Shown one piece after another: positions 1-64,000 of a stretch of 64,000 bases of DNA. The notes below the pieces were generated by a model. The model searched no databases. It was not told the origin of the DNA and was given only the letters and a program-made list of their open reading frames with translations. Positions within the stretch are counted from its first letter, which is position 1. Each line of letters starts with the position of its first letter. The stretch is taken from positions 1 through 64,000 of the forward strand of contig JAIPJB010000004.1 of assembly GCA_021734395.1 (NCBI GenBank), written 5' to 3'. This stretch comes from Candidatus Altimarinota bacterium. Its GTDB lineage: Bacteria > Patescibacteriota > Gracilibacteria > UBA4473. A program made the position numbers and the translations under genes.

Positions 1-13
1 ACAAGTATTTTTT

Positions 14-154
14 TCATTTTTTATCATAGATAAATGGATCCCGCATCAAGTGCGGGACAACTTGTTTTCCGGTTCGTTCCTCACCGCAAAACAATCGTTG
101 ATTAGAGCCGATAAAGCCCGCACCTCCGGTTACTAAAATTTGTTGTTTATTCAT
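14..154 (-). pseudogene. truncated NAD-dependent sugar dehydratase/epimerase (RfbB-like) start
   Basis: An ATG at 154 opens a 46-codon frame whose first 17 residues (MNKQQILVTGGAGFIGS) are the Rossmann nucleotide-binding start of dTDP-glucose 4,6-dehydratase and related epimerases. After the next residue (Asn) the family sequence is lost, and the frame runs through a palindrome to a TGA at 14-16. It overlaps the end of the upstream membrane-protein gene by 8 nt, so it was probably a translationally coupled operon gene. I read it as a remnant broken at a repeat. An assembly junction at the repeat, near the window edge, is an equally good explanation. Confidence 0.6.
39..57. repeat. REP-like palindrome
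   Basis: Seven-base arms (TCCCGCA / TGCGGGA) flank a 5-nt loop. It lies inside the broken dehydratase frame. Short palindromes of this style recur in gaps throughout the window. Confidence 0.7.
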
Positions 155-1874
155 CTCCAGGAGGATTATCTACTGTTGATCCGGTACCAGTAAATCCTTC
201 TTCCCCGGAATCATCTCCTTCTGAAGTATCTTCCGGCTCTTCTGCAGGAACTTCTGGTTCTTGCATCGCCTGATAAAAAAGTGTCAGACTTGCTCCGAAT
301 TCTTCCCAAGATTCTGACTGCGTAAGAGCTTCCTGAATTCGATCGAAATACTGTTCATCATTCCGACCTTCGTATAAATATCTCGTCGTATTCCAGTACT
401 CACTCATCTGGCGAGCTTTTTGATTGAAATGCTGAATCAGCAACTGACTGACATATTTTCGATTTGCCTCATTATTTGTCTGAGCCGACTTCAAAAGTTT
501 TGAAAGCGCTTCATTGCGTATCTCTTGAAAGTCAGGACCGCGAGATAGTTCGTGCTGGTTGAGTCGCTGAACAATCATCTGAGCGTCCTCTGCTCCTTGA
601 AAAACCGTCACTAAATTACAAGAAAATGCTTCTTCACTTTGCCCATCGGCTAAATAGTTTTGTTCCGCAAGATTGTCCCACGCTTCAGGAAAGTCCGCTC
701 TCAACCGACGAGAAATTTCTCGAACCAAATCTAATCGCGCATCTGAATCCTTTCCTTTTTGCCGCTCATAACCACACAAATTGCTTGCTTTTCCAAAAAT
801 CTCAGCACGAAAATCTAAGAAAGTTGTGTTAAAAATCTGCTCAAATTCCTGCACAATTTCTTCTTTTTCCTTTTCCTGCTCTACCAACTCTTCAGGAGTG
901 GGATCTGTTTTTACAGGTGGTACCGGAGAAGATGGTGTTGAGGGTGTTTGTGCAGCAGCTGCTTCTTTTTGTTCTTCAATCCGCTTTTGTACCACTTGCA
1001 GGACCCTTGAAGCGGATTCTGGGGCCTTTTGTTCGATGAAATCAGAAACAATCCTCGTGCCCTCTTCTCCTCCTTCCGCAGAAGCAATTACCGATGCGGC
1101 AATCTCGATATCATCCCGAGTCAAAACTTCTGGGGGTTCATAGAGTGTCGTCGTGAAACTTACAATTTTGTCCGAATTCACAATCAATGGCTTTATTTTA
1201 AAATCTTTTGTATCACCTGTCTGCAATGAGGCAATGCTACTCCCTGCTTGTTGCAATTGCTGGGCTAGACGAGAAGTCGAACTCAGATACAGCTCTTTGG
1301 TCAACAAAAGAAATAGCCGATCACGATTTTGGTCGAGAATCAGAACATTTGCGCCAATAGCCAAATCTGTCCGACCAGGTGCCATTTCAAAGGGAAGTTT
1401 TTCCGGTTGTAGATTGGTTTCGTAGGCAATCAATTCATTGATACGCTGAATTTCTTGTGGATCCCCTACCAAACGAGCAATGATCGGTTTTGCCCCTCCA
1501 AAACCAGAAGGAATAGTTGGCAAAACATAGCGTGCATAGACAAACATCCATGGCAAGATAAACACCAACATTATCATTTCTATTCGTCGCCAAAAAAGTT
1601 CGCGCTGTCTCTTTGTTGGCTTTTTCTTTTTCTTTTGGGTGTATAAAACGAGTCTCCAAAGAATAAAAATCAGAAATACTAATCCAAAGGTGATCAATTC
1701 GAAGAGAATCCCCACGAACATATAGCGCAACTGCAGAAGATTAAATTCGTATACCCCCAAAGAACGAAGGTAAATATTAAAAACCGCCGTTCCCAAAATA
1801 TAGGAAAGTGTTCCCAAGCCCAATACATAGCGAACCCCTATTTTTTCGAGATATTTTTCAAAATGATTGCTCAT
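147..1874 (-). CDS. membrane protein with large soluble C-terminal part, unknown function
   Basis: 575 aa. Three hydrophobic segments lie near residues 17-36, 50-75 and 98-118, with a lysine-rich KKKKKPTKRQRE stretch between the second and third. The rest (about 125-575) is hydrophilic and probably extracytoplasmic or cytoplasmic as one block, with a charged Pro/Thr/Glu linker near 305-345 and an acidic Gly/Ser/Asp tail after 545. The region 350-540 is predicted helical and contains two cysteines. I do not recognise a family. The ATG at 1874 is the first start, and the gene runs directly into the truncated dehydratase frame downstream. Confidence 0.75.
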   Translation of the reverse strand: MSNHFEKYLEKIGVRYVLGLGTLSYILGTAVFNIYLRSLGVYEFNLLQLRYMFVGILFELITFGLVFLIFILWRLVLYTQKKKKKPTKRQRELFWRRIEMIMLVFILPWMFVYARYVLPTIPSGFGGAKPIIARLVGDPQEIQRINELIAYETNLQPEKLPFEMAPGRTDLAIGANVLILDQNRDRLFLLLTKELYLSSTSRLAQQLQQAGSSIASLQTGDTKDFKIKPLIVNSDKIVSFTTTLYEPPEVLTRDDIEIAASVIASAEGGEEGTRIVSDFIEQKAPESASRVLQVVQKRIEEQKEAAAAQTPSTPSSPVPPVKTDPTPEELVEQEKEKEEIVQEFEQIFNTTFLDFRAEIFGKASNLCGYERQKGKDSDARLDLVREISRRLRADFPEAWDNLAEQNYLADGQSEEAFSCNLVTVFQGAEDAQMIVQRLNQHELSRGPDFQEIRNEALSKLLKSAQTNNEANRKYVSQLLIQHFNQKARQMSEYWNTTRYLYEGRNDEQYFDRIQEALTQSESWEEFGASLTLFYQAMQEPEVPAEEPEDTSEGDDSGEEGFTGTGSTVDNPPGDE

Positions 1875-1889
1875 TAAAAGAACGAAAAA

Positions 1890-2360
1890 TTATTTCTGGG
1901 AAGTTTTCTTTTTCGCAATCGTTTTGACGTCTTTTTTGATTGCTTCGCTTTTTTTCTTGGCTTTTGTTGATGCTTTTTTCTTAAATGCCGCTCCTTTTTT
2001 TTGCATTTCTTGGCGCAATTCTTTTGCGGCTTTTTGGGCGTTCTCAGAAACCTTTTCAAGCTCTTTCTCCGCTGCTTCTACCGCTTCATCACCGAGAGAC
2101 TTTACTGCTTTTACCAAAGAATCAAATTGTTCTCGACCAGACTGAATAACTTCCTGAAGTTCTTCGGAATTTTTTGCCCATTTCACGAAAGAATCACGAG
2201 CATCTATATCGACATTCTTTAATTCATGAAAGAGTATTTTTGCTGGATTATCGGATTTTTGTAGTTCAGAACGAAGTTTTTTTCCAGGTTTTTGAGCAAA
2301 AAGCAAACCATAAAAAAGTCCGACCGTTGCCGATGCCAAAAATTTGAGAAATCCTTTCAT
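1890..2360 (-). CDS. YtxH-like stress/envelope protein
   Basis: About 156 aa from the ATG at 2360; an upstream extension to 2453 is possible but starts with low-complexity Lys/Phe sequence. The N-terminus MKGFLKFLASATVGLFYGLLF is one short membrane segment of the YtxH kind, followed by an amphipathic helical region (residues 30-105) rich in Glu/Lys heptads and a lysine/alanine-rich tail. YtxH proteins are small membrane-anchored proteins often tied to general stress, with no defined enzymatic role. It sits 15 nt upstream of the large membrane-protein gene, so the two are probably cotranscribed. Confidence 0.65.
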   Translation of the reverse strand: MKGFLKFLASATVGLFYGLLFAQKPGKKLRSELQKSDNPAKILFHELKNVDIDARDSFVKWAKNSEELQEVIQSGREQFDSLVKAVKSLGDEAVEAAEKELEKVSENAQKAAKELRQEMQKKGAAFKKKASTKAKKKSEAIKKDVKTIAKKKTSQK

Positions 2361-2555
2361 GGGAAAGAAGTGAAAAATCATTCTTTTTTTACATGAGAAT
2401 GGATATTTTGTACAGCAAAAAAAAAGAAATTCTTTTTTCTTTTTATTGAACAAAAAATGTATTCAAATAAAAACTCTGCCCTCACAATTATTTGATTTTT
2501 TTCCGAATATACGGTATAGGAGAAGCTCCCTTTTATAAAATAATCAAAAATCAAT

Positions 2556-2948
2556 ATGGTCAATGTTGTTATTGTTTGCGGCTCAGAAAAAGATTTTCCT
2601 TTTGCAGAAGAAATTCGATCCCCTCTTGTCGAAAAAGGATATTCTGTTGAGTTAATGGCAGCATCAGCACATAAAGAAGCTCGGAAAGGAATTGAAATAA
2701 TCGAGAAATATAACGATCCGAAAATTATTTTTGTTACTATTGCCGGACGATCCAATGCACTTTCTGGATTTATGGCGGGAAATTCAAAAAATATTGTCAT
2801 TGCCTGTCCTCCCCACAAAACACACGAAGAATATATGATCGATATTCATTCCACTCTGCGTATGCCTTCCAAAACCCCCGTGCTGACAGTTTTGGATCCC
2901 AAAAATTGTGCTCTCGCGATCGACCGGATTCTCCAATCACAGAAGTAA
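2556..2948 (+). CDS. purE: PurE-like N5-carboxyaminoimidazole ribonucleotide mutase
   Basis: 130 aa, slightly shorter than typical PurE (about 160). Visible family features are the N-terminal Rossmann strand and CGSEKDFPFAEEI (PurE: GSxSDxxxM), SAHKEARKG in place of the usual SAHRTP, and the AGRSNALSGFMAGNSKNIVIACPP segment that lines the active site. PurE interconverts N5-CAIR and CAIR in purine synthesis. The Arg-to-Lys change in the SAH motif and the absence of other pur genes nearby make the exact substrate uncertain. hisS follows 47 nt downstream. Confidence 0.75.
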   Translation: MVNVVIVCGSEKDFPFAEEIRSPLVEKGYSVELMAASAHKEARKGIEIIEKYNDPKIIFVTIAGRSNALSGFMAGNSKNIVIACPPHKTHEEYMIDIHSTLRMPSKTPVLTVLDPKNCALAIDRILQSQK

Positions 2949-2995
2949 TTTTTCATTCCGTCATTTTATAATTGATTCATTCGTAATTGAATTTG

Positions 2996-4309
2996 ATGCC
3001 TAAACATTTTAAAGCCCCTTCCGGAACAAAAGACATTCTCCCCCAAGAACACGATTATTTTACTTTTGTAAAAAAGGTTATTCGTCATCGATTTCGCCAG
3101 TCGGGATTTCGACGTATTTCAACGCCACTTTTTGAAGAGTCAACACTTTTCGAACATTCACTGGGAACTGCTTCTGAGATTATTCAGAAAGAAATGTATT
3201 CCTTCAAAGATCGTCACGGACGAGAATTTTCTCTCCGACCGGAAATCACAACAGGCGTTGTCCGATCATTTATTCAGAATAAACTCTATGAAACAGCGCT
3301 TCCCGTAGAGCTGTATTATATCGGAAAATGTTTCCGATTTGAACGTCCGAAATCACGAACACAGCGATCATTCTGGCAATTTGGAGCAGAAGTTTTAGGA
3401 GAATCTGATCCTTCGGTAGACGCGCAAGTGATGTATTTGGGACACAGAATTCTAACCGATCTGGGAATCCGAGATCATTGTGAACTTCACATTAATACGA
3501 TTGGTTCTGAAGAAGATCGAAAAAAATACTTGGATGCTCTCGCAAATTTTTATACAGGAAAAGAACGAACCCTTTCTCCTGTCTCTCGAGAAAAACTCGA
3601 ACAAAAAAAATATCTCTCTCTTCTCAGTCCTCAAACAGAAGACGAAGAAATACTCGTCAAAATGGCTCCCAAAATCACCGATTTTTTATCAGCGGAATCC
3701 CGTGCATTTTTTGATGAGACACTGACGTATCTAAATTCCTTTGGGATCAAATACACGATTGACCCGACTCTCATTCGTCCGGTTGAATATTACTCTCACA
3801 CTGTTTTTGAATTTACCGAAGCCAAAACTCGTCACAAACTTTTGGTTGGAGGTCGTTATGACGGTCTGATAAAAAAAATAGGAGGGCCTGACCTAGGAGC
3901 TTCTGGGTTTGCCGCTGGAATGGAACGAGTGATCGAAATGATGAAGCGTCATAGCGTGAAAGTTCCCCACAAAGACTTCCTGCAGATTTTTGTTGCGGCC
4001 ACTGGACCAATTGCAAAAAAGCAAGCCCTGCCTATTCTCATCAAACTCCGAGAACATGGTTTTCATGCATTAGGAGTCTTGGGGAAAGCGTCTATGCAAG
4101 AACAACTCAGTCGAGCTGAAAAATTTGGAGTTCCCTATTCACTTTTAGTCGGTGATCTAGAAATCAAGAAAAAGAAAATATTGGTTCGTGATATGAAATC
4201 CGGAAAAACCGAAGAAATCCCAATGGAAAAAATGCTGGATCACATGGACAAACTGCTCGGCGCTCCCAAAGCACTCGACAGCACCGTTGATTTTTTGGGA
4301 CACAACTAG
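2996..4309 (+). CDS. hisS: histidyl-tRNA synthetase
   Basis: 437 aa from the ATG at 2996; an in-frame TTG at 2987 is possible. Class II aaRS signatures are present: SGTKDILP near the N-terminus, FRFERPKSRTQRSFWQFGAE (motif 2 with the His-A-like loop), VGGRYDGLIKKIGG and AAGMERVIEMM (motif 3). The C-terminal anticodon-binding domain (IFVAATG onward) is complete. It charges tRNA-His in the cytoplasm. The length is normal for bacterial HisRS. Confidence 0.95.
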   Translation: MPKHFKAPSGTKDILPQEHDYFTFVKKVIRHRFRQSGFRRISTPLFEESTLFEHSLGTASEIIQKEMYSFKDRHGREFSLRPEITTGVVRSFIQNKLYETALPVELYYIGKCFRFERPKSRTQRSFWQFGAEVLGESDPSVDAQVMYLGHRILTDLGIRDHCELHINTIGSEEDRKKYLDALANFYTGKERTLSPVSREKLEQKKYLSLLSPQTEDEEILVKMAPKITDFLSAESRAFFDETLTYLNSFGIKYTIDPTLIRPVEYYSHTVFEFTEAKTRHKLLVGGRYDGLIKKIGGPDLGASGFAAGMERVIEMMKRHSVKVPHKDFLQIFVAATGPIAKKQALPILIKLREHGFHALGVLGKASMQEQLSRAEKFGVPYSLLVGDLEIKKKKILVRDMKSGKTEEIPMEKMLDHMDKLLGAPKALDSTVDFLGHN

Positions 4310-4566
4310 TCGTCGTGCTGTGTAAAAGGTTTTACAAATGTTCCATACAATTTCTCTCCAATTGTATTTTCTATTTTTGTTGAAATCTTCCTTCCTATGT
4401 TTTTTACAGCAAACAAAAAAGGATTTTCTCCCCCTAGTTCGTGCGTTCTCAAATAATTATTATGCTCTCTTGGATCGGAGAAATAATTTTTTTCGCTCTG
4501 AACATCCTTTTCTATCACTCCACAAAAATAATAATAAAAATATATTTGTCAAAATAAGGAATAAAT

Positions 4567-4607
4567 ATTCTTCATTGATAATTGATCATTCTTCATTGAT
4601 AATTGAT
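4567..4607 (+). promoter_or_regulatory. tandem 21-bp repeat forming the recR promoter
   Basis: Two near-identical units of 21 and 20 nt (4567-4587, 4588-4607). TTGATA of the first unit (4575-4580) and GATAAT of the second (4598-4603) are 17 nt apart and make a sigma-70 type promoter. The -10 box ends 7 nt before the ATG at 4611, so the message would be leaderless. Confidence 0.6.
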
Positions 4608-4610
4608 ATG

Positions 4611-5222
4611 ATGGAAATTCTCCCAAAAGCTATTACAAATGCGATAGAATCTCTCTCTGATCTCCCAGGCATCGGATCACGAAGTGCGGAACGACTGGTG
4701 CTCAATCTTATGCGCGCCAATTCAGGACTGGATCAAAAAATTGCCCGATCTCTCGGCGAGCTAAAATCTCAGGTTCACGAGTGCGAGACATGTTTTCACT
4801 TTTGTGAAAGCAATGAAAAACAATGCGTTCTTTGTCGAGGGCAAAACAGAGATCCACATGTTTTATGTGTCGTCGAGTCTCCTCTCGATTTAATTGCTCT
4901 CGAAAAAACCCACGAATATAAAGGTCTATATCACGTATTGCATGGAGTGATCTCCCCTCTTAATCGCATCGGTCCCCAAGACCTACGACTGGCACAACTT
5001 TTCGATCGACTCAAAAAGAATCCCGATATTCAGGAGATCATTTTGGCTACCTCCGGAAACACGGAAAGTGATGCGACCGCCATGTACATCGCTCAGGAAA
5101 TACAGCCTTTTTTCATCGGAAAAATATCTCGTCTTTCGCGGGGTATTCCTTCTGGTGGAGATTTGGATTATCTGGATATTGGAACTCTCAGCCGAGCGAT
5201 AAGCGAGCGGCGAGATTTCTGA
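4611..5222 (+). CDS. recR: recombination mediator RecR
   Basis: 203 aa from the ATG at 4611 (an ATG at 4608 adds one Met). Order of parts: helix-hairpin-helix (LSDLPGIGSRSAERLVL), four-cysteine zinc finger (CETCFHFC ... CVLC), Toprim domain (LCVVESPLDLIALE) and the C-terminal EIILATSGNTESDATAMYI region. RecR loads RecA at gaps with RecO/RecF and binds DNA as a ring. The frame is open far upstream to 4338, but that sequence is low-complexity and does not resemble RecR. The last 35 nt overlap the converging gene on the other strand. Confidence 0.95.
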   Translation: MEILPKAITNAIESLSDLPGIGSRSAERLVLNLMRANSGLDQKIARSLGELKSQVHECETCFHFCESNEKQCVLCRGQNRDPHVLCVVESPLDLIALEKTHEYKGLYHVLHGVISPLNRIGPQDLRLAQLFDRLKKNPDIQEIILATSGNTESDATAMYIAQEIQPFFIGKISRLSRGIPSGGDLDYLDIGTLSRAISERRDF

Positions 5223-5538
5223 GTTTTTCATCTTGGATGACTTCGTCCACTAGATCCAATATTGCTCGAATATAATTCACATCAATATTTTCTTCATCTC
5301 TTTGGTACTCCGTGTGTCCATCCAAAAGAGCCAGCAACACTGTTACTTCTTGCTTTCCAACCTCCTTTTTACAAGAAAGATATTCTTCTTCGTTCCATTC
5401 AGATTGATTGAGCGCCATTAATTTTCGCCATCGATAAAAAACCATCCATCGATACACATTGTCCTCTAAAAATTGATCGTCGATATCCAATCCTTCTGAA
5501 TTTTCCTGATACTGAGAAATATCGAAAACTTCTGCCAT
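5188..5538 (-). CDS. small acidic hypothetical protein
   Basis: 116 aa, strongly acidic, mostly helical, with no signal peptide, membrane segment or cysteine pair except one Cys. I recognise no family. It is the last gene of the leftward leuS operon, 74 nt after the preceding gene, and its 3' end overlaps the 3' end of recR by 35 nt. The start MAEVFDISQYQ is the first ATG in frame. Confidence 0.6.
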   Translation of the reverse strand: MAEVFDISQYQENSEGLDIDDQFLEDNVYRWMVFYRWRKLMALNQSEWNEEEYLSCKKEVGKQEVTVLLALLDGHTEYQRDEENIDVNYIRAILDLVDEVIQDEKLRNLAARLSLG

Positions 5539-5612
5539 AATTCGAAAAAGTTAGGCGCTTTATACACATCCTTTCTTGTCTGTCAAAATAACTTTTCCTT
5601 TTTCCTCCTCCA

Positions 5613-5891
5613 TCAGGAACTCTCTTGGGATTGCTCAAACAAAAAAAGCAGCGTTTCTATTTTATTTCGAGTTTCTTCTTTTTGAGTTTCTACCTTTTGA
5701 ATCTGAAGTGTTTTTTGCTGTCGATGTATTTCCTGAATAATCTCTTCTTTTGATAAATTTTCGAACTTCTGACAATAGCTTCCAAATGTACTGGGATCAA
5801 CAGCATGATTTTCTAAATCAGACAGAATTATCTTTCTCAAGCGCTCCCACGCATGAAAATCAATACCTGATTCTTCCAAAAACTCTGACAT
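5613..5891 (-). CDS. small coiled-coil hypothetical protein
   Basis: 92 aa, hydrophilic. The C-terminal half (residues 45-88) is a Glu/Gln/Lys-rich helix with heptad character. No family recognised. It begins 18 nt after the glycosyltransferase stop, so it is very likely part of the leuS operon. Confidence 0.55.
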   Translation of the reverse strand: MSEFLEESGIDFHAWERLRKIILSDLENHAVDPSTFGSYCQKFENLSKEEIIQEIHRQQKTLQIQKVETQKEETRNKIETLLFLFEQSQESS

Positions 5892-5909
5892 CCATTTTTG
5901 TATGACAGT

Positions 5910-6761
5910 TTATTCCTTTTCTGTCCACGCCTTTTTCCAGTTGATCCACCATTTGCGCTGAGGAGAATCTGGCAGGAGCTGTGCCAAAATTATGGTCATT
6001 TTCAATGCGAGCAATTTCAGTCCTCGGGGAAGAATTTTTATTTCTGGATGCAAACGTTCAAAAACCGCCGCATTTTTTCGAGCATTTTTTGTTGCCTCCA
6101 AAAAACCCTCTAAGGTCTGACGATGATCGTGTAGCACTTCGCACTCAGGATCGTAGTGCATCTGCATTCCCTTCTGAGCTAATCGATAGCCAAATTCGGT
6201 ATCCTCAAATCCCCATCCGGAAAATTCTTCTGAAAATCGCTCTGAGATAATAAAACTTCGCTTGAGTGAAATATTGGACGTATAAAAGTGCCACCAAGTC
6301 GGTCCTTTTTTGGCAATGGTCTCAAAATCAAATTGTCCGTGATTTTCAAGCCATTGATGAAAAGGGTCTGAAGCCAGTTCTTGAATCCAAGAAACTTTTC
6401 CCAGTAGGACTTCTTTCTGTGCTCGATGATGCGCATGAAAATCATATACCTGACGCAACCATTCTCGTGTGGGAATTGTATCGTCCCCCAAAAAAATAAT
6501 AATTTCTCCGGTCGAGCGATCAATTCCTAGATTCCGAGCCGCTGCCGCACCGCGTTTGGACGAACGGAAAATTTTGCACTGATCGGTTTCTACTTCGGAC
6601 TGAAACTTCAGAGTTCCTGAATTCGAATCCTGAGAACCAGTATTGAAAACCACAATGACCTCTGGTCGAATTTCTTCATACTTTTCGCATTGCTCAATTC
6701 CGTCCAACACTTTTTCGAGTGTCGGACGTCCAATCGTGGGAATAATGATGGAGAGTTTCAT
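5910..6761 (-). CDS. family 2 glycosyltransferase
   Basis: 283 aa, GT-A fold. The N-terminus MKLSIIIPTIGRPTLEKVL and the NTGSQDSN loop match GT2 nucleotide-sugar binding. KRGAAAARNLGIDRSTGEII followed by FLGDD gives the metal-binding Asp pair, and FSGWGFEDTEFGYRLA is the acceptor-side ED motif of galactosyltransferase-like GT2 enzymes. No membrane span is evident, so it is probably cytoplasmic or peripheral and acts on a lipid- or peptide-linked glycan. The start codon overlaps the stop of the transposase gene (TTATGA), indicating translational coupling. The substrate cannot be told from sequence. Confidence 0.85.
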   Translation of the reverse strand: MKLSIIIPTIGRPTLEKVLDGIEQCEKYEEIRPEVIVVFNTGSQDSNSGTLKFQSEVETDQCKIFRSSKRGAAAARNLGIDRSTGEIIIFLGDDTIPTREWLRQVYDFHAHHRAQKEVLLGKVSWIQELASDPFHQWLENHGQFDFETIAKKGPTWWHFYTSNISLKRSFIISERFSEEFSGWGFEDTEFGYRLAQKGMQMHYDPECEVLHDHRQTLEGFLEATKNARKNAAVFERLHPEIKILPRGLKLLALKMTIILAQLLPDSPQRKWWINWKKAWTEKE

Positions 6762-7309
6762 AAAAAATATTTTGGATTCTCTGTGTCATCTTCCCATTTT
6801 TCCGCATTAAAGTGAATATATTTTTGAATTTTCTCAAGGGATTCGGTGCTTCGAATAATATGTTCATAAAATCGGGATTGCCATTGAAAATGAAGGTCTG
6901 GGAATTTCTTATTTATTTCACGTGTGCAAATAGATTTAAATGATCGAATAATCACCGATAATGAAGCTGGCTTGAGATAATAAAATGTATTTGATTTTCT
7001 TGTAGAGACGCAGCAATGCTGCGTCTCTACCTTTTTATTGATAACAATAATTCCATGCAGATGATTGGGCATGATAATAAATTCATCTAATTCTGTACTC
7101 ACAAAATGATTTGGGGTCGCCTCCCAAAATTTCTGAACCATACGCCCTATTTCATTTAATTCACATATTCCATTCTTAATTTTTCCGAAAACGCACGCGT
7201 GATTTTTTACACAAATCGTTACAAAATACCATCCTTCCTCTGAATAATCCCATTCCTTCAACCGCAGAGAAGAAATACGAAACGTATTCCTGAATTTCTC
7301 GTCTTCCAT
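6758..7309 (-). CDS. REP-associated tyrosine transposase (HUH, Y1 type)
   Basis: 183 aa, close to the normal length of RAYT proteins. The N-terminus RISSLRLKEWDYSEEGWYFV and ITICVKN-type strand are typical, the HUH pair is H83 and H85 in MPNHLHGI, and the catalytic tyrosine is most likely Y148 in QWQSRFYEHII, followed by YIHFN. RAYTs cut single-stranded DNA at REP hairpins and are usually single-copy housekeeping-like genes. The ATG touches the leuS stop (TAAATG) and the stop overlaps the glycosyltransferase start, so the gene is embedded in an operon rather than in its own insertion element. Residues 94-103 are encoded by a perfect palindrome. Confidence 0.9.
   Translation of the reverse strand: MEDEKFRNTFRISSLRLKEWDYSEEGWYFVTICVKNHACVFGKIKNGICELNEIGRMVQKFWEATPNHFVSTELDEFIIMPNHLHGIIVINKKVETQHCCVSTRKSNTFYYLKPASLSVIIRSFKSICTREINKKFPDLHFQWQSRFYEHIIRSTESLEKIQKYIHFNAEKWEDDTENPKYFL
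7002..7030. repeat. perfect 29-bp palindrome inside the transposase gene
   Basis: Fourteen-base arms (GTAGAGACGCAGCA / TGCTGCGTCTCTAC) around one base. It is translated in frame as VETQHCCVST between the HUH and Tyr motifs, i.e. a REP-like element that the reading frame tolerates. Confidence 0.9.
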
Positions 7310-10222
7310 TTATTTGACCACAAACCCCACAATCTTGCCGGGCACGAAAATTTCTTTTTTGATCTCCCCTTCCTTCAGGTATTTCGAAACTTTCTCCAAC
7401 TTCTTGGCCTCGGACAAAACCTCTTCTTTGCTCGCGTCTTTGGAAATCTGAAAATCTCCCCGCACCTTTCCATTGACCTGTACCGCATAGGTGACCTCTT
7501 CATCAATGAGAAACTGAGGATCGTATTCGGGCCAGGGTTCGTAGGCCAAAGTTTTAGCCTCCCCCAAAACCTCCTGCCAAATTTCCTCCGCCATATGCGG
7601 CGCAAAAGGAGAGAGTAATAAAGTGAATATTCGTAAGGCCGAACGGGAAATCGCTTTTTGATCGGACAATTCGTTGAGCAAAATCATTAACTGAGAAACT
7701 GCCGTATTAAACTTAAATTCATTCACATCATCACCAATTTTCTTGATACTCTTGTGGATTAGTTGAACACATTTTTTGTTCAAGTTTTCTTCGGTTATTG
7801 GTTTTCCACAAAGTTTCCACACCCGATCCAAAAATCGCTTTACGCCCGCCAATGCACCACTATCCCAGGCAATCGCCTGATCAAAAGGTCCCATAAACAT
7901 TTCGTAGACCCGTAGGACATCGGCTCCATATTCACGAATAATGTCGTCGGGATTGATGACATTCCCGAATGATTTGGACATCTTGCGTCCATCCTCAGCG
8001 AGGATCATCCCGTGAGAAATTCTTTTGGCGTAGGGCTCTGACGTAGGAACATAACCACAATCGTAGAGAAATTTATGCCAAAATCGTGAGTAAAGTAAAT
8101 GCAGTGTCGTATGCTCCATACCACCGTTGTACAAATCTACCGGTGTCCAGTAGTCCAGTTTTTTTCGATCGGCAAAAACCTGATCGTTGTGCGGATCGAT
8201 ATAGCGCAGGAAATACCACGAACTCCCCGCCCAGTTGGGCATGGTGTCAGTCTCCCTCTCCGCATCTCCACCACATTTGGGACACTGAGTCTTCACCCAA
8301 TCTTTCGCTCGGGCTAGAGGCGATTCCCCTGAATCGGTCGGCTGGTACTCTTTGACTGGGGGTAATTCTAATGGAAGTTCGCTTTCGGGGAGTGACACCG
8401 TGCCGCATTTAGAGCAATGAACCACCGGAATCGGTTCTCCCCAATATCTCTGGCGAGAAAAAACCCAGTCACGAAGTTTGTAATTCACTTGGCGTTTTCC
8501 GATCCCCTCTGCCTCCAGATGCTGAATCATTTTTTCTTTTGCTATTTCTGTCGACAATCCATTCAAAAAACTTGAATTAATAGATATACCACCTCCAATA
8601 TAAAATTTATGACCTGTTTTATTTAAAAGTTTTTTATTTTCCTGAGAAGGTTCAACCACTTCCCGAATCGGCAGATCAAATTTCTTTGCAAATTCATAAT
8701 CCCGCTCATCATGCGCCGGCACGCACATGATCGCTCCCGTGCCGTAGCCCATCATTACATAATCCGCAATCCAGACGGGTATTTTTTCTTTTGTGGCGGG
8801 ATTGAGAGCATACGCTCCGGTAAAAACGCCGGTCTTTTCTTTTGCTTCCTGACGGGCTAAATCCGACTCTGTCGCCACTTTTTTCCGGTATTTTTCGACG
8901 GCTTCTTTTTGCTCGCTGGTCGTAATCTGGGAAACAAGTGGATGCTCCGGAGCCAAGACGAAGTACGTCGCTCCAAAAAGCGTATCCGGACGGGTTGTGA
9001 AAACTGTTACTTTTTCCCAGTCAAAAAAAACTCTTTCTTCTGCTTCGTTTCTTTTTTTTGGATTTTGGCGTACATATTCCAGAGTTTTTTCTAAATCGCT
9101 TGCTGATTTTATCGGTTCAAAATTATATCCGTCTCGCCACAATTTTTTATATGTATAACCCCTTTCCCTACGCTTTTTTTCTACCCCGATATCGGCGGGT
9201 TTAAACCCGCCATTATCTTTGAGAGTAGCATCTTCTTTCAGAAATTTTGAAGAGCTTCCTTTTATAACTTGCATCAATTTCTCCATATCTCTTTCTAATG
9301 GATCGGCAACAACTAAATGAATGTGATCACTCATCACCGCTCCCACGGCGATATAAAAATTATGTTTTCTTGCAATATCCCGAAATATTTTTTGCAAAGA
9401 AAGAGCGCATTCTTCATTTAAAGAAACATTTTTTTCTGTATTAAAAGTCAGCAAATAAAGAGCCGTGGTTTCTTTTTTTTCTCCTAAATTAAAATATTCT
9501 TTCCCTCTCAAAATATCCATTTCAAAATCAATTTCAGCTCCGTGACTTTTCCCAATCCAATTAATCTGCTGCGATTGAATTCGATCCAAAAAATCTACCG
9601 TCTCCAGATCATCAATCAGCCGATCAGCATATTTGGTAATCGCCAGCATCCATTGTTCTTTTTCTCGTTTTTCTACTTCACCTCCACACCGTTCGCACAC
9701 GCCATTGACGACTTCTTCATTGGCCAGACCGATTTTACAGCTCAGACACCAATTGATCGGCATCTTCTTTTTATAGGCCAACCCTTTCTCCAAAAGCTTC
9801 AAAAAGATCCACTGTGTCCATTTGTAGTACTGAGGATCCGTCGTATCGACCTCCCGATCCCAATCATAGGACAAGCCCAGCTCCTGCAGTTGCCGGCGAA
9901 ACGTCTGAATATTTTCATCCGTGGCCTTTCGCGGATGAATACCGGTTTTAAGTGCGTAGTTTTCGGTGGGCAGACCAAATGCATCCCAGCCAATCGGATA
10001 CAAAACATTGTAGCCTTCCATCCTTTTCTTTCGAGATACTGCGTCCAGTGCCGCATACGAACGCACATGACCGACATGAAGACCCGCTCCCGAAGGATAG
10101 GGAAACTCCACCAGTGTGTACCACTTCTTTTTTTCGCTGAAATCCTGTGCGGCAAAAATTTTTTCCTTCACCCAAAATTCTTGCCATTTCTTCTCGATCT
10201 TTATGTGATCGTAGTCTTTCAT
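7310..10222 (-). CDS. leuS: leucyl-tRNA synthetase with internal HUH-transposase domain
   Basis: 970 aa from the ATG at 10222, which fits the family start (MKDYDHIKIEKKWQEFW); an upstream ATG at 10291 would add 23 unrelated residues. Class I motifs: HVGH at about 49-52 and KMSKS at about 747-751. The zinc-type Cys pairs (CLSC, CERC, CSKC, CPKC) are present, as are the CP1 editing signatures TTRPDTLFGATY (about 409) and GTGAIMCVPAHDERD. Between GAEIDFEMD and VTVFTTRPD, where ordinary LeuRS has about 10 residues, there are about 165 extra residues of HUH-transposase type (see separate entry). No stop or frameshift interrupts the frame, so a full-length enzyme is expected. A TAGAAT box ends 8 nt before the ATG, suggesting a leaderless message. 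It heads a five-gene operon. Confidence 0.95.
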   Translation of the reverse strand: MKDYDHIKIEKKWQEFWVKEKIFAAQDFSEKKKWYTLVEFPYPSGAGLHVGHVRSYAALDAVSRKKRMEGYNVLYPIGWDAFGLPTENYALKTGIHPRKATDENIQTFRRQLQELGLSYDWDREVDTTDPQYYKWTQWIFLKLLEKGLAYKKKMPINWCLSCKIGLANEEVVNGVCERCGGEVEKREKEQWMLAITKYADRLIDDLETVDFLDRIQSQQINWIGKSHGAEIDFEMDILRGKEYFNLGEKKETTALYLLTFNTEKNVSLNEECALSLQKIFRDIARKHNFYIAVGAVMSDHIHLVVADPLERDMEKLMQVIKGSSSKFLKEDATLKDNGGFKPADIGVEKKRRERGYTYKKLWRDGYNFEPIKSASDLEKTLEYVRQNPKKRNEAEERVFFDWEKVTVFTTRPDTLFGATYFVLAPEHPLVSQITTSEQKEAVEKYRKKVATESDLARQEAKEKTGVFTGAYALNPATKEKIPVWIADYVMMGYGTGAIMCVPAHDERDYEFAKKFDLPIREVVEPSQENKKLLNKTGHKFYIGGGISINSSFLNGLSTEIAKEKMIQHLEAEGIGKRQVNYKLRDWVFSRQRYWGEPIPVVHCSKCGTVSLPESELPLELPPVKEYQPTDSGESPLARAKDWVKTQCPKCGGDAERETDTMPNWAGSSWYFLRYIDPHNDQVFADRKKLDYWTPVDLYNGGMEHTTLHLLYSRFWHKFLYDCGYVPTSEPYAKRISHGMILAEDGRKMSKSFGNVINPDDIIREYGADVLRVYEMFMGPFDQAIAWDSGALAGVKRFLDRVWKLCGKPITEENLNKKCVQLIHKSIKKIGDDVNEFKFNTAVSQLMILLNELSDQKAISRSALRIFTLLLSPFAPHMAEEIWQEVLGEAKTLAYEPWPEYDPQFLIDEEVTYAVQVNGKVRGDFQISKDASKEEVLSEAKKLEKVSKYLKEGEIKKEIFVPGKIVGFVVK
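9017..9514 (-). mobile_element. in-frame HUH (Y1/RAYT-like) domain inserted in LeuRS
   Basis: Residues about 237-402 of LeuRS. The segment reads TTALYLLTFNTEKN (first strand of Y1 transposases), then AVGAVMSDHIHLVV with the HUH pair at H300 and H302, then LMQVIKGSSSKFLK, then KLWRDGYNFEPI with candidate nucleophile Y366, then LEYVRQNPKKR, the usual RAYT tail (YI-NP-K). Both catalytic motifs are thus retained. It is shorter and more divergent than the stand-alone transposase next door and is not a copy of it. Boundaries are estimated from where LeuRS similarity stops and resumes. Confidence 0.85.
9194..9211. repeat. perfect 18-bp palindrome inside the LeuRS insert
   Basis: GGCGGGTTT / AAACCCGCC, encoding GGFKPA between the HUH and Tyr motifs. 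This is the same relative place as the palindrome in the neighbouring transposase, but with a different sequence. Confidence 0.85.
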
Positions 10223-10371
10223 CGAAGGAGATTCTAATCCCAGACCGAGAAAAAGCAAACCCCCTCGCCATGGATTTGAACTCAGTATCAATGCAATACA
10301 ATAAAACTTTTCTCAAACAGAAAAATACGCATTAACATTCTTCCCAAAGAGTTTGAATCCTCCAATTGAAT

Positions 10372-11766
10372 TTAAAATTTTTCAACCGTGGACTGAATAC
10401 TCTTCATCGCATCGCGAAATTGCACCGATCCTGAAAAGCGATAGAAAGAATTCTCCGAACGTGGGAATGTGATCGTCATTTGTCCGTCCTGGATTTTTTC
10501 ACTTGCTTGTGTTGGTGGCGTATCATCTCGTACGATTTCAAGCCAGAATTTCGCTCCCGCAGGATCAGAAAACTCTTGATCAGAAAATCCAATGCGGGTA
10601 ATCGCTCCTTCTGATGGACCAAAATTTCGGAACCAATATCCCCATGGAACCTTCATTCGAAGCTGATAGTAAGAGCTTTCATAGGAAAACGCCCTTTCAT
10701 CGATCAGATTGGTGAACGCTTCTCCCTCTTCTCCTTGTGGGGGAGTCGTTTGCTCTGAAGTATCTGATGGTGGAGATTCTTCCGATTGAGATGTTTTCTC
10801 ATCTTCGACTTCAATATCACTTTCGGAAGTATTTTCTTGCTCGTTTAAAGGCTCTTCTTCAGTCGATTCCGTCTGCTCATCTCCGAATAATTTTTCTAGA
10901 AATGATTCCTTCTTTTCTTCCTTTGGTTCTGAAGAGACTGGTTTTTCTCCTTCTTCTTGCATTGCTTCTTCTTTGATTTTTTCGGACTCGAGCTCGGCAA
11001 CTCGGCGCTGATATGCGGCTTCAGCCTGACGTACTTTTTCTTCTCCTTCAACAAACGAATTTAACAATTGAAAGAATTCTTTCTTCTTTTCGAATGCTTC
11101 AAATTGGCTCGTAAAAACAAAACGATATTTTTGATCGTATTCATTCGAGAAGAGAACCACTTCCTGACGCTCTCGATCCAATTCGTCGGTCGTAATTTTT
11201 TTTGTTCCTGCAAGATTCGCGATAAGAACATTTGGATCTGTACTGCGATCTTCTCGGGTCAATTCTTCGACTGAAAAAGTCAAAAACACACGACGAGCAG
11301 AATCTGATTTTTCCACAAAATGAACCACTCCATTGGGAGAAAGAGAATGCTCCCAATACGTCGGATACAAAAAGGAAAAACGTTTCGTGCTGAAAAGTTG
11401 TTCTTCCAATTCTTCGGTTTTATTTTGACCGATATCCAGGAGGCGAATCGATTCGACCCAAAATATCTCACGCATCTTTTCTGTCCGCCACACTCCTTTT
11501 ATTTCTACCTGCCGACCTACGAAATCATTGAGTCGCACAATGTCAGAAGCCAAATAAGCAACCAATTTTTCGTCTTTTTCCAGTCTGTGGGTAGCACGAG
11601 TCGCCACCGATACAGAAAAAGGGAAGACCTCTCCTTCAAGAGTTTGGATTTCTTCTTCCGGCAAACGAGAAAAAGGATCTTCTTTTTCTGGAAAAGCGCA
11701 GGCTGAGATTACCAACGCTGCTGCAAAAAGGCCGAAAAATATTTTCTGAGTATTGTGTAATTTCAT
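10372..11766 (-). CDS. predicted lipoprotein, unknown function
   Basis: 464 aa. Signal peptide MKLHNTQKIFFGLFAAALVISAC ends in a lipobox with Cys23. A central region of about residues 245-345 is a low-complexity Glu/Ser/Thr stretch, a typical flexible surface linker, and it separates an N-terminal domain (30-245) from a C-terminal domain (350-464). I recognise neither domain. The N-terminal part contains VGRQVEIKGVWRTEKM, reminiscent of small OB-like beta modules, but I would not assign it. Transcribed separately from leuS, on the same strand. Confidence 0.7.
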   Translation of the reverse strand: MKLHNTQKIFFGLFAAALVISACAFPEKEDPFSRLPEEEIQTLEGEVFPFSVSVATRATHRLEKDEKLVAYLASDIVRLNDFVGRQVEIKGVWRTEKMREIFWVESIRLLDIGQNKTEELEEQLFSTKRFSFLYPTYWEHSLSPNGVVHFVEKSDSARRVFLTFSVEELTREDRSTDPNVLIANLAGTKKITTDELDRERQEVVLFSNEYDQKYRFVFTSQFEAFEKKKEFFQLLNSFVEGEEKVRQAEAAYQRRVAELESEKIKEEAMQEEGEKPVSSEPKEEKKESFLEKLFGDEQTESTEEEPLNEQENTSESDIEVEDEKTSQSEESPPSDTSEQTTPPQGEEGEAFTNLIDERAFSYESSYYQLRMKVPWGYWFRNFGPSEGAITRIGFSDQEFSDPAGAKFWLEIVRDDTPPTQASEKIQDGQMTITFPRSENSFYRFSGSVQFRDAMKSIQSTVEKF

Positions 11767-11833
11767 CGCAATAACGAATGGATTATCGACCTTTTTGGAA
11801 AAAAATCAAATCCGAAATACAAGAAAATACTTC

Positions 11834-12997
11834 TTACTTTTGAACAAATTTATTGTTCAACTGGTCAATCTGTCCTGCAAAGTATTGAAGACGATTTCTT
11901 TGCTTTTCAGCCGCCAATATTTGCTTTTGCTCTTGCGAGAAAATATCCTTTTTGGCAAGGAGTAATTGATTGAGTATTTCTCGAGTAGAAGGTCCCACCT
12001 TCCCTGCTCCCAGAGCATTTTTGTGAGCGATGATTTTGTAGTGAATCTGGAATTCTTCAAGCGCGGCTTGCGTTTTGGGGCCAAAATATCCCGTAGGCGA
12101 AACATTCATAAATTCATGCTGAACCAGAATCTCCTGAAGTTTGAGTACTGCCTGGTTGCGATTTCCCCGACGCAAATCTTCATCGAAATGAAAGTTTTCC
12201 CAGGCTTCACGAATCTTCTGCTCAATTTCTGCGTGATAGAGAACTGTCGATAATTTTTCACGGGTTTGTGGACCAAAAATACCGGCTCCATAATCGGTCT
12301 CATTTTCAAGGAGAAAATGTTTTTTCTGGAAAGCAAATACGGCTTCTTTGGTTTGAGATCCAAATGTTCCCGTTAACTCTCCTTCAAAAAATCCTAATTG
12401 ACGAAGTATTTCCTGCAGTTCTCGAACCGATCCATTTCGCGATCCAGAGGAAAGATTTCGCGCGAAAATACGCTTTTGTGGTAGTTCTAAAATCTGATGC
12501 AACATCGGCGGTACTTCGAAATTCATACTGACTGCTATAGGAGTATCTTCTTCATACACTTCACATTCCAGATGTTGAACCCCCCAAGCCAGAGCTCGAC
12601 GCAAGCCCTCCTCGCCATATCCCATCCAAATATCCAATCGGTCATGACGGGCGAGAGATCGTTTGCCTTTTTCTACAATAGCTCCACCTCGATCATGAAT
12701 TTTTCCACATCCCAAAGAAGGAATACAAACCTTTGTTCCAAAAGTATAGGAGCTCGGAGCCGCGATCATTCCTGGATATACACCAGTTCCATCCGCACCG
12801 GCAATACCCGAACCATTCAAACGAATTTCTGAATAATAATCACCGGTCACATAAAATTCTTGCCCGGGAAGAGGTGAATAATATCCAGTAATCGTAAATG
12901 TCTTTTTTTCTCCTGCTGGACGTGCTGCTCGTACCTCAGGCATCAAGCAACTCATACTGATCAAAAGAATAGCCGTAACAATCGAGCGAATATTCAT
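11834..12997 (-). CDS. secreted 3D-domain protein with two peptidoglycan-binding repeats
   Basis: 387 aa from the ATG at 12997; the longer frame to 13108 crosses the promoter. Signal peptide of about 25 residues, ending ...MPEVRAARP. Then a 3D (Asp-Asp-Asp) domain with a double-psi-barrel look: GMIAAPSSYTFGTKVCIP, HDRGGAIVEKG and RLDIWMG hold the characteristic acidic residues of lytic transglycosylase-like 3D proteins. Two PG_binding_1 modules follow (LQEILRQLGFFEGELTGTFG and LQEILVQHEFMNVSPTGYFG). The role is probably cell-wall remodelling outside the membrane. A TATAAT box (complement of 13004-13009) ends 6 nt before the ATG, consistent with a leaderless transcript. Confidence 0.85.
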   Translation of the reverse strand: MNIRSIVTAILLISMSCLMPEVRAARPAGEKKTFTITGYYSPLPGQEFYVTGDYYSEIRLNGSGIAGADGTGVYPGMIAAPSSYTFGTKVCIPSLGCGKIHDRGGAIVEKGKRSLARHDRLDIWMGYGEEGLRRALAWGVQHLECEVYEEDTPIAVSMNFEVPPMLHQILELPQKRIFARNLSSGSRNGSVRELQEILRQLGFFEGELTGTFGSQTKEAVFAFQKKHFLLENETDYGAGIFGPQTREKLSTVLYHAEIEQKIREAWENFHFDEDLRRGNRNQAVLKLQEILVQHEFMNVSPTGYFGPKTQAALEEFQIHYKIIAHKNALGAGKVGPSTREILNQLLLAKKDIFSQEQKQILAAEKQRNRLQYFAGQIDQLNNKFVQK

Positions 12998-13157
12998 CTC
13001 CTTATTATACCATAAAAGAAGCATCAAAACAAGTCTGGAATGGGTAATATCGCATTTTGCAATGACAATATCGCCACACGAAAAAAAGTATTTCTTTCTC
13101 TCTCGCATCCAAAGAATTTAGAATCCAGGATTGGATCTTATTTTCTGTATAAAAAAT

Positions 13158-13186
13158 TTGACCAAACGATGAACACAAATTATATT
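13158..13186 (+). promoter_or_regulatory. sigma-70 type promoter of the SLH gene
   Basis: TTGACC, 17 nt, TATATT. The -10 box ends 8 nt before the ATG at 13195, which would place the transcript start at or within a base or two of the start codon. Confidence 0.75.
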
Positions 13187-13194
13187 CACTTCTG

Positions 13195-14187
13195 ATGAAG
13201 AAGTGGCTCCTCACATTTCTGATATTCTCTCCCCTCGCCACGACTCATGCCTTTCTCGATATTGCTCCTGAAGATCCTCAGGGGTACATGCTCCGTCATC
13301 TCGGAGAGGTCGGAGTGATGAAGGGATACGGAGATGGAAATTTCCATCCCGAAAAAATCGTAACCCGAGCCGAAGCGCTCACGGTGGCACTTCGATCAGG
13401 CGGCATTCAAATACCAGAAAGCGCTCTTGGAAAGACCTACTTTGAAGATGTTGACCCCAACCAGTGGTATGCTCCATTTATCGTTCGCGGAGTTGATGTC
13501 GAAGTCGTCTCAAATGAGCACAAACGATTTCGCCCAAATGATCCTATTACAAAAGCAGAATTCCTCGCTTTTCTCTTTCGAGCAACACAGGTGAACTTCA
13601 ATAATTATTCTCATAAAACTCGAGCAATCGCCAAAGACATTCAGGAAGATGATTGGTTTGCTCCTCACTTTGCCTACGCCAAAAAGTATCAGATCGCTCA
13701 TCTACCACCCGATCAGATGTATCGCCCTTTTAAGTATCTCTCTCGACGAGAAGTCGGAATCATGACGTATCGACAACTGCGTCTTTTTTATGGAGATAAA
13801 ACCACGAAAATTTTCGTAGAGCTCCAGGCAGAAATCGAACAATTCATTACGCTTTTGCGGGGAGGGTATCCGGAAAAAGCCGAGATGCATCTGCAAAAAA
13901 TTATGGAGCTCAATTCCACTTTGGCAATGAATGAAAATAACGCTGATGCTATTGCTGCGAATGCCATTGCTCGAGCATTAGAGCATTTTTCTGACAGCCT
14001 TCGAGCTCTTAAATTTGATAACCGATTGGCAGCCCTAGAAAATCTTCACCTCGCCGCAAAACAGGTACAACGAGCGATGAATAAATCCGAAAAAATGCTC
14101 CGCTTTGCATTGGATTTATCGACCCTTATTGATGAAACGCTCTACAGTTTTATCGATGTCCCTTTTTCAAATTTTTCTCAGCGATAA
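13195..14187 (+). CDS. secreted SLH-domain protein
   Basis: 330 aa. Signal peptide MKKWLLTFLIFSPLATTHA. Three SLH modules occupy residues 20-200 (FLDIAPEDPQGYMLRHLGEVGVMKGYGDGNFHPEKIVTRAEA; FEDVDPNQWYAPFI; AKDIQEDDWFAPHFAYAKK). They are followed by a helical C-terminal region (205-330) without a recognised domain. SLH modules bind secondary cell-wall polymer and hold proteins at the surface of S-layered cells. No enzymatic domain is visible, so a structural or scaffolding role is likely. Confidence 0.9.
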   Translation: MKKWLLTFLIFSPLATTHAFLDIAPEDPQGYMLRHLGEVGVMKGYGDGNFHPEKIVTRAEALTVALRSGGIQIPESALGKTYFEDVDPNQWYAPFIVRGVDVEVVSNEHKRFRPNDPITKAEFLAFLFRATQVNFNNYSHKTRAIAKDIQEDDWFAPHFAYAKKYQIAHLPPDQMYRPFKYLSRREVGIMTYRQLRLFYGDKTTKIFVELQAEIEQFITLLRGGYPEKAEMHLQKIMELNSTLAMNENNADAIAANAIARALEHFSDSLRALKFDNRLAALENLHLAAKQVQRAMNKSEKMLRFALDLSTLIDETLYSFIDVPFSNFSQR

Positions 14188-14219
14188 GCTTTTGTGATAG
14201 AGTAAAAACAGAAAAATAA

Positions 14220-14248
14220 TTGACTGTACATTGTTTTTATTGTATAAT
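14220..14248 (+). promoter_or_regulatory. consensus sigma-70 promoter of nrnA
   Basis: TTGACT, 17 nt, TATAAT. The ATG follows 19 nt after the -10 box, giving a leader of about 12 nt without a Shine-Dalgarno. Confidence 0.85.
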
Positions 14249-14267
14249 AAAATCTTGTTTTTCTCTC

Positions 14268-15251
14268 ATGAATACTGACACTCCACAAATCGAACCCGAA
14301 AACGCGGAAAAGCTCAAAAAATATCTGACTTCCCACCCTCGCATCATTCTCGTAACCCATGCCAACCCAGACGGAGATGCCATCGGGTCTGCTTGCGGAT
14401 TGTATGCCGCATTCAAAAATGCTGATATTGCGGTGGATGTCGCATGTATTGATGAAGTCCCTGAATACCTGCGCTTCTGTCCTTTTGCCGGAAAAATACA
14501 ACAGGATTTTGATGAAAATGCGTACGATGCGGTTTTTTTCTTGGATTGCGGAGCACGGAAAATGACACGTTTTGACGATCACAAGCCTCGTATTTTTTCA
14601 GACAAAATGGTCAAGCTCAATCTCGATCATCACCCTACGAATGATAAATGGGGAGAGATTAATTTTGTGTCGACTCAAGCGGCTTCCAGCACACAGATTG
14701 TCTTTGAATTATTGCAGAGACTTGAGATGAAAATAACTCCTGATATTGCGACCTGTCTGCTTTTGGGGCTCTATACCGACACCGGCGCTTTCATGCATCA
14801 AAACACTTCCTCTGCTGCCTATAAAGCCGCCAGCGAATTAGTACGATTGGGCGGAAATGTTCAGGCTATTGCGCGCAATATTTTTCATGCACACGAATTC
14901 AAAAAACTAAAACTCTGGGGAAAAGTGCTTCAAAATTTGTACGTCACCAAAGACGGTGCGGCAATCGTAGGTGTCCCCCGCTCTGAGTATGAAAAACTGG
15001 GAGCCAAACGCGAAGATTTGGCCGGCGTGATCGATTATATTAATTCCATGGATGAAGCGCGGTATTCAGTCCTTCTTTCTGAAGACGAGAAAGGCAGCGT
15101 AAAAGCTTCACTTCGAACACGAAAACCAGATGTAGATGTCAAAGCGTTGGCGGAAAAATTCGGTGGAGGCGGACATGTGAAGGCCTCCGGCTTTACGATT
15201 AAAGACTCCAAACTCGAAAAAGAAATTAAGTGGAAGATCGTGCAGGACTAG
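14268..15251 (+). CDS. nrnA: NrnA-like DHH oligoribonuclease / pAp phosphatase
   Basis: 327 aa, normal length. DHH domain motifs: THANPDGDAIGSACGLY (motif I), LDCGARKM (motif II) and LNLDHHPTND (the DHH motif), then DTGAF. The C-terminal DHHA1 domain has the glycine-rich FGGGGHVKASGF substrate loop. Members degrade nanoRNAs and dephosphorylate 3'-phosphoadenosine 5'-phosphate using Mn2+. It starts at 14268, just after a consensus promoter. Gene order (alone between an SLH gene and glycerate kinase) gives no further hint. Confidence 0.9.
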   Translation: MNTDTPQIEPENAEKLKKYLTSHPRIILVTHANPDGDAIGSACGLYAAFKNADIAVDVACIDEVPEYLRFCPFAGKIQQDFDENAYDAVFFLDCGARKMTRFDDHKPRIFSDKMVKLNLDHHPTNDKWGEINFVSTQAASSTQIVFELLQRLEMKITPDIATCLLLGLYTDTGAFMHQNTSSAAYKAASELVRLGGNVQAIARNIFHAHEFKKLKLWGKVLQNLYVTKDGAAIVGVPRSEYEKLGAKREDLAGVIDYINSMDEARYSVLLSEDEKGSVKASLRTRKPDVDVKALAEKFGGGGHVKASGFTIKDSKLEKEIKWKIVQD

Positions 15252-15252
15252 A

Positions 15253-15282
15253 TTGACTCCCTCCCGCTCTCTCCAGTAGAGT
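15253..15282 (+). promoter_or_regulatory. promoter of glycerate kinase
   Basis: TTGACT, 18 nt, TAGAGT, then 7 nt to the ATG at 15290. The -35 box lies directly after the nrnA stop. Confidence 0.65.
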
Positions 15283-15289
15283 AAAAGGG

Positions 15290-16663
15290 ATGATACGAAA
15301 TAAAAAATCTTTGATTGCAAATGCCCGTGATCATCAGCAAAAAAATATCCGGGGAGATCTTTTGGATATTTTCGAGCAGGTCATAACCAAAATTGAACCC
15401 CTCGCTCTCCTTAAAAATATGATTGCCTTGGAAGACAATATACTGTCAGTCGGAGAATATCATTGTCATCTGCAAGAATACGAAAATATTTTCTTGGTAG
15501 GAGCAGGAAAAGCCACGTATCAAATGGCGCAAGCTCTGGAATCCGTCTTGGGAGATCGTCTTCAAGAGGGATATATAAATATCCCTTTCAAACCTCAAAA
15601 AAATCAACTCAAAAAAATATCCTGCACGGTTGCTCGTCACCCTCTTCCTGATACGAAAGGAATGAGAGGGACAGAAAAAATCAAAACTTTGGTGGAAAAA
15701 GCTGGGAAAAAAGATCTCGTGATCGGTCTCTGGAGCGGAGGCGGATCAGCTCTTTTTCCGCTTCCTACTGAAGACATATTGCTTTCAGAGAAGAGAAAAT
15801 TAACCCAACAACTTCTCAAGTCGTCTGCGCCCATTCAGGAAATAAATGCACTGAGGAAACATTTATCTCAGGTCAAAGGAGGACAATTGGCAAAATTAGG
15901 AGCTCCCGCTCACATGCTCAACCTCTTTATTTCCGATACGATTGATGATCCACTCGATGGCATTGCTTCTGGGCCCACGGCTCCCGACAGCACAACGTTT
16001 CAGGACTGTATCGATATTTTACAACGACATAAAATCTGGTCTTCCTGCCCTTCTTCAATACAAAAGCGATTGCAAAAGGGGGTGAGAGGAGAAATCGAGG
16101 AAACCCCAAAAGAATCTCATACTTGCTTTGAATTCGGAGAGAATATCATTCTTGCAAATCATAATACGGCTGTACAAATCGCCGCTCAAATCGCTCGTGA
16201 AAAAGGCTATCATGTCCTGCCGCTCACAAGTTCTCTGCAGGGAGAAGCACGAGAGGTAGTGAAAGTTTTGGTCTCTATCGGAAAACAGGTCAATCGATAT
16301 GTCACTCCCCTCCCTCGTCCGGCATTGATCATTGCCGGTGGAGAGACGACCGTACACGTACGCGGAAAAGGCAAAGGAGGCAGAAATCAAGAACTCGTTC
16401 TCAGTGGACTGAGAGATTTGCAACCAGGAATGACCGTTGTCTCAGTAGGAACCGATGGCGTGGACGGTATCACACCAGAACCCGTTGCTGGAGCCATTGC
16501 TGATAGTGCCACCATGGCAAAAGCGCAGAAGAAAAAACTCGATATCGAGAAATATCTAGAAAATAATGATGCGTACCATTTTTTCGATCAGGTGAACGAA
16601 CTCATCAAAACCGGTCCCACCGGAACAAATCTGGGGGATTTAATAATGGTAGCGGTGTATTAG
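15290..16663 (+). CDS. glycerate 2-kinase (GckA/MOFRL family)
   Basis: 457 aa. N-terminal DUF4147-type domain with VGAGKATYQMAQALE and LWSGGGSALFPLP, a middle HLSQVKGGQLAKL and FISDTIDDPLDGIASGPTAPD, and a C-terminal MOFRL domain (IAGGETTVHVRGKGKGGRNQE; VGTDGVDGITPEPVAGA). These are the signatures of class II glycerate kinases, which phosphorylate D-glycerate at C2 with ATP and feed lower glycolysis. The last 4 nt overlap the converging permease gene. Confidence 0.9.
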   Translation: MIRNKKSLIANARDHQQKNIRGDLLDIFEQVITKIEPLALLKNMIALEDNILSVGEYHCHLQEYENIFLVGAGKATYQMAQALESVLGDRLQEGYINIPFKPQKNQLKKISCTVARHPLPDTKGMRGTEKIKTLVEKAGKKDLVIGLWSGGGSALFPLPTEDILLSEKRKLTQQLLKSSAPIQEINALRKHLSQVKGGQLAKLGAPAHMLNLFISDTIDDPLDGIASGPTAPDSTTFQDCIDILQRHKIWSSCPSSIQKRLQKGVRGEIEETPKESHTCFEFGENIILANHNTAVQIAAQIAREKGYHVLPLTSSLQGEAREVVKVLVSIGKQVNRYVTPLPRPALIIAGGETTVHVRGKGKGGRNQELVLSGLRDLQPGMTVVSVGTDGVDGITPEPVAGAIADSATMAKAQKKKLDIEKYLENNDAYHFFDQVNELIKTGPTGTNLGDLIMVAVY

Positions 16664-18234
16664 ATCAAAATAATCCCCATCGCTCCCGCGATCACCGCAT
16701 ACCACAAGAGCGGTTTTATGGTCTGCAGTAAAATCTTTCCTTCCTGGCGCACCAGTCCCAAAACCGAACACCCGGCTACAATATTCTGAATACTGATCAT
16801 ATTCCCCATCGCTCCTCCGACATTTTGCAAGGAGAGAATGGTGCTTCGTGGAAATCCCAAATCCTCAGCGATAGAAGACTGAATGCCCCCGAATGTCAGA
16901 TTGGATACCGTGTTGGAGCCGGAGAAAAATGACCCCAAAGCACCCAAAAGCGGAGAAACCAAAACCCAGAGGTGACCCGTGATATCAGCCAAAAAATGTC
17001 CCAATATTATTCCAGGGCTCTGCTCTCCGATCATGAGAAGTTTTACAAAGATCAAAATGCCGACCAAAGCCAAGATCGGCTTTTTCATACGCTCGTAGGT
17101 CTGAGACCATATTTTCCTTTGAACACTTTTTTTGATCGAGAAAAAATAGAATGATAATCCCACTACGAGAAAAAATGGAAGAAAGGACGGAACGTATAAA
17201 ATCGCATGCGACCAGGATGAAGTCGTCCCCAAAATATTTTGCCAGCCGAGAACAAGCGCGGGAGAAAGCCAAATTTTCCCCCACTCCCCCAAACTCAATT
17301 GCGCAACCAAGTCATCGTAGGTGAGCAAAGATTTGAGCTCCAAAAACTCTAGTCGCGTCAAAACCAAGAGTACGATAATTCCCGCCAATGGGAAAAAGGC
17401 CTGAAACAATTTTCGAGAAGAAATTTGTATTTTTTTGGTTTTTCTTTTTGATCTTGCGACGCCAATATTCGCGCGGGAAAAAAGAATCGTCAGTCCCAAT
17501 CCAATAGCTCCACCAATAAGCGAAGGGAACTCGCTACTCAAATGCGAAAGCGCCAAATATGGAATCGTGCAGCTGAGCACTGAAAGAAGAATAAAAATTG
17601 CATTTTTGCGAATATCCTTCCAGGAAAGTAAAAAACGAAGTGCCAAAAAAGGAATAAAAAGGCTCGCCACAAAATGGATCAGCGCCGTCTGTTGGGCAAT
17701 AGAAGAAATCATGGGTTCACTCAGTCCTAGATTCCCCAGCCCAAACCATGTCGGAGTTCCTACCGCCCCGAAAGACACCGGAATAGAATTCATCACCAGA
17801 CACAGCATCAAAACTCGCGCTGCCGGAAATCCAAATCCCACTAAAATAGGAGCGGCGAGCGCTATCGGAGTTCCAAATCCACTCGCCCCCTCCACAAAAA
17901 AAGAAAAAGCCCAAGCAATGATCATAATCTGCTCGACAGGGTTTTCCGCAATACTGGAAATCCAATCATGAAGCGTTTGAATGGCTCCGGTTTCTTCCAA
18001 AAAACGAAAAAGAAGTACCGCTCCCCAGATCACTAAAATGGGTGTCCAAGCTGAGAAAAAACCATCCAAAACTCCCGCATGTACGAGTCGAGAAGAAGTT
18101 TCAAAATATGTCAGCCGAAAAAAATACATCACGGCTGCTGCAGCAGGTAATACAATAAAAGAAGGAACGCTCTGCTTTCGCAGCATAAGACCAATCAAAA
18201 AAGCGATCGGCAGAAGTGAGAAAAAAACGTCCAT
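16660..18234 (-). CDS. lctP: L-lactate permease family transporter
   Basis: 524 aa, about 13 hydrophobic segments. Family hallmarks: WTPILVIWGAVLLFRFLEETGA, the conserved SFFVEGASGFGTPIALAAPILVGFGF stretch, WFGLGNLG and LGALGSFFSGSNTVSNLTFGG. LctP proteins exchange L-lactate or glycolate with protons across the cytoplasmic membrane. In a fermentative cell it could export lactate, although uptake is the classical role. It converges on the glycerate kinase gene (4-nt overlap). Confidence 0.9.
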   Translation of the reverse strand: MDVFFSLLPIAFLIGLMLRKQSVPSFIVLPAAAAVMYFFRLTYFETSSRLVHAGVLDGFFSAWTPILVIWGAVLLFRFLEETGAIQTLHDWISSIAENPVEQIMIIAWAFSFFVEGASGFGTPIALAAPILVGFGFPAARVLMLCLVMNSIPVSFGAVGTPTWFGLGNLGLSEPMISSIAQQTALIHFVASLFIPFLALRFLLSWKDIRKNAIFILLSVLSCTIPYLALSHLSSEFPSLIGGAIGLGLTILFSRANIGVARSKRKTKKIQISSRKLFQAFFPLAGIIVLLVLTRLEFLELKSLLTYDDLVAQLSLGEWGKIWLSPALVLGWQNILGTTSSWSHAILYVPSFLPFFLVVGLSFYFFSIKKSVQRKIWSQTYERMKKPILALVGILIFVKLLMIGEQSPGIILGHFLADITGHLWVLVSPLLGALGSFFSGSNTVSNLTFGGIQSSIAEDLGFPRSTILSLQNVGGAMGNMISIQNIVAGCSVLGLVRQEGKILLQTIKPLLWYAVIAGAMGIILI

Positions 18235-18300
18235 GTTTGTTTTTTTTTATCGTAACAGAAAAATATAGGGGCGAACAGTGTTCGCCCCCTACGCTTTCTT

Positions 18301-18387
18301 GTCTACTCGTTCACTCGTTGACTCATCAACTTTTTGACTTGTGAATTTGTAAAGTCGTCGACTTGTTCACTTGTAGACTCGCCTACT
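18301..18387. repeat. degenerate short tandem repeat (ACTCGTT-like)
   Basis: The 3' gap of the SIMPL gene is filled with 9-12 nt units varying around GACTCGTT / CACTCGTT. It overlaps the last codons of the SIMPL gene. No hairpin ending in a T run is clear. Confidence 0.5.
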
Positions 18388-19153
18388 CAATCCCAAAAAC
18401 GACACTCACATTTGCCGTCACTTCCAGTTCTCCGGAAGGGAGTGACGAACCTCCTCCCATGCCATCTGCTGCCATTTCTGCCATAGCATAATTACGCAGC
18501 ATTGGAGGATGATAATTGATTGTTGATTCAGAAATAGTAATTGGCTTGAGAAGTTTTACATCCCCGAGCTTGGCCAATTCTTTGGCTTTTTGCTCGGCTT
18601 TTTCAAAAGCTTTTTCGCGTGCTTCGGAAAAAAGCACTTCTTTTTCTTCGATATCAAACTGAACCGAATTCATTTCGATTCCATCGATCGTGCCCAACGC
18701 GTCCAGAATATTTGTGACTCGATCGGCATCACGATTGATATCTTCAACTTTTACATTTACCGTCTGACGAACTCTCTGCCCAACGAGCTCTCGACCATTG
18801 TCTTTTTGCCACTCATACTCTGGAGAAAAAGACAGGTTTGTGGTCTGAATGTTTTTCTCGGAAACATCGTGTTCTTCGAGAATAGAAAGAATCTGATTGA
18901 GCTTTCGATTTGCAGTGTCTTGAGCTTCCTTTGTTGTTTGTCCGAGTTCGGAAACACCAATATTGACCCGAACAATATCCGGTCGAGCCATAACTTTCCC
19001 CTCTCCAGAGACAGAAATTGAATTTTGCACCGAACCGGAAACCGTACCGGTATTTTTGATCGCAATATCTGTCTGGCTTAGCGCATACGCAACGCCCAAA
19101 ACCGTCAAACAAATAATCGCAACCGAAACGACAAGAGAAATATTTTTTTGCAT
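18383..19153 (-). CDS. SIMPL (DUF541) domain membrane-anchored protein
   Basis: 256 aa. One N-terminal membrane anchor (residues 5-25), then a SIMPL domain starting ISVSGEGKVMARPDIVRVNIGV and ending with VTANVSVVFGIE. The tandem alternation of long helices and strands fits the BP26/YggE family, whose members form periplasmic or extracellular ring-like channels or stress proteins. A second, diverged paralogue is at 33681. The role in this cell is unknown. Confidence 0.85.
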   Translation of the reverse strand: MQKNISLVVSVAIICLTVLGVAYALSQTDIAIKNTGTVSGSVQNSISVSGEGKVMARPDIVRVNIGVSELGQTTKEAQDTANRKLNQILSILEEHDVSEKNIQTTNLSFSPEYEWQKDNGRELVGQRVRQTVNVKVEDINRDADRVTNILDALGTIDGIEMNSVQFDIEEKEVLFSEAREKAFEKAEQKAKELAKLGDVKLLKPITISESTINYHPPMLRNYAMAEMAADGMGGGSSLPSGELEVTANVSVVFGIE

Positions 19154-19263
19154 GTGTGTATAAAATAAGAATACAGAATGAAGATAATACAGAAGAAAAA
19201 ATGTTTCAATGTTTCCCTCTGCAAAAAGGTATACGAAAAAACAACAAAAAAGTAACAGGCAAA

Positions 19264-19357
19264 ATTCTCTCTTCGTTCGAAAACTCTCTCCTCATTTCAC
19301 TTAAATCACAGAGAGGACATTCTCTCTTCGTTCGAAAACTCTCTCCTCATTTCACTT
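19264..19357. repeat. 39-bp direct repeat
   Basis: Copies at 19264-19302 and 19319-19357 are identical over about 39 nt (TTCTCTCTTCGTTCGAAAAC core). The gene-free stretch 19154-19474 also holds a palindrome GGTTCGAGCGAACC near 19382-19395 and a small CTTGC-TTC-GCAAG hairpin. No gene is visible there. Confidence 0.8.
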
Positions 19358-19446
19358 CGTCATTTCATTCCTCGTTCAATGGGTTCGAGCGAACCTACGG
19401 TTCTCGCCCATTCTTGCTTCGCAAGAAATAAAAAAATCCAAGCGAC

Positions 19447-19470
19447 CACAAGGGCCTCTTGTATTTTTTT
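19447..19470 (-). terminator. terminator after the tRNA-Leu genes
   Basis: Hairpin ACAAG-AGGCCC-TTGT with a T/A run on both sides, just past the encoded CCA end of tRNA-Leu(CAG). It may work in either direction. Confidence 0.5.
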
Positions 19471-19474
19471 TCTC

Positions 19475-19561
19475 TGGTGCCGAAGAGAGGACTCGAACCT
19501 CCACGGGATTGCTCCCACTACGACCTGAACGTAGCGCGTCTACCAGTTCCGCCACTTCGGC
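19475..19561 (-). tRNA. tRNA-Leu(CAG)
   Basis: 87 nt with encoded CCA. Acceptor GCCGAAG/CTTCGGC, anticodon stem CTACG/CGTAG with loop TTCAGGT (anticodon CAG), long variable arm and T arm GAGGTTCGAGTCCTC. It reads leucine CUG. Confidence 0.97.
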
Positions 19562-19586
19562 TTATGTATTCTATACAAATAAAGAC

Positions 19587-19671
19587 TGGTGCCGAGGGAG
19601 GGAATCGAACCCTCATGGATTGCTCCACACGATTTTGAGTCGTGCGCGTCTACCAATTCCGCCACCTCGGC
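19587..19671 (-). tRNA. tRNA-Leu(CAA)
   Basis: 85 nt with encoded CCA. Acceptor GCCGAGG/CCTCGGC, anticodon stem CACGA/TCGTG with loop CTCAAAA (anticodon CAA), long variable arm. It reads UUG. It is 25 nt upstream of the CAG gene and probably cotranscribed with it. Confidence 0.97.
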
Positions 19672-19718
19672 TTATGAAAAATATTTCCTTCTCGCTCTTA
19701 AAATGTAAATACAAATAT

Positions 19719-19784
19719 CATTAGGCTTTAAGAATGTGCGCGCCTGCCTGCCGGCAGGCAGGTCTCCAATTCCGCCACCTCGGC
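19719..19784 (-). pseudogene. broken tRNA-Leu (5' part) split by a palindrome
   Basis: Read leftward from 19784, the first 19 nt match the acceptor and D-arm start of the neighbouring tRNA-Leu(CAA). A perfect palindrome (19743-19762) then interrupts the D loop, after which CGCGCACATT-CTTAAAG resumes like the D-stem end and a UAA-type anticodon loop. Variable and T arms and the 3' acceptor are missing; ordinary sequence leads to the CAA gene. It cannot make a normal tRNA unless spliced with a distant half. Confidence 0.7.
19743..19762. repeat. perfect 20-bp palindrome in the broken tRNA
   Basis: CCTGCCTGCC / GGCAGGCAGG. A related imperfect palindrome (CCTGCCT ... AGGCAGG) is at 50879-50899. 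Confidence 0.9.
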
Positions 19785-19863
19785 AAATCAAAAACCCTTC
19801 AAAAAGAGCTTTGAGAGTGTATGAAATCCGGAAGGAAAATCAACTTTTTCTCTTCCTGCTTCC

Positions 19864-20811
19864 CTATTGAGAAGGCGCTTCTTGTGGAACGGAAACATTT
19901 CCTTGTTGTGGCTGATCTTTGAGTCCACAAGCCTGAAGCAGATTTTTGTCGTAGGAATCCAGAGTCAGTGTGCGCATTGGGAACGGAATCGTGATCCCAG
20001 CGCTATCATAATCTTGCTTGAGCTGCTGCATAATTTTTGATTTTATTTTGGGCCAAGCCGCAATCGATTCAATCCAAAAACGAGCCTCCAGCATGATTGC
20101 CGAATCTCCAAATTCCGTGATCAAAACCTGTGTAGCTGGCTGAGGAACGACTTCTTCATGAGCAGTAACCGACTTCAATGTCAGGTCAACAGCCTGTTTT
20201 AATGGAGTATTATAATGAACCCCTACCTGGAGAGTGATACGACGAAATGAGTTTTGGGTAAAGTTGCGCACCACGGAAGTCAGCATTTCTGCATTGGGAA
20301 TAATATGAACTGTCCCGTCAAAATCCTGAATTTGAGTTGTCCGTGTTTCAATTTCTACGATTTTTCCGACAATATCATTAACCTTGACGGTATCTCCAAT
20401 ATGAAATTTCTTCTGTGTAAGAATCACCACTCCGGCAATGAAGTTTGCCAAAAGATCTTTCAGGGCAAAACCGAGTCCCAATCCTATAAATCCAAGAAGT
20501 GTTGCCACATCAATCCCGACAATCTGAAAGGCAATAATCGTTCCCAAAAGAACTACGCCGAAATAGACCGAACGACCGATAAGAATAATCACCTCTTGCT
20601 TCATTTCGTGCTTGGCTCTGGCTGTCACACGATAAATGACAATGCTCTTAAGAAATTTTGCAAGAAGTATCGAGGCGAAAAAAACAACAACCGCCGCTAT
20701 CCAAAAAGGGATAGAAGACAAGAGATCTGCAAAAAGCTGACTCAGACCGCCTGTCGTTTGGTCTTGTGTTGTTTGTAATTGCGATGCCGCGTGAGCAATG
20801 GAGAATATCAT
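19864..20811 (-). CDS. mscS: MscS-family mechanosensitive channel
   Basis: 315 aa. Signal-like N-terminus, then TM segments near 38-55, 75-95 and a pore helix GLGLGFALKDLLANFIAGVVIL, the glycine/alanine-packed TM3 of MscS. It is followed by the beta domain (HIGDTVKVNDIVGKIVEIETRTTQI, PNAEMLTSVVRNFT) and the alpha/beta C-terminal domain. The channel opens at high membrane tension to release solutes. Length matches small MscS proteins. Confidence 0.93.
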   Translation of the reverse strand: MIFSIAHAASQLQTTQDQTTGGLSQLFADLLSSIPFWIAAVVVFFASILLAKFLKSIVIYRVTARAKHEMKQEVIILIGRSVYFGVVLLGTIIAFQIVGIDVATLLGFIGLGLGFALKDLLANFIAGVVILTQKKFHIGDTVKVNDIVGKIVEIETRTTQIQDFDGTVHIIPNAEMLTSVVRNFTQNSFRRITLQVGVHYNTPLKQAVDLTLKSVTAHEEVVPQPATQVLITEFGDSAIMLEARFWIESIAAWPKIKSKIMQQLKQDYDSAGITIPFPMRTLTLDSYDKNLLQACGLKDQPQQGNVSVPQEAPSQ

Positions 20812-20831
20812 GAAAATATCTTATTCTCCTT

Positions 20832-20860
20832 ATTATATCACAAAAAAACGCCTTGTTCAA
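20832..20860 (-). promoter_or_regulatory. promoter of mscS
   Basis: On the minus strand TTGAAC, 17 nt, TATAAT; the start codon is 20 nt after the -10 box. An AAGGAG lies 14 nt before the ATG, too far to be a normal Shine-Dalgarno. Confidence 0.75.
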
Positions 20861-20881
20861 GGGAAAAAGAGAAAAAAATAT

Positions 20882-22465
20882 TTACTCCATCCGTCCCAAC
20901 CGACCCTCATAATCAAACACCGGCAAATCCTCTGCTTGAGGAAATTTTGCCAAGCTTCGAGCAAGAAGCTTCGCGAGCTGCAAGTTCGCAATAAGAGGAA
21001 CATTCCGATCGACTGCCTTCCGGCGAATAAGGTACCCATCAGAAATCTCTTCATGAGAAAATTTATTCGGTGTATTGATCACCAAAGCTACTTTTTTCTT
21101 TTCGATCGTGTCGGCGACATTCGGATGTCGTCCAGAAGAGATTTTGTATACTTTTGCGCAACAAATTTTATTCTCTGAAAGAAAATCAGCCGTTCCGGCC
21201 GTAGCAACAAAAGAGAACCCCAAATCGGCTAAGCGACGGGCAATTGGTAAAAACTTCACTTTATCTTTGAGCTTCCCGATCGTGAGAAGAATTTTTGATT
21301 TCGGAGGCGGCAATACAAATCCGACCGACAGCATACTTTTGAGAAACGCTTCTTCGACTGTATCCCCAAAGCACGCCACCTCTCCCGTCGAGCTCATCTC
21401 TACCCCCAAAACTGGGTCAGCCCCTTTTAGTCGGGAAAAGGAAAATTGTGCCGCTTTTACGCCAACCGATCGAATTTCTAGAGGATTCATTTCTTGCGGT
21501 TTTAGTTTTTCCCCCATCCATATGCGCGTTGCAATCTCTATAAAATTTTGTCCCAGAACCTTAGAAGCAAAGGGGAAGCTCCGCGAAGCACGAAGATTGC
21601 ATTCGATTACTTTGATCTCATTTTCCCGGGCAAGAAATTGAATATTAAAAGGTCCCGATATATTTAGCTTCCGAGCCAATTTCTGCGCAATTTGGCGAAC
21701 CCGGCGAATTGTTTCCAGTCTCAAGTCCTGTGCGGGCAAGACGATCGTTGCGTCTCCAGAATGAACCCCTGCATTTTCAACGTGTTCGGCAATCGCACTG
21801 CAGATAATCTGCCCGTCCTGAGCAACAGCATCACATTCGATTTCTTTTGCATTCTCTTCGAATTTTGAAATCACAACCGATGCCCGAGACGTTCCTACTG
21901 CCGCATCCAAATAAGAAATAAGATCTTCTTTATTCGTGGCGACAGCCATCGCGGCTCCAGAAAGAACAAAGCTCGGTCGAACCAGAACCGGAAACCCTTC
22001 TTTTTTCGCAAAAGCAATTGCATCTTTTCCCTTATCAAAAGCCTTCCAGCGGGGCTGGTCTATTTCTAATTCATCACATAAAGCCGAAAATTTTTCCCGA
22101 TCTTCGCACTGCTGGATGGATTGTACTGATGTTCCGAGAAGAGGAACTCCTGACGACTTCAATTCCTCTACCATATTTTGTGCGATCTGTCCCCCAGTAG
22201 AAAAAATAACTCCATCGGGTTTTTCCCGGTCACAAATATCCAAAACCCGCTCAGGAGTCAGCTCTTCAAAGTAGAGTCGATCGCATTCATCGTAATCAGT
22301 CGAAACTGTTTCTGGATTGGAATTGATAAAAAGAGTCTCGTGACCGAGCTCGCGAAGAGTTCGCAAAACCTGTACTCCGCACCAATCAAATTCTACGGAA
22401 CTGCCGATCGAATAGGGGCCAGAGCCTATGATCAGAATTTTTTTCTTTTTCTTCGATGGCTTCAT
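20882..22465 (-). CDS. carB: carbamoyl-phosphate synthase large subunit, C-terminal-half type
   Basis: 527 aa, about half of a usual CarB (about 1,070). It begins with ILIIGSGPYSIGSSVEFDWCGV and NSNPETVSTDYDECDRLYFE, which match the start of the second synthetase half (carbamate-phosphorylating). The ATP-grasp domain follows (FPVLVRPSFVLSGAAMAV; VIECNLRASRSFPFASKV) and then an MGS-like allosteric domain from about 395 (ILLTIGKLKDKVKFLPIARRL). The N-terminal half and carA are not in this window. Split carB genes are known in some archaea and bacteria. A CATAAT box ends 6 nt before the ATG. Confidence 0.85.
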   Translation of the reverse strand: MKPSKKKKKILIIGSGPYSIGSSVEFDWCGVQVLRTLRELGHETLFINSNPETVSTDYDECDRLYFEELTPERVLDICDREKPDGVIFSTGGQIAQNMVEELKSSGVPLLGTSVQSIQQCEDREKFSALCDELEIDQPRWKAFDKGKDAIAFAKKEGFPVLVRPSFVLSGAAMAVATNKEDLISYLDAAVGTSRASVVISKFEENAKEIECDAVAQDGQIICSAIAEHVENAGVHSGDATIVLPAQDLRLETIRRVRQIAQKLARKLNISGPFNIQFLARENEIKVIECNLRASRSFPFASKVLGQNFIEIATRIWMGEKLKPQEMNPLEIRSVGVKAAQFSFSRLKGADPVLGVEMSSTGEVACFGDTVEEAFLKSMLSVGFVLPPPKSKILLTIGKLKDKVKFLPIARRLADLGFSFVATAGTADFLSENKICCAKVYKISSGRHPNVADTIEKKKVALVINTPNKFSHEEISDGYLIRRKAVDRNVPLIANLQLAKLLARSLAKFPQAEDLPVFDYEGRLGRME

Positions 22466-22507
22466 TCTCGGATTATGGTAACAAAAAAAAGAAACCGAGA
22501 AAAGAAT

Positions 22508-22918
22508 TTAGGAAGAATGTGCGTGCTTCTTTTTTTCCCGATATACTGATCGAAGTCGTTTTTGATAATCCTGGTATATACTCCAGCCGGTCCATGCTCC
22601 CAAAGCAATACTCAAAAGCAGAATCAAATATAACCAAATACGCATAGAAAAAAGAGGAATCTCAGCAAACCGAGAAGCAACCAAAAGAATCCCTACAACC
22701 CCCAACGCTACAAACCGACCGAACCGTTTTCTGATTGATTTCCGAAAATATTTATCCTGTGGACCAAATCGCAGAACCAAGCTGCGAGCGAAAAAAAGCA
22801 GAATAAAAAATCCCAACAAAAAATAACCAAGCAGAAAATCCCCTCCTGGGGTTCGGTCAAAAAAATAGTGGGCGGTCAAAAGCTGAGAAAAATCAAATTG
22901 CATGATGATAAAGTCCAA
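22508..22918 (-). CDS. small membrane protein, unknown
   Basis: 136 aa. Three hydrophobic segments near 28-48, 72-90 and 94-113, a basic RKSIRKRFGR loop and a basic C-terminal tail. An alternative Met is residue 6 (MQFDF). No family recognised. It lies 42 nt upstream of the carB half on the same strand. Confidence 0.6.
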   Translation of the reverse strand: MDFIIMQFDFSQLLTAHYFFDRTPGGDFLLGYFLLGFFILLFFARSLVLRFGPQDKYFRKSIRKRFGRFVALGVVGILLVASRFAEIPLFSMRIWLYLILLLSIALGAWTGWSIYQDYQKRLRSVYREKKKHAHSS

Positions 22919-22983
22919 AAAATATACGCTCGAAAAATAAAGATTTTTTTACTTTTTTCAACTTTTTATGAAAAAATATACTT

Positions 22984-23742
22984 TTAGAAGAGGTATCGTT
23001 TATGAAAACGATCCCAAACGATAAGAAATATCAACGCCATGAGATAGAAAATTTGCTCTATCCTAAAAAAAGGAAATATCAACACGGTGGGGTCACCGCG
23101 AAAAAATTGCAAGAAAATATGCGTCAGCAAGAACCAAAATCCTGCCTGAAGAGCCAATTTTCCAGAGAATCGTTCCCATGTTTTTTCTCGTTTTGAGATC
23201 CAATACCACAACCAAAGATGAAGAAAAAATGCATAAAGAGTCACCGGGTGGACTGGTTTGAGAATGTCTACACCAAATGTTTCATATTGAACCCCCCAAG
23301 GAAGAGTCGTCGCTGTCCCATATACAGCTCCTGTCAAAAAGCCCGCAATATCAACAATCAGAAAACCAAAAAGAAAAGGAATAATACCGGCATCCACCCA
23401 TTCCAAAAAGTTCATTTTCTTTTTGTGAAGATCCCACCACATAATCAATAAAAACCCGAGAATTGTGCCAAAAAAATGAATTTCTCCGTCCCAAAAAGCA
23501 AAGAGTGAAAAAAAACCATTTCGCTGCCAAACAGCAGGATTCAAAAGAAGAGAAAATATTCTTCCCATAATGAGCCCTCCGACCAACCAGCGCCAGAAAT
23601 GATGCAGAAAAAAATCAACTGACATTTTTTTCTGTTGGAGTTTTTTATAGTATTTCCAAGCACTGATACAAAAAGCAACCGCGATAAAAATCCCGTATAT
23701 TTTGAGTGCGAAAAATCCAAAAGATAACTGCGCAAAATTCAT
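22984..23742 (-). CDS. lgt: prolipoprotein diacylglyceryl transferase
   Basis: 252 aa, about seven TM segments. Lgt hallmarks: GLIMGRIFSLLLNP, WDGEIHFFGTILGFLL, DIAGFLTGAVYGTATTLPWG (the Gly/Pro-rich signature) and HPVTLYAFF. Lgt adds diacylglycerol from phosphatidylglycerol to the lipobox Cys, the first step of lipoprotein maturation. This fits the several lipoproteins in the window. A TACAAT box ends 8 nt before the ATG. Confidence 0.9.
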   Translation of the reverse strand: MNFAQLSFGFFALKIYGIFIAVAFCISAWKYYKKLQQKKMSVDFFLHHFWRWLVGGLIMGRIFSLLLNPAVWQRNGFFSLFAFWDGEIHFFGTILGFLLIMWWDLHKKKMNFLEWVDAGIIPFLFGFLIVDIAGFLTGAVYGTATTLPWGVQYETFGVDILKPVHPVTLYAFFLHLWLWYWISKREKTWERFSGKLALQAGFWFLLTHIFLQFFRGDPTVLIFPFFRIEQIFYLMALIFLIVWDRFHKRYLF

Positions 23743-23791
23743 CGCCGGTTATTGTACTCGGCTCACAAGAAAAATAAAATATTCACTCTTT

Positions 23792-24949
23792 TTAAATCCA
23801 AAAAAACAAAACGGGAAATTCTAAATAGAAAAAAAACAAAATAAGAAGTGCTGCCGAATATAAAATACTTTTTTTGATCCAATGAAAAGGTCGAGGAGAA
23901 AATACTTCCCAAGCAAAGAGAAAAGTGATAATCGCACTCAATCCTGTCATAAACCAAAACAAACTCGAAGAAAAATAAAATTGTGCGCGCTCAATATCGT
24001 ATCCCAGAAAGAGCTTAAAGATATTTATGAGCCAAAAAACAAGCATCATTGCCAGTAAAAAAGCATTTGTCCAGTAAAGTGTGGTTCCAATGCGCTCCGG
24101 TAAACGCAATCTTTTGACGGTTGTTCTAATAGCTTCAGGATTCAGTGTGCCAACATCCACGGTTGCAAGTCCTTTATCAAGACGATCTTCGAGAAGCTTT
24201 GCCAAATCCAAAAACTCCTGTCGACGAGATTCATATTCTGGAATCTGGTCATGAAGAGGAAGAAATATTTTTTCTGTGCGCAAATCTTCAAAGATTTGAC
24301 GCATAATCATTTCGAGATGTTTTGTCGAATTCGATTGGCGAAGCCGCGAAAGATTGTTCAATTTTTCCTGCAAATTCCGTCGTTCCGCGGGGGTGAGTAT
24401 GTTTTCTTGTTGACGAATAAGTGTCTGGACTTTATCCAGTAAAAAATCAATCTCTTTCCGAAAAAACTGCATTTGTTTTTTTCGAGCTTCAATGATGACC
24501 AGCATTTTTTCGTTGTCGCCCGCGACTATTTTTTTCTTTGTTTTGCTCGTTCCATCAGAATTAATATCCTCTTGAAAAAGCTCCTCTAGCTCTGCATTAA
24601 TCCCCTGTTTTTTAAGTTCTTCTTTTTCCTCGAAAGGAAGATTTTTGGGAACTAAATAGGCCAATTGAAAATCATATTCTGTTCGAAGCTTTCTGTATGC
24701 GGCATACATGGTTTTCGCTTCAATATTCCCTCGTATTTCTTCACTCCGAGGTCCAAGAGCCTTAAATTCAAATTCATGAAATCCTGGTGTTTGCTGTTTC
24801 TGCTCCATATAGGGCTCCAATGTCAAAACAGCCATCCCTTCTTCTGTCAGCTTTGCACGGGCAGTTTTCTTGGTTTCAGAAAATAAAAATCCCGACAGGA
24901 TCTTCCCGTCTTTTGCAATGGCTTCGAATCGAAATTTTTTTACGGTCAT
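23792..24949 (-). CDS. membrane protein with two GspF/PilC N-terminus-like repeats
   Basis: 385 aa. Residues 4-45 (FRFEAIAKDGKILSGFLFSE...ARAKLTEEGMAVLTL) resemble the short N-terminal motif of GspF/PilC secretion-platform proteins. Residues 58-100 (FEFKALGPRSEEIRGNIEAK) look like a second copy. A long charged coiled coil (150-280) follows, then three to four TM segments at the C-terminus (295-385). The GspF cytoplasmic helical domains proper are absent, so this is not a standard pilus platform. Promoter with consensus spacing at 24961-24989 and a GAGGAG close to the start. Confidence 0.6.
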   Translation of the reverse strand: MTVKKFRFEAIAKDGKILSGFLFSETKKTARAKLTEEGMAVLTLEPYMEQKQQTPGFHEFEFKALGPRSEEIRGNIEAKTMYAAYRKLRTEYDFQLAYLVPKNLPFEEKEELKKQGINAELEELFQEDINSDGTSKTKKKIVAGDNEKMLVIIEARKKQMQFFRKEIDFLLDKVQTLIRQQENILTPAERRNLQEKLNNLSRLRQSNSTKHLEMIMRQIFEDLRTEKIFLPLHDQIPEYESRRQEFLDLAKLLEDRLDKGLATVDVGTLNPEAIRTTVKRLRLPERIGTTLYWTNAFLLAMMLVFWLINIFKLFLGYDIERAQFYFSSSLFWFMTGLSAIITFLFAWEVFSPRPFHWIKKSILYSAALLILFFFYLEFPVLFFWI

Positions 24950-24960
24950 TTCTTCTCCTC

Positions 24961-24989
24961 ATTATACCACAAAAACACTCTTTATACAA
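24961..24989 (-). promoter_or_regulatory. promoter with nearby Shine-Dalgarno
   Basis: TTGTAT, 17 nt, TATAAT on the minus strand; 11 nt to the ATG containing GAGGAG. One of the few starts in the window with a plausible ribosome-binding site. Confidence 0.75.
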
Positions 24990-25037
24990 GCCAAACAAAG
25001 CCTCCTAAAGAAAAAGACCGGAAGCAAGAAAAAAACT

Positions 25038-26657
25038 CTACTTCTCCTTCTTCACAGTGGCTCCGACAAAGTCACGAAACAATGGGTGAGGCCGAAAAGG
25101 ACGACTTTTGAATTCGGGATGAAACTGTGATCCGATCATATACGGATGATCAGCTACTTCGACGATTTCTACTAAACTTCTGTCAGGAGAAATACCCGAA
25201 ATCAAAAATCCATTTTTTTCAAAACGTTCCCGGTATTTATTATTAAATTCATAGCGGTGACGATGCCGCTCGGATATTTTTGCTTCACGATAAATTTTCC
25301 AGGCCAATGTACCTTTCTTGAGCACGCAAGGGTATGCTCCCAATCTCATTGTCCCACCCTTTTTTAAAATTTTTCGCTGTTCTGGAATAAAATGAATCAC
25401 ATGGTGACGGGATTTTTTCTCTTCATCAAATTCCTCACTGGTCGCATCTTTTATTTTGAGCACATGGCGAGCAAATTCAATCGCCATAATCTGTGAGCCC
25501 AAACACAAACCTAAATATGGTTTTTTCTCTTCTCGGCAATACTGAGCAACGGCAATCTTTCCCTCTATACCTCTATTCCCAAAACCACCCGGAACGATAA
25601 TTCCGTCAACACGACGAAGCTCTTCCCATTCATCCTCGTCGTTTTGTTCTATTCTTTCTGTATCAATCCACTGAATACGAACCTTTTTCCCATGATAAAA
25701 CCCGGCCGCTTTCGCCGCTTCAATAACTGATAAATACGCATCATCTAATTCGTTATACTTGCCCGCTAGACCAATAATAATTTCAGCGCTGGCTTTCTTC
25801 ATGCGCTCTACCCCTTTTTCCCAGTCCGAGAGTTTAAATCGTGGACAACGAATTCCTAATTTTTGACAGATAATTTTTCCCAGATCAAATTTTTGAAATC
25901 GCAGTGGAATTTCATAAATAGAAGAAACCGTTTCAGCAGGAATAACCGCTTCTTCGTCGACATCACAAAAATACGCAACTTTTTTGAGAATCTTCTTTGG
26001 GATTTTTGTATCCGCTCGCAAAAAAATGATCTCCGGTGAAATTCCTAATCGACGAAGTTCTCGAACCGACAATTGTGTTGGTTTTGTTTTGAGCTCGTTT
26101 GAAGCCGCTAAATACGGCAAAAGTGTCGCATGAAGTGAGAGAACACTTTCCGCACCATATTTTTTTCGCATCTGACGCACTACTTCCAAAAAAGGTTCTC
26201 CTTCAATGTCCCCGACTGTCCCCCCGATCTCACATACCATGACTTCAGCTTTCATATGTTTCGCAGCAGCTTCTATTTTTTCGATAATTTTTCCGGTAAT
26301 ATGAGGTACTACCTGGATTGTTCCTCCCAGGTATTTGCCGTCTCGCTCTTCAGCAAGAACTTCACTGTACACTTTTCCTGTGGTTACTGAACAATGCCTG
26401 GTAAGGGGAACATCAATAAATCGCTCGTAGTGCCCTAAGTCAAGGTCTGTTTCGGCTCCATCGTCCAACACAAAAACTTCTCCATGCTGAAAAGGACTCA
26501 TAGTCCCTGGATCAACATTGAGATACGGATCGAGTTTCATAGTCGCTGCCCGAACCCCCCCGGAACGCAGAATAGCCGCTGTAGACGCAGCGATAATTCC
26601 TTTTCCCAAACTCGAGCAAACACCGCCCGTAACGAAAATGAATTTTGGTTTCCTCAT
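25038..26657 (-). CDS. pyrG: CTP synthase
   Basis: 539 aa, normal length. The N-terminal synthetase domain begins KFIFVTGGVCSSLGKGIIAAS (P-loop) and contains DPYLNVDPGTMSPFQHGEVFV. The C-terminal class I glutaminase domain has PGGFGNRGIEGK, the nucleophile in GLCLGSQ (Cys) and the His/Glu of QFHPEFKSRP. It makes CTP from UTP, ATP and glutamine. A TACAAT box precedes the ATG by 11 nt. Confidence 0.97.
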   Translation of the reverse strand: MRKPKFIFVTGGVCSSLGKGIIAASTAAILRSGGVRAATMKLDPYLNVDPGTMSPFQHGEVFVLDDGAETDLDLGHYERFIDVPLTRHCSVTTGKVYSEVLAEERDGKYLGGTIQVVPHITGKIIEKIEAAAKHMKAEVMVCEIGGTVGDIEGEPFLEVVRQMRKKYGAESVLSLHATLLPYLAASNELKTKPTQLSVRELRRLGISPEIIFLRADTKIPKKILKKVAYFCDVDEEAVIPAETVSSIYEIPLRFQKFDLGKIICQKLGIRCPRFKLSDWEKGVERMKKASAEIIIGLAGKYNELDDAYLSVIEAAKAAGFYHGKKVRIQWIDTERIEQNDEDEWEELRRVDGIIVPGGFGNRGIEGKIAVAQYCREEKKPYLGLCLGSQIMAIEFARHVLKIKDATSEEFDEEKKSRHHVIHFIPEQRKILKKGGTMRLGAYPCVLKKGTLAWKIYREAKISERHRHRYEFNNKYRERFEKNGFLISGISPDRSLVEIVEVADHPYMIGSQFHPEFKSRPFRPHPLFRDFVGATVKKEK

Positions 26658-26743
26658 TACGGGATTTTATTGTATCCAGGAATTCTCGAAAAGCAAAAAA
26701 ATAATTTTTTTTCTTTTGGAAGAAAAAACAAAGCTATTTCTTT

Positions 26744-27775
26744 CTATATCAATCGCCCACCCTGCAATCCTAAATGCTTCCACGCACTTTCGGTCACCTG
26801 TCGTCCCCGAGGAGTTTTTTTGAGAAATCCTTCTCGAATCAAAAATGGCTCAATCATATCTTCGATGGTATTTTCTTCCTCGCTCATTGCTGCGGCAATA
26901 GTGGAAAGTCCCACAGGACCGCCGTTGAATTTTTCGCAGAGTGTTCGCAAATACAATTGATCCGAATGATCTAATCCTTTTTCATCAATCGAGAGACTTT
27001 CCAGTCCCTGCTCTACTACCGGAAGTGTGATTTTCCCTTCGTGTCGTATTTCGGCAAAATCACGCATACGGCGGAGTAACCTGTTGGCGATACGAGGAGT
27101 CCAACGGGAACACAGGGCGAGCTTTTGAGCGGCTTCTGAATCAATATGAATATCGAGAATTTTGGCAGAACGTTCAATAATTTTTTGAATTTCATCGGCT
27201 TCATAAAATCGTAATCGCTCCACATGCCCAAATCGATCTCGGAGTGGTCCTCCCAGCATTGAAGCCTTTGTCGTTGCGCCTACCAAAGTAAAGCGTGGAA
27301 CATTCAGTCGCATAGTTCTGGCAGAAGGACCTTTGCCTACAACGATATCAATCGCAAAATCTTCCATTGCCGTATAGAGAATTTCTTCTACCGTTGATTT
27401 CAGGCGGTGAATTTCATCGATAAACAAAATATCATTTTCTCCTAAATTCGTCAGAATAGCGGCTAAATCTCCTGGTTTTTCCAGAGCCGGCCCTGAACTC
27501 ATACGCAAATGAACATTCAATTCTTGTGCTAAAATCAGAGCCAGTGTCGTCTTTCCGAGCCCCGGTGGCCCATAAAAAAGAGAATGATCCAGAGCATCTC
27601 CTCTCTTTTTCGCGGCTTGGCAAAAAACCTTCAAATTCTCTTTTACTTCTATTTGTCCGATATAATTTTGAAAATCTTTTGGACGAAGTGTGTTTTCAAA
27701 TGCATCAACCTCTTCATTTCCTTGTGAAGAAACCAATGACTGTGCCTTTTGCGATCGTGATTCTTCCTCTATCAT
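26744..27775 (-). CDS. ruvB: Holliday junction helicase subunit RuvB
   Basis: 343 aa from the ATG at 27775 (a TTG lies directly before it). RuvB order: LRPKDFQNYIGQ, Walker A GPPGLGKTTLAL, Walker B ILFIDEIHRL, sensor LVGATTKASMLGGPLRDRFG, and the C-terminal winged helix with GPVGLSTIAAAMSEEENTIEDMIEPFLI. It drives branch migration with RuvA. Its promoter puts the -10 box 7 nt from the ATG. Confidence 0.97.
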   Translation of the reverse strand: MIEEESRSQKAQSLVSSQGNEEVDAFENTLRPKDFQNYIGQIEVKENLKVFCQAAKKRGDALDHSLFYGPPGLGKTTLALILAQELNVHLRMSSGPALEKPGDLAAILTNLGENDILFIDEIHRLKSTVEEILYTAMEDFAIDIVVGKGPSARTMRLNVPRFTLVGATTKASMLGGPLRDRFGHVERLRFYEADEIQKIIERSAKILDIHIDSEAAQKLALCSRWTPRIANRLLRRMRDFAEIRHEGKITLPVVEQGLESLSIDEKGLDHSDQLYLRTLCEKFNGGPVGLSTIAAAMSEEENTIEDMIEPFLIREGFLKKTPRGRQVTESAWKHLGLQGGRLI

Positions 27776-27782
27776 CAAAACG

Positions 27783-27811
27783 ATTTTAGAGCTTCCCTAC
27801 TGATACTTCAA
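27783..27811 (-). promoter_or_regulatory. promoter of ruvB
   Basis: On the minus strand TTGAAG, 17 nt, TAAAAT, then 7 nt to the ATG: leaderless arrangement. Confidence 0.7.
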
Positions 27812-27876
27812 GCATTTTGCCTGTATAACTTTTTTATACTTTAAAACGTTTTTAATAGTTTTTCTAGGTATTTTTT

Positions 27877-27905
27877 TTGACAAAACAATACAAGAAGAGT
27901 AAAGT
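27877..27905 (+). promoter_or_regulatory. candidate promoter reading into a gene-free region
   Basis: TTGACA, 17 nt, TAAAGT. No credible reading frame follows on the plus strand for about 2 kb, so if active it makes a non-coding RNA. Confidence 0.5.
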
Positions 27906-27911
27906 TACCTG

Positions 27912-28350
27912 AACACTTCGCTCAGAAAGAAACAAAAAACAAATTCCTGACGCGCCGCTGTTCACAACAAAAGGACAAAAGGGGGAAATCTGATCTTTGA
28001 CAGCACCGAATCAAGTGGAGAGAGACAAGGAAAGAATCCAGCTGACCACAATAAATAACTTTCTCTCAAGTAATGCAGCCATTGGCTTCTTTTCTTCTTC
28101 CTCTCCGCTTTGCGATGCCGTTTCGTACAACCCTAGACAGTGTACGAAATGCACCACAAGACGCGAGAGGCGATTTTCACTGGACGACTTTTCCGACCAT
28201 TCGAAAGAGCCGCCCTCTCGGAAACCGTTTTGTGGTTCGAATGAACTTTTTTCTTCGGAAAAAAGAAAAAAGACGAACTCTTGTTCGCCTTCATTCAAAC
28301 CAAACTTATCCGTATTGTAATTGCTTTTGACCTTTTCGTCAACTTTTCAC
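27912..28350 (+). ncRNA. candidate structured non-coding RNA
   Basis: This stretch lies between ruvB and the S1 protein and has no convincing protein frame on either strand. It holds strong hairpins: TTTCGTACA/TGTACGAAA (28121-28149), CGAGAGGCG/CGCCCTCTCG (28164-28220, one bulge) and CTTTTTTC-TTCG-GAAAAAAG (28246-28265). The TTGACA promoter at 27877 points into it. It does not carry the RNase P, tmRNA or SRP signatures I looked for. The ends are guesses. Confidence 0.3.
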
Positions 28351-28359
28351 AATACAAAT

Positions 28360-28520
28360 AGGATCCCGACAGGTAACGCGGGTTCGCCCCAGGCGAAAAG
28401 CCAAAGATTACCTCAGCAAGGCTATGAGGGGATTGGTCCTCCGTCAAGGACCTGAAAAACCGGCGGGAAGTTCTACTCGTTATCATTGAGTTCTGAAACT
28501 TCCACTCGCCGGTTTTTCGC
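28360..28520 (+). ncRNA. candidate small RNA with terminator
   Basis: A compact set of hairpins: AGGTAA/TTACCT (28371-28413), CCTCA/TGAGG (28411-28429, sharing three bases with the previous stem so the two exclude each other), and GGTCCT/AGGACC (28435-28452). A long imperfect ACCGGCG...CGCCGGT hairpin with a T run follows (28460-28517). The next plus-strand gene is 1.3 kb away, so it is not an obvious leader of a downstream gene. Confidence 0.4.
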
Positions 28521-28530
28521 TATCCGAAAA

Positions 28531-28559
28531 AAGACCGGTCTCGCTGAGAGACCGGTCTT
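28531..28559. terminator. bidirectional terminator, AGACCGGTCTC type
   Basis: Perfect inverted repeat AGACCGGTCTC / GAGACCGGTCT with loop GCTGA and A/T runs outside. A near-copy ends the yjbQ operon at 38240-38267. Confidence 0.8.
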
Positions 28560-28569
28560 AAACTTATAT

Positions 28570-29631
28570 TTATACTTTTTCTAATTCAAATCGATGGGAA
28601 TCATAATTGATGGATTGTATTTTTCCCTCCATTTCTTCTCCTTCTTTGAGTTTTAATTCGGTATAATCTTCCACCCCAAATTGTTCCAGATCAAAAAGCC
28701 CCTGAACATCCGGTTCAATTTCAATAAAAACTCCCTGTGCATTCCATCGCAAAACTTTTCCGGTTACTTTTTGCCCTTCTTCGTATTTTTTTACTTTGTC
28801 TTTCCAAGGATCTTCCGTCAATTGTTTGATAGAGAAAGAAAGTTTGTCACCATCTATACCAATCACAACGACTTCAACTTTGTCGCCCAATTCGTAGTGT
28901 TTCGATGGATCTGAAACATGCCCCCAATCCATTTCTGAAAGATGAACAAGTCCTTCGATGCCATTGTGAGCCACAAAAATACCGTATTTGAGAACACCAG
29001 AAACTTCTCCTTTGATTACATCTCCTACACTCAGGTCATGCAGTGTCTTTTTCATCTGTTCTTCGTGCGCAGCCTTTTCGGAAATAATAACTTTTCCATT
29101 TTCTCGATCCACATTAATAACACGCACGGCAAATTCTTTTCCAATATGTTTCTGTAATTTTTTCAGAATTCGAGCTGTATCAGCACCTTCTACTCGGGGA
29201 TAATTAATCGGCATTAACTGTGAAACCGGCAAAAATGCTCGAAGTCCCTTATAAGAAGCCATGAGTCCTCCTTTATTTGCTTCAGAAATTTTGACTTTGA
29301 TGATACGACCGCTCTCCAATGATTCATTGAGTTCAGCCCATACCATATCCTGAGAAGCTTTCCGGAGTGATAAAACCACAAGTCCTTGATCGCTTTCTGG
29401 ATCAATAACAGCCGCTTCTATCTCTGTGCCAGGTTCGACGGCTTCGTCTTCTGTATAAAACCCCGTTGCTTCCTTGCGGGTAATAATACCGGTGAGTCCA
29501 CCCTCCAAATCGAGCAAAATACGAGAAGGACTGGAGTCAATCACGGTTCCTTTTACTGTGTCACCAGCACGATATACTTTAATACCCGCATCATCTGTGC
29601 CGATGAGGTCTGCCATTTTTTGGTCTACCAT
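28570..29631 (-). CDS. rpsA: ribosomal protein S1-like (four S1 domains)
   Basis: 353 aa. Four S1 RNA-binding OB folds: about 20-88 (GDTVKGTVIDSSPSRILLDL), 105-170 (IIKVKISEANKGGLMASYKGLRAFLP), 190-258 (GDVIKGEVSGVLKYGIFVAHNGIEGLVHLSEM) and 275-345 (GQKVTGKVLRWNAQGVFIEI). It is shorter than the six-domain E. coli S1, similar to low-GC Gram-positive versions. It probably helps mRNA binding at the ribosome. In a genome with few Shine-Dalgarno sites this protein may matter more than usual (inference). Confidence 0.9.
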   Translation of the reverse strand: MVDQKMADLIGTDDAGIKVYRAGDTVKGTVIDSSPSRILLDLEGGLTGIITRKEATGFYTEDEAVEPGTEIEAAVIDPESDQGLVVLSLRKASQDMVWAELNESLESGRIIKVKISEANKGGLMASYKGLRAFLPVSQLMPINYPRVEGADTARILKKLQKHIGKEFAVRVINVDRENGKVIISEKAAHEEQMKKTLHDLSVGDVIKGEVSGVLKYGIFVAHNGIEGLVHLSEMDWGHVSDPSKHYELGDKVEVVVIGIDGDKLSFSIKQLTEDPWKDKVKKYEEGQKVTGKVLRWNAQGVFIEIEPDVQGLFDLEQFGVEDYTELKLKEGEEMEGKIQSINYDSHRFELEKV

Positions 29632-29869
29632 AGTGATATGTCCGATGTGAAATAAAGGATTTTTACAGCTTTTGAAAAGTCTTTTTCAACCACATCGAAG
29701 CAAAAAAAGGTCAAAAGCGGGAAAATTGTAGAGAGCAAATATTTTTTGTCAAACGCTCTTCTTTGAAGAAAGTTTTTTTGACAAATGGTATTATTTTTGC
29801 GAAAAGAAAAGACAGAAAAACCCCGCGCATTTTTTTATTTGAACTTATAATCTCTCCTCTCTTTTTCCC

Positions 29870-31258
29870 ATGGCTGATTCTCAGGATTTTGATATCGCAC
29901 AATTAAGCCATATCGATACTTCAAAAAAACTTCCCCCAACAGCTCCTGAAGCCGAAAGATCGGTATTGGGCTGTCTGCTTTTAGAAAAAGAGGCCGTTCT
30001 TAAAATAGCAGATTTCATTGATCCAGCTGATTTCTATCACGATCATCATCGATTTATCTATCAGGCAATTTTGGATCTTTTTCATCGTTCAGAACCAGTA
30101 GACTTGGTCACAGTCTCGACAAAATTGCAATCACAAAAAAAACTCGAAACTATTGGTGGTCCTGAATATCTTGCAGAATTACAGAACGAAGTACCGGTCG
30201 CAACACATGTTTTTCAGTATGCTCAAATCGTGAAGCATCGTGCCACTCTGAGAAAACTCATCCAGGCTGGAAATCAGATTACGGCTCTCGGATATGACAG
30301 CGAAAAAACGATAGAAGAGTTACTCGAACAGGCCGAAAAAAGGGTATTCCAAATTTCCCAAACATTCTTAAAAAATAGATTTGTAGCTATCAAAGATATT
30401 CTCAATGCCAGTTACGAACGATTTTCTGAGATTCATGATAATCCCGAACTCGCAAATAAAAATCGTATCGGCACCAGTTTTAAGGATCTGGATAATCAAT
30501 TGAATGGCGGATTTAATGCATCAGACTTGGTTATTATTGCGGCTCGTCCTTCCATGGGAAAAACCGCTTTTGCACTGGTTGTTGCTATGAAAGCCGCCAT
30601 CGAACAGAACAAACGTATTGGCATCATTTCTCTAGAAATGTCGAAAGAACAACTCGTAGAACGCATGTTTTGCTCATTACTCGAAGTCGATTCATGGAAA
30701 TTGCACAAAGGAAAGCTCGAAGATTCTGATTTTGAACGTATGGGACCGGTGATGGATCAGCTCTCCAATGCACCGATTTTTATTGACGATTCAATGGGAA
30801 ACTCTATTGCCGAGCTTCGATCCAAAGCCCGACGACTCCAAATGGAACACGGTTTAGATATACTTGTCGTCGACTATCTCCAGCTCATGAGCGGACAAAA
30901 TCCTCAAAATCGCGTGCAGGAAATTTCGGAAATATCCCGATCACTCAAAGAGCTTGCCCGAGAACTTCACATTCCGATTATTGCCATCTCACAATTATCA
31001 CGAGGAGTCGAAGGGAGACCTGATAAACGTCCTGTACTTTCGGATCTCCGAGATTCTGGATCTATCGAACAGGATGCGGATGTCGTCATGATGCTGTATC
31101 GTGATGATTATTATAATCCAGATTCGGAAGCCGAAAACGAACTCGAAATCAATGTGATCAAACACCGAAACGGAGCTATCGGAAGAATCAATCTGTACTT
31201 TGATCGCAAAAGAATGCGGTTCTCAGATCTCGAAAAACACCAACAAGCTGGATTTTAA
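29870..31258 (+). CDS. dnaB: replicative DNA helicase
   Basis: 462 aa. N-terminal primase-binding domain (PTAPEAERSVLGCLLLEKEAV; FYHDHHRFIYQAI), linker helix, and RecA-like domain with Walker A ARPSMGKTAFAL, Walker B DILVVDYLQLM, and the arginine finger region ISQLSRGVEGRPDKRPVLSDLRDSGSIEQDAD. The hexameric helicase unwinds the fork and recruits DnaG. A TATAAT box lies 18 nt before the ATG. Confidence 0.97.
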   Translation: MADSQDFDIAQLSHIDTSKKLPPTAPEAERSVLGCLLLEKEAVLKIADFIDPADFYHDHHRFIYQAILDLFHRSEPVDLVTVSTKLQSQKKLETIGGPEYLAELQNEVPVATHVFQYAQIVKHRATLRKLIQAGNQITALGYDSEKTIEELLEQAEKRVFQISQTFLKNRFVAIKDILNASYERFSEIHDNPELANKNRIGTSFKDLDNQLNGGFNASDLVIIAARPSMGKTAFALVVAMKAAIEQNKRIGIISLEMSKEQLVERMFCSLLEVDSWKLHKGKLEDSDFERMGPVMDQLSNAPIFIDDSMGNSIAELRSKARRLQMEHGLDILVVDYLQLMSGQNPQNRVQEISEISRSLKELARELHIPIIAISQLSRGVEGRPDKRPVLSDLRDSGSIEQDADVVMMLYRDDYYNPDSEAENELEINVIKHRNGAIGRINLYFDRKRMRFSDLEKHQQAGF

Positions 31259-31306
31259 CCTCCCAATGAAGGATTCATAATTGAAAATTGGTAATTGAAG
31301 ATTGCT

Positions 31307-31714
31307 TTACCGGCAATTTCCTTTGCTGATAACTCCTTCTTCTCCATAGGCTGGACCTACGCGCTGCACCGCAAAAATGCCGGTCTGGGTGTTGAGCAAA
31401 AATGTATCGATAAATTGTTCTTCTTGGGAGCGAGCACGAAGTCCTTTGAGATTGCGTTCGTCATGCAAAATACTGAGTGAATAAAAGACTTTTTCATCTG
31501 TCCACACAACCTGTGGTTTTTTTGTAAAAAGATCAGTCAGAATAAATTCTTCGCTGACTCTCCTAGTATCTGTCGAAGTCAAAATACGACAAGAAAGTTC
31601 CTCTTCCATTGTAAAATTCTGTGTCGGATCTATCTGAGCTAAATTATCGGTTTTTTTCTCCGCACACGCCCACAAAAAAATCGAACTGAAACCAAGAATG
31701 AAAAACTTCTTCAT
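31307..31714 (-). CDS. small predicted lipoprotein
   Basis: 135 aa. Signal peptide MKKFFILGFSSIFLWAC with lipobox Cys17. The mature part is beta-rich, without a family I recognise. Divergent from the thioredoxin-fold lipoprotein gene; the two starts are 124 nt apart. Confidence 0.7.
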   Translation of the reverse strand: MKKFFILGFSSIFLWACAEKKTDNLAQIDPTQNFTMEEELSCRILTSTDTRRVSEEFILTDLFTKKPQVVWTDEKVFYSLSILHDERNLKGLRARSQEEQFIDTFLLNTQTGIFAVQRVGPAYGEEGVISKGNCR

Positions 31715-31838
31715 TGTTTGTATTGTGGTATGAATAAATCAAAGAATCAAATCTTTTCCCTTTCCTTATCCTGCATGAAAAAATTTGACCGGTTTCCTTT
31801 CTTTCTCTAGAGTTTGCGTTGAATCTTTTTTTGACCCC

Positions 31839-32804
31839 ATGAAAAATTTCTTGTCTTTCGGCTTCGTTTTGGTATCGGCTCTCTTTCTTTTTGGATGTAA
31901 TCAGGTCTCCAGTATCCCCTCCCCTGAAGCACAACAAAAAGTAGAAAATTTTGTAAATACGCACCTTTTGGGAGGACAAGGAGCATTGACTATTAAAGAG
32001 TTCACCTCTGAAAAAGGATTGTATAAGTTTGTGGCGAATGCGAACGGACAGGAAATAACTTCCTATATGACCAAAGACGCAACATTTCTTTTTCCTCAAG
32101 TCATCAATATGGAAACATATGCAGAAGAAAAAGCCGCTCAAGCAGAAGCAGCACAAAAAACACAACAGGAAAAGCTTGCCAGTATCCCAAAAACAGAGAT
32201 TCCTACGGTAGAGCTTTTTGTAATGAGTCACTGTCCTTTTGGAACGCAGATCGAAAAAGGTATGTTGCCGGTACTCGATACTCTCGGAGACAAGGTAGCC
32301 TTTGAGCTCAAGTTTGTGAATTATGCTATGCACCAGAAAAAAGAAATCGATGAACAATTAGTTCAGTATTGTTTGCAAAAAGAAGAGCCTCAAAAACTCA
32401 TCTCTTACCTGTCCTGCTTTTTGGAAGCCGGTGAAGGAGGAAAATGTTTGGCAGAAGTAGAAATTGATACGGATGCTATTGAAACCTGCGTAGCAGAAAC
32501 CGATGAAGAATTTGGTATTATGGCTGACTATGAAGACAAGAGTACCTGGCGTGGAAATTTCCCCACTTTTGCGGTACATGATACGGAAAATCAAGAATAC
32601 GGCGTCCAAGGATCACCAACACTGGTCATTAATGGTGAAACTGTCCAGAGTGCCCGTGATCCAAAGAGTCTTCTCCAGGCAGTCTGTGCCGGATTTGAGA
32701 CTCAGCCCGAAGAATGCAATACCGACCTTCCTTCTGACACTCCTTCTTCTGGATTCGGATATGGAACCAGTGCCACAGACAGTGCAGCCGCTCAGTGCGG
32801 ATAA
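31839..32804 (+). CDS. DsbA/thioredoxin-fold lipoprotein
   Basis: 321 aa from the ATG at 31839, after a TTGACC-17-TAGAGT promoter at 31785-31813. Lipobox LFLFGC (Cys20). After a charged linker comes a thioredoxin-like domain starting VELFVMSHCPFGTQIEKGMLP. The CPFG site has one Cys in place of the CxxC pair. Several further cysteines (QYC, LSCF, KC, ETCV) and the cis-Pro loop QGSPTLVING are present. Related proteins act as extracytoplasmic thiol oxidoreductases or GILT-like reductases. The Cys-rich tail (AQCG) is notable. Confidence 0.8.
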   Translation: MKNFLSFGFVLVSALFLFGCNQVSSIPSPEAQQKVENFVNTHLLGGQGALTIKEFTSEKGLYKFVANANGQEITSYMTKDATFLFPQVINMETYAEEKAAQAEAAQKTQQEKLASIPKTEIPTVELFVMSHCPFGTQIEKGMLPVLDTLGDKVAFELKFVNYAMHQKKEIDEQLVQYCLQKEEPQKLISYLSCFLEAGEGGKCLAEVEIDTDAIETCVAETDEEFGIMADYEDKSTWRGNFPTFAVHDTENQEYGVQGSPTLVINGETVQSARDPKSLLQAVCAGFETQPEECNTDLPSDTPSSGFGYGTSATDSAAAQCG

Positions 32805-32826
32805 GATATCATTTAAGAAACGATAT

Positions 32827-32857
32827 AAAAAGAACCCGGGACATTCCGGGTTCTTTT
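32827..32857. terminator. bidirectional terminator
   Basis: AAAAAGAACCCGG / CCGGGTTCTTTTT hairpin between two converging genes, with A and T runs on both sides. Confidence 0.85.
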
Positions 32858-33171
32858 TATTCTTGAATAATTCGTACAAATCCTGCTATCAAAAGAATAA
32901 CCAGTGTCAGCGGGAAAAAGAGAATCGTCAACAGCAGAGAAAACCAAAACGGAACAGAATACGTTTTTTGGGAATGAATAGTATGCAACAAATACTCTAA
33001 ACTCCGAGAAAACCAATGAATGTAGAGCGCTGCCAAAAAAAGAACGATCAGAACCAGCCAGAGCAATATTCCTCCCAGAAAAATGAAAAAATTAGCCACA
33101 GGATTGCCCTGGTGTTCAAATTCCGGAAAAGAAGGTCTGTGCCGAAGAAACCGAATTTGAGGATCATTCAT
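32857..33171 (-). CDS. small two-TM membrane protein
   Basis: 104 aa from MNDPQIRF at 33171; an earlier start at 33201 is possible. Two long hydrophobic segments (about residues 27-50 and 72-98). No family recognised. The start overlaps the end of the PH-domain gene by 8 nt, so the pair is translationally coupled. Confidence 0.65.
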   Translation of the reverse strand: MNDPQIRFLRHRPSFPEFEHQGNPVANFFIFLGGILLWLVLIVLFLAALYIHWFSRSLEYLLHTIHSQKTYSVPFWFSLLLTILFFPLTLVILLIAGFVRIIQE

Positions 33172-33679
33172 GACGCGGAATAACAGTAAAATCTCGTTCA
33201 CGCAAAATACTCTCTTGAATCAACTCTACATATCGCTGAGCCTGGGACAATGGAATATGCTTCATCCAGATTTCTTCTTTGAGCGTGGGAGCATACATGC
33301 GCAGAGTTCCAAACCCAAAAATGCGTCCCCAAAAACGCACTTTTAATTTTACCGATTCGATATTGCTGATGTTGTACACGTCCCGGTCAATAATCAACAA
33401 TCCCTGCGAAATGATGACTTGTTTGGGTGTGACGGTATATTTCTCTGCATACCAACTCAAAGCTAAAAATAAACTCACTACAAAATCCAATATCTGAAAG
33501 ATCCAAAACAAGAACCATCCCGAAAAATCAATGGTTAATATTTTGCCCCCCAAAAAAAATAATCCATACAAGCTCAGGAAAATAATCTCCACCGTGATGA
33601 TCTTAAAAACTAAAATAACAAGAGAAGATCTCACCGTGTATTCGTACCGATGTTCAGGATGTGGAATTTTGTGTTCCAT
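33164..33679 (-). CDS. bacterial PH-domain (bPH_2/YdbS-like) membrane protein
   Basis: 171 aa. Two membrane segments (about 22-45 and 52-75), then a bacterial pleckstrin-like domain (WYAEKYTVTPKQVIISQGLLIIDRDVYNISNIESVKLK ... FGFGTLRMYAP). Family members are membrane proteins of unknown detailed function. It follows the SIMPL gene by 1 nt, suggesting a SIMPL / PH / small membrane protein operon. Confidence 0.8.
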   Translation of the reverse strand: MEHKIPHPEHRYEYTVRSSLVILVFKIITVEIIFLSLYGLFFLGGKILTIDFSGWFLFWIFQILDFVVSLFLALSWYAEKYTVTPKQVIISQGLLIIDRDVYNISNIESVKLKVRFWGRIFGFGTLRMYAPTLKEEIWMKHIPLSQAQRYVELIQESILRERDFTVIPRHE

Positions 33680-33680
33680 T

Positions 33681-34454
33681 TTACTTTAGTGAAAATTCCG
33701 CGCGAACAACGCTCACGATTTTCTTTTCGATAGTTGATGTATCATACCGTCCGTAATCTGCAAAATCAGTAGAATTGGGCTGAATAATCTGAAACACGCC
33801 CACACTTGCTGACTGCAAATGTCCGACCTTCGCACCGGTAGATTCAGCAATTCGTTGAGCACGATCTTTTGCGTTTTCTGTCGCTTTCTCTAGCATTTCG
33901 AGCTTCAGATCATCCAATTTGCTGTAGTAGTACTCCAGAGCTTTGGTCGTAAAGAGAATGTCTTGAAATAAAAAGTGCTCTGGCACATTCTTTGCGAGCG
34001 TTGTTATTAATTGGACTTTCGGAGACTCAATAGTAATCTGAGAGGTCAGTGTGTAGCCCGCAATATTCCCGCTGGTACATTTCTGTCCATTCTCTGTCCA
34101 GACGACATTGTCCCGATGATTACAATTTTCAGTAATCTGCAGAGGAGCAGCGGTGATTTCTTCCGCGAGCACTCCTTTCTCAATCAAATAATTCTGAACT
34201 GATTCTCCTTGTTTTCGAAGTGTTTCTGTTCCTTGCGCTAGTTCTTCTACTCCCACATCCAGAGAGAGTGTATTGATCCATTTGGCTGTATCAGAGGTAA
34301 TCAACATTTCTGCCGAACCGGTAACCGAAACCTGATTGCCCAAAGATTTTACACGATACACCGTGTAGGTTCCGATAAGCGTGCACAAAAGCAAAGCTAT
34401 TCCCAGAATAGTCGCCATGCCCACCAATGGAGAATCGAAGAATTTGTTTTTCAT
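33681..34454 (-). CDS. SIMPL (DUF541) domain protein, second paralogue
   Basis: 257 aa from MKNKFFDSPLVGMATILG at 34454. N-terminal TM anchor (10-32), then the SIMPL start LGNQVSVTGSAEMLITSDTAKW and the C-terminal IEKKIVSVVRAEFSL. Two cysteines (ENCNHRD; KCTSGN) occur in an inserted loop that the paralogue at 18383 lacks. First gene of the operon with the PH-domain protein. Confidence 0.8.
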   Translation of the reverse strand: MKNKFFDSPLVGMATILGIALLLCTLIGTYTVYRVKSLGNQVSVTGSAEMLITSDTAKWINTLSLDVGVEELAQGTETLRKQGESVQNYLIEKGVLAEEITAAPLQITENCNHRDNVVWTENGQKCTSGNIAGYTLTSQITIESPKVQLITTLAKNVPEHFLFQDILFTTKALEYYYSKLDDLKLEMLEKATENAKDRAQRIAESTGAKVGHLQSASVGVFQIIQPNSTDFADYGRYDTSTIEKKIVSVVRAEFSLK

Positions 34455-34631
34455 GAGAAGAAAAAAATGTGTCCGTATTGTGAGAGAAAGTAAAATTTTT
34501 TGCAATATTTATTATTGAACACATTTTTTGTTCAATAACCTATAAAACAATAGGTTCTTTCAGTCAACATTTTTTTGTTTTTTTCTGGGAAAGAAAGTAT
34601 TACAGTTCTTATTGAATTTTCCTTATTCTGT

Positions 34632-37202
34632 ATGGTTTTTATAAAAACTCGTTTTCGGAAAAGAACTTCCTTTTTCTTGTCTTTCTTTTTTTTATTGGTT
34701 TTTTCTCTTTTCTTTTTTGTACCAGAAAGCCTCGCTGCCGTCCCTACTTTTACAGCCAGTATCCAAGCAAAAGATGGAACGACTGATAAAATACTCCTGA
34801 CTTTCTCAGAGGCAGTTTCCACCACGAGTGGTTCAGCTGGAGAGTTGATCGTTGCAGGAGACTTTGCTGTTGCTGGAACTGATGGACTGACTATTGCCGG
34901 CGTAAGCCATGTAGCGAATTCTCCCTCTGTTGTTCTGACGATGAGTGCCAATATTAATCTAGCGGGTGCTGGAGAATTAACGATCGCCTGTGCCGCAACA
35001 GAAATATATGACAATGGAGGCACAAATGCTTGTGTACAAGGAGCAACTGATATTAATACTGCTTCTGTGGATACGACAGGACCTACTGTTTCGAATATCC
35101 ATTGGTTGGACAACGACAGTGATGGAGATATTGACAGAGCGGAAATCCAATGGAATGAACCCGTCGATGACAGTACCATCGCCAATACTGATTTCGAATT
35201 TGATAATGATACCTCCAATGACGGAACAGGAGAAGAAGTCGGATCAGGAGGCGGGACTGCGGTGACTTCCGTGGGAAGCGTCGATCTGGTCGATGATGAA
35301 TATTCTTTTGTGACTGTGTCTACTGGCATCGCCGGAACAGAAGCGGCGAATCTTCATATCCTTGGAGCCAACACGACAGACCTCCTTGGAAATGCTGTAG
35401 CAACAGCCGATAACGTCGGAACTGATGCCGATCGTGCCGCTCCTCAAATAAGCACTTTTACCTATCAGGATAATGATGGAGATGGGAAAGCGGATCGTTT
35501 TCTGGTCGCTTTTTCAGAAACGCTTGATGCAACGAGTGTATTAGGAGCCAATGATTTAACGCTTACAAATGTCGGGGATTTTACCGGTGCCAGCTTTGGA
35601 AATGATGCAACTGATCTTATAGCCGGTGCTGTCAACAATGTGTTGGTCGGCCTGGGCACAGAAGCGAGCGTTATCGATACCGCTGAAAATAGCGGTTCTA
35701 TTGCGATTAGCTCTCAGAATGCTTTTTCATTGACCGACGGAACAAACACGAATTCCACACTCGGTGCACAGAGTCAAGCTCTTTTCGCTGATGGGGCCGG
35801 CCCTCTTATTACTTCTTGGACACTTGATTTGGCAATCCCTAGTGCGAAACTCAATTTTTCTGAAAGTGTGGAGGCCGGAACTTTGGCCGTCGGATCGATT
35901 ACTATTCAGAATGATACCGCCGGAACTCTGAGTCATACCCTGACGACGAGCTCTACCACTTCTTCCAATGGAACGAGTATTGTGATTGATATTTCTGACA
36001 GTGATCTGACTTCCCTGACTGGCATTGGAAATCTTGTCACAAGTCAGTCAGCGAGTTATCTGTCAGCCACAGCAACGGCTATTGACGACCTGGCTTCCAA
36101 CGATCTCAGTCCTATTGCCAGTTCTGCTGGTATTGGCGTATCTTCGTACAACCGACGAACGAGTGGCGGAAGCGAAAGCAATAAAGAGTGCATTCCCCCA
36201 AAAATTATTTCTTTTTCTCCTGACAATAAAGTCTCCTCTCTGGAACAAATTCAATTTGAAATTTTACCCCAGCAAAACTCTGATGTGTGGACAAATTTCG
36301 GAACAGCAAGAGACATGATGACCGTAACTGTGGCCGGAAAAGAAATAGCCAGAGAAAATATTACTCTTACGCTGGAAAGATATGTCGTTGCGACTGTAAG
36401 CGTAGACTTTGTGACGAGCGGAAGTGTTGATATCGCTCTCTCTGTGCCTAGTCGTACCAATGAGGGACCATGTTTTACCGAAGAAATCTACACCATCTCG
36501 GTAGGAAATACGGCTTTTGAGGAAACTCCATCAACAGCTTCTGGTGGTAATGATACAAATAATATTTCTGAAGAAACCTATCACCCATCTGCTTCTGAGA
36601 GTCCTCGTGCCGATCAGATGAAGCAATTCACCAATGTGGTCGCCAACAAGAAATCATTCCAGGATATCCCCATCACTGCCTGGGAACGATCGTATGTGGA
36701 CAAGGTCTCCTCTGCCGGCATCATGACTGGGTATGCAGACGGATCCAATATCTTCGGAAAAGATGATCCGGTCACCAATGCTCAGCTCACAAAAGTAGGT
36801 TTGGAGTCTTTTGGATACGATATTCCTTCTCGTGTCAGTCTTTCTCCATTTGATGATGTTTCTGTAAATGATTGGTCTGCTCCTTACTTTCAAAAAGCCA
36901 AAACCATAGGCGTAACTCCTCTGAGAAGAAACGGTCGTATCAATCCTCATCAACCTATCTCTCGAGGAGAAACTCTGCGTATTCTTGTAGATATGGCCGA
37001 AATCGATCTTTCCGGTATTTCCGATGAAAATTATTTCTCTGATGTTCCCACCAGCAAAAACTTTACCAAAGCCATTGCTTGGGCAACTGAGAATGGAATC
37101 GTAAACGGATATCAAAACGGAAACTTTGGTCCGAATGATTCTCTTACCCGGGGGCAACTGGCCAAAATCGTGGTGAATATGCTGGAATTTTTAGGAAACT
37201 AA
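34632..37202 (+). CDS. large S-layer-like protein with C-terminal SLH modules
   Basis: 856 aa from MVFIKTRF at 34632. Signal peptide to about residue 36 (ESLAA). Repeated beta-sandwich units follow: FTASIQAKDGTTDKILLTFSEAVST, DNDSDGDIDRAEIQWNEPV and DNDGDGKADRFLVAFSETLDA, each with DxDxDG-type calcium-binding loops, then a Cys-containing module (CIPPKIISFSPDNKV, 530-640). Three SLH modules end the protein (FQDIPITAWERSYVDKV, FDDVSVNDWSAPYFQKA, FSDVPTSKNFTKAIAWA). Composition (Ser/Thr/Gly/Asp-rich, almost no Lys in the repeats) is that of a major S-layer or adhesin protein. Confidence 0.88.
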   Translation: MVFIKTRFRKRTSFFLSFFFLLVFSLFFFVPESLAAVPTFTASIQAKDGTTDKILLTFSEAVSTTSGSAGELIVAGDFAVAGTDGLTIAGVSHVANSPSVVLTMSANINLAGAGELTIACAATEIYDNGGTNACVQGATDINTASVDTTGPTVSNIHWLDNDSDGDIDRAEIQWNEPVDDSTIANTDFEFDNDTSNDGTGEEVGSGGGTAVTSVGSVDLVDDEYSFVTVSTGIAGTEAANLHILGANTTDLLGNAVATADNVGTDADRAAPQISTFTYQDNDGDGKADRFLVAFSETLDATSVLGANDLTLTNVGDFTGASFGNDATDLIAGAVNNVLVGLGTEASVIDTAENSGSIAISSQNAFSLTDGTNTNSTLGAQSQALFADGAGPLITSWTLDLAIPSAKLNFSESVEAGTLAVGSITIQNDTAGTLSHTLTTSSTTSSNGTSIVIDISDSDLTSLTGIGNLVTSQSASYLSATATAIDDLASNDLSPIASSAGIGVSSYNRRTSGGSESNKECIPPKIISFSPDNKVSSLEQIQFEILPQQNSDVWTNFGTARDMMTVTVAGKEIARENITLTLERYVVATVSVDFVTSGSVDIALSVPSRTNEGPCFTEEIYTISVGNTAFEETPSTASGGNDTNNISEETYHPSASESPRADQMKQFTNVVANKKSFQDIPITAWERSYVDKVSSAGIMTGYADGSNIFGKDDPVTNAQLTKVGLESFGYDIPSRVSLSPFDDVSVNDWSAPYFQKAKTIGVTPLRRNGRINPHQPISRGETLRILVDMAEIDLSGISDENYFSDVPTSKNFTKAIAWATENGIVNGYQNGNFGPNDSLTRGQLAKIVVNMLEFLGN

Positions 37203-37259
37203 ATACATTCCGATTTGATAAAATATTTCTTTCTGACTTGTGTCGGATATAATACTTTT

Positions 37260-37652
37260 ATGCAAACCATCACTTTCCAAACCGAAAAGAAAAAGCAAAT
37301 TCTCAATATTACATCTCAAATCGAAAAACATCTCCCCCAGCAATCCGGTCTCTGCCATTTGTTTATCCAACACACCACCGCCGCCCTCACTGTCGCCGAT
37401 CTGGATCCGGGAACAGACCTAGATATGCTGGATGCTTTTGAGGAAATGATCCCCCGTCTTCAATATCGCCATCCGCACAATCCCGACCATGTGGGCGATC
37501 ACATCATGGCCTCTCTCATCGGATCGGATGTCAGCATTCCTGTAGAAAAAGGAAAACTCCAACTCGGCACCTGGCAGGAAGTTGTCCTGGTAGAACTGGA
37601 TGGGCCACGAGATCGAAATGTCGTGCTCAGTTTTTTCCCCGAAAAAGAATGA
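37260..37652 (+). CDS. yjbQ: YjbQ/UPF0047 family protein
   Basis: 130 aa from the ATG at 37260. Family motifs: CHLFIQHTTAALTVADLDPGTDLDML, HPHNPDHVGDHIMASLIGSDVSIPV and LQLGTWQEVVLVELDGPRDR. The conserved His residues sit in a trimeric beta barrel. Some members have thiamine-phosphate synthase activity in vitro. A TATAAT box ends 6 nt before the ATG. The gene overlaps the next by ATGA. Confidence 0.9.
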   Translation: MQTITFQTEKKKQILNITSQIEKHLPQQSGLCHLFIQHTTAALTVADLDPGTDLDMLDAFEEMIPRLQYRHPHNPDHVGDHIMASLIGSDVSIPVEKGKLQLGTWQEVVLVELDGPRDRNVVLSFFPEKE

Positions 37653-38215
37653 CAAAATTCAATCTTTCTCTATCGAAATCCGAACGCGAATATGCTCCCA
37701 GAATGAAAATCGAAGTATCAGACAAAATGCAGAATTATGAATACGAATTAACTGAGCCCATTGGAAAAAATTTTGATCCTGATTTCAAACCCCAGTTTTC
37801 CCCTCAAAAAATGCTGGAGCTGGGTGTTTTTGAAGGAAAATACCTGAATGACTGTGTGCAAGAATTTCCCCGTGAATGGTATGAATCGGCACTTCAGAAA
37901 AATACATTGTCGCCGGAGAAACCGGATATTTCCAAAAATTATTTCCAGACAAAATCCCGCCTTTCTCTTTCGGAATGGAAACGTCGAGGCTGGATACTCC
38001 CAGACGATCCCGATGTGCGGGGATGGTTTCAGTGGTACTGTCGGTACTATCTGGGGCGAAGAATTCCCGATATCGATCAGCGCCAGATCAAGCGTTGGCG
38101 TGCTTTTGCTCGACACCGAGGACAGGTGAAGAAAAATTGCGAATCTGGCAATCTTCACTGCCGCCCCCGTCAGAGACAGGCCTTACTGCAGTGGGCGTAT
38201 GATCCCTTTGTGTGA
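37649..38215 (+). CDS. Trp/Arg-rich conserved-looking protein, unknown function
   Basis: 188 aa, coupled to yjbQ by a 4-nt ATGA overlap. The C-terminal half is distinctive: LSLSEWKRRGWILPDDPDVRGWFQWYCRYYLGRR, then DQRQIKRWRAFARHRGQV, ending in LLQWAYDP. The dense Trp/Arg/Tyr pattern and two cysteines suggest nucleic acid or nucleotide binding (inference). I know similar uncharacterised proteins exist across domains but cannot name a family. Confidence 0.65.
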   Translation: MTKFNLSLSKSEREYAPRMKIEVSDKMQNYEYELTEPIGKNFDPDFKPQFSPQKMLELGVFEGKYLNDCVQEFPREWYESALQKNTLSPEKPDISKNYFQTKSRLSLSEWKRRGWILPDDPDVRGWFQWYCRYYLGRRIPDIDQRQIKRWRAFARHRGQVKKNCESGNLHCRPRQRQALLQWAYDPFV

Positions 38216-38239
38216 TTAGAACTGCACCTCCAAACCAAA

Positions 38240-38267
38240 AAGACCGGTCTCTTCAGAGACCGGTCTT
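38240..38267. terminator. bidirectional terminator, AGACCGGTCTC type
   Basis: AGACCGGTCTC / GAGACCGGTCT with loop TTCA, A run upstream and TTAAATTATTTATT downstream. Same stem as the terminator at 28531-28559, between converging genes. Confidence 0.8.
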
Positions 38268-38286
38268 AAATTATTTATTCGCATGA

Positions 38287-38871
38287 TTAGAACTGGACAT
38301 CTGGCACTTCTCCAGCACCCTCATCCATCTCGAAAAGGGCGGCTTTTTCGAAGCCAAACATTCCCGCGAAAAGGTTATTGGGGAACTGGCGCAGATAGAT
38401 ATTGTAATCTCGGACAGATTCATTGTAGCGCATACGTTCGGTCGCGATACGGTTTTCTGTGCCTTCCAGTTGGGTCTGTAAACTGACAAAATTCTGACTG
38501 GCTTTCAGATCCGGATAGCTTTCCACTACAACCAATAATCGGCTCAGGGCTGAACCGAGCTGAGACTGCACCTCCTGAAACTGCGCCATCTGCTCGGCAT
38601 CATGCACATTGACACTCGTCTGTGTGGCTTTTGTACGGGCTTCTGTCACCGATTGCAGTGTTTCTCGCTCATGACTGGCAGAGCCTTTGACCGTCGAAAC
38701 GAGATTGGGGACCAGATCAACCCGACGCTGATATTGATTCTCTACCTGACTCCAAGCTGTTTGCACGCTTTCGTCTTTGGCGACCATGGTATTGTATTTC
38801 CCCTTGAACATAAAATAGCCCAAGACAAGTACAGCCGCAATAATAATCCAGATGTATACTGATTTTTTCAT
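38287..38871 (-). CDS. lemA: LemA family protein
   Basis: 194 aa from MKKSVYIWIII at 38871. N-terminal TM helix, then the LemA helical bundle: AKDESVQTAWSQVENQYQRRVDLVPNLVSTVKG and ARTKATQTSV, ending with the conserved LRQFPNNLFAGMFGFEKAALFE. LemA proteins are membrane-anchored with an extracellular N-terminus in other species. It follows the TPM gene by 46 nt, the usual LemA-TPM pairing. Confidence 0.93.
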   Translation of the reverse strand: MKKSVYIWIIIAAVLVLGYFMFKGKYNTMVAKDESVQTAWSQVENQYQRRVDLVPNLVSTVKGSASHERETLQSVTEARTKATQTSVNVHDAEQMAQFQEVQSQLGSALSRLLVVVESYPDLKASQNFVSLQTQLEGTENRIATERMRYNESVRDYNIYLRQFPNNLFAGMFGFEKAALFEMDEGAGEVPDVQF

Positions 38872-38917
38872 GAGTAAAAAATGAAGAACAAATACATGAT
38901 ATTCAGTTGAAAAATTT

Positions 38918-39811
38918 TTACCAGCGGCCGCCACCGCCGCCACCACCAAATCCCCCTCCTCCGAATCCACCGAATCCCCCTCCACTGCCAAATCCACCCG
39001 ATCCGAAACCGCCTCCACCAAAAGGCCCTCCACGATGAGTGGTCGGATCCGCGAGTAAAATCGGGAAAAAGAGCAGGAAAACAAAAGCACCACCAATTAT
39101 GGCCCAAAAGAGAAAAAATGTGAGAAAAAAGAGAATCACCGCCCACACGACTGCCACTCCTCCCGACAAGAGTAATGCCCGTTTTGTTTTTTTCTTTTTG
39201 TCCTGGCGAACCCATTTTCGGAAAAAAGGCGCGATAAAAAGAATCAGAAAAACAACAGGAAAAAGAGAAAAGACGGATTTTACCGCTTCTTCAGAAGAAG
39301 TGTTGTTGTACTGGGAAATAATACTCTCATCTTGTGACAAAAATCCTTCAATATCCCTGAGTGCCCCCTGCACACCAGTAAAATAATTACCGGCTCGAAA
39401 TGCATCGGGAAAATTTTTCTCGCCGATCTGCTTCACACGAATATCGGGCAGGATGCCTTCTACACCATAGCCGGTGGCTATATGCCACGCGCGGTCTTCG
39501 GGCGCAATGAGAATAAAAACTCCATTGTCGGTGTCAGCCTTCCCCACTCCCCACTCATGAGCAATATCCGTCGCATAGCGAGACGGATCTTGCCCATCTG
39601 TAGAATCTACCGTGAGGATCGCTATTTCGGCCGTCGTCTGAGACTGAATATCACGAATCTTCTGCTCGAGTGCCAACTCCTGCTCGGAAGAAAAAATCTC
39701 AGCGAGGTCAATCACTTCGTCTTCGAAATCAGGTATTTCCTGTGCCCGAGTCAGAAATATTTGCCCCAAAAAAAGAACAAGAAATCCGAAACAGAAAAGT
39801 AGTTTTTTCAT
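38918..39811 (-). CDS. TPM-domain (YgcG-like) protein with glycine-rich tail
   Basis: 297 aa from MKKLLFCFGF at 39811. Signal peptide to about residue 23, TPM domain (VIDLAEIFSSEQELALEQKIRDIQSQTTAEIAILTVD ... WHIATGYGVEGILPD), two TM segments near 175-190 and 210-245, and a terminal Gly/Phe-rich region finishing GGGGGGGRW. TPM domains are proposed phosphatase or chaperone-like modules at membranes. A TATCAT box ends 7 nt before the ATG. Confidence 0.9.
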   Translation of the reverse strand: MKKLLFCFGFLVLFLGQIFLTRAQEIPDFEDEVIDLAEIFSSEQELALEQKIRDIQSQTTAEIAILTVDSTDGQDPSRYATDIAHEWGVGKADTDNGVFILIAPEDRAWHIATGYGVEGILPDIRVKQIGEKNFPDAFRAGNYFTGVQGALRDIEGFLSQDESIISQYNNTSSEEAVKSVFSLFPVVFLILFIAPFFRKWVRQDKKKKTKRALLLSGGVAVVWAVILFFLTFFLFWAIIGGAFVFLLFFPILLADPTTHRGGPFGGGGFGSGGFGSGGGFGGFGGGGFGGGGGGGRW

Positions 39812-39898
39812 CAAGCGAATGATACCCGAGATACAAAATATGTCATCGGAAAAAGAAATTTTGAGTGAGGAAGCATTGTATGAAAAAATATTCATGAC

Positions 39899-40486
39899 AT
39901 GAAAAAGATTCTCCCCTTTTTGGCCGGAATGTTGGGATTATTATTCCTGCTTTATGGAATTTCTTCAGCCATATTGTGGGGCAATGTCATCTGGTATAGT
40001 TTTTTTGTTATCGGCGGAACCCTCTTTTTGGGATGGATGAACTTTTATTTTCGCAATAATTCAATTTTTGAAAAATCTTTTTCATATATTCTGAAAGCAT
40101 ACGTTCTGTATCTTGTGGCAACACTTCTTATAGAATATATCGGACGCGAAATATTCGGATGGTGGTACTACCCAGAATTTTCCCTCAATGAAAAAATCAT
40201 TCATGTCTTTCTGATCGGATATCCTTTTGGGCTCTTCATGATCCATGAATCCTGGAAACTCATTCGAACAAAAATTTCTTCTTTTGCGCTCGCCCTTGTC
40301 GGAACAACACTAATCAATGCTTTTGTTGCCGAATGGCCCAATACGTTCGCTTGGGAGTGGATTTATACTGTGCCCTATTTCCCATGGGAAATATTTCAGA
40401 TAAATATTTTTATCATTTTTATGTGGGTGTTTTTGGTTTTCATTCCGATAGTGGTAGAGAAAATTCTGGCAAAAAAATTTTTTTAG
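39899..40486 (+). CDS. multi-pass membrane protein, unknown
   Basis: 195 aa, six predicted TM helices, with conserved-looking polar residues in membrane regions (IEYIGREIFGWWYYPEF; GYPFGLFMIHESWKL; EWPNTFAWEWIYTVPYFPWEI). No family recognised. It starts 87 nt from the divergent TPM gene. Confidence 0.7.
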   Translation: MKKILPFLAGMLGLLFLLYGISSAILWGNVIWYSFFVIGGTLFLGWMNFYFRNNSIFEKSFSYILKAYVLYLVATLLIEYIGREIFGWWYYPEFSLNEKIIHVFLIGYPFGLFMIHESWKLIRTKISSFALALVGTTLINAFVAEWPNTFAWEWIYTVPYFPWEIFQINIFIIFMWVFLVFIPIVVEKILAKKFF

Positions 40487-40571
40487 GCGGAACAGATAAT
40501 AAGTGATTTCTTTCCCCTTTTTGTCATGCTGGAATTCACCTATGACGGATTTGTGAGAAGATTGCATCCCT

Positions 40572-40834
40572 CTTGCCTGCCCTGAGCGAAGTCGAAGGGT
40601 AAAAGGGGGATTGAGGGGGATTTGAATAAAATGAAGAGCAGAGGGATTCTCTCCTACCACCTCGCTTTGCTCGTGAACTCGAACGTTCAAATGCTCCCCC
40701 TTGCAGGGGGAGCGAGAGGGGGTATATATAGGTAGCGGAGGGATTACTCGGCTTCGCCTCTTTTCCTCCCCCTTGCCTGCCCTGAGCGAAGCCGAAGGGA
40801 AAAAGGGGGATTGAGGGGGATTTGAATAAAAATG
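40572..40834. repeat. 62-bp direct repeat, period 200 bp
   Basis: Copies at 40572-40633 and 40772-40834 differ at about three positions. Each contains a CCCTGAGCGAAG..CGAAGGG hairpin followed by AAGGGGGATTGAGGGGGATT. Between them is a perfect hairpin GCTCCCCC/GGGGGAGC (40693-40713). The stretch 40487-41041 has no gene. Confidence 0.85.
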
Positions 40835-40948
40835 CCGGAGGGATTCTCTTCCATTCTCCTTCCTCCGCTATGCGGAGTCAGTCCGAGGTCGAGGTATTTG
40901 CATCCTCCCCTTCGCTAAGCTCAGGGTCGGTGCAAATTATCGAACCCC
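40638..40948 (-). pseudogene. split 3' copies of tRNA-Arg
   Basis: Three copies of the T-arm/acceptor side of the adjacent tRNA-Arg, seen on the plus strand as GGAGGGATT or GAGGGATT at about 40638-40648, 40735-40745 and 40836-40845. In two of them the rest of the T loop (TCGAAC) reappears after an insert: 40678-40684 (insert about 30 nt) and 40940-40948 (insert about 94 nt, with a CTCCGC/GCGGAG hairpin). None could form a tRNA alone. Confidence 0.55.
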
Positions 40949-41009
40949 ATTTTGCTTCGCAAAATTTTGGGGTTCAAATCCCGTTCTTGTTAACAATGAA
41001 AAATAAAAA

Positions 41010-41028
41010 ATCACCCACAAGGGGTGAT
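41010..41028 (-). terminator. terminator of tRNA-Arg
   Basis: ATCACCC..GGGTGAT hairpin followed on the minus strand by TTTTTTATTTTTC, 14 nt past the CCA end. Confidence 0.8.
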
Positions 41029-41041
41029 ATTTTCATTTTTA

Positions 41042-41118
41042 TGGTACAGGCGGAGGGATTCGAACCCCCGACACCCGGTTCCGAAGACCGGTGCTCTATC
41101 CAGCTGAGCTACGCCTGC
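41042..41118 (-). tRNA. tRNA-Arg(TCG)
   Basis: 77 nt with encoded CCA. Acceptor GCAGGCG/CGCCTGT, anticodon stem CCGGT/ACCGG with loop CTTCGGA (anticodon TCG), T arm GGGGGTTCGAATCCCTC. It reads CGA without needing adenosine deamination. Confidence 0.95.
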
Positions 41119-41165
41119 TTGAATAACGAGTAAAACGAGGCAATGAAAGCTTTGGCGTACTACAG

Positions 41166-41218
41166 CCCCGCTAAAGCGGACCCCGCCTTGGCGGAGAGGG
41201 TGGCTGAGCTACGCCTGC
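41166..41218 (-). pseudogene. tRNA-Arg 5' fragment joined to two palindromes
   Basis: 41203-41218 repeats the first 16 nt of tRNA-Arg (acceptor strand and D-stem, GCTGAGCTACGCCTGC on plus). Where the D loop should continue there are two perfect hairpins, CCGCC-TT-GGCGG and CCGCT-AA-AGCGG. Same design as the broken tRNA-Leu. Confidence 0.65.
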
Positions 41219-41272
41219 GCAAAAGAACGGCAAGATTGTACAAACACTAAAAAGTTTCGCAAGCCTTTCTCT

Positions 41273-41806
41273 TTACTGCCACTCAATTCCTTTCCCAATC
41301 ATCGCATGAATATAATCAATGGTATATTTTATATTATGCAAATCAGGTCTATATGTATCGTAGTATCCTGATTCCAATTTTTTCTGAATATCTTTCACTC
41401 GTTGAGGGATTTTACCGGCATCAGCTTCTAATAAATTTTTTCCTTCTAGGGTCATGAATTTTTTTTCAAATGCTTCATCAGATAAAAAATTGAACATTGT
41501 TTTTATTTGACTCACTATGTTGAAAATCTCCACCTCATCAGAATTTTCTTCGGGATTTAAGGCTCCCAAAATAATATCCAATTTGTTTGCAGCATCTTGC
41601 AACATTTCTTTTGTCTCCTCAAAAGAAAATAAAGCCTGATATGTTCCCTCCAATTCATTCGTCGTCCATTCTAATGTCCCTTGTGTATGCTGTGGAAAAT
41701 CGTGTTTTAATTTTTCAAAAATCGAAATAAATTCCGGCAAAATCTCCTCATTAAGCTGTTTTATCTCTTTTGCCGAACCTGCTGCTTCTGCATTTTCCAA
41801 TGACAT
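41273..41806 (-). CDS. helical hypothetical protein
   Basis: 177 aa, acidic, all-helical by composition, no signal peptide, TM or Cys. No family recognised. The start MSLENAEAAGSAKEIKQ is the first ATG. The flanks are repeat-rich and its own expression signals are unclear. Confidence 0.6.
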   Translation of the reverse strand: MSLENAEAAGSAKEIKQLNEEILPEFISIFEKLKHDFPQHTQGTLEWTTNELEGTYQALFSFEETKEMLQDAANKLDIILGALNPEENSDEVEIFNIVSQIKTMFNFLSDEAFEKKFMTLEGKNLLEADAGKIPQRVKDIQKKLESGYYDTYRPDLHNIKYTIDYIHAMIGKGIEWQ

Positions 41807-41883
41807 CGTTCGTTTTATTAAAATAAATTTCTACACAAGTCAACTATTCTTCTGTAAAACCAAACAATACATCCTTCATAGAC

Positions 41884-41912
41884 TTGAAATTCTTTCTTTT
41901 TTGTGGTATAAT
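41884..41912 (+). promoter_or_regulatory. promoter of the M23-SLH gene
   Basis: TTGAAA, 17 nt, TATAAT; ATG of the chosen start 19 nt later. Confidence 0.8.
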
Positions 41913-41931
41913 GGAAAGATTTATCCTTCAT

Positions 41932-43956
41932 ATGAAAAAATTACTCTCCGCAATAGTACTGGCTGTAGGAGCAAACATCGCTCGAAAGATCATCGCCCAA
42001 AAAAACAAAAATAAACCCATTGTTTTTGTTTCTCACCGAATAGAAGGACTTGAGGAAATCGAAGCTTTCGAATCACAAAGAATTCGTCGCCAAACCTACA
42101 CCTGGAAAAGGTTTTTAAAAGACAAACCTCTCGCCGGTGCTGTTTTAGGATTTTTTGCGCTTTCGATTTTGGGAATTCCTTTTGTCAATCAGTATTCCTA
42201 CCTTTTTAAGGCAAGCTTGATCGGTCTGAAGCCGATAGAATTTACCGGTACCGTCTCTCCTATAGAGAAAGTGCCCAATTGGGTGGAATTGTCAGATGCT
42301 GAACGACGGATGACTTATGCCGAGCTCTCTTCATCGAAATTTATCGCTTTGCCCGACTACAATCTGGGCGAAATGCAGAGTGGAAAAACATACGATCGTC
42401 ATCACGAAGATGAGAGAAATACCTACATCACCTATCCAGTACCAAACCTCGGAAACTACAAACTCGACGGAACCGAAAACAGTGGATCTCACACAGGAGT
42501 CGATATCAAAGCTCCTATCGGGACTCCTGTCAGAGCTGTTGCGAATGGTGAAGTATATAAAACCGGAAATCAGACAACTGGATTCGGAAAACATATTGTC
42601 ATCGCTCACGTAGGTATCCCCGATCCTGAAAATCCAAATCAAAAAACAACACTGCTTTCAGCTTACGCTCACCTTTCGTCTATTTCGGTAAGAGAAGGGC
42701 AAAAAGTGACCAAAGGACAAGTCATTGGGAAAGTCGGTGATAGTGGCATGGCTACCGCTCCTCACTTGCATTTTCAAATCGATAAATCTGATGCTCCGTT
42801 TTTCCCTTATTGGCCTTTTACGTGGGATGATGTCAAAAATGCCGGACTCAACTCCTACTTTGATGCGGTAAAAAACGGAATCGGAAAGTCAAACGGGCTT
42901 CGCTACACCGTTCATCCGATGCGTTTTGTATCAAATTTTCAAAACTACGTAGGACCAGAAAAATTAGTCGCATCGACTGTCACCCCTGCCCCTCAGCCGG
43001 CACAAAACCCCTCCACCGAAATACCTGCTGAATCGAATGATGAACCAGAGGAAGGTATTTCCGAGCAAGAGGAGGAGCCTGAAAACACTCCCCGTCAAAA
43101 AACTTATTCTCGTACCAATACTCAAAATTCCCAAAATATCTCCGAAAACGACGTAGAATTTCAAACTGATCGTATCTACATCCCCGGAAAGGAAAAAATC
43201 GTGCAATTACGGGTCGATCCAAAGATGCTGGTCGCGTTAGGAACCGTAGAAGTAGATTCGACACTCGAATATTTAGCCGATATCGAACCAAAAATACTCA
43301 CCAAAAATGATTTCTCCGGTGATACAGCTCAAGTGAAAGTACGCACCGATAGCAATCGAACATTTAAACTTATCGCTCGAGGAAGTTTTGGGGAAGTAAA
43401 ATCCAAAAGTCTTCGAGCACAAGTTTTTACTGATGTTCCCGTAACGCATAAATACGCCAATTCTATTAAATATTTAACCGAAGAAGATATTGTGAAAGGA
43501 TATCCTGATGGATCTTTTAAACCTAATGACACACTCAATCGAGCCGAAGCCGTAAAAATACTGCTGGAAGGAAATAATATTTCCGTTGCAAAAGCACTCC
43601 CGAATTTCTTTGGCGATGTCCCTCGATCTGCATGGTATGCCGATTATGTCGGAACAGCCGTAAAAAATAATATCGTCAAAGGCTATGCCGACGGAGAATT
43701 CAAACCCGGCAATCAGATTTCTCGAGCAGAATTCCTGAAAGTCGCTATTTTGACAGCAGGATTCGCCCCTGCAGAAGAATTGTCCTACGAACCCTATCCA
43801 GACGTACCGCGAGATGCCTGGTTCGCTCCATATTTTGATTTTGCAAAAACCAATGATCTCATCGAGCTTCAGCGCGGTGGATATGCTGTCCCCTCTCAAC
43901 CCATTGGTCGAGGCGAAGCCGCCGATATAATTTATAAGTTGTCGAGGTTAAAATAA
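41932..43956 (+). CDS. M23 metallopeptidase with SLH modules
   Basis: 674 aa from MKKLLSAIVLA at 41932. N-terminal basic region, one TM segment around residues 65-85, then an M23/LytM domain: HTGVDIKAPIGTPVRAVANGEVY holds the first zinc ligands (H, D) and MATAPHLHFQID the HxH. A Pro/Glu/Ser linker (350-410), a beta domain (415-500) and three SLH modules (FTDVPVTHKYANSIKYLTEEDIVKGYPDG; FGDVPRSAWYADYVG; YPDVPRDAWFAPYFDFA) follow. It likely cuts peptidoglycan cross-bridges while held at the cell surface. Confidence 0.93.
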   Translation: MKKLLSAIVLAVGANIARKIIAQKNKNKPIVFVSHRIEGLEEIEAFESQRIRRQTYTWKRFLKDKPLAGAVLGFFALSILGIPFVNQYSYLFKASLIGLKPIEFTGTVSPIEKVPNWVELSDAERRMTYAELSSSKFIALPDYNLGEMQSGKTYDRHHEDERNTYITYPVPNLGNYKLDGTENSGSHTGVDIKAPIGTPVRAVANGEVYKTGNQTTGFGKHIVIAHVGIPDPENPNQKTTLLSAYAHLSSISVREGQKVTKGQVIGKVGDSGMATAPHLHFQIDKSDAPFFPYWPFTWDDVKNAGLNSYFDAVKNGIGKSNGLRYTVHPMRFVSNFQNYVGPEKLVASTVTPAPQPAQNPSTEIPAESNDEPEEGISEQEEEPENTPRQKTYSRTNTQNSQNISENDVEFQTDRIYIPGKEKIVQLRVDPKMLVALGTVEVDSTLEYLADIEPKILTKNDFSGDTAQVKVRTDSNRTFKLIARGSFGEVKSKSLRAQVFTDVPVTHKYANSIKYLTEEDIVKGYPDGSFKPNDTLNRAEAVKILLEGNNISVAKALPNFFGDVPRSAWYADYVGTAVKNNIVKGYADGEFKPGNQISRAEFLKVAILTAGFAPAEELSYEPYPDVPRDAWFAPYFDFAKTNDLIELQRGGYAVPSQPIGRGEAADIIYKLSRLK

Positions 43957-43957
43957 T

Positions 43958-43986
43958 TTGACATTTTTGACAAACCCTACTACAAA
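43958..43986 (+). promoter_or_regulatory. promoter directly after the M23-SLH gene
   Basis: TTGACA, 17 nt, TACAAA, 8 nt to the ATG at 43995: leaderless arrangement. Confidence 0.75.
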
Positions 43987-43994
43987 AACACTTG

Positions 43995-44918
43995 ATGAAA
44001 CGTTTTTTCTCGAGTGTTCTTTTGGGATTGCTGTGGGTTGGTGTTGCCAATGCTCAAGAATTTGAATTTGAAGTCATTCGAACGCCAGAAGTTCCTGGTT
44101 TTTTCATGGTTCGAATTTTTTCTGGGGCATACAATACTCCTCTCCCCATACAGAATGTTTTTGTTCAAAATTATAATGAGGAAAATGCTGAATCATACGA
44201 AGAATTAATTCCTTTTATTCAGGAGTTCGGAGGAAAAATTATCAAACCGCAGTCCCTCCAAGAAAATCTCGAAAGCCAATTCAATCGCATTGTTTTTCTG
44301 GGTGGAGACCCCCAAGAAGGGTTTTTGCACTACCAAATTCCGGAGAACAGGGATCTCGTTTTAGAAGAATTTGAAGTTTTTGCTCGTGAATACTTGGGAC
44401 CGATTTTTATGAGCGATATCACTGCTGAATTCGGAGGGAATATCAGTGAAGTATTCCCAGAAAAAATAGACTTTTTAGGAATCGAGCCGGTTTATTTTGT
44501 GGGGAAGTTTGAAAAAGCGATGAAAACCAGAATGGAAATTCGGGGTATTTCTGCCGAAGGAGAAATCCGTGCGGTTGCCCCTCTCCATTTACAGGTGGAA
44601 GAATTCGCTCGCGGACCCTTAGCTCGCGAACTACCTTTTATCTGGGAAGAATTCTGGAAGCTGGCGAACCCCGAAGAAAGTGAGGGCGAAACCAGCTGGA
44701 ATATTACTTTGGTAGATATTTTCCCCGCTCTTCTTTTCCTGATCGGAATCATTATTTTGTATCGTGTCATAGTCGCCCTACGAAAAAGAAAGCACGAAGA
44801 AGAATCATTTGAAGAACAGCTCACACAATCTTCTCCTCCTTCTGGACCCCAGTGGGATCGAGAAATCCCCTTTTCCGTAGAAAAAAAAGAAGATGACCAG
44901 CCCAAACAATCAGAGTAA
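43995..44918 (+). CDS. exported membrane-anchored protein resembling the C-terminal part of VIT/VWA proteins
   Basis: 307 aa. Signal peptide MKRFFSSVLLGLLWVGVANA, a soluble region, TM helix at about 238-258 and a charged cytoplasmic tail. Residues 122-195 (MSDITAEFGGNISEVFPEKIDFLGIEPVYFVGKFEKAMKTR) resemble the segment after the VWA fold in VIT/VWA proteins (W-G-L-x-V-x-D-V-x-P pattern). No MIDAS motif is present, so it would be a reduced form. The assignment is by eye and uncertain. Confidence 0.5.
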   Translation: MKRFFSSVLLGLLWVGVANAQEFEFEVIRTPEVPGFFMVRIFSGAYNTPLPIQNVFVQNYNEENAESYEELIPFIQEFGGKIIKPQSLQENLESQFNRIVFLGGDPQEGFLHYQIPENRDLVLEEFEVFAREYLGPIFMSDITAEFGGNISEVFPEKIDFLGIEPVYFVGKFEKAMKTRMEIRGISAEGEIRAVAPLHLQVEEFARGPLARELPFIWEEFWKLANPEESEGETSWNITLVDIFPALLFLIGIIILYRVIVALRKRKHEEESFEEQLTQSSPPSGPQWDREIPFSVEKKEDDQPKQSE

Positions 44919-45186
44919 AATAAAAATAATGGGATATGATTTAGAACGCGGCGACGGATTTCCAGGAGTGAAAAAGAATGACACCCCTCTGCCAAAAACT
45001 CCAACACCAGAAGAAAAAGAATGGTTGGATGCAGAAGCACGAGACAAGGTGAATCAAATTTTATGTGAATGCTCAGAATATTTTCCAGGGGGATTGATAG
45101 AAGATATCGGAGACCCCACAACACAACTTCACATATTGGAAACCGAACTGCCTGCACACATCAATCGAGTTATCAGCGAAAAATAA
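44893..45186 (+). CDS. small hypothetical protein
   Basis: 97 aa from 44893, overlapping the previous gene by 26 nt, or 85 aa from MGYDLERGDG at 44929, 10 nt after it. Acidic, with two Cys in ILCECSEYFPGG. No family recognised. Confidence 0.5.
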   Translation: MTSPNNQSKIKIMGYDLERGDGFPGVKKNDTPLPKTPTPEEKEWLDAEARDKVNQILCECSEYFPGGLIEDIGDPTTQLHILETELPAHINRVISEK

Positions 45187-45768
45187 TCAGCGCCACCGTC
45201 CGACTTTTTTTCTTTTTGCCTGGGTTTCATATATACGAAACTCTTCTTTTCGTTCAAAGGGAAAATAAAAATAGCCCTTTGCCATTCCGACACGGAGCAT
45301 TTCTGCATTAATATCCAAACCGGAATCCGTAAAAATATAGGCCAGTGTGCGTCCATATTTGTCGATCTGATCGCCCACAGAATCAGAAATCAGGCAGATT
45401 TTTTCCGATTCTGAAAGCAGATTTCCCAATGTTTCTGACGCTTCAAAAGCAAAAGGCTGAATCGACTTTCGGGGATCTTTGAGCTCAGGTGTATCAATAC
45501 CGATGAAGCGCACACGAACCTCATCAGTCGTGAGAATCGTATCCCCATCCACAATACGATCCAATTGTGTCCAAGAACAATCATCTGGAAAATGTCTTTC
45601 ACTGAAATTACATATCTCTTTTGAACAAATAATTTGTTCAATATTTTCCTCTTCCTGAGGAATAAAATCTGACAAATTCCTTTCTTTGTCCGGCAAAAGA
45701 GGAGAACAGCCCGACAACAAAAAAATCACCACACAAAGAAAAGAGATTTTTGATCGCCACCACATCAT
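45187..45768 (-). CDS. thermonuclease-family lipoprotein
   Basis: 193 aa. Lipobox LLSGC (Cys21). Staphylococcal-nuclease fold from about residue 67: RIVDGDTI (metal Asp), VRFIGIDTPELK (catalytic Arg, metal Asp), FAFEASETL (catalytic Glu) and DKYGRTLAYI (second Arg). An extracellular Ca2+-dependent nuclease tethered to the membrane could feed on environmental nucleic acid, a sensible trait for a cell with little nucleotide synthesis (inference). Confidence 0.9.
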   Translation of the reverse strand: MMWWRSKISFLCVVIFLLSGCSPLLPDKERNLSDFIPQEEENIEQIICSKEICNFSERHFPDDCSWTQLDRIVDGDTILTTDEVRVRFIGIDTPELKDPRKSIQPFAFEASETLGNLLSESEKICLISDSVGDQIDKYGRTLAYIFTDSGLDINAEMLRVGMAKGYFYFPFERKEEFRIYETQAKRKKVGRWR

Positions 45769-45790
45769 CTTTCAGAATGACAGATTCGAT

Positions 45791-46318
45791 TTATTTTTTC
45801 AAAAAATACTCATGAATTCGTGTCTCTCCCACTAACTCCGGATGAAAAGCCAAAGCCAAAAAGTTCCCCTGCTCCACCATTACTGGCTCTTTTTGAAGGG
45901 TTGCCAAATTTATTCCTTTTTTCCCCACACGAGAAAATTTTGGCGCCCGAATAAAAACTCCTTTTAGATTTGGAAATTTTTCAGACTGCAGATCCGCCAG
46001 AAATGATTCCTGCTGCGCTCCATAACCATTGCGATCGCAATATAAATCCATGCCCAATTTCTCCAGTAATATCGCTCCCGCACACGTGCCGAGTATCTGC
46101 AAGGTGTCATCCTGAACTTGTTTCAGAATCTCCTCCCACATCCCGGAATCCTTCAAAAGTTTTGTAAGGGTACTGCTCTCGCCTCCAGGAATAATCAAAT
46201 GAGTGAGACCTTGTACATCTTCCCGACAGCGGACAAAAGAAAAATCAGCGCCAATGGTTTGCAAAATTTCTGCATGCTCCGCGAATGATCCCTGCAAAGC
46301 CAAAATTCCTATTTTCAT
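45791..46318 (-). CDS. pdxT: PLP synthase glutaminase subunit PdxT
   Basis: 175 aa from MKIGILALQG at 46318. Class I glutaminase: LIIPGGESSTL, nucleophile Cys in GTCAGAILL and FHPEL with the catalytic His/Glu. It supplies ammonia to PdxS. pdxS lies 296 nt upstream on the same strand, unusually far for this pair because a repeat-containing gap separates them. Confidence 0.93.
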   Translation of the reverse strand: MKIGILALQGSFAEHAEILQTIGADFSFVRCREDVQGLTHLIIPGGESSTLTKLLKDSGMWEEILKQVQDDTLQILGTCAGAILLEKLGMDLYCDRNGYGAQQESFLADLQSEKFPNLKGVFIRAPKFSRVGKKGINLATLQKEPVMVEQGNFLALAFHPELVGETRIHEYFLKK

Positions 46319-46614
46319 GAGCAAGAAATACAATCGTCATTCTCGCTGGTCGAGAATCCTATGCGTACAAAAATATTTTGTGGGACAACCTGCCAAAAGC
46401 AGGAGCGAATTATCTGGTATTCGTATTTTGAGCTATTTTTCATTGAATTTCTGAGCGCTTATGATTCCTGACATCTTTCGACCCTGAGCTTTTCTCAACC
46501 CTGAGTTCGAAACCGAAGGGCAAGACCGAAGGGAGCCGGAATGACAAAAAATAAACCAGTTTTCTCATGGACTCGTAAATTCGTTCATTCGAATTAAAAA
46601 TTGAAGATTTTTCA
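46319..46614. other. repeat-containing gap between pdxS and pdxT
   Basis: No gene. It contains fragments of the CCCTGAG...CGAAGGG repeat family (about 46480-46532) and a GGAATGAC end similar to the element at 62992-63055, plus short ATTCG/ACTCG units near 46565-46590. No clear terminator. Confidence 0.6.
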
Positions 46615-47481
46615 TTATCGTTCGGCAAATTTATGTTCCAGATCTTCGATCGCAAAGCTTTTCATGGGCTCACCCAGCCCCTCAGACACCCGAGCCACTA
46701 CTTCCGGCTTGTCATAATTCATGGTCGCCTGCACGATCGCTTCTGCCATTTTTTCCGGATGTTCGGACTCAAATATTCCCGATCCCACAAAAACACCCTC
46801 GGCTCCCATCTGCATCATCAGTGCTGCATCTGCGGGTGTCGCAATCCCTCCGGCGACAAAAGTCACGACCGGTAACCGTCTGGCCTGAAAAACATCATCG
46901 ACTCTATTTCGTTTCACACCGTATTCTTTGGCTCGGGCATTGATATTTGCTTTGGTAAGAGAATGAATTTCCCGCTGAATCTGTTTCCAATGGCGAACTG
47001 CTTCAACAATATTCCCGGTGCCGGCTTCGCCTTTGGTCCGAATCATCGCCGCCCCTTCCTGGATTCGACGCAATGCTTCACCCAAATTTCGAGCTCCACA
47101 AACGAAAGGAAGACGAAATTCTGATTTTTCGATGTGCGCTTCATCATCAGCCGGAGTTAGGACTTCTGATTCGTCAATAAAATCAATGTCCAACGCCTGC
47201 AAAATCTGCGCTTCGACGAAATGCCCAATTCGCACTTTGGCCATGACGGGAATCGTGACGGCTTTTTTAATATCATTGATGAGTTTGGGATCACTCATAC
47301 GCGCAACACCCTTTTCTCGCCGAATAAGAGCCGGAATCCGTTCTAGTGCCATGACCGCCACGGCTCCGGATTTCTCAGCAATCTGTGCCTGACGAGCATT
47401 CATTACGTCCATAATCACCCCTCCCTTGAGCATCCGAGCCAGACCTGATTTGAGCGCGAAAGTGTTTTTTTCTCGTGTCAT
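46615..47481 (-). CDS. pdxS: pyridoxal 5'-phosphate synthase PdxS
   Basis: 288 aa from [17 protein letters not shown] at 47481. Signatures: [33 protein letters not shown], the lysine-bearing [18 protein letters not shown] (active-site Lys), [32 protein letters not shown] and [30 protein letters not shown]. It condenses ribose 5-phosphate, glyceraldehyde 3-phosphate and ammonia to PLP. Divergent from the sigma factor gene with 75 nt between starts. Confidence 0.97.
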
Positions 47482-47521
47482 GTAATTGCATTTTCGTTGG
47501 TTTTCAGAATTTTGCAAAGTA

Positions 47522-47549
47522 TTGACAAATTTTATTTTTAAACTAAAAA
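47522..47549 (+). promoter_or_regulatory. promoter of the sigma factor gene
   Basis: TTGACA, 16 nt, TAAAAA, then 7 nt to the ATG. It shares the 75-nt gap with the divergent pdxS start. Confidence 0.65.
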
Positions 47550-47556
47550 AACATCA

Positions 47557-48831
47557 ATGGAATTAAAAAAACGATTCTCCCAATCAGAGGGAAAATCTTT
47601 TGATATATATTTGCAAGAAATAACAAAAATAAATCTCCTTACTCCTGAAGAAGAAATCAAACTCGCAAAAAAAATAAGAGAAGACGGTGATGAAGTCGCA
47701 AAAGAAAAACTGGTAAAAGCAAATCTAAAATTTGTTGTGACGATCGCGAAGCAATACCAAAATTTCGGAATCCCCTTGGTAGATCTTATCAATGAAGGAA
47801 ACTTGGGGTTAATAAAAGCCGCTGAAAAGTTTGATGAGACCAGAGGTTTCAAATTTATTTCCTATGCCGTCTGGTGGATCAGACAATCCATATTACAAGC
47901 ATTATCTGACCAATCCAGAACCGTAAGAATCCCCTCTAATAAAGCAGCAGAAATAATAGAAATAAAAAAAAGAACCGAAAAGTTGGCACAAGAATTAAAC
48001 AGAGAACCAAATTCCGATGAAATAGCCGAAGCGATGGGAAAAACAGAAGAAGCAGTAAAAGATATCCTCACAAGAGGAAAACGATCTCTTTCCTTGAATG
48101 CTTCCCGAGATCCCAGCGAAAAAGAGAATACTGTTTTCGGGACGAAAGGAAGTCTTGCAGATACAATTTCTAATGAAGAAAGTCCTCCTCCCGATGCCTC
48201 ACTCATGCAAGAATCTGTAAAGCAAAGCATTCAAAGAGCCCTCTCTCATCTCCCAGAAATGGAGCAGGAAATAATTTCTTTGTATTTCGGATTAGACAAA
48301 GATCCACCAATGACGCTTGAAGAAATAGGATCTAAATTTGATTTAACCCGAGAGCGTATTCGTCAAATCAAAGAAAATATCCTACGAAAAATAAGAACCA
48401 ATTCAAAATTAAGGAGAATATTAGAAGTCGAAAATCCCCTCTCCGGCTCTCATCTCCCAAAGAAAAAAAAGGATCCCCCTTCTTCACAAGAGAAACCGAA
48501 CGAGCCTCCACCAAAAAAAATTTCTCATGAAAAAGAGAATGATTTATCTTCGTCAGAAGAAAAATATACTCCTGATTGGCAATTAGAAATTGAAAATATT
48601 CTTACTTTTCTCGGAGAGAAAATAATCATTATTTCTGAACCCATACAGCAAGCTGTTTTAGAAGTCTGCAGAGAAGAAAAAATCGTCCAAGAAGCGGCCA
48701 AAAATCATGACGTGTCAGAAACCGAATTGAGAACCATCCTCACAATGATGGCTCAAAAATCAAAACAGGTCAGCAGCAAAAAAGTCCGAAATATACTTTC
48801 TCCTTTTTTGGCAGGAGAAAAAACGAAATAA
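47557..48831 (+). CDS. sigma-70 family factor (RpoD-like) with C-terminal extension
   Basis: 424 aa. No region 1.1; region 1.2/2 from residue 14 (FDIYLQEITKINLLTPEEE, LINEGNLGLIKAAEKFDETRGFKFISYAVWWIRQSI), region 3 (about 130-205), region 4 with LPEMEQEIISLYFGL and the HTH SKFDLTRERIRQIKENILRKI to about 290. Normal group 1/2 factors stop near there. Here a Pro/Lys/Glu-rich linker (295-340) leads to an extra helical domain (341-410). It probably is the main sigma factor, given the TTGACA/TATAAT promoters in the window. Confidence 0.9.
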   Translation: MELKKRFSQSEGKSFDIYLQEITKINLLTPEEEIKLAKKIREDGDEVAKEKLVKANLKFVVTIAKQYQNFGIPLVDLINEGNLGLIKAAEKFDETRGFKFISYAVWWIRQSILQALSDQSRTVRIPSNKAAEIIEIKKRTEKLAQELNREPNSDEIAEAMGKTEEAVKDILTRGKRSLSLNASRDPSEKENTVFGTKGSLADTISNEESPPPDASLMQESVKQSIQRALSHLPEMEQEIISLYFGLDKDPPMTLEEIGSKFDLTRERIRQIKENILRKIRTNSKLRRILEVENPLSGSHLPKKKKDPPSSQEKPNEPPPKKISHEKENDLSSSEEKYTPDWQLEIENILTFLGEKIIIISEPIQQAVLEVCREEKIVQEAAKNHDVSETELRTILTMMAQKSKQVSSKKVRNILSPFLAGEKTK

Positions 48832-48836
48832 ATATC

Positions 48837-49115
48837 TTATTTTCTCGAGGAATATTCACTCTCGTTCATTCGTAGCTCACTTGGATTCACCCCTCCAATC
48901 TTCATTTTTGTTTCCGCTACGGCTTTCAAAACGGATTCTTTTGTCGGGACTTTCCCCCGCTCAATCAATTCCTTTAAAAGCTGTTCGTCTGTTTTGCCCG
49001 TGTCTAAAAATTCCGAGGGAATATTTTCTAATATTTCTCCAGACAGATCTTCTATCTGAGAGGACTCAGAATCTTCCCCTTCCAATGCCGCAATACGTTT
49101 TTCAACAAGACTCAT
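48837..49115 (-). CDS. small acidic hypothetical protein
   Basis: 92 aa, acidic, helical, no Cys. It converges on the sigma factor gene with 5 nt between stops. A consensus promoter (TTGCAA, 17 nt, TATAAT, complement of about 49139-49167) lies upstream, with a 23-nt gap to the ATG. Family unknown. Confidence 0.6.
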   Translation of the reverse strand: MSLVEKRIAALEGEDSESSQIEDLSGEILENIPSEFLDTGKTDEQLLKELIERGKVPTKESVLKAVAETKMKIGGVNPSELRMNESEYSSRK

Positions 49116-49172
49116 GATGAAAGTTTATTCTTATCTATATTATAACATAAAAAGTAGTATTTTGCAACTTTT

Positions 49173-50792
49173 TCAGGTGATATCTTTCGGTTCTTTCTGT
49201 CCAGGGACAGGAGGTTGTTCCGAGATGTCTTCCTGGATATATTCGGACGAAATAATCGGCTGTGGTTTTCTGAGAAAAAGTAATACCGCTCCCAAAGGAA
49301 CTACAAAAGCAATAATGAGACGCGTCACCATCAACCAACCCAGATCACTGTAATCCTGAGCAATAACTATTTGGCTCGCTCCGTCCAAAACTTCCCGACT
49401 CACCTCAAAAATCTGGTTCAGATATTTGGTGAGCAATTTTCCTCCGGCCAATGCCAAATTCATAAATGATGCCCCTACCGCAAACCAGGTTCCTCGATAA
49501 TCAGACGGCGCATAAAAAGCAATCAACGCCAGCATGGGAACCATGGAAATATCGGTTAGTGGACTCTCGAGTGCCGTATCAAAAAGAGCGACCGTCCGAG
49601 CACTCAATCCAAAAAATTCATGAACTTCATAGTACAGAGCCAAGTCCGGCAGAGCCATTGCCGACTCCAAAAAAACCAAAGCAATCAAAACCGAGCGGAC
49701 TGGTCGATTGGCAATGAAGTCTGAAAAAAGCCAGAGAAAGAGAAGCGCGACTCCTGCTCCAATCTGCCGCAATACACCAAAAAAAACTTTATCAAATCCC
49801 AAAATGTCAATCATCCACCACTGTAGTCCCGGGCCCACTCCCGATAAAGCCGTCATCCGAAAAAGGAATAACGCCGCCATGGCAGCAAAAAGTCCCTTTC
49901 GTTTGGCAGGACTCATACTTTGGGTGACCAAAAACATCATCACCACCAATAAGACAAAAGAAACTCCGAACACAATCTCTTGGGAATAGGGAAATTCAAA
50001 AACCGCCATAATGGTCGAAAAAATCGCAAATCCAATACCCCCCAATAAAATTTTGAGATTCAAAGGGCGTCTTTTGTGATGCTCAGGCTTTTCCAAGCGC
50101 ACAAAAAATGCCCCCAGACAAGATATAATCGGCAGTCCCAACATCAACCAAAAAATAAAAGCATACGAAAAACGCATTGCCAACCATCCGCTCAAACCTG
50201 CCACCAAAAATGCCGCCAAGCTCAGTGCCAATCGCCCCAAAACCTGTACCATAGCAAGATCTGACTGAACAGCCTGCTCAGAACGAGGAATTTTTTTTCC
50301 GTGATGAATTTCATACCGATCTACAACTTCTGTGGTCATCGTATCGGCCGCTACATCCTGGACAACAAAACCGAGTGTCAGAAGAACCGTTGCCAGTAAA
50401 TATATCTGATATTCCGTTCCCAAAGCCAAAATCCATTCGAATTCCGCAGCCATCCCCGCCAGCAAAGTCGCCCCCACAGCCATGAGAAGCGCTCCTCCGT
50501 AGACATATGCTTTCCGTCGACTGCCAAAAATCGGGACACTATCCACCATCTGTCCAAAAATCATCTTGAGCGTCCAGGGAATGTAGGCCCAAACTCCGAT
50601 AGAAACAATCTGTGTTGCCGAAAGAGAGAGAACGTCTTTTTCCCAGAAAGCCAGAGCCACAGCGCTAAATCCTGACAATCCGTACGCAAAGTAGATCAGC
50701 AAAAGTGGTACATATCGAAGTCGCAAGGCTCTGATAGGAGTCAGAAGCGCTGCATCGAGTTTTCGACGAATCCACGGGACAGGATCACTCAT
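49173..50792 (-). CDS. MFS transporter, folate-biopterin/PucC-like
   Basis: 539 aa, about 12 TM helices. FAYGLSGFSAVALAFWEKDVLSLSATQIVSIGVWAYIPWTLKMIFGQ is typical of the BT1/folate-biopterin transporter and PucC group of the major facilitator superfamily, as is LGFVVQDVAADTMTTEVVDR. The substrate is unknown; uptake of a pterin or other nutrient would fit a scavenging cell. Confidence 0.8.
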   Translation of the reverse strand: MSDPVPWIRRKLDAALLTPIRALRLRYVPLLLIYFAYGLSGFSAVALAFWEKDVLSLSATQIVSIGVWAYIPWTLKMIFGQMVDSVPIFGSRRKAYVYGGALLMAVGATLLAGMAAEFEWILALGTEYQIYLLATVLLTLGFVVQDVAADTMTTEVVDRYEIHHGKKIPRSEQAVQSDLAMVQVLGRLALSLAAFLVAGLSGWLAMRFSYAFIFWLMLGLPIISCLGAFFVRLEKPEHHKRRPLNLKILLGGIGFAIFSTIMAVFEFPYSQEIVFGVSFVLLVVMMFLVTQSMSPAKRKGLFAAMAALFLFRMTALSGVGPGLQWWMIDILGFDKVFFGVLRQIGAGVALLFLWLFSDFIANRPVRSVLIALVFLESAMALPDLALYYEVHEFFGLSARTVALFDTALESPLTDISMVPMLALIAFYAPSDYRGTWFAVGASFMNLALAGGKLLTKYLNQIFEVSREVLDGASQIVIAQDYSDLGWLMVTRLIIAFVVPLGAVLLFLRKPQPIISSEYIQEDISEQPPVPGQKEPKDIT

Positions 50793-50861
50793 AATTCTAA
50801 ATCCAACTCTATTTTAAGAGGTATTGAAAATCAATATTCTTTCGTGTGCATCCGTGGGGGT

Positions 50862-50964
50862 CTGGGGGTGAAAACATGCCTGCCTGTCCGGTAGGCAGGT
50901 TTGAGCGTCAAAAGGATTCAGTAGAAATAAAATAGGAAGATACAGCGAGTTTTTTCACCCCCAG
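50862..50964. repeat. long-range inverted repeat upstream of ispG
   Basis: CTGGGGGTGAAAA (50862-50874) and its exact complement (50952-50964) enclose a palindrome CCTGCCT/AGGCAGG (50879-50899). GCGTCAAAA also occurs twice (about 50904 and 50982). The whole gap 50793-51040 has no gene. Confidence 0.85.
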
Positions 50965-51040
50965 CGTTTTTGGTTCTTTTTGGCGTCAAAAAGAACAAGA
51001 AGTTTGACCCTCTTCTAAAAAACACTAAAAATCGCCTCGC

Positions 51041-52228
51041 ATGAAAAGACGAAAAACTCCTTCTGTTCGGATTGGGAATGTAACGATTGGAGATAATCAT
51101 CCGATCGCGATCCAGTCGATGACCAATACCGATACTACTGATAAAAAAGCGACCGCCGCACAAATCCTGCAACTCAATACGGCTGGAGCAGATATTGTTC
51201 GTATTACTGTGAATGATGATGCGGCCGCCAAATCAGTCCCTCAGATAATCGAGCATGTACGAAAATTTTCCGATGTTCCAATTGTGGGTGATTTTCATTT
51301 CAACGGAAACCTTCTGCTGCGAAAATTCCCCGATTGTGCCCAGATGCTGGATAAATATCGGATCAATCCCGGCAATGCGAATCAAAAAAACTTTTGCGAG
51401 ATGGTCGATATCGCCCTAAAAAATAAAAAACCGGTACGCATAGGCGTAAACGGCGGATCAGTAGATGAAAATATTCTGAGCCAATACATGGAAAAAAATG
51501 CACTCCAAAAAATTCCTCTGCCCTCTTCTCGTGTATTGGAACAGGCTGTTATAGATTCGGTACTGGAATCTTCGCAGACGGCTTTGCAATTGGGAATCGG
51601 ACAAAAAAAACTCATTCTTTCTGCCAAAATGTCGGACGTAAATTCTGTCATCCGAGTATATGAAGCCCTCGCTAAAAAAACTGATCTCGCACTTCACATT
51701 GGACTGACCGAAGCAGGGAGTGGCGATGAAGGAATCGTAAAAAGTACACTGGCTCTGGGAACGCTTCTCCAGCAAGGAATCGGTGATACGATCCGTGTTT
51801 CTCTCACCCCTGAAAAATCTCAATCCCGAACCCGTGAAGTGGAAATCTGTCAGCAAATTTTGCAGGGGTTAGAAATCCAGAGATTCAAACCATCGATCAC
51901 CAGCTGTCCCGGATGTGGTAGGACGAGCAATGAAGAATATTTACAGTTGGCTTCATTATTGAATAAAAAAATTGTTCAAAAAAAAGCAGAATGGGATCAA
52001 AAATTTCCCAGAGCAAAAAATCTGCGTATTGCCGTCATGGGCTGTGTCGTCAATGGACCTGGTGAATCCCGTCAAGCAGATATTGGTATCGCTTTCCCCG
52101 GAAAAACCGAAAAGCCCCTCGCACAAGTCTTCCTCAAGGGAAAACATCACAAAAATTTGACCGGAGATGACATTGATCAGCAGTTTTTGCATATTTTAGA
52201 AGACTACATTCACACCTCCTGCCGATGA
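51041..52228 (+). CDS. ispG: 4-hydroxy-3-methylbut-2-enyl diphosphate synthase IspG
   Basis: 395 aa. TIM barrel start TPSVRIGNVTIGDNHPIAIQSMTNTDT, core VPIVGDFHFNGN, RINPGN, and [4Fe-4S] ligands in SITSCPGCGRTS and MGCVVNGPGE. It converts MEcPP to HMBPP using reduced ferredoxin or flavodoxin. First gene of a four-gene MEP operon. The -35/-10 pair TTGACC...TAAAAA ends 9 nt before the ATG. Confidence 0.95.
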   Translation: MKRRKTPSVRIGNVTIGDNHPIAIQSMTNTDTTDKKATAAQILQLNTAGADIVRITVNDDAAAKSVPQIIEHVRKFSDVPIVGDFHFNGNLLLRKFPDCAQMLDKYRINPGNANQKNFCEMVDIALKNKKPVRIGVNGGSVDENILSQYMEKNALQKIPLPSSRVLEQAVIDSVLESSQTALQLGIGQKKLILSAKMSDVNSVIRVYEALAKKTDLALHIGLTEAGSGDEGIVKSTLALGTLLQQGIGDTIRVSLTPEKSQSRTREVEICQQILQGLEIQRFKPSITSCPGCGRTSNEEYLQLASLLNKKIVQKKAEWDQKFPRAKNLRIAVMGCVVNGPGESRQADIGIAFPGKTEKPLAQVFLKGKHHKNLTGDDIDQQFLHILEDYIHTSCR

Positions 52229-53292
52229 AGCGAATTTGTATCTTGGGTGCAACTGGTTCTATTGGACAGCAAGCATGCGATCTGGCGCTCGAACATCCCG
52301 ATCAATTCAAAATTGTCGGTGCTTCGGGGCATTCTCGATTTGAAACACTCGAAAAAAAAGCAATCCCTCATCTTTTAGATACGAGAGACAATTTTGATCT
52401 CAAACATTTTCTTCAACAGTGTCGGCCTGATATCGTGCTCAATGCCATCAGTGGTTTTGTGGGGTTAGAATATTCCTGGCAAGTCGCCGAACAAGGGATT
52501 CCTCTCGCCCTCGCAAACAAAGAAACACTGGTCTGCGGTGGGAAGCTCTTTTTGTCTCATGCCCAAAAACACAAAACTCCTCTGTATCCTGTGGATTCGG
52601 AACTCTCTGCCGTCTGGCAGTGTCTGTCGAGCAATCCCCCAAAATACATTCAAAAAATCTATCTCACCGCTTCGGGGGGGCCATTTCTGGAACGGGAAAA
52701 CACGAAGTCGGTTTCTAAAAAAGAAGTCCTTTCTCATCCGACGTGGAATATGGGAGAAAAAATCACAATTGATTCGGCCACTCTGGCGAATAAGTGTCTG
52801 GAATTTTTTGAAATCCTGCATTTTTTGGGAGCACAGAAAGAGCAGATACAGATTATCATTCATCCTCAATCGATCGTCCACTCTCTCGTGCAATGGAAAG
52901 ATAATTCCATGCTCGCTCAACTCTCGCCTCCCGATATGAAATTTTGCATTCTTTTCGCACTGAATTATCCAAAGAGAATCACAAATAATCTTCCGTCATT
53001 GGATTTCAAGAATCTAAATCTGAATTTCAGAATGCCGGATGATAAAAAATTTCCCATGCTTCAAATTCTAGAATTCTATAAAAATAGTGATGATTGGCTT
53101 CCTATTGTTTTTAATGCGGCAAATGAAGTCGCCCGAAATGCCTTTTTGGAAGACAGGATTTCTTTTTCTGACATTGCCCATATCGTGCAGAAGACTCTCC
53201 AAGACACATCACCACAAGAAATACATTCTCTGGACGAAATACAAGACTTGGACGCTCGTACCCGAGAAAAAACCACCTCCCTGCTCCCATGA
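52225..53292 (+). CDS. dxr: 1-deoxy-D-xylulose 5-phosphate reductoisomerase
   Basis: 355 aa, a little short for DXR. NADPH site ICILGATGSIGQQACDLAL, metal/substrate region VDSELSAVWQCL and TASGGPFLERE, catalytic loop HPTWNMGEKITIDSATLANKCLEFFE. It catalyses the first committed MEP step. The start overlaps the ispG stop (ATGA). Confidence 0.95.
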   Translation: MKRICILGATGSIGQQACDLALEHPDQFKIVGASGHSRFETLEKKAIPHLLDTRDNFDLKHFLQQCRPDIVLNAISGFVGLEYSWQVAEQGIPLALANKETLVCGGKLFLSHAQKHKTPLYPVDSELSAVWQCLSSNPPKYIQKIYLTASGGPFLERENTKSVSKKEVLSHPTWNMGEKITIDSATLANKCLEFFEILHFLGAQKEQIQIIIHPQSIVHSLVQWKDNSMLAQLSPPDMKFCILFALNYPKRITNNLPSLDFKNLNLNFRMPDDKKFPMLQILEFYKNSDDWLPIVFNAANEVARNAFLEDRISFSDIAHIVQKTLQDTSPQEIHSLDEIQDLDARTREKTTSLLP

Positions 53293-54419
53293 AAAATATT
53301 GCCTTGATTTTGGCCGCCGGAAAATCCGAACGATTCGGCAAAGACAAACTCTGGGATGAGCGATTGGGGATGCCGGTGCTCTATCAAACAATCAACAAGT
53401 TTCAACAATGCCCAGATGTGCACGAAATAATTCTTGTTTCCAACGTCAGAAAAGAAACAGAAATTCAGATCAAAAAAATGTTTCCCAAAGTCCGAGATAT
53501 TTTTTCTGGCGGAGAAACACGCAGCCAGTCCTTGCGCCAAGGAATCAAAAGCATGAATGATCTGTATTCGGAAAATGTACGGATATTGGTTCACAATGGA
53601 GCAAATCCATTTGTCCAAAAAGAAGAAATATCAGCGGCTCTGGACAAAGCCAAGCAATACAAAAATATTGTTTTTGGATTTTTTACCCCCAATGCTGTGA
53701 AAAAAGTACAGCACGGAAAAATACAAAAAGCATTGCCCCGCGAAGAAATATTCGAATGCCAAACCCCGCAGATATCAGACCTGCACACATTTACCAAAGC
53801 ACTGGATCAGTCAGGAGGAGAATTTTCGGATGAAGCGGAACTCCTGATGCGCTTTGGAGAAGAGGTTTTTGTGTATGAATGCTCGCCTGAAAACAAAAAA
53901 ATAACATTTTCGTCTGATTTTCCGGATCGATATCGGATTGGATTTGGAGAAGACAGTCATCGTTTTGCCGAGACATTCGATGCAAAATCACCCCTCACGC
54001 TGGGAGGAGTACCACTACCAGAAAGCCAATTATCGATGGAGGCGAATTCTGATGGAGACGTTATTTTCCACGCTTTGTGCAATGCGATTCTCTCCAGTAT
54101 CGGAGAAAAAACCTTTGATTTCATTGCCGCCCCACTCTGCGAACAAGGGGAAAAAAACTCTCAGATCTATCTTCGCGAAACACTCGCAACCGTCCGAAAA
54201 AAATTCCCCTCTTGGAAAATCCACAACATACTGATCTCTCTGGAAGGAAAAAAACCTTCTCTCGAGCCCTCTCATGATATTCTTCAAGATTCAATCTGCC
54301 ATGTATTAAATCTTGAAAAATGCCAGGTCGGACTGACCTATACCAGCGGTGAAAATTTGTCAGATTTCGGAAAAGGGCTAGGCTTAGGGTGTCGAGTTTT
54401 TCTCTTTGCAACCCTATGA
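53289..54419 (+). CDS. ispDF: bifunctional IspD/IspF
   Basis: 376 aa. IspD half (1-215) with the nucleotide loop LILAAGKSERFGKDK and FSGGETRSQSLRQGI. IspF half (216-376) from YRIGFGEDSHRF, which keeps the D-x-H zinc pair, and NSDGDVIFHALCNAIL, which keeps the third His. Compared with ordinary IspF, the HSD motif is NSD, the LGDIG-FPDTD loop is replaced by GEKTFDFIAAPL, and TTTEKLGFTG is TYTSGENLSDFG. The fusion skips one translation start between CTP-transfer and cyclisation. ATGA overlaps at both ends. Confidence 0.85.
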   Translation: MKNIALILAAGKSERFGKDKLWDERLGMPVLYQTINKFQQCPDVHEIILVSNVRKETEIQIKKMFPKVRDIFSGGETRSQSLRQGIKSMNDLYSENVRILVHNGANPFVQKEEISAALDKAKQYKNIVFGFFTPNAVKKVQHGKIQKALPREEIFECQTPQISDLHTFTKALDQSGGEFSDEAELLMRFGEEVFVYECSPENKKITFSSDFPDRYRIGFGEDSHRFAETFDAKSPLTLGGVPLPESQLSMEANSDGDVIFHALCNAILSSIGEKTFDFIAAPLCEQGEKNSQIYLRETLATVRKKFPSWKIHNILISLEGKKPSLEPSHDILQDSICHVLNLEKCQVGLTYTSGENLSDFGKGLGLGCRVFLFATL

Positions 54420-55186
54420 AAAAACTCAGTATGGATTCCTACGCCAAAATAAATCTCACGCTGGATGTCTTTCCCAAGAAATCCAAGCAGGATTTTCATG
54501 AAATCAAAAGCGTGATGCATAAAATTGCACTCGCAGATGAAATAGAGATACAAGAGAGCAAATCGTTCAGTATTGATTGTGACGCTCAGATTGATCCAGA
54601 ATACAATCTCGTCAAAAAAGCATTTGAACTTGTACAAAAAATTTATTCAAAGAAAACACCGACCGTTTCTGTTCAAATCAAAAAGAATATTCCTATCGGG
54701 TCGGGACTGGGGGGAGGAAGTTCTAATTTTGCAACATTTGTAGAACTCTATCACGAACTGTTTCAGCTGGGGCCTGTCCCCGATGATCTCATTCGCAAAA
54801 GCGCTGAATGGGGCAAAGACATCCCTTTCTTTTTCATCACAAAAAGCTGTGCTCTGGTCGAGCATTTTGGCGAAAAGATCACTCCCCTGCCATTCGATTT
54901 TCACAACAAAAAAATATTTTTGTACTGTCCTGATCTTCAACATCCCACCGCAGAAAAATACGCTCAACTCAAAAATTTCAATACTGATTATACGGATCGG
55001 TTTTTACAACAACCGGCGCTGAGTAATGTTGGAAATGGTTTCGACGAATTCTTTCAAACCTCCCCCTATCAGGCAATTTCTAACATCTTTCCTTCCGTGC
55101 ATATTACGGGCAGCGGGAGTTGTTTTTGGGGACTGGAGAAAAAAGAGTTTCGAAACTGCGAAACCATCGAAACACGATTTTTGTAG
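54416..55186 (+). CDS. ispE: 4-diphosphocytidyl-2-C-methyl-D-erythritol kinase
   Basis: 256 aa from MKKLSMDSYAKINLTLDVFPKK at 54416, whose ATGA overlaps the ispDF stop. GHMP kinase motifs: SYAKINLTL, the ATP loop IPIGSGLGGGSSNFATF and C-terminal HITGSGSCFWGL. It phosphorylates CDP-ME. dxs and ispH are not in this window. Confidence 0.93.
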   Translation: MKKLSMDSYAKINLTLDVFPKKSKQDFHEIKSVMHKIALADEIEIQESKSFSIDCDAQIDPEYNLVKKAFELVQKIYSKKTPTVSVQIKKNIPIGSGLGGGSSNFATFVELYHELFQLGPVPDDLIRKSAEWGKDIPFFFITKSCALVEHFGEKITPLPFDFHNKKIFLYCPDLQHPTAEKYAQLKNFNTDYTDRFLQQPALSNVGNGFDEFFQTSPYQAISNIFPSVHITGSGSCFWGLEKKEFRNCETIETRFL

Positions 55187-55187
55187 A

Positions 55188-55538
55188 CTAATCCTGAAAG
55201 GCCACTTCCCCAGCCTTTACAGCGATATAATGTTTTTTGTCGACATCGTCCATCATTTGGACTTGTTCTGAGCTCTGCAGGGCATACAAACTCGTCGGGA
55301 TAGCCAGTGCAATATCCCATTTCTCGACTTCTTTTTGGATCTGTAATCGTTCCACTTTCATTTCTTCGAGCGCAAATCCTTGTGTCGCGAGAGAATTGAG
55401 GAGCATCACATAAAAAAATCCCAGCACTAATGCTGTCAAAATACCCACACGCATAATCCACGAAAAACAATATCGGGACGTGATCCCGATCGAACTGGAA
55501 TTGTGTTTTTCCTGAGTGCAATGATGAACGACATTCAT
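55188..55538 (-). CDS. FtsL-like single-pass division protein
   Basis: 116 aa. A short cytoplasmic N-terminus, one TM helix (about 29-50, MRVGILTALVLGFFYVMLLNS), then a coiled coil (EEMKVERLQIQKEVEKWDIA). Size, topology and position directly after rsmH (4-nt ATGA overlap) match the division protein FtsL of the dcw cluster. FtsL sequences are poorly conserved, so the call rests mostly on context. Confidence 0.7.
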   Translation of the reverse strand: MNVVHHCTQEKHNSSSIGITSRYCFSWIMRVGILTALVLGFFYVMLLNSLATQGFALEEMKVERLQIQKEVEKWDIALAIPTSLYALQSSEQVQMMDDVDKKHYIAVKAGEVAFQD

Positions 55539-56473
55539 GTGATTTTTTCGAGGATACGAAGGCGTGCGCTTCGAGCACGAGGATTTTGAGAAATTTCCTC
55601 TTCCGAAGGAACGATTGGTTTTTTGGTCAGCAATTTTGCTTTTGCGGGAGCAACAACACTGTGACGGGAAAATTCTGTTTCTTCTGTTTCAGGACGCGAT
55701 TGCAAAACAAAAAACTGCTTCACAATACGATCTTCCAGCGAGTGATACGAAATAACGCCCATTCGATCTCCTGAACGCATTGTTTCGATCGCTTTTTCGA
55801 GCGTGTGCCGTAGAACATCCAATTCGTCATTCACCGCAATCCGAAAAGCCTGAAAAACCCTCATGAGTGTTTTCTTCTGATCACGAGGGTGCGCATTTTC
55901 CTCGATAACCTGACGCAGATCCGATGTCATTTCAAATGGTTTTTCTTGTCTCCGGGCAATGATTTTCTGTGCTAATTTGAGCGCGCGTGGTTCTTCGCCA
56001 TAATCTCGGAGAATCTGAATCAGTTCTCTTTCCGAAGCGGTATTGAGAATATCAGCGCAAGATCGTCCCGAACTCGAATCAAAAGCCATATTGAGAGGAC
56101 CTTCTTCGGAAAAAGAAAAGCCACGCTCGGGATCATCCACGTGCACTGAGCAGAGCCCTAAGTCCAAAAGAATTACCAAAGGGTGAGGGATGTCTAATTC
56201 TTGAACAATTTTTTTGATCTCAGAAAAATTAGCATGATAAAAAAAGGCTTTCTGATGCCATTTCTTGAGTCTTTTTCTGGCAAATGCGAGATGACGCTGA
56301 TCCAAGTCGCAAGCAACGTAATGAGAAATGCGAGGAAATTGCTTGAGAATGGCTTCCGCATGCCCTCCCAATCCGAGTGTGCCATCAAAAATTGTTCTGG
56401 CATTTTCGAAAATCAGAAAAGCCAAGATTTCTTTTTTTAGCACTGGTTCGTGAAACAAGGTTTCTCCTACCAT
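55535..56473 (-). CDS. rsmH: 16S rRNA m4C1402 methyltransferase RsmH
   Basis: 312 aa from MVGETLFHEPVLKKEIL at 56473. Motifs: HEPVLKKEILAFL, SAM site IFDGTLGLGGHAEAIL, LLDLGLCSVHVDDPERGFSF and AFRIAVNDELDVL, then GVISYHSLEDRIVKQFF. It methylates 16S rRNA at C1402. mraZ, normally just upstream, is absent; the next upstream gene is divergent. Confidence 0.96.
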   Translation of the reverse strand: MVGETLFHEPVLKKEILAFLIFENARTIFDGTLGLGGHAEAILKQFPRISHYVACDLDQRHLAFARKRLKKWHQKAFFYHANFSEIKKIVQELDIPHPLVILLDLGLCSVHVDDPERGFSFSEEGPLNMAFDSSSGRSCADILNTASERELIQILRDYGEEPRALKLAQKIIARRQEKPFEMTSDLRQVIEENAHPRDQKKTLMRVFQAFRIAVNDELDVLRHTLEKAIETMRSGDRMGVISYHSLEDRIVKQFFVLQSRPETEETEFSRHSVVAPAKAKLLTKKPIVPSEEEISQNPRARSARLRILEKIT

Positions 56474-56716
56474 TTTTTGTTCTCTTTTTGTATGAATGTT
56501 CAAAAGTTGTGCACAAAGAGTGCAAAACGTTTTTTATTGTTTTTTGGCTTCAGAAAGCCAAATACAAAGAACAGAAATTATCCTAGAACAAAATTTTTAT
56601 CCTGACAAGCTTTTTTCACTCTTTTAGATTGACCTAAGAGCTTTTCTGTTTTCTTTTTTTGTTCACAAAAAAGAAAGTGGATTTTTCCCATACAAACGCC
56701 TACTATCTCACCCGAA

Positions 56717-57214
56717 ATGTTTGAACCCTATTTATACACCCTTCTGTGGGCAATGGCCCCCGTGCTAGAACTCCGTGCCGCCCTGCCTTTGGCATATTTA
56801 CGCTTCGGAGTGCCTTTGGGCGAAGCGATTGTGATATCGGTCATGGGAAATTTATTTGCCGGGGCGATGGTGCTTCTTTTATTGCCGACAATCGTTCGGT
56901 TTTTTGAACGACATATCCCTGTCTTTCATACAATCATACAGTCGATTTTTAACTTCACCAGAAACCGTCACTCTCACCGGATGGAGGTCGTGGGAGAAGT
57001 CGTATTGATCTTTTTTGTCGCGGTACCTCTCCCCGGGAGCGGTGCCTGGACAGGAGCATTGGTGAGTTATCTCTTTGGCATCAGATACCGAAAAGCCGTC
57101 TTTCTCATTTTCATTGGGCTTCTCTTGAGTGCCGGAATCGTGACTCTTTTTACTCTGACGGGCAATAGTCTGTGGGAATTTTTCAACGGATCCTCTCGGG
57201 TGGTGACACCGTAA
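56717..57214 (+). CDS. small multidrug export-type membrane protein (Sm_multidrug_ex)
   Basis: 165 aa, four TM segments. WAMAPVLELRAALPLAYLRFGVPLGEAIVISVMGN and VAVPLPGSGAWTGALVSYLFGI are characteristic of the PF06695-type family. The transport role is predicted only. The last 32 nt overlap the converging tsaC-like gene. Confidence 0.85.
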   Translation: MFEPYLYTLLWAMAPVLELRAALPLAYLRFGVPLGEAIVISVMGNLFAGAMVLLLLPTIVRFFERHIPVFHTIIQSIFNFTRNRHSHRMEVVGEVVLIFFVAVPLPGSGAWTGALVSYLFGIRYRKAVFLIFIGLLLSAGIVTLFTLTGNSLWEFFNGSSRVVTP

Positions 57215-57689
57215 AATTCCAGATTTCAGAGGGATCTACTTCAGACAATTCTGGAAAATGGGGGAATATTTTGATCCTTCCGCGAAAAATACGCTTCAGT
57301 TTCCATACATCAAAAATCGGTTTCCCTCCCGAAAAATTGGCCGAAGTGGCGGTAATGGGATAATCGATTTTGGCGGCGACTTCCGGAATCGTGCACACAC
57401 GAAAAGCGACCGAATCTGTGGGCCAGTATTCGGACTGAGGTAATTTGGACGTCGGCTTGAGGATGGCTGTTTTGGGCGATTGGGTGAAGAATTCTTCACT
57501 CACCCCTTCTGGTACTTCGGCAAATTCACGAAGCATTTCCATATCCCGCATCATGAGGGAAAAATACTTCTCTCTCCCCCGCCCTTTTAGCTCTGCCAAT
57601 CGTTTGAGCGTTCGCGCGTCATCCGCTCGGACGCCGAGTCCGAAGCTGGTATCGGTGGGATAGGCCCAAATGGTTCCTTTTTCAAACAT
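57183..57689 (-). CDS. tsaC: threonylcarbamoyl-AMP synthase (TsaC/YrdC/Sua5)
   Basis: 168 aa YrdC domain without the Sua5 extension. TIWAYPTDTSFGLGVRADD, ELKGRGREKYFSLMM, AFRVCTIPEVA and PITATSANFSGG are the family signatures for ATP, bicarbonate and Thr handling. It makes the precursor for t6A37 of ANN-reading tRNAs. It starts 1 nt from the end of the recombinase gene, so the two may be cotranscribed. Confidence 0.93.
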   Translation of the reverse strand: MFEKGTIWAYPTDTSFGLGVRADDARTLKRLAELKGRGREKYFSLMMRDMEMLREFAEVPEGVSEEFFTQSPKTAILKPTSKLPQSEYWPTDSVAFRVCTIPEVAAKIDYPITATSANFSGGKPIFDVWKLKRIFRGRIKIFPHFPELSEVDPSEIWNFTVSPPERIR

Positions 57690-57690
57690 T

Positions 57691-58500
57691 TCAGAGAGGG
57701 CTTTTAATATTTCTGAGATTCATATTTGTTACGTGTGTATATCGTTGCGTCGTGCTGATATGAGCATGTCCCAAAAGTTCTTGCACATATCGTACATCAA
57801 TTCCATCCTCCAACAAATGAGTCGCAAAACTATGACGCAGGGAATGAAATGTTGCGTTTTTTCTGATCTTTGAATTTTCAAAGGCCTTCTGGAAAATCTT
57901 TTGCGCTGATCTTTCTGTCAGCCCTCCTCCTCTCTCACTTTCAAAGATAAAATCTGATGCTTTTTTCCCGGCAATCAAAACTTTCATCTCGTCTATTAAT
58001 TTTTCAGAAAAAGGTGTAATTCTGTCTTTTTGCCCTTTTGCTCCTTTGAGATGAAGAAAAAAATTATCAAAATCAATATCTCCCACTTTCAAATGAACAA
58101 CTTCACTCACCCGCAAACCACTCCCATACGACAACAATATCAAAAATCTATGCTTTCTGTTTTTCATATTTGCGATCAGTTTTTGTATTTCCTGTTTGGA
58201 CAAAATAACCGGTAATTTCTGGGGAGTTTTTGCAAACCGAAAATTATTTTCTATTTTTTCCTTCAAGATTTCTCGGTGGAAAAAGAGAATCGCTTGGAGA
58301 TAAGAATTGAGGGAGGAAGAAGAAAATCCCTTTTTTTCTAAATCAAAAAGAAAATTTTTAATGGCTTCCACGGATTTGTAATCTGGCATCCCTTTTACAT
58401 ATGCAAAATATCGATGCAAGCACAAAAGGTACGATTTGACCGTCCTGGGACTATATTTTCGTATTCGAAGTTCTCGTTCCACTTGATCCAAATACTTCAT
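57691..58500 (-). CDS. tyrosine recombinase (XerCD/IntI-like)
   Basis: 269 aa. N-terminal SAM-like core-binding domain (RIRKYSPRTVKSYLLCLHRYF), catalytic domain with R130 (YGSGLRVSEV), K155 region (GAKGQKDR), H219-x-x-R222 (HSLRHSFATHLL), H245 (LLGHAHIST) and Y254 (RYTHV). The full R-K-H-R-H-Y set is present. Phrases such as FFHREIL and KLPVILSKQEI, and the SPL end, also resemble integron integrases, but the IntI-specific helix insert is missing. It stands next to a cassette-like region (58574-60279). Confidence 0.9.
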   Translation of the reverse strand: MKYLDQVERELRIRKYSPRTVKSYLLCLHRYFAYVKGMPDYKSVEAIKNFLFDLEKKGFSSSSLNSYLQAILFFHREILKEKIENNFRFAKTPQKLPVILSKQEIQKLIANMKNRKHRFLILLSYGSGLRVSEVVHLKVGDIDFDNFFLHLKGAKGQKDRITPFSEKLIDEMKVLIAGKKASDFIFESERGGGLTERSAQKIFQKAFENSKIRKNATFHSLRHSFATHLLEDGIDVRYVQELLGHAHISTTQRYTHVTNMNLRNIKSPL

Positions 58501-58573
58501 ATAAAAACACTACTAATTCTTCGTATAAAGTTCAAATTTATTTGATATATGTAAAGTTGGCAGATACTATAGA

Positions 58574-58642
58574 GTTATATGAAATACATGTTTTCCTTTT
58601 TGGCTTCGCCAAGCTCCTAAAAAGAATCCGATTTTGTTTTTC
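58574..58642 (+). repeat. left copy of an imperfect inverted repeat
   Basis: It begins GTTATATGAAATACATG and runs through TTTTCCTTTTTGGCTTCGCC to AAAAAGAATCCGATTTTG. Its inverted partner is at 60113-60186; each arm contains a small hairpin of different sequence (GGCTTCGCC here). Confidence 0.75.
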
Positions 58643-58706
58643 TTTTTTATGAGGGGAAATAAGGAGTTTTCTCCACTCCGTTCCGAAAACAATTTATAAT
58701 AAAAAT

Positions 58707-60056
58707 ATGGAAGATTACATTTGGATATTAGGCATAATTGGAATAATAATCATATGGACTATTATTTCATGGATCCGTGAAACGATTTCCAATTCTAAAA
58801 AATATCTAGAGTTAAAACCCAAATTAGATAACTTGGAGCGTGCTATTGCTGAACATGAATCTAAGATACAAAAAGACAAAGCGGACATTGAAGCAAATTC
58901 AAAAAAAAGACTAGACGATTATTCCCAGACGGTTAAAAGCCAAAAGGACGAGTTCGATTTAAGGAAAAAATTATGGAATGAAAAAATACAAAATGATAAA
59001 GAGGAAATCGATAAAATTGCCAAACAAAAATCCATGGGATTTCCTTGGTTGGCTGAAGCATATGCAGATTATTTTGCGCTAAAAGATGGAGAACTGGAAA
59101 AATACCTAAGAGAGAAAAAACATCCAGCATACACAGCAGCGGAAAATGTGAGAATGATTAAAGGTGAAAAAAAGCAACTACTTAAAGAAAACAAAATCGT
59201 CAGATACAAAATAAACTATTTTGAAAAATTATTTCCTTGGCTCTCTGAACTAATTGCTGATGATGAAGATGAATATATCCCAGTAAAAATCGGCGATGAC
59301 GAGAATGAAAACAACGAAGATAGGGTAAAGGATTTTCTAACTCCAGAAGAATACCAAAGCCTGCCAACCGTTGAGAGAAATCAAATGGCCTTAGACCGGT
59401 ACTTACGAAACAGAAACAAATCAAAGTGGGCAATCGGCAGAGACTATGAAATGTATGTAGGCCATTTATACGAAAAGGCCGGCTATGATATTGAATACAA
59501 AGGTATTCTGGATGGGTTCGAAGATCTCGGCAGAGATGTTATTGCCAAAAAAAGCGGGGAAGTTTGTATTATCCAATGTAAGAATTGGGCGCAATACAAA
59601 GTTATTCATGAAAAGCATATTTTCCAGCTATTTGGGACAACAATGGAATACTGGCTAAACAACTATCAATCAGTAAGAAATGAATGGAATTTATTTGCAC
59701 AAAATATAAGAAATGGCTCTCCCCAAAAAAGTTTTGAAGAATTTGCGAAATTTCTTAATGAAGAAAAACTTAAACCAATCTTTTTTACTTCCACAAGTTT
59801 ATCTGACAAAGCTAAAGAAATGGCCAACGCATTGAGTGTTGAGATTAGAGAAAATGAAGCACCAGGTGAATTTCCAAGAATAAAATGCAACATCAACAGC
59901 GACGAATTTGGTCGGCAAACAAAAATCTATCATCTGCCAATGGATCAACAATACGACCGAACAATAATCGGAAATCGTTCAGGCGAATTTTATGCTTTTA
60001 CAGTTAAAGAAGCAGAGGATGCAGGTTTTAGACGAGCATTCAAGCATAGATATTAG
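58707..60056 (+). CDS. membrane-anchored Mrr-type restriction endonuclease-like protein
   Basis: 449 aa. N-terminal TM helix (about 4-24), a coiled coil (30-100), a helical middle region, and an Mrr-like PD-(D/E)xK domain (240-330): YEMYVGHLYEKAGYDIEYKG, D277 in DLGRDVIAKKS and Q290-C-K292. The C-terminus KIYHLPMDQQYDRTIIGNRSG...AEDAGFRRA resembles the small metal-binding tail found on various nucleases, but without its cysteines. Restriction or another anti-invader role is likely. A TATAAT box lies 6 nt before the ATG. Base use is more AT-rich than the neighbours, and inverted repeats flank it, both signs of transfer. Confidence 0.8.
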   Translation: MEDYIWILGIIGIIIIWTIISWIRETISNSKKYLELKPKLDNLERAIAEHESKIQKDKADIEANSKKRLDDYSQTVKSQKDEFDLRKKLWNEKIQNDKEEIDKIAKQKSMGFPWLAEAYADYFALKDGELEKYLREKKHPAYTAAENVRMIKGEKKQLLKENKIVRYKINYFEKLFPWLSELIADDEDEYIPVKIGDDENENNEDRVKDFLTPEEYQSLPTVERNQMALDRYLRNRNKSKWAIGRDYEMYVGHLYEKAGYDIEYKGILDGFEDLGRDVIAKKSGEVCIIQCKNWAQYKVIHEKHIFQLFGTTMEYWLNNYQSVRNEWNLFAQNIRNGSPQKSFEEFAKFLNEEKLKPIFFTSTSLSDKAKEMANALSVEIRENEAPGEFPRIKCNINSDEFGRQTKIYHLPMDQQYDRTIIGNRSGEFYAFTVKEAEDAGFRRAFKHRY

Positions 60057-60112
60057 GAGTTTGGGGAGGGGCAATTCACCCCTTTTGTTCCCCTCTTGAC
60101 CCTCCCCAAACG

Positions 60113-60186
60113 GAAAACCAAATCAGATTCTTTTTAAGAGCGATTTGCTATCGCAAATCAAAAGGAAAACATGTACATCATATAAC
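60113..60186 (-). repeat. right copy of the inverted repeat
   Basis: The reverse complement starts GTTATATGATGTACATG and ends AAAAAGAATCTGATTTGG, matching the left copy at about 80% outside the central hairpin (GATTTGCGATAGCAAATC here). Its outer end runs into the attC-like structure. Confidence 0.75.
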
Positions 60187-60279
60187 ACGGCATATCTGGT
60201 TACGGCTTTTATACAAAAGCCTCCACCCATATTTGCCTCCGCTACGCTACGGCAAACATCAGATATGCCGAAACGTTAG
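60183..60279. other. attC-like folded site
   Basis: AAC near one end and CGTTAGC at the other surround a 11-bp stem CGGCATATCTG / CAGATATGCCG. Inside are GGCTTTT/AAAAGCC and TTTGCC/GGCAAA hairpins. Size (97 nt), the AAC...GTT ends and dyad symmetry recall integron attC sites, but the core sequences match the consensus only partly and the branched fold is not typical. Confidence 0.45.
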
Positions 60280-60290
60280 CTGAAATCCCC

Positions 60291-60551
60291 CTACTTATAC
60301 ACATCATGATTCCCCACTGTCAGAAGTGCGATTCGTTTCTTTGACTCGTATTCAAAAACAATCCGATATTCATAATTCACCGAAAAACTATAAAAATCCT
60401 TCAGCTTGCCATGCAATTTGTGAACTTTGAGAAAAGAATGCTTGGGATCGGTACGAAAAAGTTCTATTTTTTCTTTCATTTCTTGCCGCAAAGCTTTTGG
60501 GAATTTTTTGTACTGACGCACAAAAGTAGGCTTGTATACAATTTCAAGCAT
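60291..60551 (-). CDS. RelE/YafQ-type toxin
   Basis: 86 aa. MLEIVYKPTFVRQYKKFPKALRQEMKEKIELF, then KVHKLHGKLKDFYSFSVNYEYRIVFEYE and a final VGNHDVYK carrying the His/Tyr of the YafQ/RelE RNase fold. It would cleave mRNA on the ribosome when freed from the antitoxin. The upstream antitoxin gene ends 2 nt before. Confidence 0.88.
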   Translation of the reverse strand: MLEIVYKPTFVRQYKKFPKALRQEMKEKIELFRTDPKHSFLKVHKLHGKLKDFYSFSVNYEYRIVFEYESKKRIALLTVGNHDVYK

Positions 60552-60553
60552 GT

Positions 60554-60760
60554 TTAGAGTTTACAAGCCAGTGTGTCTAAATCTCCCTTGAGCGAAGGTT
60601 CTGATTGTGCCTCAAGCACCATCTGAACTGCCTGATCTTCCAAATACTGTTGAATTGCCATACGAGCCACAGCCGCTTCATTGGAAGCTTTCCCTTGTTT
60701 AACAAGAGTTTTTATGTGCGCTCGCAAATCATCCGAAAGTGGTACGGAAAGTGTACTCAT
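60554..60760 (-). CDS. antitoxin of the RelE-type toxin
   Basis: 68 aa. LSVPLSDDLRAHIKTLVKQGKASNEAAVARMAIQQYLE is a ribbon-helix-helix type DNA-binding domain; the C-terminal 25 residues would wrap the toxin. First gene of the pair, with a palindromic operator just upstream. Confidence 0.85.
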   Translation of the reverse strand: MSTLSVPLSDDLRAHIKTLVKQGKASNEAAVARMAIQQYLEDQAVQMVLEAQSEPSLKGDLDTLACKL

Positions 60761-60762
60761 TT

Positions 60763-60790
60763 TATGATATTTTCATATGACAATATCATA
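60763..60790. promoter_or_regulatory. palindromic operator of the toxin-antitoxin pair
   Basis: TATGATATT / AATATCATA, perfect nine-base arms around a 10-nt centre containing CATATG, 2 nt upstream of the antitoxin ATG. Typical place for autorepression by antitoxin or complex. Confidence 0.75.
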
Positions 60791-60983
60791 TTACTCTTGA
60801 ATAAATAAAAAAGCAAATGTCTTTAAAAATATTTGACCGATTCTTAAATTTTTCTACAATCGCATCCGCTATTTTAGGGGTCCCCGAAAAATCGAAAATT
60901 TTATGGGGAGAGGAGAAGATCGCGAAATAAACGAAGTTCTGAGTTTAGCGAGGAACGAAGTAATAAAGCGATCGACGACGACC

Positions 60984-61059
60984 GCGCGTGTCGTATAACG
61001 GCTTATTACCCCAGCCTTCCAAGCTGGTGATACGGGTTCGATTCCCGTCACGCGCTCCA
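60984..61059 (+). tRNA. tRNA-Gly(TCC)
   Basis: 76 nt. Acceptor GCGCGTG/CACGCGC, anticodon stem CCAGC/GCTGG with loop CTTCCAA (anticodon TCC), T arm ACGGGTTCGATTCCCGT, discriminator T and encoded CCA. Confidence 0.96.
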
Positions 61060-61140
61060 AAGAAAGATGGATGTACCTAAAGGGTATAGCCACCTTTCTT
61101 TATTGTCTGATAAGAACCCGTATTTGGGCGAAGCCAAAAT

Positions 61141-61246
61141 GGGTTCGATACGAGGAGTAAAGCAAATGGGAGCTTGCTCACAATTTGCGTACGACGACGT
61201 CACAAAGGTCGTTTTAACGACCGAAGTATTCCCGTCACGCGCTCCA
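61141..61246 (+). pseudogene. tRNA-Gly T-arm copy split by an insert
   Basis: GGGTTCGAT (61141-61149) and ATTCCCGTCACGCGCTCCA (61228-61246) are the two sides of the tRNA-Gly T arm plus acceptor. A 78-nt insert divides the T loop and contains a perfect palindrome GGTCGTT-TT-AACGACC (61207-61222). Confidence 0.7.
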
Positions 61247-61316
61247 GCGCGAAAATCGCCCTGAGTCCTTGTGACTGTGGGCGGTTTTTGCATGTGTGTA
61301 CGGGAAGCGAACCAGA

Positions 61317-61440
61317 GGGTTCGCTTTTTGACCATGAGTAAAGTTCCGAAGAAACAAAGCGAATCGGGCAAAAAGTTCTCGACTTCGGACCCCGAGCTTG
61401 TCGAGGGGGAGAATGAGAGAGTTTCCCGTCACGCGCTCTA
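61317..61440 (+). pseudogene. second split tRNA-Gly T-arm copy
   Basis: GGGTTCG (61317-61323) and TTTCCCGTCACGCGCTCTA (61422-61440) again flank a break at the same T-loop position, with a 98-nt insert carrying a CCCCGAG...TCGAGGGG element of the CCCTGAGC/GCGAAGGG repeat type. The gap 61060-61488 has no protein gene. Confidence 0.65.
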
Positions 61441-61488
61441 GTAAAAATTAAAATGCTCCTTATGGTTTTTTTATAAGCAATTAAAAAA

Positions 61489-62130
61489 CTAAGAATTTAA
61501 AATTTGATCTTCCAAAGATACAAAAAAAGTTAAAACGAAAGAAATTATAAGATCCCACCCTGTCATATCTTCTAAATATTCAATTTTTTGTTTTTCTGTC
61601 ATTTTTTTAGGAAAGGTTATTTTTTTACCTCTTTTAGAAAAACCATACCTACCTAATTCGTTGGAATTTCTGAACATATCTTCTTCTAAGAATTTACAAT
61701 TTTTCAAAAGAACCACATAAAAACAATCTTCGACTTCTTCATCATTAAATTTTTTCTTCCATACTGCATTTATTTTTGGAATATTTTTTAATGTTTGAAT
61801 TAAATTAAAAATATCAATCAAATCATGAGTGTTTTCTGTTTTTTTTATAAAGCATTTTCGTTCAACCTGCGATAAAAGACTACATTCCCAATACACGATA
61901 GCCTTAAAAAGAAGTTCAATACCTTGAAAATAAAGAAATGCAAATATGGCATCTTCATTATTAATTTTTTCTTTTATTTTTTGTGTTGTATTCAAATAAA
62001 ATGCTCGTTTGACAAAATAATGAATTTCTAATTCTTGTTCTTGTTCAAAATTTTTCATTAAGAGTCGAGAGGCCAGTAAGTAAGATTTACCTAAACTAAA
62101 ACAATAATTCTGTTTTTCCCGTATATTCAT
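61489..62130 (-). CDS. HEPN-like helical protein
   Basis: 213 aa, very AT-rich. IFAFLYFQGIELLFKAIVYWE followed by ENTHDLIDIFNLIQTL matches the pattern of HEPN-superfamily proteins (E-LLKA helix, then T-H-D-L). The R-x4-6-H ribonuclease motif is not obvious. HEPN proteins occur in toxin-antitoxin, RNA-processing and defence systems. Base composition differs from the flanking hydrolase, suggesting acquisition. Confidence 0.5.
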   Translation of the reverse strand: MNIREKQNYCFSLGKSYLLASRLLMKNFEQEQELEIHYFVKRAFYLNTTQKIKEKINNEDAIFAFLYFQGIELLFKAIVYWECSLLSQVERKCFIKKTENTHDLIDIFNLIQTLKNIPKINAVWKKKFNDEEVEDCFYVVLLKNCKFLEEDMFRNSNELGRYGFSKRGKKITFPKKMTEKQKIEYLEDMTGWDLIISFVLTFFVSLEDQILNS

Positions 62131-62199
62131 CCTTTCAGATTATACATTATTATTTTGATGTGTTTCTCAAATCTTCTTTTTTCTCTACAATAATCCTCG

Positions 62200-62976
62200 A
62201 TGACCCCACACTTCATCACCGCAAAAAATATCAAAACCCATTTTCGAATTTTTGGCGAAGGAAAGGAAAAACTCGTCTTTCTCCATGGCTGGGGTGGAAG
62301 CAGTGAGAGCTTTGAATCCCTCGCCCCTCGCATCGCCAAAAAAGCAAAAATGCAAGCTCTTGTCGTCGATCTGCCCGGATTCGGAAAATCCGATCCCCCT
62401 CCCCCCGAAGGCTGGACGACACATGAGTACCAGTCGTGGCTGAAAGATTTTCTCCGACAACAAAAAATATCCAAAGCTTCTTTCTACGGACACAGTTTTG
62501 GCTGTCGAGTGCTGGTGCGACTTTTGGTGCACAAACCCGAACTCGCGCAAAAAGTCATTCTTTCGGGAGCCGCCGGGATTCGCTGGCCACTTTCCCTGCG
62601 ACAAAAAATCTCTGTTTTTCTGAGTAAAACCTTCTCCCCCGCAAAGTCACTGATTCCCGATCGCGTACAAAAATTTATTCTCTGTCGTGTTTTTGGAGCC
62701 CGCGACTGGGGAATGGTCCCTGCAGAGCTCAAAGCCACCCTAAGAAAAACACTCGACGAACCGGATTTCCGAGATGAATTGAGTCAGATCAAAACCCCTG
62801 TCTTGCTCCTCTGGGGACACAATGATCAGATCACGCCTCTGCGCTCTGCGAAAGTCTTTGCCCGCGAGCTTCCTCATGCAAAACTCAAAATACTCGACGG
62901 CGGACGACACGGCATCCACCATACCCACGGAGACAAAATCACGAAGTACGTAACTCAGTTTTTGAATGAAAAATAA
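62200..62976 (+). CDS. alpha/beta-hydrolase
   Basis: 258 aa. LVFLHGWGGSSESFESLAP (oxyanion HG), nucleophile Ser in YGHSFGCRVLVRLL, acid in LLWGHNDQITPL, and His in GGRHGIHHTH. Complete catalytic triad and normal length; no signal peptide, so cytoplasmic. Substrate unknown. A TACAAT box ends 8 nt before the ATG. Confidence 0.9.
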   Translation: MTPHFITAKNIKTHFRIFGEGKEKLVFLHGWGGSSESFESLAPRIAKKAKMQALVVDLPGFGKSDPPPPEGWTTHEYQSWLKDFLRQQKISKASFYGHSFGCRVLVRLLVHKPELAQKVILSGAAGIRWPLSLRQKISVFLSKTFSPAKSLIPDRVQKFILCRVFGARDWGMVPAELKATLRKTLDEPDFRDELSQIKTPVLLLWGHNDQITPLRSAKVFARELPHAKLKILDGGRHGIHHTHGDKITKYVTQFLNEK

Positions 62977-62991
62977 AATACTTTTTTTCCT

Positions 62992-63055
62992 GTCATTCCC
63001 GCTTGGCGGGAATCAGATAATATATGCACAGGATTCCGGACAAGCCGGAATGACG
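62992..63055. repeat. paired palindromes (BIME-like)
   Basis: ATTCCCGC/GCGGGAAT (62995-63013) and ATTCCGG/CCGGAAT (63033-63051), with outer ends GTCATTCC and GGAATGAC themselves complementary. A composite REP-pair, 10 nt before the next start codon. Confidence 0.85.
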
Positions 63056-63064
63056 GAAGGGAAT

Positions 63065-64000
63065 ATGTATGCTTCAATTTTCGCAATTCTTCTTCTCGCC
63101 TTAGGTATTCGCACTGCCCTCTGGCACCTGCAGTCCTGGCAAATCCGAGAGTACCGCTGGGATCGCCTGAGAGATTACTTTCGAACCCAAGATGGCAAAA
63201 AAAACATCTGGAATCTGTGGTTTTTTCGGGGGATTCTCCCCCGCCCACGACTCAGCGGAAGGATTGCCTTGGTTGGATTTTTGTTTGTGCTGTGGAGCCT
63301 CCTTTTCTTCTGCTCATTCAAAGACACCTTTCCCCTGTGGCTCAATGCTCTCCTGTGGGAGCGAACGATCTGGATCGGTATTATGGCTTCTGTCGGGCTG
63401 TCCAAAATTCCCGTTCTTTTGGTCGAAAAATGGCTCTATATCCAAGCCAAAAAAATAATCGATCAGAGCCAAAATATCATTCGAATCGGCATTACGGGAA
63501 GCTATGGAAAATCGTCTACCAAAGAGATTTTGGTGCACATACTGACCGAACATTTTGGAAAAGAAAATGTGCTCTTTAATCCTGAAAACCAAAACCATGA
63601 AATCGCTCTCGCACGACTGATTCGGAAAAACGAATCATTTTTCCAATCAGGATACGGATCCAAAAAAGCCAAAAAATTCTTTGTCGCCGAAATCGGTGCT
63701 TACCGGCGAGGAGAAATTCGAAAAGTGTGCCGGTTTATCCAACCTCATATCGGTATTCTCACAGGGATCAATGCTCAGCATCTCTCGCTTTTTGGTTCGC
63801 AGGAAAACATCCAGAAGGGAAAATTTGAACTGGCCGAAGAAACCCAAGACAAAGTTTTTTTCAATGCTGACAGCAGTCTTTTGTCCGAAATATTTGCCGA
63901 TCGGGAAATAAAAGCAACGCCTATTCCCCTCTCTCTGTCCGCCGCCAAAAACATCAGCGTAAAACTGACCAAAACTGAATTCGAACTGTACGGCAAAAAA
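63065..64000 (+). CDS. Mur ligase family protein (MurF-like), runs off the window
   Basis: 312 codons visible, no stop before the edge. N-terminal hydrophobic segments (about residues 2-18 and 58-80, with a further one near 95-115), then the ATP loop IIRIGITGSYGKSSTKEIL, AEIGAYRRGEI and IGILTGINAQHLSLFGSQENI, as in MurF and related Mur ligases. MurF adds D-Ala-D-Ala to the peptidoglycan precursor. The membrane-anchored front end is unusual for MurF and suggests a variant of the family. Confidence 0.8.
   Translation, partial: MYASIFAILLLALGIRTALWHLQSWQIREYRWDRLRDYFRTQDGKKNIWNLWFFRGILPRPRLSGRIALVGFLFVLWSLLFFCSFKDTFPLWLNALLWERTIWIGIMASVGLSKIPVLLVEKWLYIQAKKIIDQSQNIIRIGITGSYGKSSTKEILVHILTEHFGKENVLFNPENQNHEIALARLIRKNESFFQSGYGSKKAKKFFVAEIGAYRRGEIRKVCRFIQPHIGILTGINAQHLSLFGSQENIQKGKFELAEETQDKVFFNADSSLLSEIFADREIKATPIPLSLSAAKNISVKLTKTEFELYGKK

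Follow-up and report, generated by a model that had tools for sequence, protein, structure and literature searches.

Displaced ends of tRNA genes in a Patescibacteria genome as probable scars of small self-restoring cassettes

How does a tRNA gene come to be flanked on both sides by pieces of itself? The question is raised by the tRNA-Arg (TCG) gene in the window, i.e., the whole stretch of 64,000 nucleotides analysed here (contig C3, positions 1-64000), which belongs to a 1.02-Mb Patescibacteria genome in six contigs (G000). For comparison, the independently assembled genome of a congener (G001) was available.

The tRNA-Arg gene and its fragments

The locus reads as follows in the direction of the tRNA gene (t, tRNA position; X, hairpin module of a cassette).

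41235..41262 (-): promoter-like site TTGCGA-16-TACAAT before the displaced 5' end (consensus scan)
41203..41218 (-): displaced tRNA-Arg 5' end, t1-16, to the D-loop; exact 16-nt copy, 100 nt upstream
41147..41202 (-): two palindromes and an antisense stretch folding back on the displaced 5' end (fold)
41042..41118 (-): intact tRNA-Arg (TCG), with CCA (ARAGORN; Rfam 66.5 bits)
41010..41028 (-): intrinsic terminator stem, start of the proximal cassette (fold z -4.3 for 40990-41041)
40969..40982 (-): inverted T-arm copy (read from the sequence; in the fold, 40940-40948 is its pairing partner)
40940..40948 (-): second copy of the T-arm 5' half (GGGGTTCGA), left border of module X (exact match)
40847..40939 (-): hairpin module X of the proximal cassette; nearest relative behind tRNA-Thr (L035) of G000
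40836..40846 (-): displaced 3' end no. 1 (t58-68), decayed past position 68 (exact match)
40735..40832 (-): middle, truncated unit without significant fold, ending in displaced 3' end no. 2 (t59-69, 40735-40745)
40641..40694 (-): distal unit with remnants of the inverted T/T-arm and of X, plus displaced 3' end no. 3 (t58-66, 40641-40649)

All pieces that the initial annotation had described around this gene are present, including the exact 5' copy and three downstream copies, which all lie on the strand of the tRNA itself. The missing half of the T-loop (TCGAACCCC) is found at 40940-40948, 93 nt from the first downstream copy; between the shorter TCGAAC (40679-40684) and the third copy, the distance is 29 nt. 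Upstream, the stretch 41147-41218 folds with -35.8 kcal/mol (z -3.4), and the promoter-like site is read as the old promoter of the tRNA; TACAATC and CCGTTCTTTTGC also precede the 5' copy of tRNA-Arg in G001. The proximal cassette has a strong fold (z -7.2), and its X aligns with that behind tRNA-Thr with a score of 49.5 (shuffle maximum 15.5). The cassette model R1, built from 25 units (two from E. coli and 23 from G000 and G001, in which hits are not independent), gives 74.2 bits for 40827-40987, itself part of the training set, and 18.8 bits for the distal unit (40638-40772), the fold of which is not significant. The distal unit resembles the only tRNA-Arg cassette of G001, with 85% identity over the 39 nt of 40644-40682 (G001:C7:56111-56149).

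The flank contains a further, dispersed repeat of 70 nt around the palindrome CCCTGAGCGAAG, at 40562-40631 and, inside the middle unit, at 40762-40831; contig C6 has several more copies, and another lies at C1:194429.

Within 704 nt of flank, there are five exact matches of at least 9 nt to the tRNA, the longest of 16 nt, while dinucleotide shuffles yield a mean of 0.35 and none of 1000 reaches either five matches or a length of 16. The check proposed with the initial annotation, namely whether matches of 9-16 nt are as frequent in shuffled sequence, has, thus, come out in favour of its observation. Across the whole window, 9-nt matches to tRNA-Arg are common (35, the tRNA itself included), so that a single 9-mer is meaningless; it is the cluster, strand and order of the fragments that carry the signal. 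A second proposal, comparison with a related genome, revealed the same arrangement at the tRNA-Arg locus of G001 (L002). Since that genome was assembled independently and the architecture recurs in the complete genome of E. coli K-12, an assembly error is unlikely. The abundance of 9-nt matches in the window would fit chance or misassembly as the origin of the arrangement, but the shuffles, the G001 locus, E. coli K-12 and the own-versus-other test described below contradict this explanation to a degree that it can practically be dismissed.

Own tRNA ends and the cassettes in two genomes

A stronger control than shuffling is the comparison of own with other tRNA ends over both genomes. For 41 tRNA genes of G000 (Rfam finds 43) and 39 of G001 (of 42), the gene's own 3' or 5' end was sought within 600 nt, using the ends of the other tRNAs as control and leaving out tRNA pairs with fewer than six differences. 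An own 3' end of at least 11 nt follows downstream on the same strand in 15/41 (G000) and 11/39 genes (G001), versus 4/1518 and 2/1394 in the control, and an own 5' end lies upstream in 6/41 and 6/39, versus 9/1534 and 1/1396. Within 600 nt of the same 41 and 39 genes, no own 5' end was detected downstream, and the opposite strand contains neither own 5' nor own 3' fragments; an own 3' end upstream occurs in one case (1/39, G001). Flanking by own fragments is not special to tRNA-Arg, but one case of a genome-wide pattern, with nearly half of the tRNA genes of G000 being flanked by displaced pieces of themselves.

In standard tRNA positions, counted back from the CCA end, downstream copies of at least 12 nt start at position 59 in 14 of 31 cases and between 57 and 61 in 22, and 25 of the 31 end at CCA. 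On the 5' side, the copies break off in the D-arm region (t12 to t24) or the anticodon loop (t36), and a palindrome follows most of them. That the breaks fall in loops and not at random places, as had been noticed at tRNA-Arg, is confirmed, with the T-loop (58/59), the D-loop and the anticodon loop as the sites concerned.

The downstream unit, hereafter T-loop cassette, is about 180 nt long (most units 173-194 nt) and follows the order intact CCA, intrinsic terminator, inverted T-arm (often GGATGAGAACC), short loop, GGTTCG(A/C), X, and the tRNA's own 3'-end copy, which usually extends from position 59 to CCA. In most cassettes, X comprises about 50-100 nt; lengths down to about 30 nt occur in other genera (L003, L124). 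Nothing recognisable is encoded in the T-loop cassettes. Further units in the window are:

61060..61440 (+): two cassettes behind tRNA-Gly (TCC), own 3'-end copies at 61228-61246 and 61423-61438
19277..19415 (-): cassette behind tRNA-Leu (CAG), R1 33.4 bits
19766..19784 (-): 5' end of tRNA-Leu (CAA), t1-19, displaced and with a palindrome behind it; the spacer is akin to the Leu-TAG element

The stretch before GAACC and the displaced end behind X are complementary, the mean pairing energy being -7.8 kcal/mol with the own copy versus -6.0 kcal/mol with others. Overall, the inverted arm fits the own copy best (0 of 20,000 permutations were as good), this match being individually outstanding in only 13 of 37 cassettes and worse than with more than 80% of the other copies in five of the 37. 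In 25 aligned cassettes, RNAalifold predicts five pairs without compensatory change; it is, therefore, the fit to the own tRNA, and not classical covariation, that supports the structural claim. A self-splicing intron or ribozyme in the T-loop was considered and rejected for want of Rfam support, since no intron family scored above its gathering score in the window and none appeared up to E 5 in eight loci.

Two variants were observed in G001. Behind tRNA-Asp (L073), two cassettes in tandem contain X inverted relative to the others, and at two tRNA-Gly loci (L075, L087), a CTGCCTGCC palindrome interrupts the displaced 3' copies, indicating that palindromes enter scars, too.

Several units contain a GIY-YIG gene (PF01541 match above the curated cut-off). 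On the 5' side, such a gene lies shortly before tRNA-Leu-GAG, tRNA-Pro and tRNA-Gln-TTG in G000 and before tRNA-Met and tRNA-Pro in G001; on the 3' side, tRNA-fMet is followed by two tandem units with such a gene and tRNA-Ile of G001 by one. Counting small genes, i.e., without the three long ones (two of G000, one of G001), 5 of 11 (G000) and 4 of 11 (G001) are located at most 300 nt from a tRNA (P 2e-5 and 3e-4). All nine of these tRNA-adjoining genes are on the strand of the tRNA; a tenth, in the second fMet copy, is 332 nt away. In eight units, all at tRNAs other than tRNA-Arg, the GIY-YIG gene separates the intact tRNA from its displaced piece. The first part of the Leu-GAG GIY-YIG element can be aligned with the short Leu-TAG element (score 43.5, shuffle maximum 16), as would be expected if the latter were a deletion form of the former.

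Probable insertion, array growth and competing explanations

The origin of the displaced ends can be followed at tRNA-Glu (TTC), the one filled/empty pair that was aligned in full. This gene has two cassettes in G000 and none in G001, with nearby reading frames agreeing between the two genomes. The G001 DNA right behind the tRNA aligns with G000 DNA past the second displaced copy (137 of 201 aligned columns identical; score 191.5, shuffle maximum 65). No such match to the G001 flank is seen for the G000 DNA adjoining the tRNA (score 40.5). Since the G001 flank resumes after the distal copy, the extra DNA sits between the restored and the displaced tRNA end. As in tRNA-integrating elements, the tRNA end recurs as a direct repeat on the far side, and there is an empty site that corresponds to the filled one.

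This pair rules out plain tandem duplication at tRNA-Glu, and duplication driven by the palindromes, which the initial annotation had offered as an alternative, is excluded there as the sole cause, the DNA between tRNA and distal copy being unlike the native flank. More generally, an origin without mobile units, by tandem duplication or by slippage at the palindromes, appears highly improbable. Some arrays are clear duplications of a whole unit (tRNA-Lys, L036; tRNA-Asp, L073; tRNA-Pro, L045), yet besides the intervening DNA at tRNA-Glu, also the sharing of X among unlinked tRNAs contradicts it. The best partner of X lies behind a different tRNA gene in 29 of 37 cassettes (one of the 29, at tRNA-Ser, near noise level); the remaining best partners are six tandem neighbours in one array and two orthologous tRNAs of the other species. 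X, thus, travels, while the tRNA ends stay local.

Copies decay with distance from the tRNA. In two-copy arrays, the proximal copy is the longer one in six of nine cases, equal in two and shorter in one; the array with the longer copy in distal position speaks against insertion. The tRNA-Arg array fits growth at the tRNA side, as the proximal X has its closest relative at tRNA-Thr, the middle unit is a truncated one and the distal unit matches G001; only the distal unit, not the proximal one, is common to both genomes. The acceptor stem and T-stem of tRNA-Arg in G001 differ from those in G000, and both its upstream and downstream copies carry the G001 version exactly. These lineage-specific copies, given a distal G000 unit that looks orthologous, count against insertion, as they require gene conversion or transfer; the copies may have been made anew in the G001 lineage, or conversion may have come afterwards. 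A steady gene conversion equalising all copies fits tRNA-Arg of G001, but is ruled out by its tRNA-Gln (TTG), the copy of which has the T-stem of the G000 tRNA-Gln and not its own.

Judged from these sequences, the fragments are probably (at about 0.72) the scars of small self-restoring mobile cassettes, inserted serially into tRNA loops by a putative enzyme. Directly supported are the copies of the own tRNA, the boundaries, one filled/empty pair, the occurrence of X at several tRNAs and the placement of the GIY-YIG genes. A T-loop cassette of about 180 nt would enter between positions 58 and 59 and leave the tRNA with an intact 3' end and a terminator behind it, pushing the original end, from T-loop to CCA, outward; the inverted T-arm could then pair with both halves of the displaced T-arm and tie up the loose acceptor strand. 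Newer cassettes would enter beside the tRNA, with older ones lying further out and decaying. A mirror-image type would enter the D-loop and restore the 5' end, the old 5' end staying beside the old promoter; at full length, this type would carry a GIY-YIG nuclease gene, short forms such as Leu-TAG being candidate deletion derivatives. We infer that the D-loop type is driven by GIY-YIG cutting and the T-loop type by a recombinase or repair event at the T-loop. Of the proposal in the initial annotation that palindrome-bearing units were repeatedly inserted into tRNA copies, the units and the repetition are retained, while entry into pre-existing copies is given up, as the pieces are best read as displaced ends of one tRNA gene.

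A more specific enzyme within the same insertion process would be a tyrosine recombinase, with the T-loop as attB, the cassettes as attP circles and an integron-like array as the outcome. The geometry is that of integrative elements at tRNA genes, the junction lies in the symmetric T-arm, one X (tRNA-Asp of G001) is inverted at a palindromic TCGA, growth is at the tRNA side, and each genome has two full-length tyrosine recombinases (PF00589), with one fragment lying next to the tRNA-Met array. These recombinases may, however, be Xer proteins, the gene-free units of about 180 nt contain no integrase, and each cassette must bring the right acceptor end, yet X is common to different tRNAs; we, therefore, regard site-specific integration in this form as rather unlikely. 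Retention for an RNA function, with structured RNAs being processed from tRNA transcripts as for the RtT RNA of E. coli and kept and spread as useful, is an unlikely explanation as well. The architecture is common with RtT, the annotated RNA of which ends at the CCA of the copy, the proximal tRNA-Arg cassette folds strongly and the inverted arm is matched to the own copy. Against a retained function stand the decay of copies with distance, the terminator between tRNA and unit, the free exchange of X and the lack of a unit at some orthologous tRNAs.

Returning to serial insertion, a broader form can be put forward tentatively, at somewhat less than even odds: the T-arm, which almost all tRNAs and also tmRNA possess, might be a general docking site for self-restoring cassettes of about 180 nt, with an antisense T-arm tying the displaced end and arrays growing at the tRNA side like integrons at attI. 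RtT of E. coli would then be a relic and the D-loop GIY-YIG elements the gene-carrying counterpart.

With regard to other enzymes, a reverse transcriptase is present in G000, but was not found in G001 or in G003, a genome of another genus of the same family; tRNA-primed reverse transcription, which the 18-nt copy (59 to 76) had suggested, was, therefore, discarded as not needed. Matches to Y1 transposase-like proteins (PF01797) occur in all three genomes tested, in the window on the minus strand at 6812-6970 and 9227-9436. Just behind the two-cassette array of tRNA-Met, a C-terminal fragment of a tyrosine integrase lies in an 84-aa frame (G000:C6:191181-191282).

Behind tRNA-Glu (TTC), about 150 nt are conserved between the species, past the distal copy in G000 (L048, contig C5) and directly behind the tRNA in G001 (L081, contig C14). 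The stretch contains the hairpins GTGCACTAAGAGTGCA and TAGCTCGTAGAGCGA, L048 has no Rfam match up to E 5, and it is possibly an undescribed structured RNA.

Known systems and distribution

One similar repeat has long been known behind a tRNA gene of E. coli. In E. coli K-12 tyrT/tyrV, the 19-nt 3' end of tRNA-Tyr occurs six times with spacings of 175, 119, 178, 178 and 178 nt, in the order GGATGAGAA, GGTTCGA or GGTTCGG, X, copy. As in RtT (RF00391), the cassettes show the order GGRTGAGAA, GGTTCG, hairpins, GA(C)GAGTAATCC, acceptor, CCA, and follow a tRNA, the 3' end of which is repeated where the unit ends, at about 178 nt. They differ in the terminator before the unit, in the wide variation of X and in their location: RtT is found at tyrT/tyrV in E. 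coli, the cassettes behind many different tRNAs and, in another genus of the family, behind tmRNA. Two cassettes of G000 score 23.8 and 22.7 bits with the RtT model, and the best hit in a relative 35.3 bits, below the gathering score of 45; because the family score was tested and not reached, they are called RtT-like and not RtT. RtT is stated to occur also in other tRNA operons (PMC4986893), and a similarity of rtT to BIMEs has been noted (PMC2965389). BIME/REP elements have palindromes as found around the tRNA fragments here, and the three genomes tested have matches to Y1 transposases. REPs are not known to be tied to tRNA ends.

Large integrative elements (phages, ICEs, islands) leave tRNA fragments in the form of an intact tRNA and a displaced direct copy of its end, as described in PMC9897764. 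The cassettes resemble them in this respect, but are about 180 nt and not kilobases long, lack an integrase, contain an inverted T-arm and occur at nearly half of the tRNA genes. GIY-YIG homing endonuclease elements are like those units in which a small GIY-YIG gene lies between displaced and intact tRNA; the tRNA-Arg units of the window, in contrast, have no such gene. The rRNA genes of CPR bacteria contain short non-intron inserts, some with GIY-YIG genes, mostly at the tops or bases of stem-loops (PMC11270868). While these inserts stay inside the rRNA gene, the tRNA is restored here and the old end left as a scar. In the open-licence PMC literature, no description of such cassettes at many tRNAs was found; older work may cover part of it.

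If serial insertion is true, the 178-nt repeat of E. coli tyrT becomes one case of a wider class of mini-elements, and the arrays preserve a legible history of insertions that recurred at essential RNA genes, in which older tRNA sequence survives as fossils next to the living gene. This would also raise the testable question of how a tiny element serving many tRNAs gets the right acceptor end each time. For annotation, the cassette pieces explain the tRNA fragments around tRNA genes in this group.

Matches of R1 were obtained in 10 of 40 genomes of the class (E 0.01), including other families, and, at E 0.001 with stricter filters, in 2 of 192 genomes of the phylum, both from the family of the window's genome. 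Among 15 R1 loci outside G000, ten have a tRNA or tmRNA directly in front, nine of these ten with an own copy of at least 10 nt; none is in front at L113, L116, L122, L128 and L130. In G003, tmRNA is followed by a T-loop cassette that has an own copy of 20 nt (L112, G003:C21:48534-51667). The word pattern GGATGAGAACC-N0-30-GGTTCGA was found in 4 of 379 genomes of the phylum, with no own copy at its two matches outside the class (G201, G324), and evidence for cassettes outside the class is thin. Out of 20 viral contigs matched, 19 have no tRNA within the stretch examined, and one (L146) contains tRNA-Ala and an RtT-like cassette with a 16-nt copy; this is contig IMGVR_UViG_3300027542_000775, filed as viral.

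Follow-up and report, generated by a model that had tools for sequence, protein, structure and literature searches.

The locus behind the tRNA-Gly(TCC) gene raises the question of why an intact tRNA gene should be followed by two further copies of its own 3' end, each with a second piece of the T arm lying ahead of it. In the window, by which we mean the whole stretch of 64,000 nucleotides that was analysed, this gene occupies 60984-61059 on the + strand (ARAGORN; Rfam tRNA match of 61.4 bits), and TTCCCGTCACGCGCT is found on the + strand at 61042, 61229 and 61423 and nowhere else, with a chance expectation of 0.06 when up to 2 mismatches are allowed. The three copies of the tRNA 3' end are 19-nt repeats spaced by 187 and 194, the two downstream copies lying at 61228-61246 and 61422-61440; the third reads TTTCCCGTCACGCGCTCTA (89%). 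The motif GGGTTCG is present at 61141-61147 and 61317-61323, about 80 and 98 nt ahead of the respective copies. A sequence-only reading of this DNA had described a tRNA-Gly followed by two cut copies of its T arm, and we confirm this arrangement; its insert lengths were 78 and 98 nt, of which the second agrees with ours and the first is measured here as about 80. Both GGGTTCG motifs are 3' arms of local hairpins (GAACCC..GGGTTC at 61114-61146, and GCGAACC-AGA-GGGTTCGC), and viewed at this locus alone they could therefore pass for ordinary palindromes.

Direct repeats divide the DNA behind the tRNA-Gly, which is the target gene, into two units, both on the + strand. Unit 1 (61060-61246, 187 bp) consists of a terminator-like hairpin (61060-61102), a hairpin designated P2 (61114-61147, from sequence and folds), in which GAACCC is followed by GGGTTCG, the left half of the T arm, then a subfamily-A insert, and finally a perfect 18-nt copy of tRNA-Gly nt 59-76 at 61229-61246, recognized both as a repeat and in the occurrence search. 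Unit 2 (61247-61440, 194 bp) has a terminator-like hairpin, hairpins P1-P4 with a subfamily-C insert, and a third copy of nt 59-76 (61423-61440) with TCTA for TCCA. The inserts carry different palindromes, as had been proposed. The left strand of P1 in unit 2 is an antisense T arm, ACGGGAA (61300-61306), assigned from sequence and family-wide complementarity and complementary to TTCCCGT of the copy at 61423; unit 1, like some other units, has no clear P1. A covariance model, R1, matches unit 2 at 61303-61426 (+) with 33.4 bits (E 1.9e-6). No inverted repeat joins the unit ends at this locus. The insert type of unit 1 recurs behind tRNA-Glu and tRNA-Gln in the same genome (G000), and a relative of unit 2, 79-81% identical, stands behind tRNA-Gly(GCC) of that genome. 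The window also holds a related unit at 40841-40981 (-), behind tRNA-Arg(TCG) at 41042-41118 (-), with an R1 score of 82.1 bits, and a weak, decayed unit at 19279-19409 (-), behind tRNA-Leu(CAG) at 19475-19561 (-), with 19.6 bits.

The search for other T-loop splits that the sequence-only reading had called for was productive. Copies of tRNA 3' ends were counted if they had no more than 3 mismatches in 17 and lay within 700 nt downstream of a tRNA gene; an identical scan upstream, used as a control, gave 0 copies in every genome surveyed. Downstream copies are present at 13 of the 42 tRNAs of G000, at 10 of 39 in the congener G001, at 9 of 19 in G018 (6/16 without three loci that had been chosen for their units), at 2 of 14 in G003, at 1 of 59 in four further relatives within the family (pooled), and at none of the 33 tRNAs in two genomes of other families. 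In G000 there are between one and three units behind Gly (two genes), Lys, Glu (two), Gln (two), Thr, Tyr, Asn, Met and other tRNAs, and decayed units behind Arg, Trp and Leu. Insert modules are common to unrelated tRNAs with different flanks (Gly/Lys, Gln/Glu and Thr/Met/Glu); the final 52 bp of unit 2, for example, occur unchanged twice in tandem behind tRNA-Lys(TTT), with the Lys 3' end after each. The tandem arrays at Lys and Pro hold near-identical copies, and growth of these arrays by recombination is therefore likely in part.

When R1 was applied to 41 genomes, units were found only inside the family to which G000 belongs, where in relatives they also stand behind tmRNA; five genomes with at least four matches (G000, G001, G003, G016 and G018) are referred to as unit-rich. 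Rightward, 44 of 67 units end in a tRNA 3' tail, compared with 4 of 335 random positions, and the orientation of one unit, at tRNA-Asp of G001, is reversed. In G027, a genome of another family, a stretch resembling a unit (locus L044) contains a perfect Ser 3' copy, which suggests that R1 misses more distant members. A scan of the genome collection with a 21-base signature recovered one family member (G004) and two unrelated, probably chance, matches, and viral contigs scanned with two unit signatures gave none. TGA is a sense codon in some genomes of the same class, as would suit the Gracilibacteria.

That units are gained at particular sites is evident from comparison of orthologous tRNAs. 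At tRNA-Glu(TTC) of G000, two units totalling 374 bp lie between the CCA and the flank, whereas in G001 the same flank begins right at the tRNA end (82% identity over 142 bp); this is the only clean filled/empty pair with a long aligned flank that was found. At the window's tRNA-Gly, the DNA past the third copy (GTAAAAATTAAAATG...; 61441-61488, +) matches 48 nt of terminator directly behind tRNA-Gly(TCC) of G003 and is probably the native terminator or flank, displaced by the units; the alignment score is 60, compared with 48 for the best of 194 other tRNA flanks and a shuffled maximum of 43. G003, however, has no hydrolase gene beside this tRNA. Where the order tRNA-Gly/hydrolase is conserved, G000, G001 and G018 differ in the units they carry. 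Several orthologous tRNAs have no unit. The empty site at tRNA-Glu and the displaced terminator at tRNA-Gly run counter to inherited spacer DNA with no site preference, which the earlier reading had named as the finding that would speak against it.

The units, about 120-195 bp in length, share a common anatomy. Standard units contain no genes. Each begins directly behind the CCA, as a rule with a terminator-like hairpin, followed by GGATnnGAACC-loop-GGTTCG, two hairpins, and then ATCC, the acceptor strand and CCA. Single-sequence folds agree across units: P1 (GGAT/ATCC), P2 (GAACC/GGTTC), and then P3, exemplified by ATTTGCACC-GA-...-GA-GGATGCAAAT, and P4 (CTC...GTCC/GGAC...GAG). Among 67 aligned units, 90.8% of the stem cells are paired, 25 of the 26 stem pairs show change on both sides, and double-changed cells number 210 versus 45 in shuffles; pairing falls to 42-56% if the partner is slid by one column. 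Because the alignment behind these stem figures was fitted to the model, pairing is favoured, although the bias expected would be toward G.T and not toward A.C. Unit stems contain 38 G.T and 39 A.C oppositions, whereas the acceptor and T stems of 233 tRNAs of the same genomes contain 137 and 8, respectively (P=1.5e-14 versus the units). Because G.T is no commoner than A.C, and RNA would tolerate G.U, the fold is under selection as DNA rather than as RNA, and its probable role is therefore that of a recombination site in folded single-stranded or cruciform DNA. A search of the window locus and 15 related loci against 4227 Rfam families at permissive thresholds returned tRNA matches only.

Across the unit family the split T arm proves genuine, and it is customized to the host tRNA. 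The strand left of P1 pairs with the host T stem beyond the constant GGAT at 120 of 264 positions; when units are reassigned among tRNAs the mean is 83 (sd 7.0), and none of 2000 shuffles is as high. Likewise, in 41 of 66 units the base before GGTTC agrees with the host T stem (shuffle mean 26.1, sd 3.3). Since host matches exceed those of the label shuffles (P<1/2000), both T-arm pieces, the antisense arm and the left half, are specific to the tRNA. Where the upstream and downstream copies differ, the antisense T arm is mixed in which of them it follows. Simple site-specific recombination does not explain such tailoring for each tRNA.

The T loop is interrupted between nt 58 and 59 family-wide. 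Twenty of the 34 perfect 3' copies are identical over exactly 18 nt and five over 19 nt, corresponding to nt 59-76, which bears out the shared T-loop breakpoint seen earlier in the two copies at tRNA-Gly; six extend over 23-43 nt, at least three of these being units of the GIY-YIG type described below. The contrast once drawn with att copies, on the ground that these are continuous, fails, for the 18-nt 3' copy is likewise uninterrupted and resembles an att copy. What goes beyond an att-like copy is the extra antisense/left-half T arm about 100 nt upstream of it. Separately, some orthologous tRNAs differ by a whole T stem while their acceptor stems are nearly unchanged, as with tRNA-Met of G000 and G001 (GGTGG/CCACC) versus G018 (ACAGG/CCTGT); tRNA-Arg and tRNA-Gln show T-stem differences in several genomes too, and the other type is retained in some downstream copies. 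Exchange of T arms through the elements is possible.

Other elements are also present at tRNA genes. Some units encode a small GIY-YIG protein, as at tRNA-Met in G000 and tRNA-Ile in G001 (L049 1577-2200; L101; L125), and six of the 13 GIY-YIG genes in G000 adjoin tRNAs (P=4e-7, simple binomial). The tRNA copies of these units reach past the T arm (for Ile, to the D loop), and in place of the anticodon arm they have a GC palindrome; a 170-bp unit at tRNA-Val of G001 shows the same pattern. In G016 and G015, elements of about 8 kb (L178 3712-11823; L180 8521-16574) separate tRNA-Arg or tRNA-Ser from an older unit; they carry a large serine recombinase gene reading into the tRNA, a phage-type replication protein (Phage_CRI; weak Rep_trans), and restriction-modification-like genes. 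A decayed tRNA 3' copy stands between the 8-kb element and the unit, and the units are therefore insertions separate from these elements; the right ends of the 8-kb elements give no support to their being parents of the units. At tRNA-Gln of G018, a 5-kb block (L177 5415-10567) encoding a TOTE helicase-primase and a Fic-like protein (named by eye) is flanked by two identical unit copies. A second conserved stretch, of about 120 bp (TGAAATGAGCTAATGGCACCTGATTCC...), occurs behind three tRNA-Ser genes (L080 and L081 in G000), with a similar stretch behind the tRNA-Gln unit of G001 (L123); this is perhaps a second gene-less element of tRNA 3' ends.

The explanation that we favour, and hold to be reasonably probable, is that the units are gene-less, DNA-structured elements of about 120-195 bp which target the 3' ends of tRNA and tmRNA genes, are moved in trans, and have inserted twice at tRNA-Gly. 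Each of the two successive insertions would have taken place exactly at the tRNA 3' end, restoring an intact tRNA, with a copy of nt 59-76 left at the element's distal end; because each insertion leaves both, insertions would pile up in tandem. The core would be branched DNA, in which P1 pairs the antisense T arm with the T-stem strand of the 3' copy and P2 pairs the same antisense arm with the left T-arm half, the modular hairpins P3 and P4 following. A trans-acting recombinase would recognize T-arm hairpins in folded or cruciform DNA and integrate the unit at nt 58/59; units would presumably also be excised, though neither circles nor other excised forms were observed, and arrays would grow by further insertion and by homologous recombination. 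As a speculation, the antisense T arm may be copied by template switching at the T-arm hairpin during replication. The narrower proposal, that a recombinase recognizes the T-arm hairpin common to all tRNA genes, inserts a DNA-structured cassette of some 190 bp at nt 58/59 while the DNA is folded, and by the same step copies the host T arm into it in both orientations, is tentative, and we would sooner bet against it than for it. If true, this would be mobile DNA whose sole content is its own folded recombination site, and all the tRNA and tmRNA genes of a genome would be open to one element as safe sites.

The leading candidate for the enzyme is a Xer/integron-integrase-like tyrosine recombinase encoded at 57691-58500 (-), 2.5 kb upstream of tRNA-Gly (PF00589 and PF13495), and the Y1/HUH RAYT proteins rank next. 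The tyrosine recombinase scores 207.9 bits against TIGR02249 (cut-off 265) and 212.8 against NF040815 (cut-off 220), below both cut-offs. Its orthologues within the family are confined to G000, G001, G003 and G018, four of the five unit-rich genomes (Fisher P about 0.001, computed by hand and ignoring phylogeny), and it is missing from unit-bearing G016 (76% complete); two genomes of other families that have it contain 0 copies in 33 tRNAs. No T-arm-like site was found in the 200 bp upstream of the window gene, and the G001 gene is located about 230 bp behind a tmRNA unit. Between the recombinase and tRNA-Gly (57691-60760), an Mrr-type nuclease (58707-60056) and a RelE/HigB-like toxin (60291-60551) form a small defence-like block.

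Y1_Tnp proteins are encoded in all five unit-rich genomes and also in relatives in which no units were detected (G006, G009 and G013). The window stretch to which HUH proteins had been assigned (6758-10222) contains a RAYT gene (6758-7309, -) and a Y1-like domain within a leucyl-tRNA synthetase, and no element adjoining the tRNA-Gly locus. This synthetase (7310-10291, -; 993 aa) adjoins the free-standing RAYT gene and has its Y1_Tnp match at aa 287-355 (E 1.2e-12), before the editing domain; comparable Y1 matches are found inside ORFs of 1063-1311 aa in G016 and G025. In Pfam searches, three of the five unit-rich genomes lack Cas1 (G000, G003, which is 99% complete, and G016), and unit-bearing G001 and G003 lack reverse transcriptase (PF00078); both are rejected as general agents by these absences. 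The large serine recombinase is also rejected as the agent, in view of separate insertions at shared tRNAs and of G018, a unit-rich genome (70% complete) with no PF07508 match.

Among the alternatives, the one that we take most seriously, though we think it unlikely, is that the units are ordinary att scars, left by larger tRNA-targeting integrative elements (with a serine or tyrosine integrase) that inserted repeatedly and lost their genes. Relatives do have large serine-recombinase elements with phage-like replication genes at tRNA-Arg and tRNA-Ser, and tRNA integrases leave 18-nt 3' copies and normally accrete in tandem. Leftovers of random deletion, however, would not share a covarying four-hairpin architecture of near-constant size behind a dozen tRNA species, nor would host-matched antisense T arms be expected of them; the extra decayed 3' copy between coexisting large elements and units again points to separate insertions, and the lack of a PF07508 match in G018 weighs against this origin as well. 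The proposal of the sequence-only reading, that HUH enzymes (Y1/RAYT) move hairpin inserts into exposed T loops on single-stranded DNA, seems to us distinctly improbable as it stands. Selection on DNA hairpins does fit enzymes that act on folded or single-stranded DNA, and the Y1 proteins of the unit-rich genomes and the RAYT gene of the window are in its favour, but Y1 proteins also occur in the genomes without detected units, and an 18-nt copy is left here whereas IS200/IS605-type transposition is not known to give a target duplication. That reading is thus upheld in part, namely for the breakpoint, the palindromes, the site preference and the DNA hairpins, with HUH enzymes kept as a candidate.

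Three further explanations are each given very little credence. Strong covariation, the four-way fold and the terminator-like hairpin ahead of each unit would suit a structured RNA (regulatory, tRNA-like or a ribozyme) expressed behind tRNA genes, but an RNA function is rejected by the G.T/A.C test, and the absence of an Rfam family, the one reversed unit and the orthologous tRNAs without a unit likewise stand against it. Replication slippage, duplicating spacer DNA along with the tRNA 3' end in the absence of any specific element, could account for the near-identical copies in the Lys and Pro arrays; it is scarcely credible for insert types that recur behind unrelated tRNAs with different flanks, a breakpoint fixed at nt 58/59 and a covarying structure. 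Reverse transcription stopping at modified A58 copies 18 nt, from the T loop to the CCA, and copying of the tRNA 3' end up to A58 would fit the length observed, as a casposon-like Cas1 insertion would fit the site. The casposase targets the tRNA 3' end, with duplications of 14-15 bp (PMC6614799), but the absence of Cas1 or reverse transcriptase from unit-bearing genomes and of an inverted repeat joining the unit ends makes this pair of mechanisms most improbable too.

If the favoured explanation of trans-mobilized, gene-less elements is correct, candidate-phylum bacteria would contain mobile elements of less than 200 bp that exploit a motif common to all tRNA genes; units have reached about a third of the tRNA genes in G000. 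They would show that DNA-level folding can be maintained in intergenic repeats outside integrons, would give a test bed for folded-DNA recombination, and would account for many tRNA 3' fragments in these genomes that might be taken for partial tRNA genes or phage scars. In the papers searched for candidate-phylum bacteria, which did not extend to preprints or to most subscription journals, no such element was found; because this coverage is partial, we regard as provisional the novelty of a gene-less unit below 200 bp with one DNA fold, many tRNA hosts as well as tmRNA, and host-matched T-arm pieces.

The 3' ends of tRNA genes are well-known integration sites, and the sub-sites known for tRNA-gene integrases include one with the crossover within or close to the T loop. 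As at the att sites of phage and ICE integrases and of tycheposons, the tRNA remains intact, its 3' end is duplicated downstream and elements accrete in tandem; unlike those elements, the units are of about 120-195 bp, code for nothing, occupy many tRNA species and tmRNA within a genome, share one DNA fold, and have an extra host-matched antisense/left T-arm half. With REP/RAYT and IS200/IS605 systems they have in common scattered non-coding DNA hairpins and genomes that encode Y1/HUH transposases, but they are strictly located at tRNA 3' ends, with a host-matched T arm and an 18-nt copy, and we know of no REPs with any of these three features. They are short, non-coding, multi-copy and presumably moved in trans, as are MITEs, but have no terminal inverted repeats, and their duplication is an 18-nt site-specific one rather than short and generic. 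Casposons also produce a direct duplication on insertion at a tRNA 3' end, of 14-15 bp (PMC6614799). The units differ from these in having neither terminal inverted repeats nor genes, in their 18-nt copy, and in the lack of Cas1 noted above for three unit-rich genomes. Compared with integrons, there is no attI array at the recombinase, there are no cassette genes, and an 18-nt target copy is left. The R' box of attC is GTTRRRY, which the T-arm motif of the units, GGTTCG, does not fit. They resemble attC nonetheless in being palindromic sites whose structure is conserved while the sequence varies, with selection at the level of DNA, and the tyrosine recombinase of the window scores against the integron-integrase model TIGR02249, below its cut-off.
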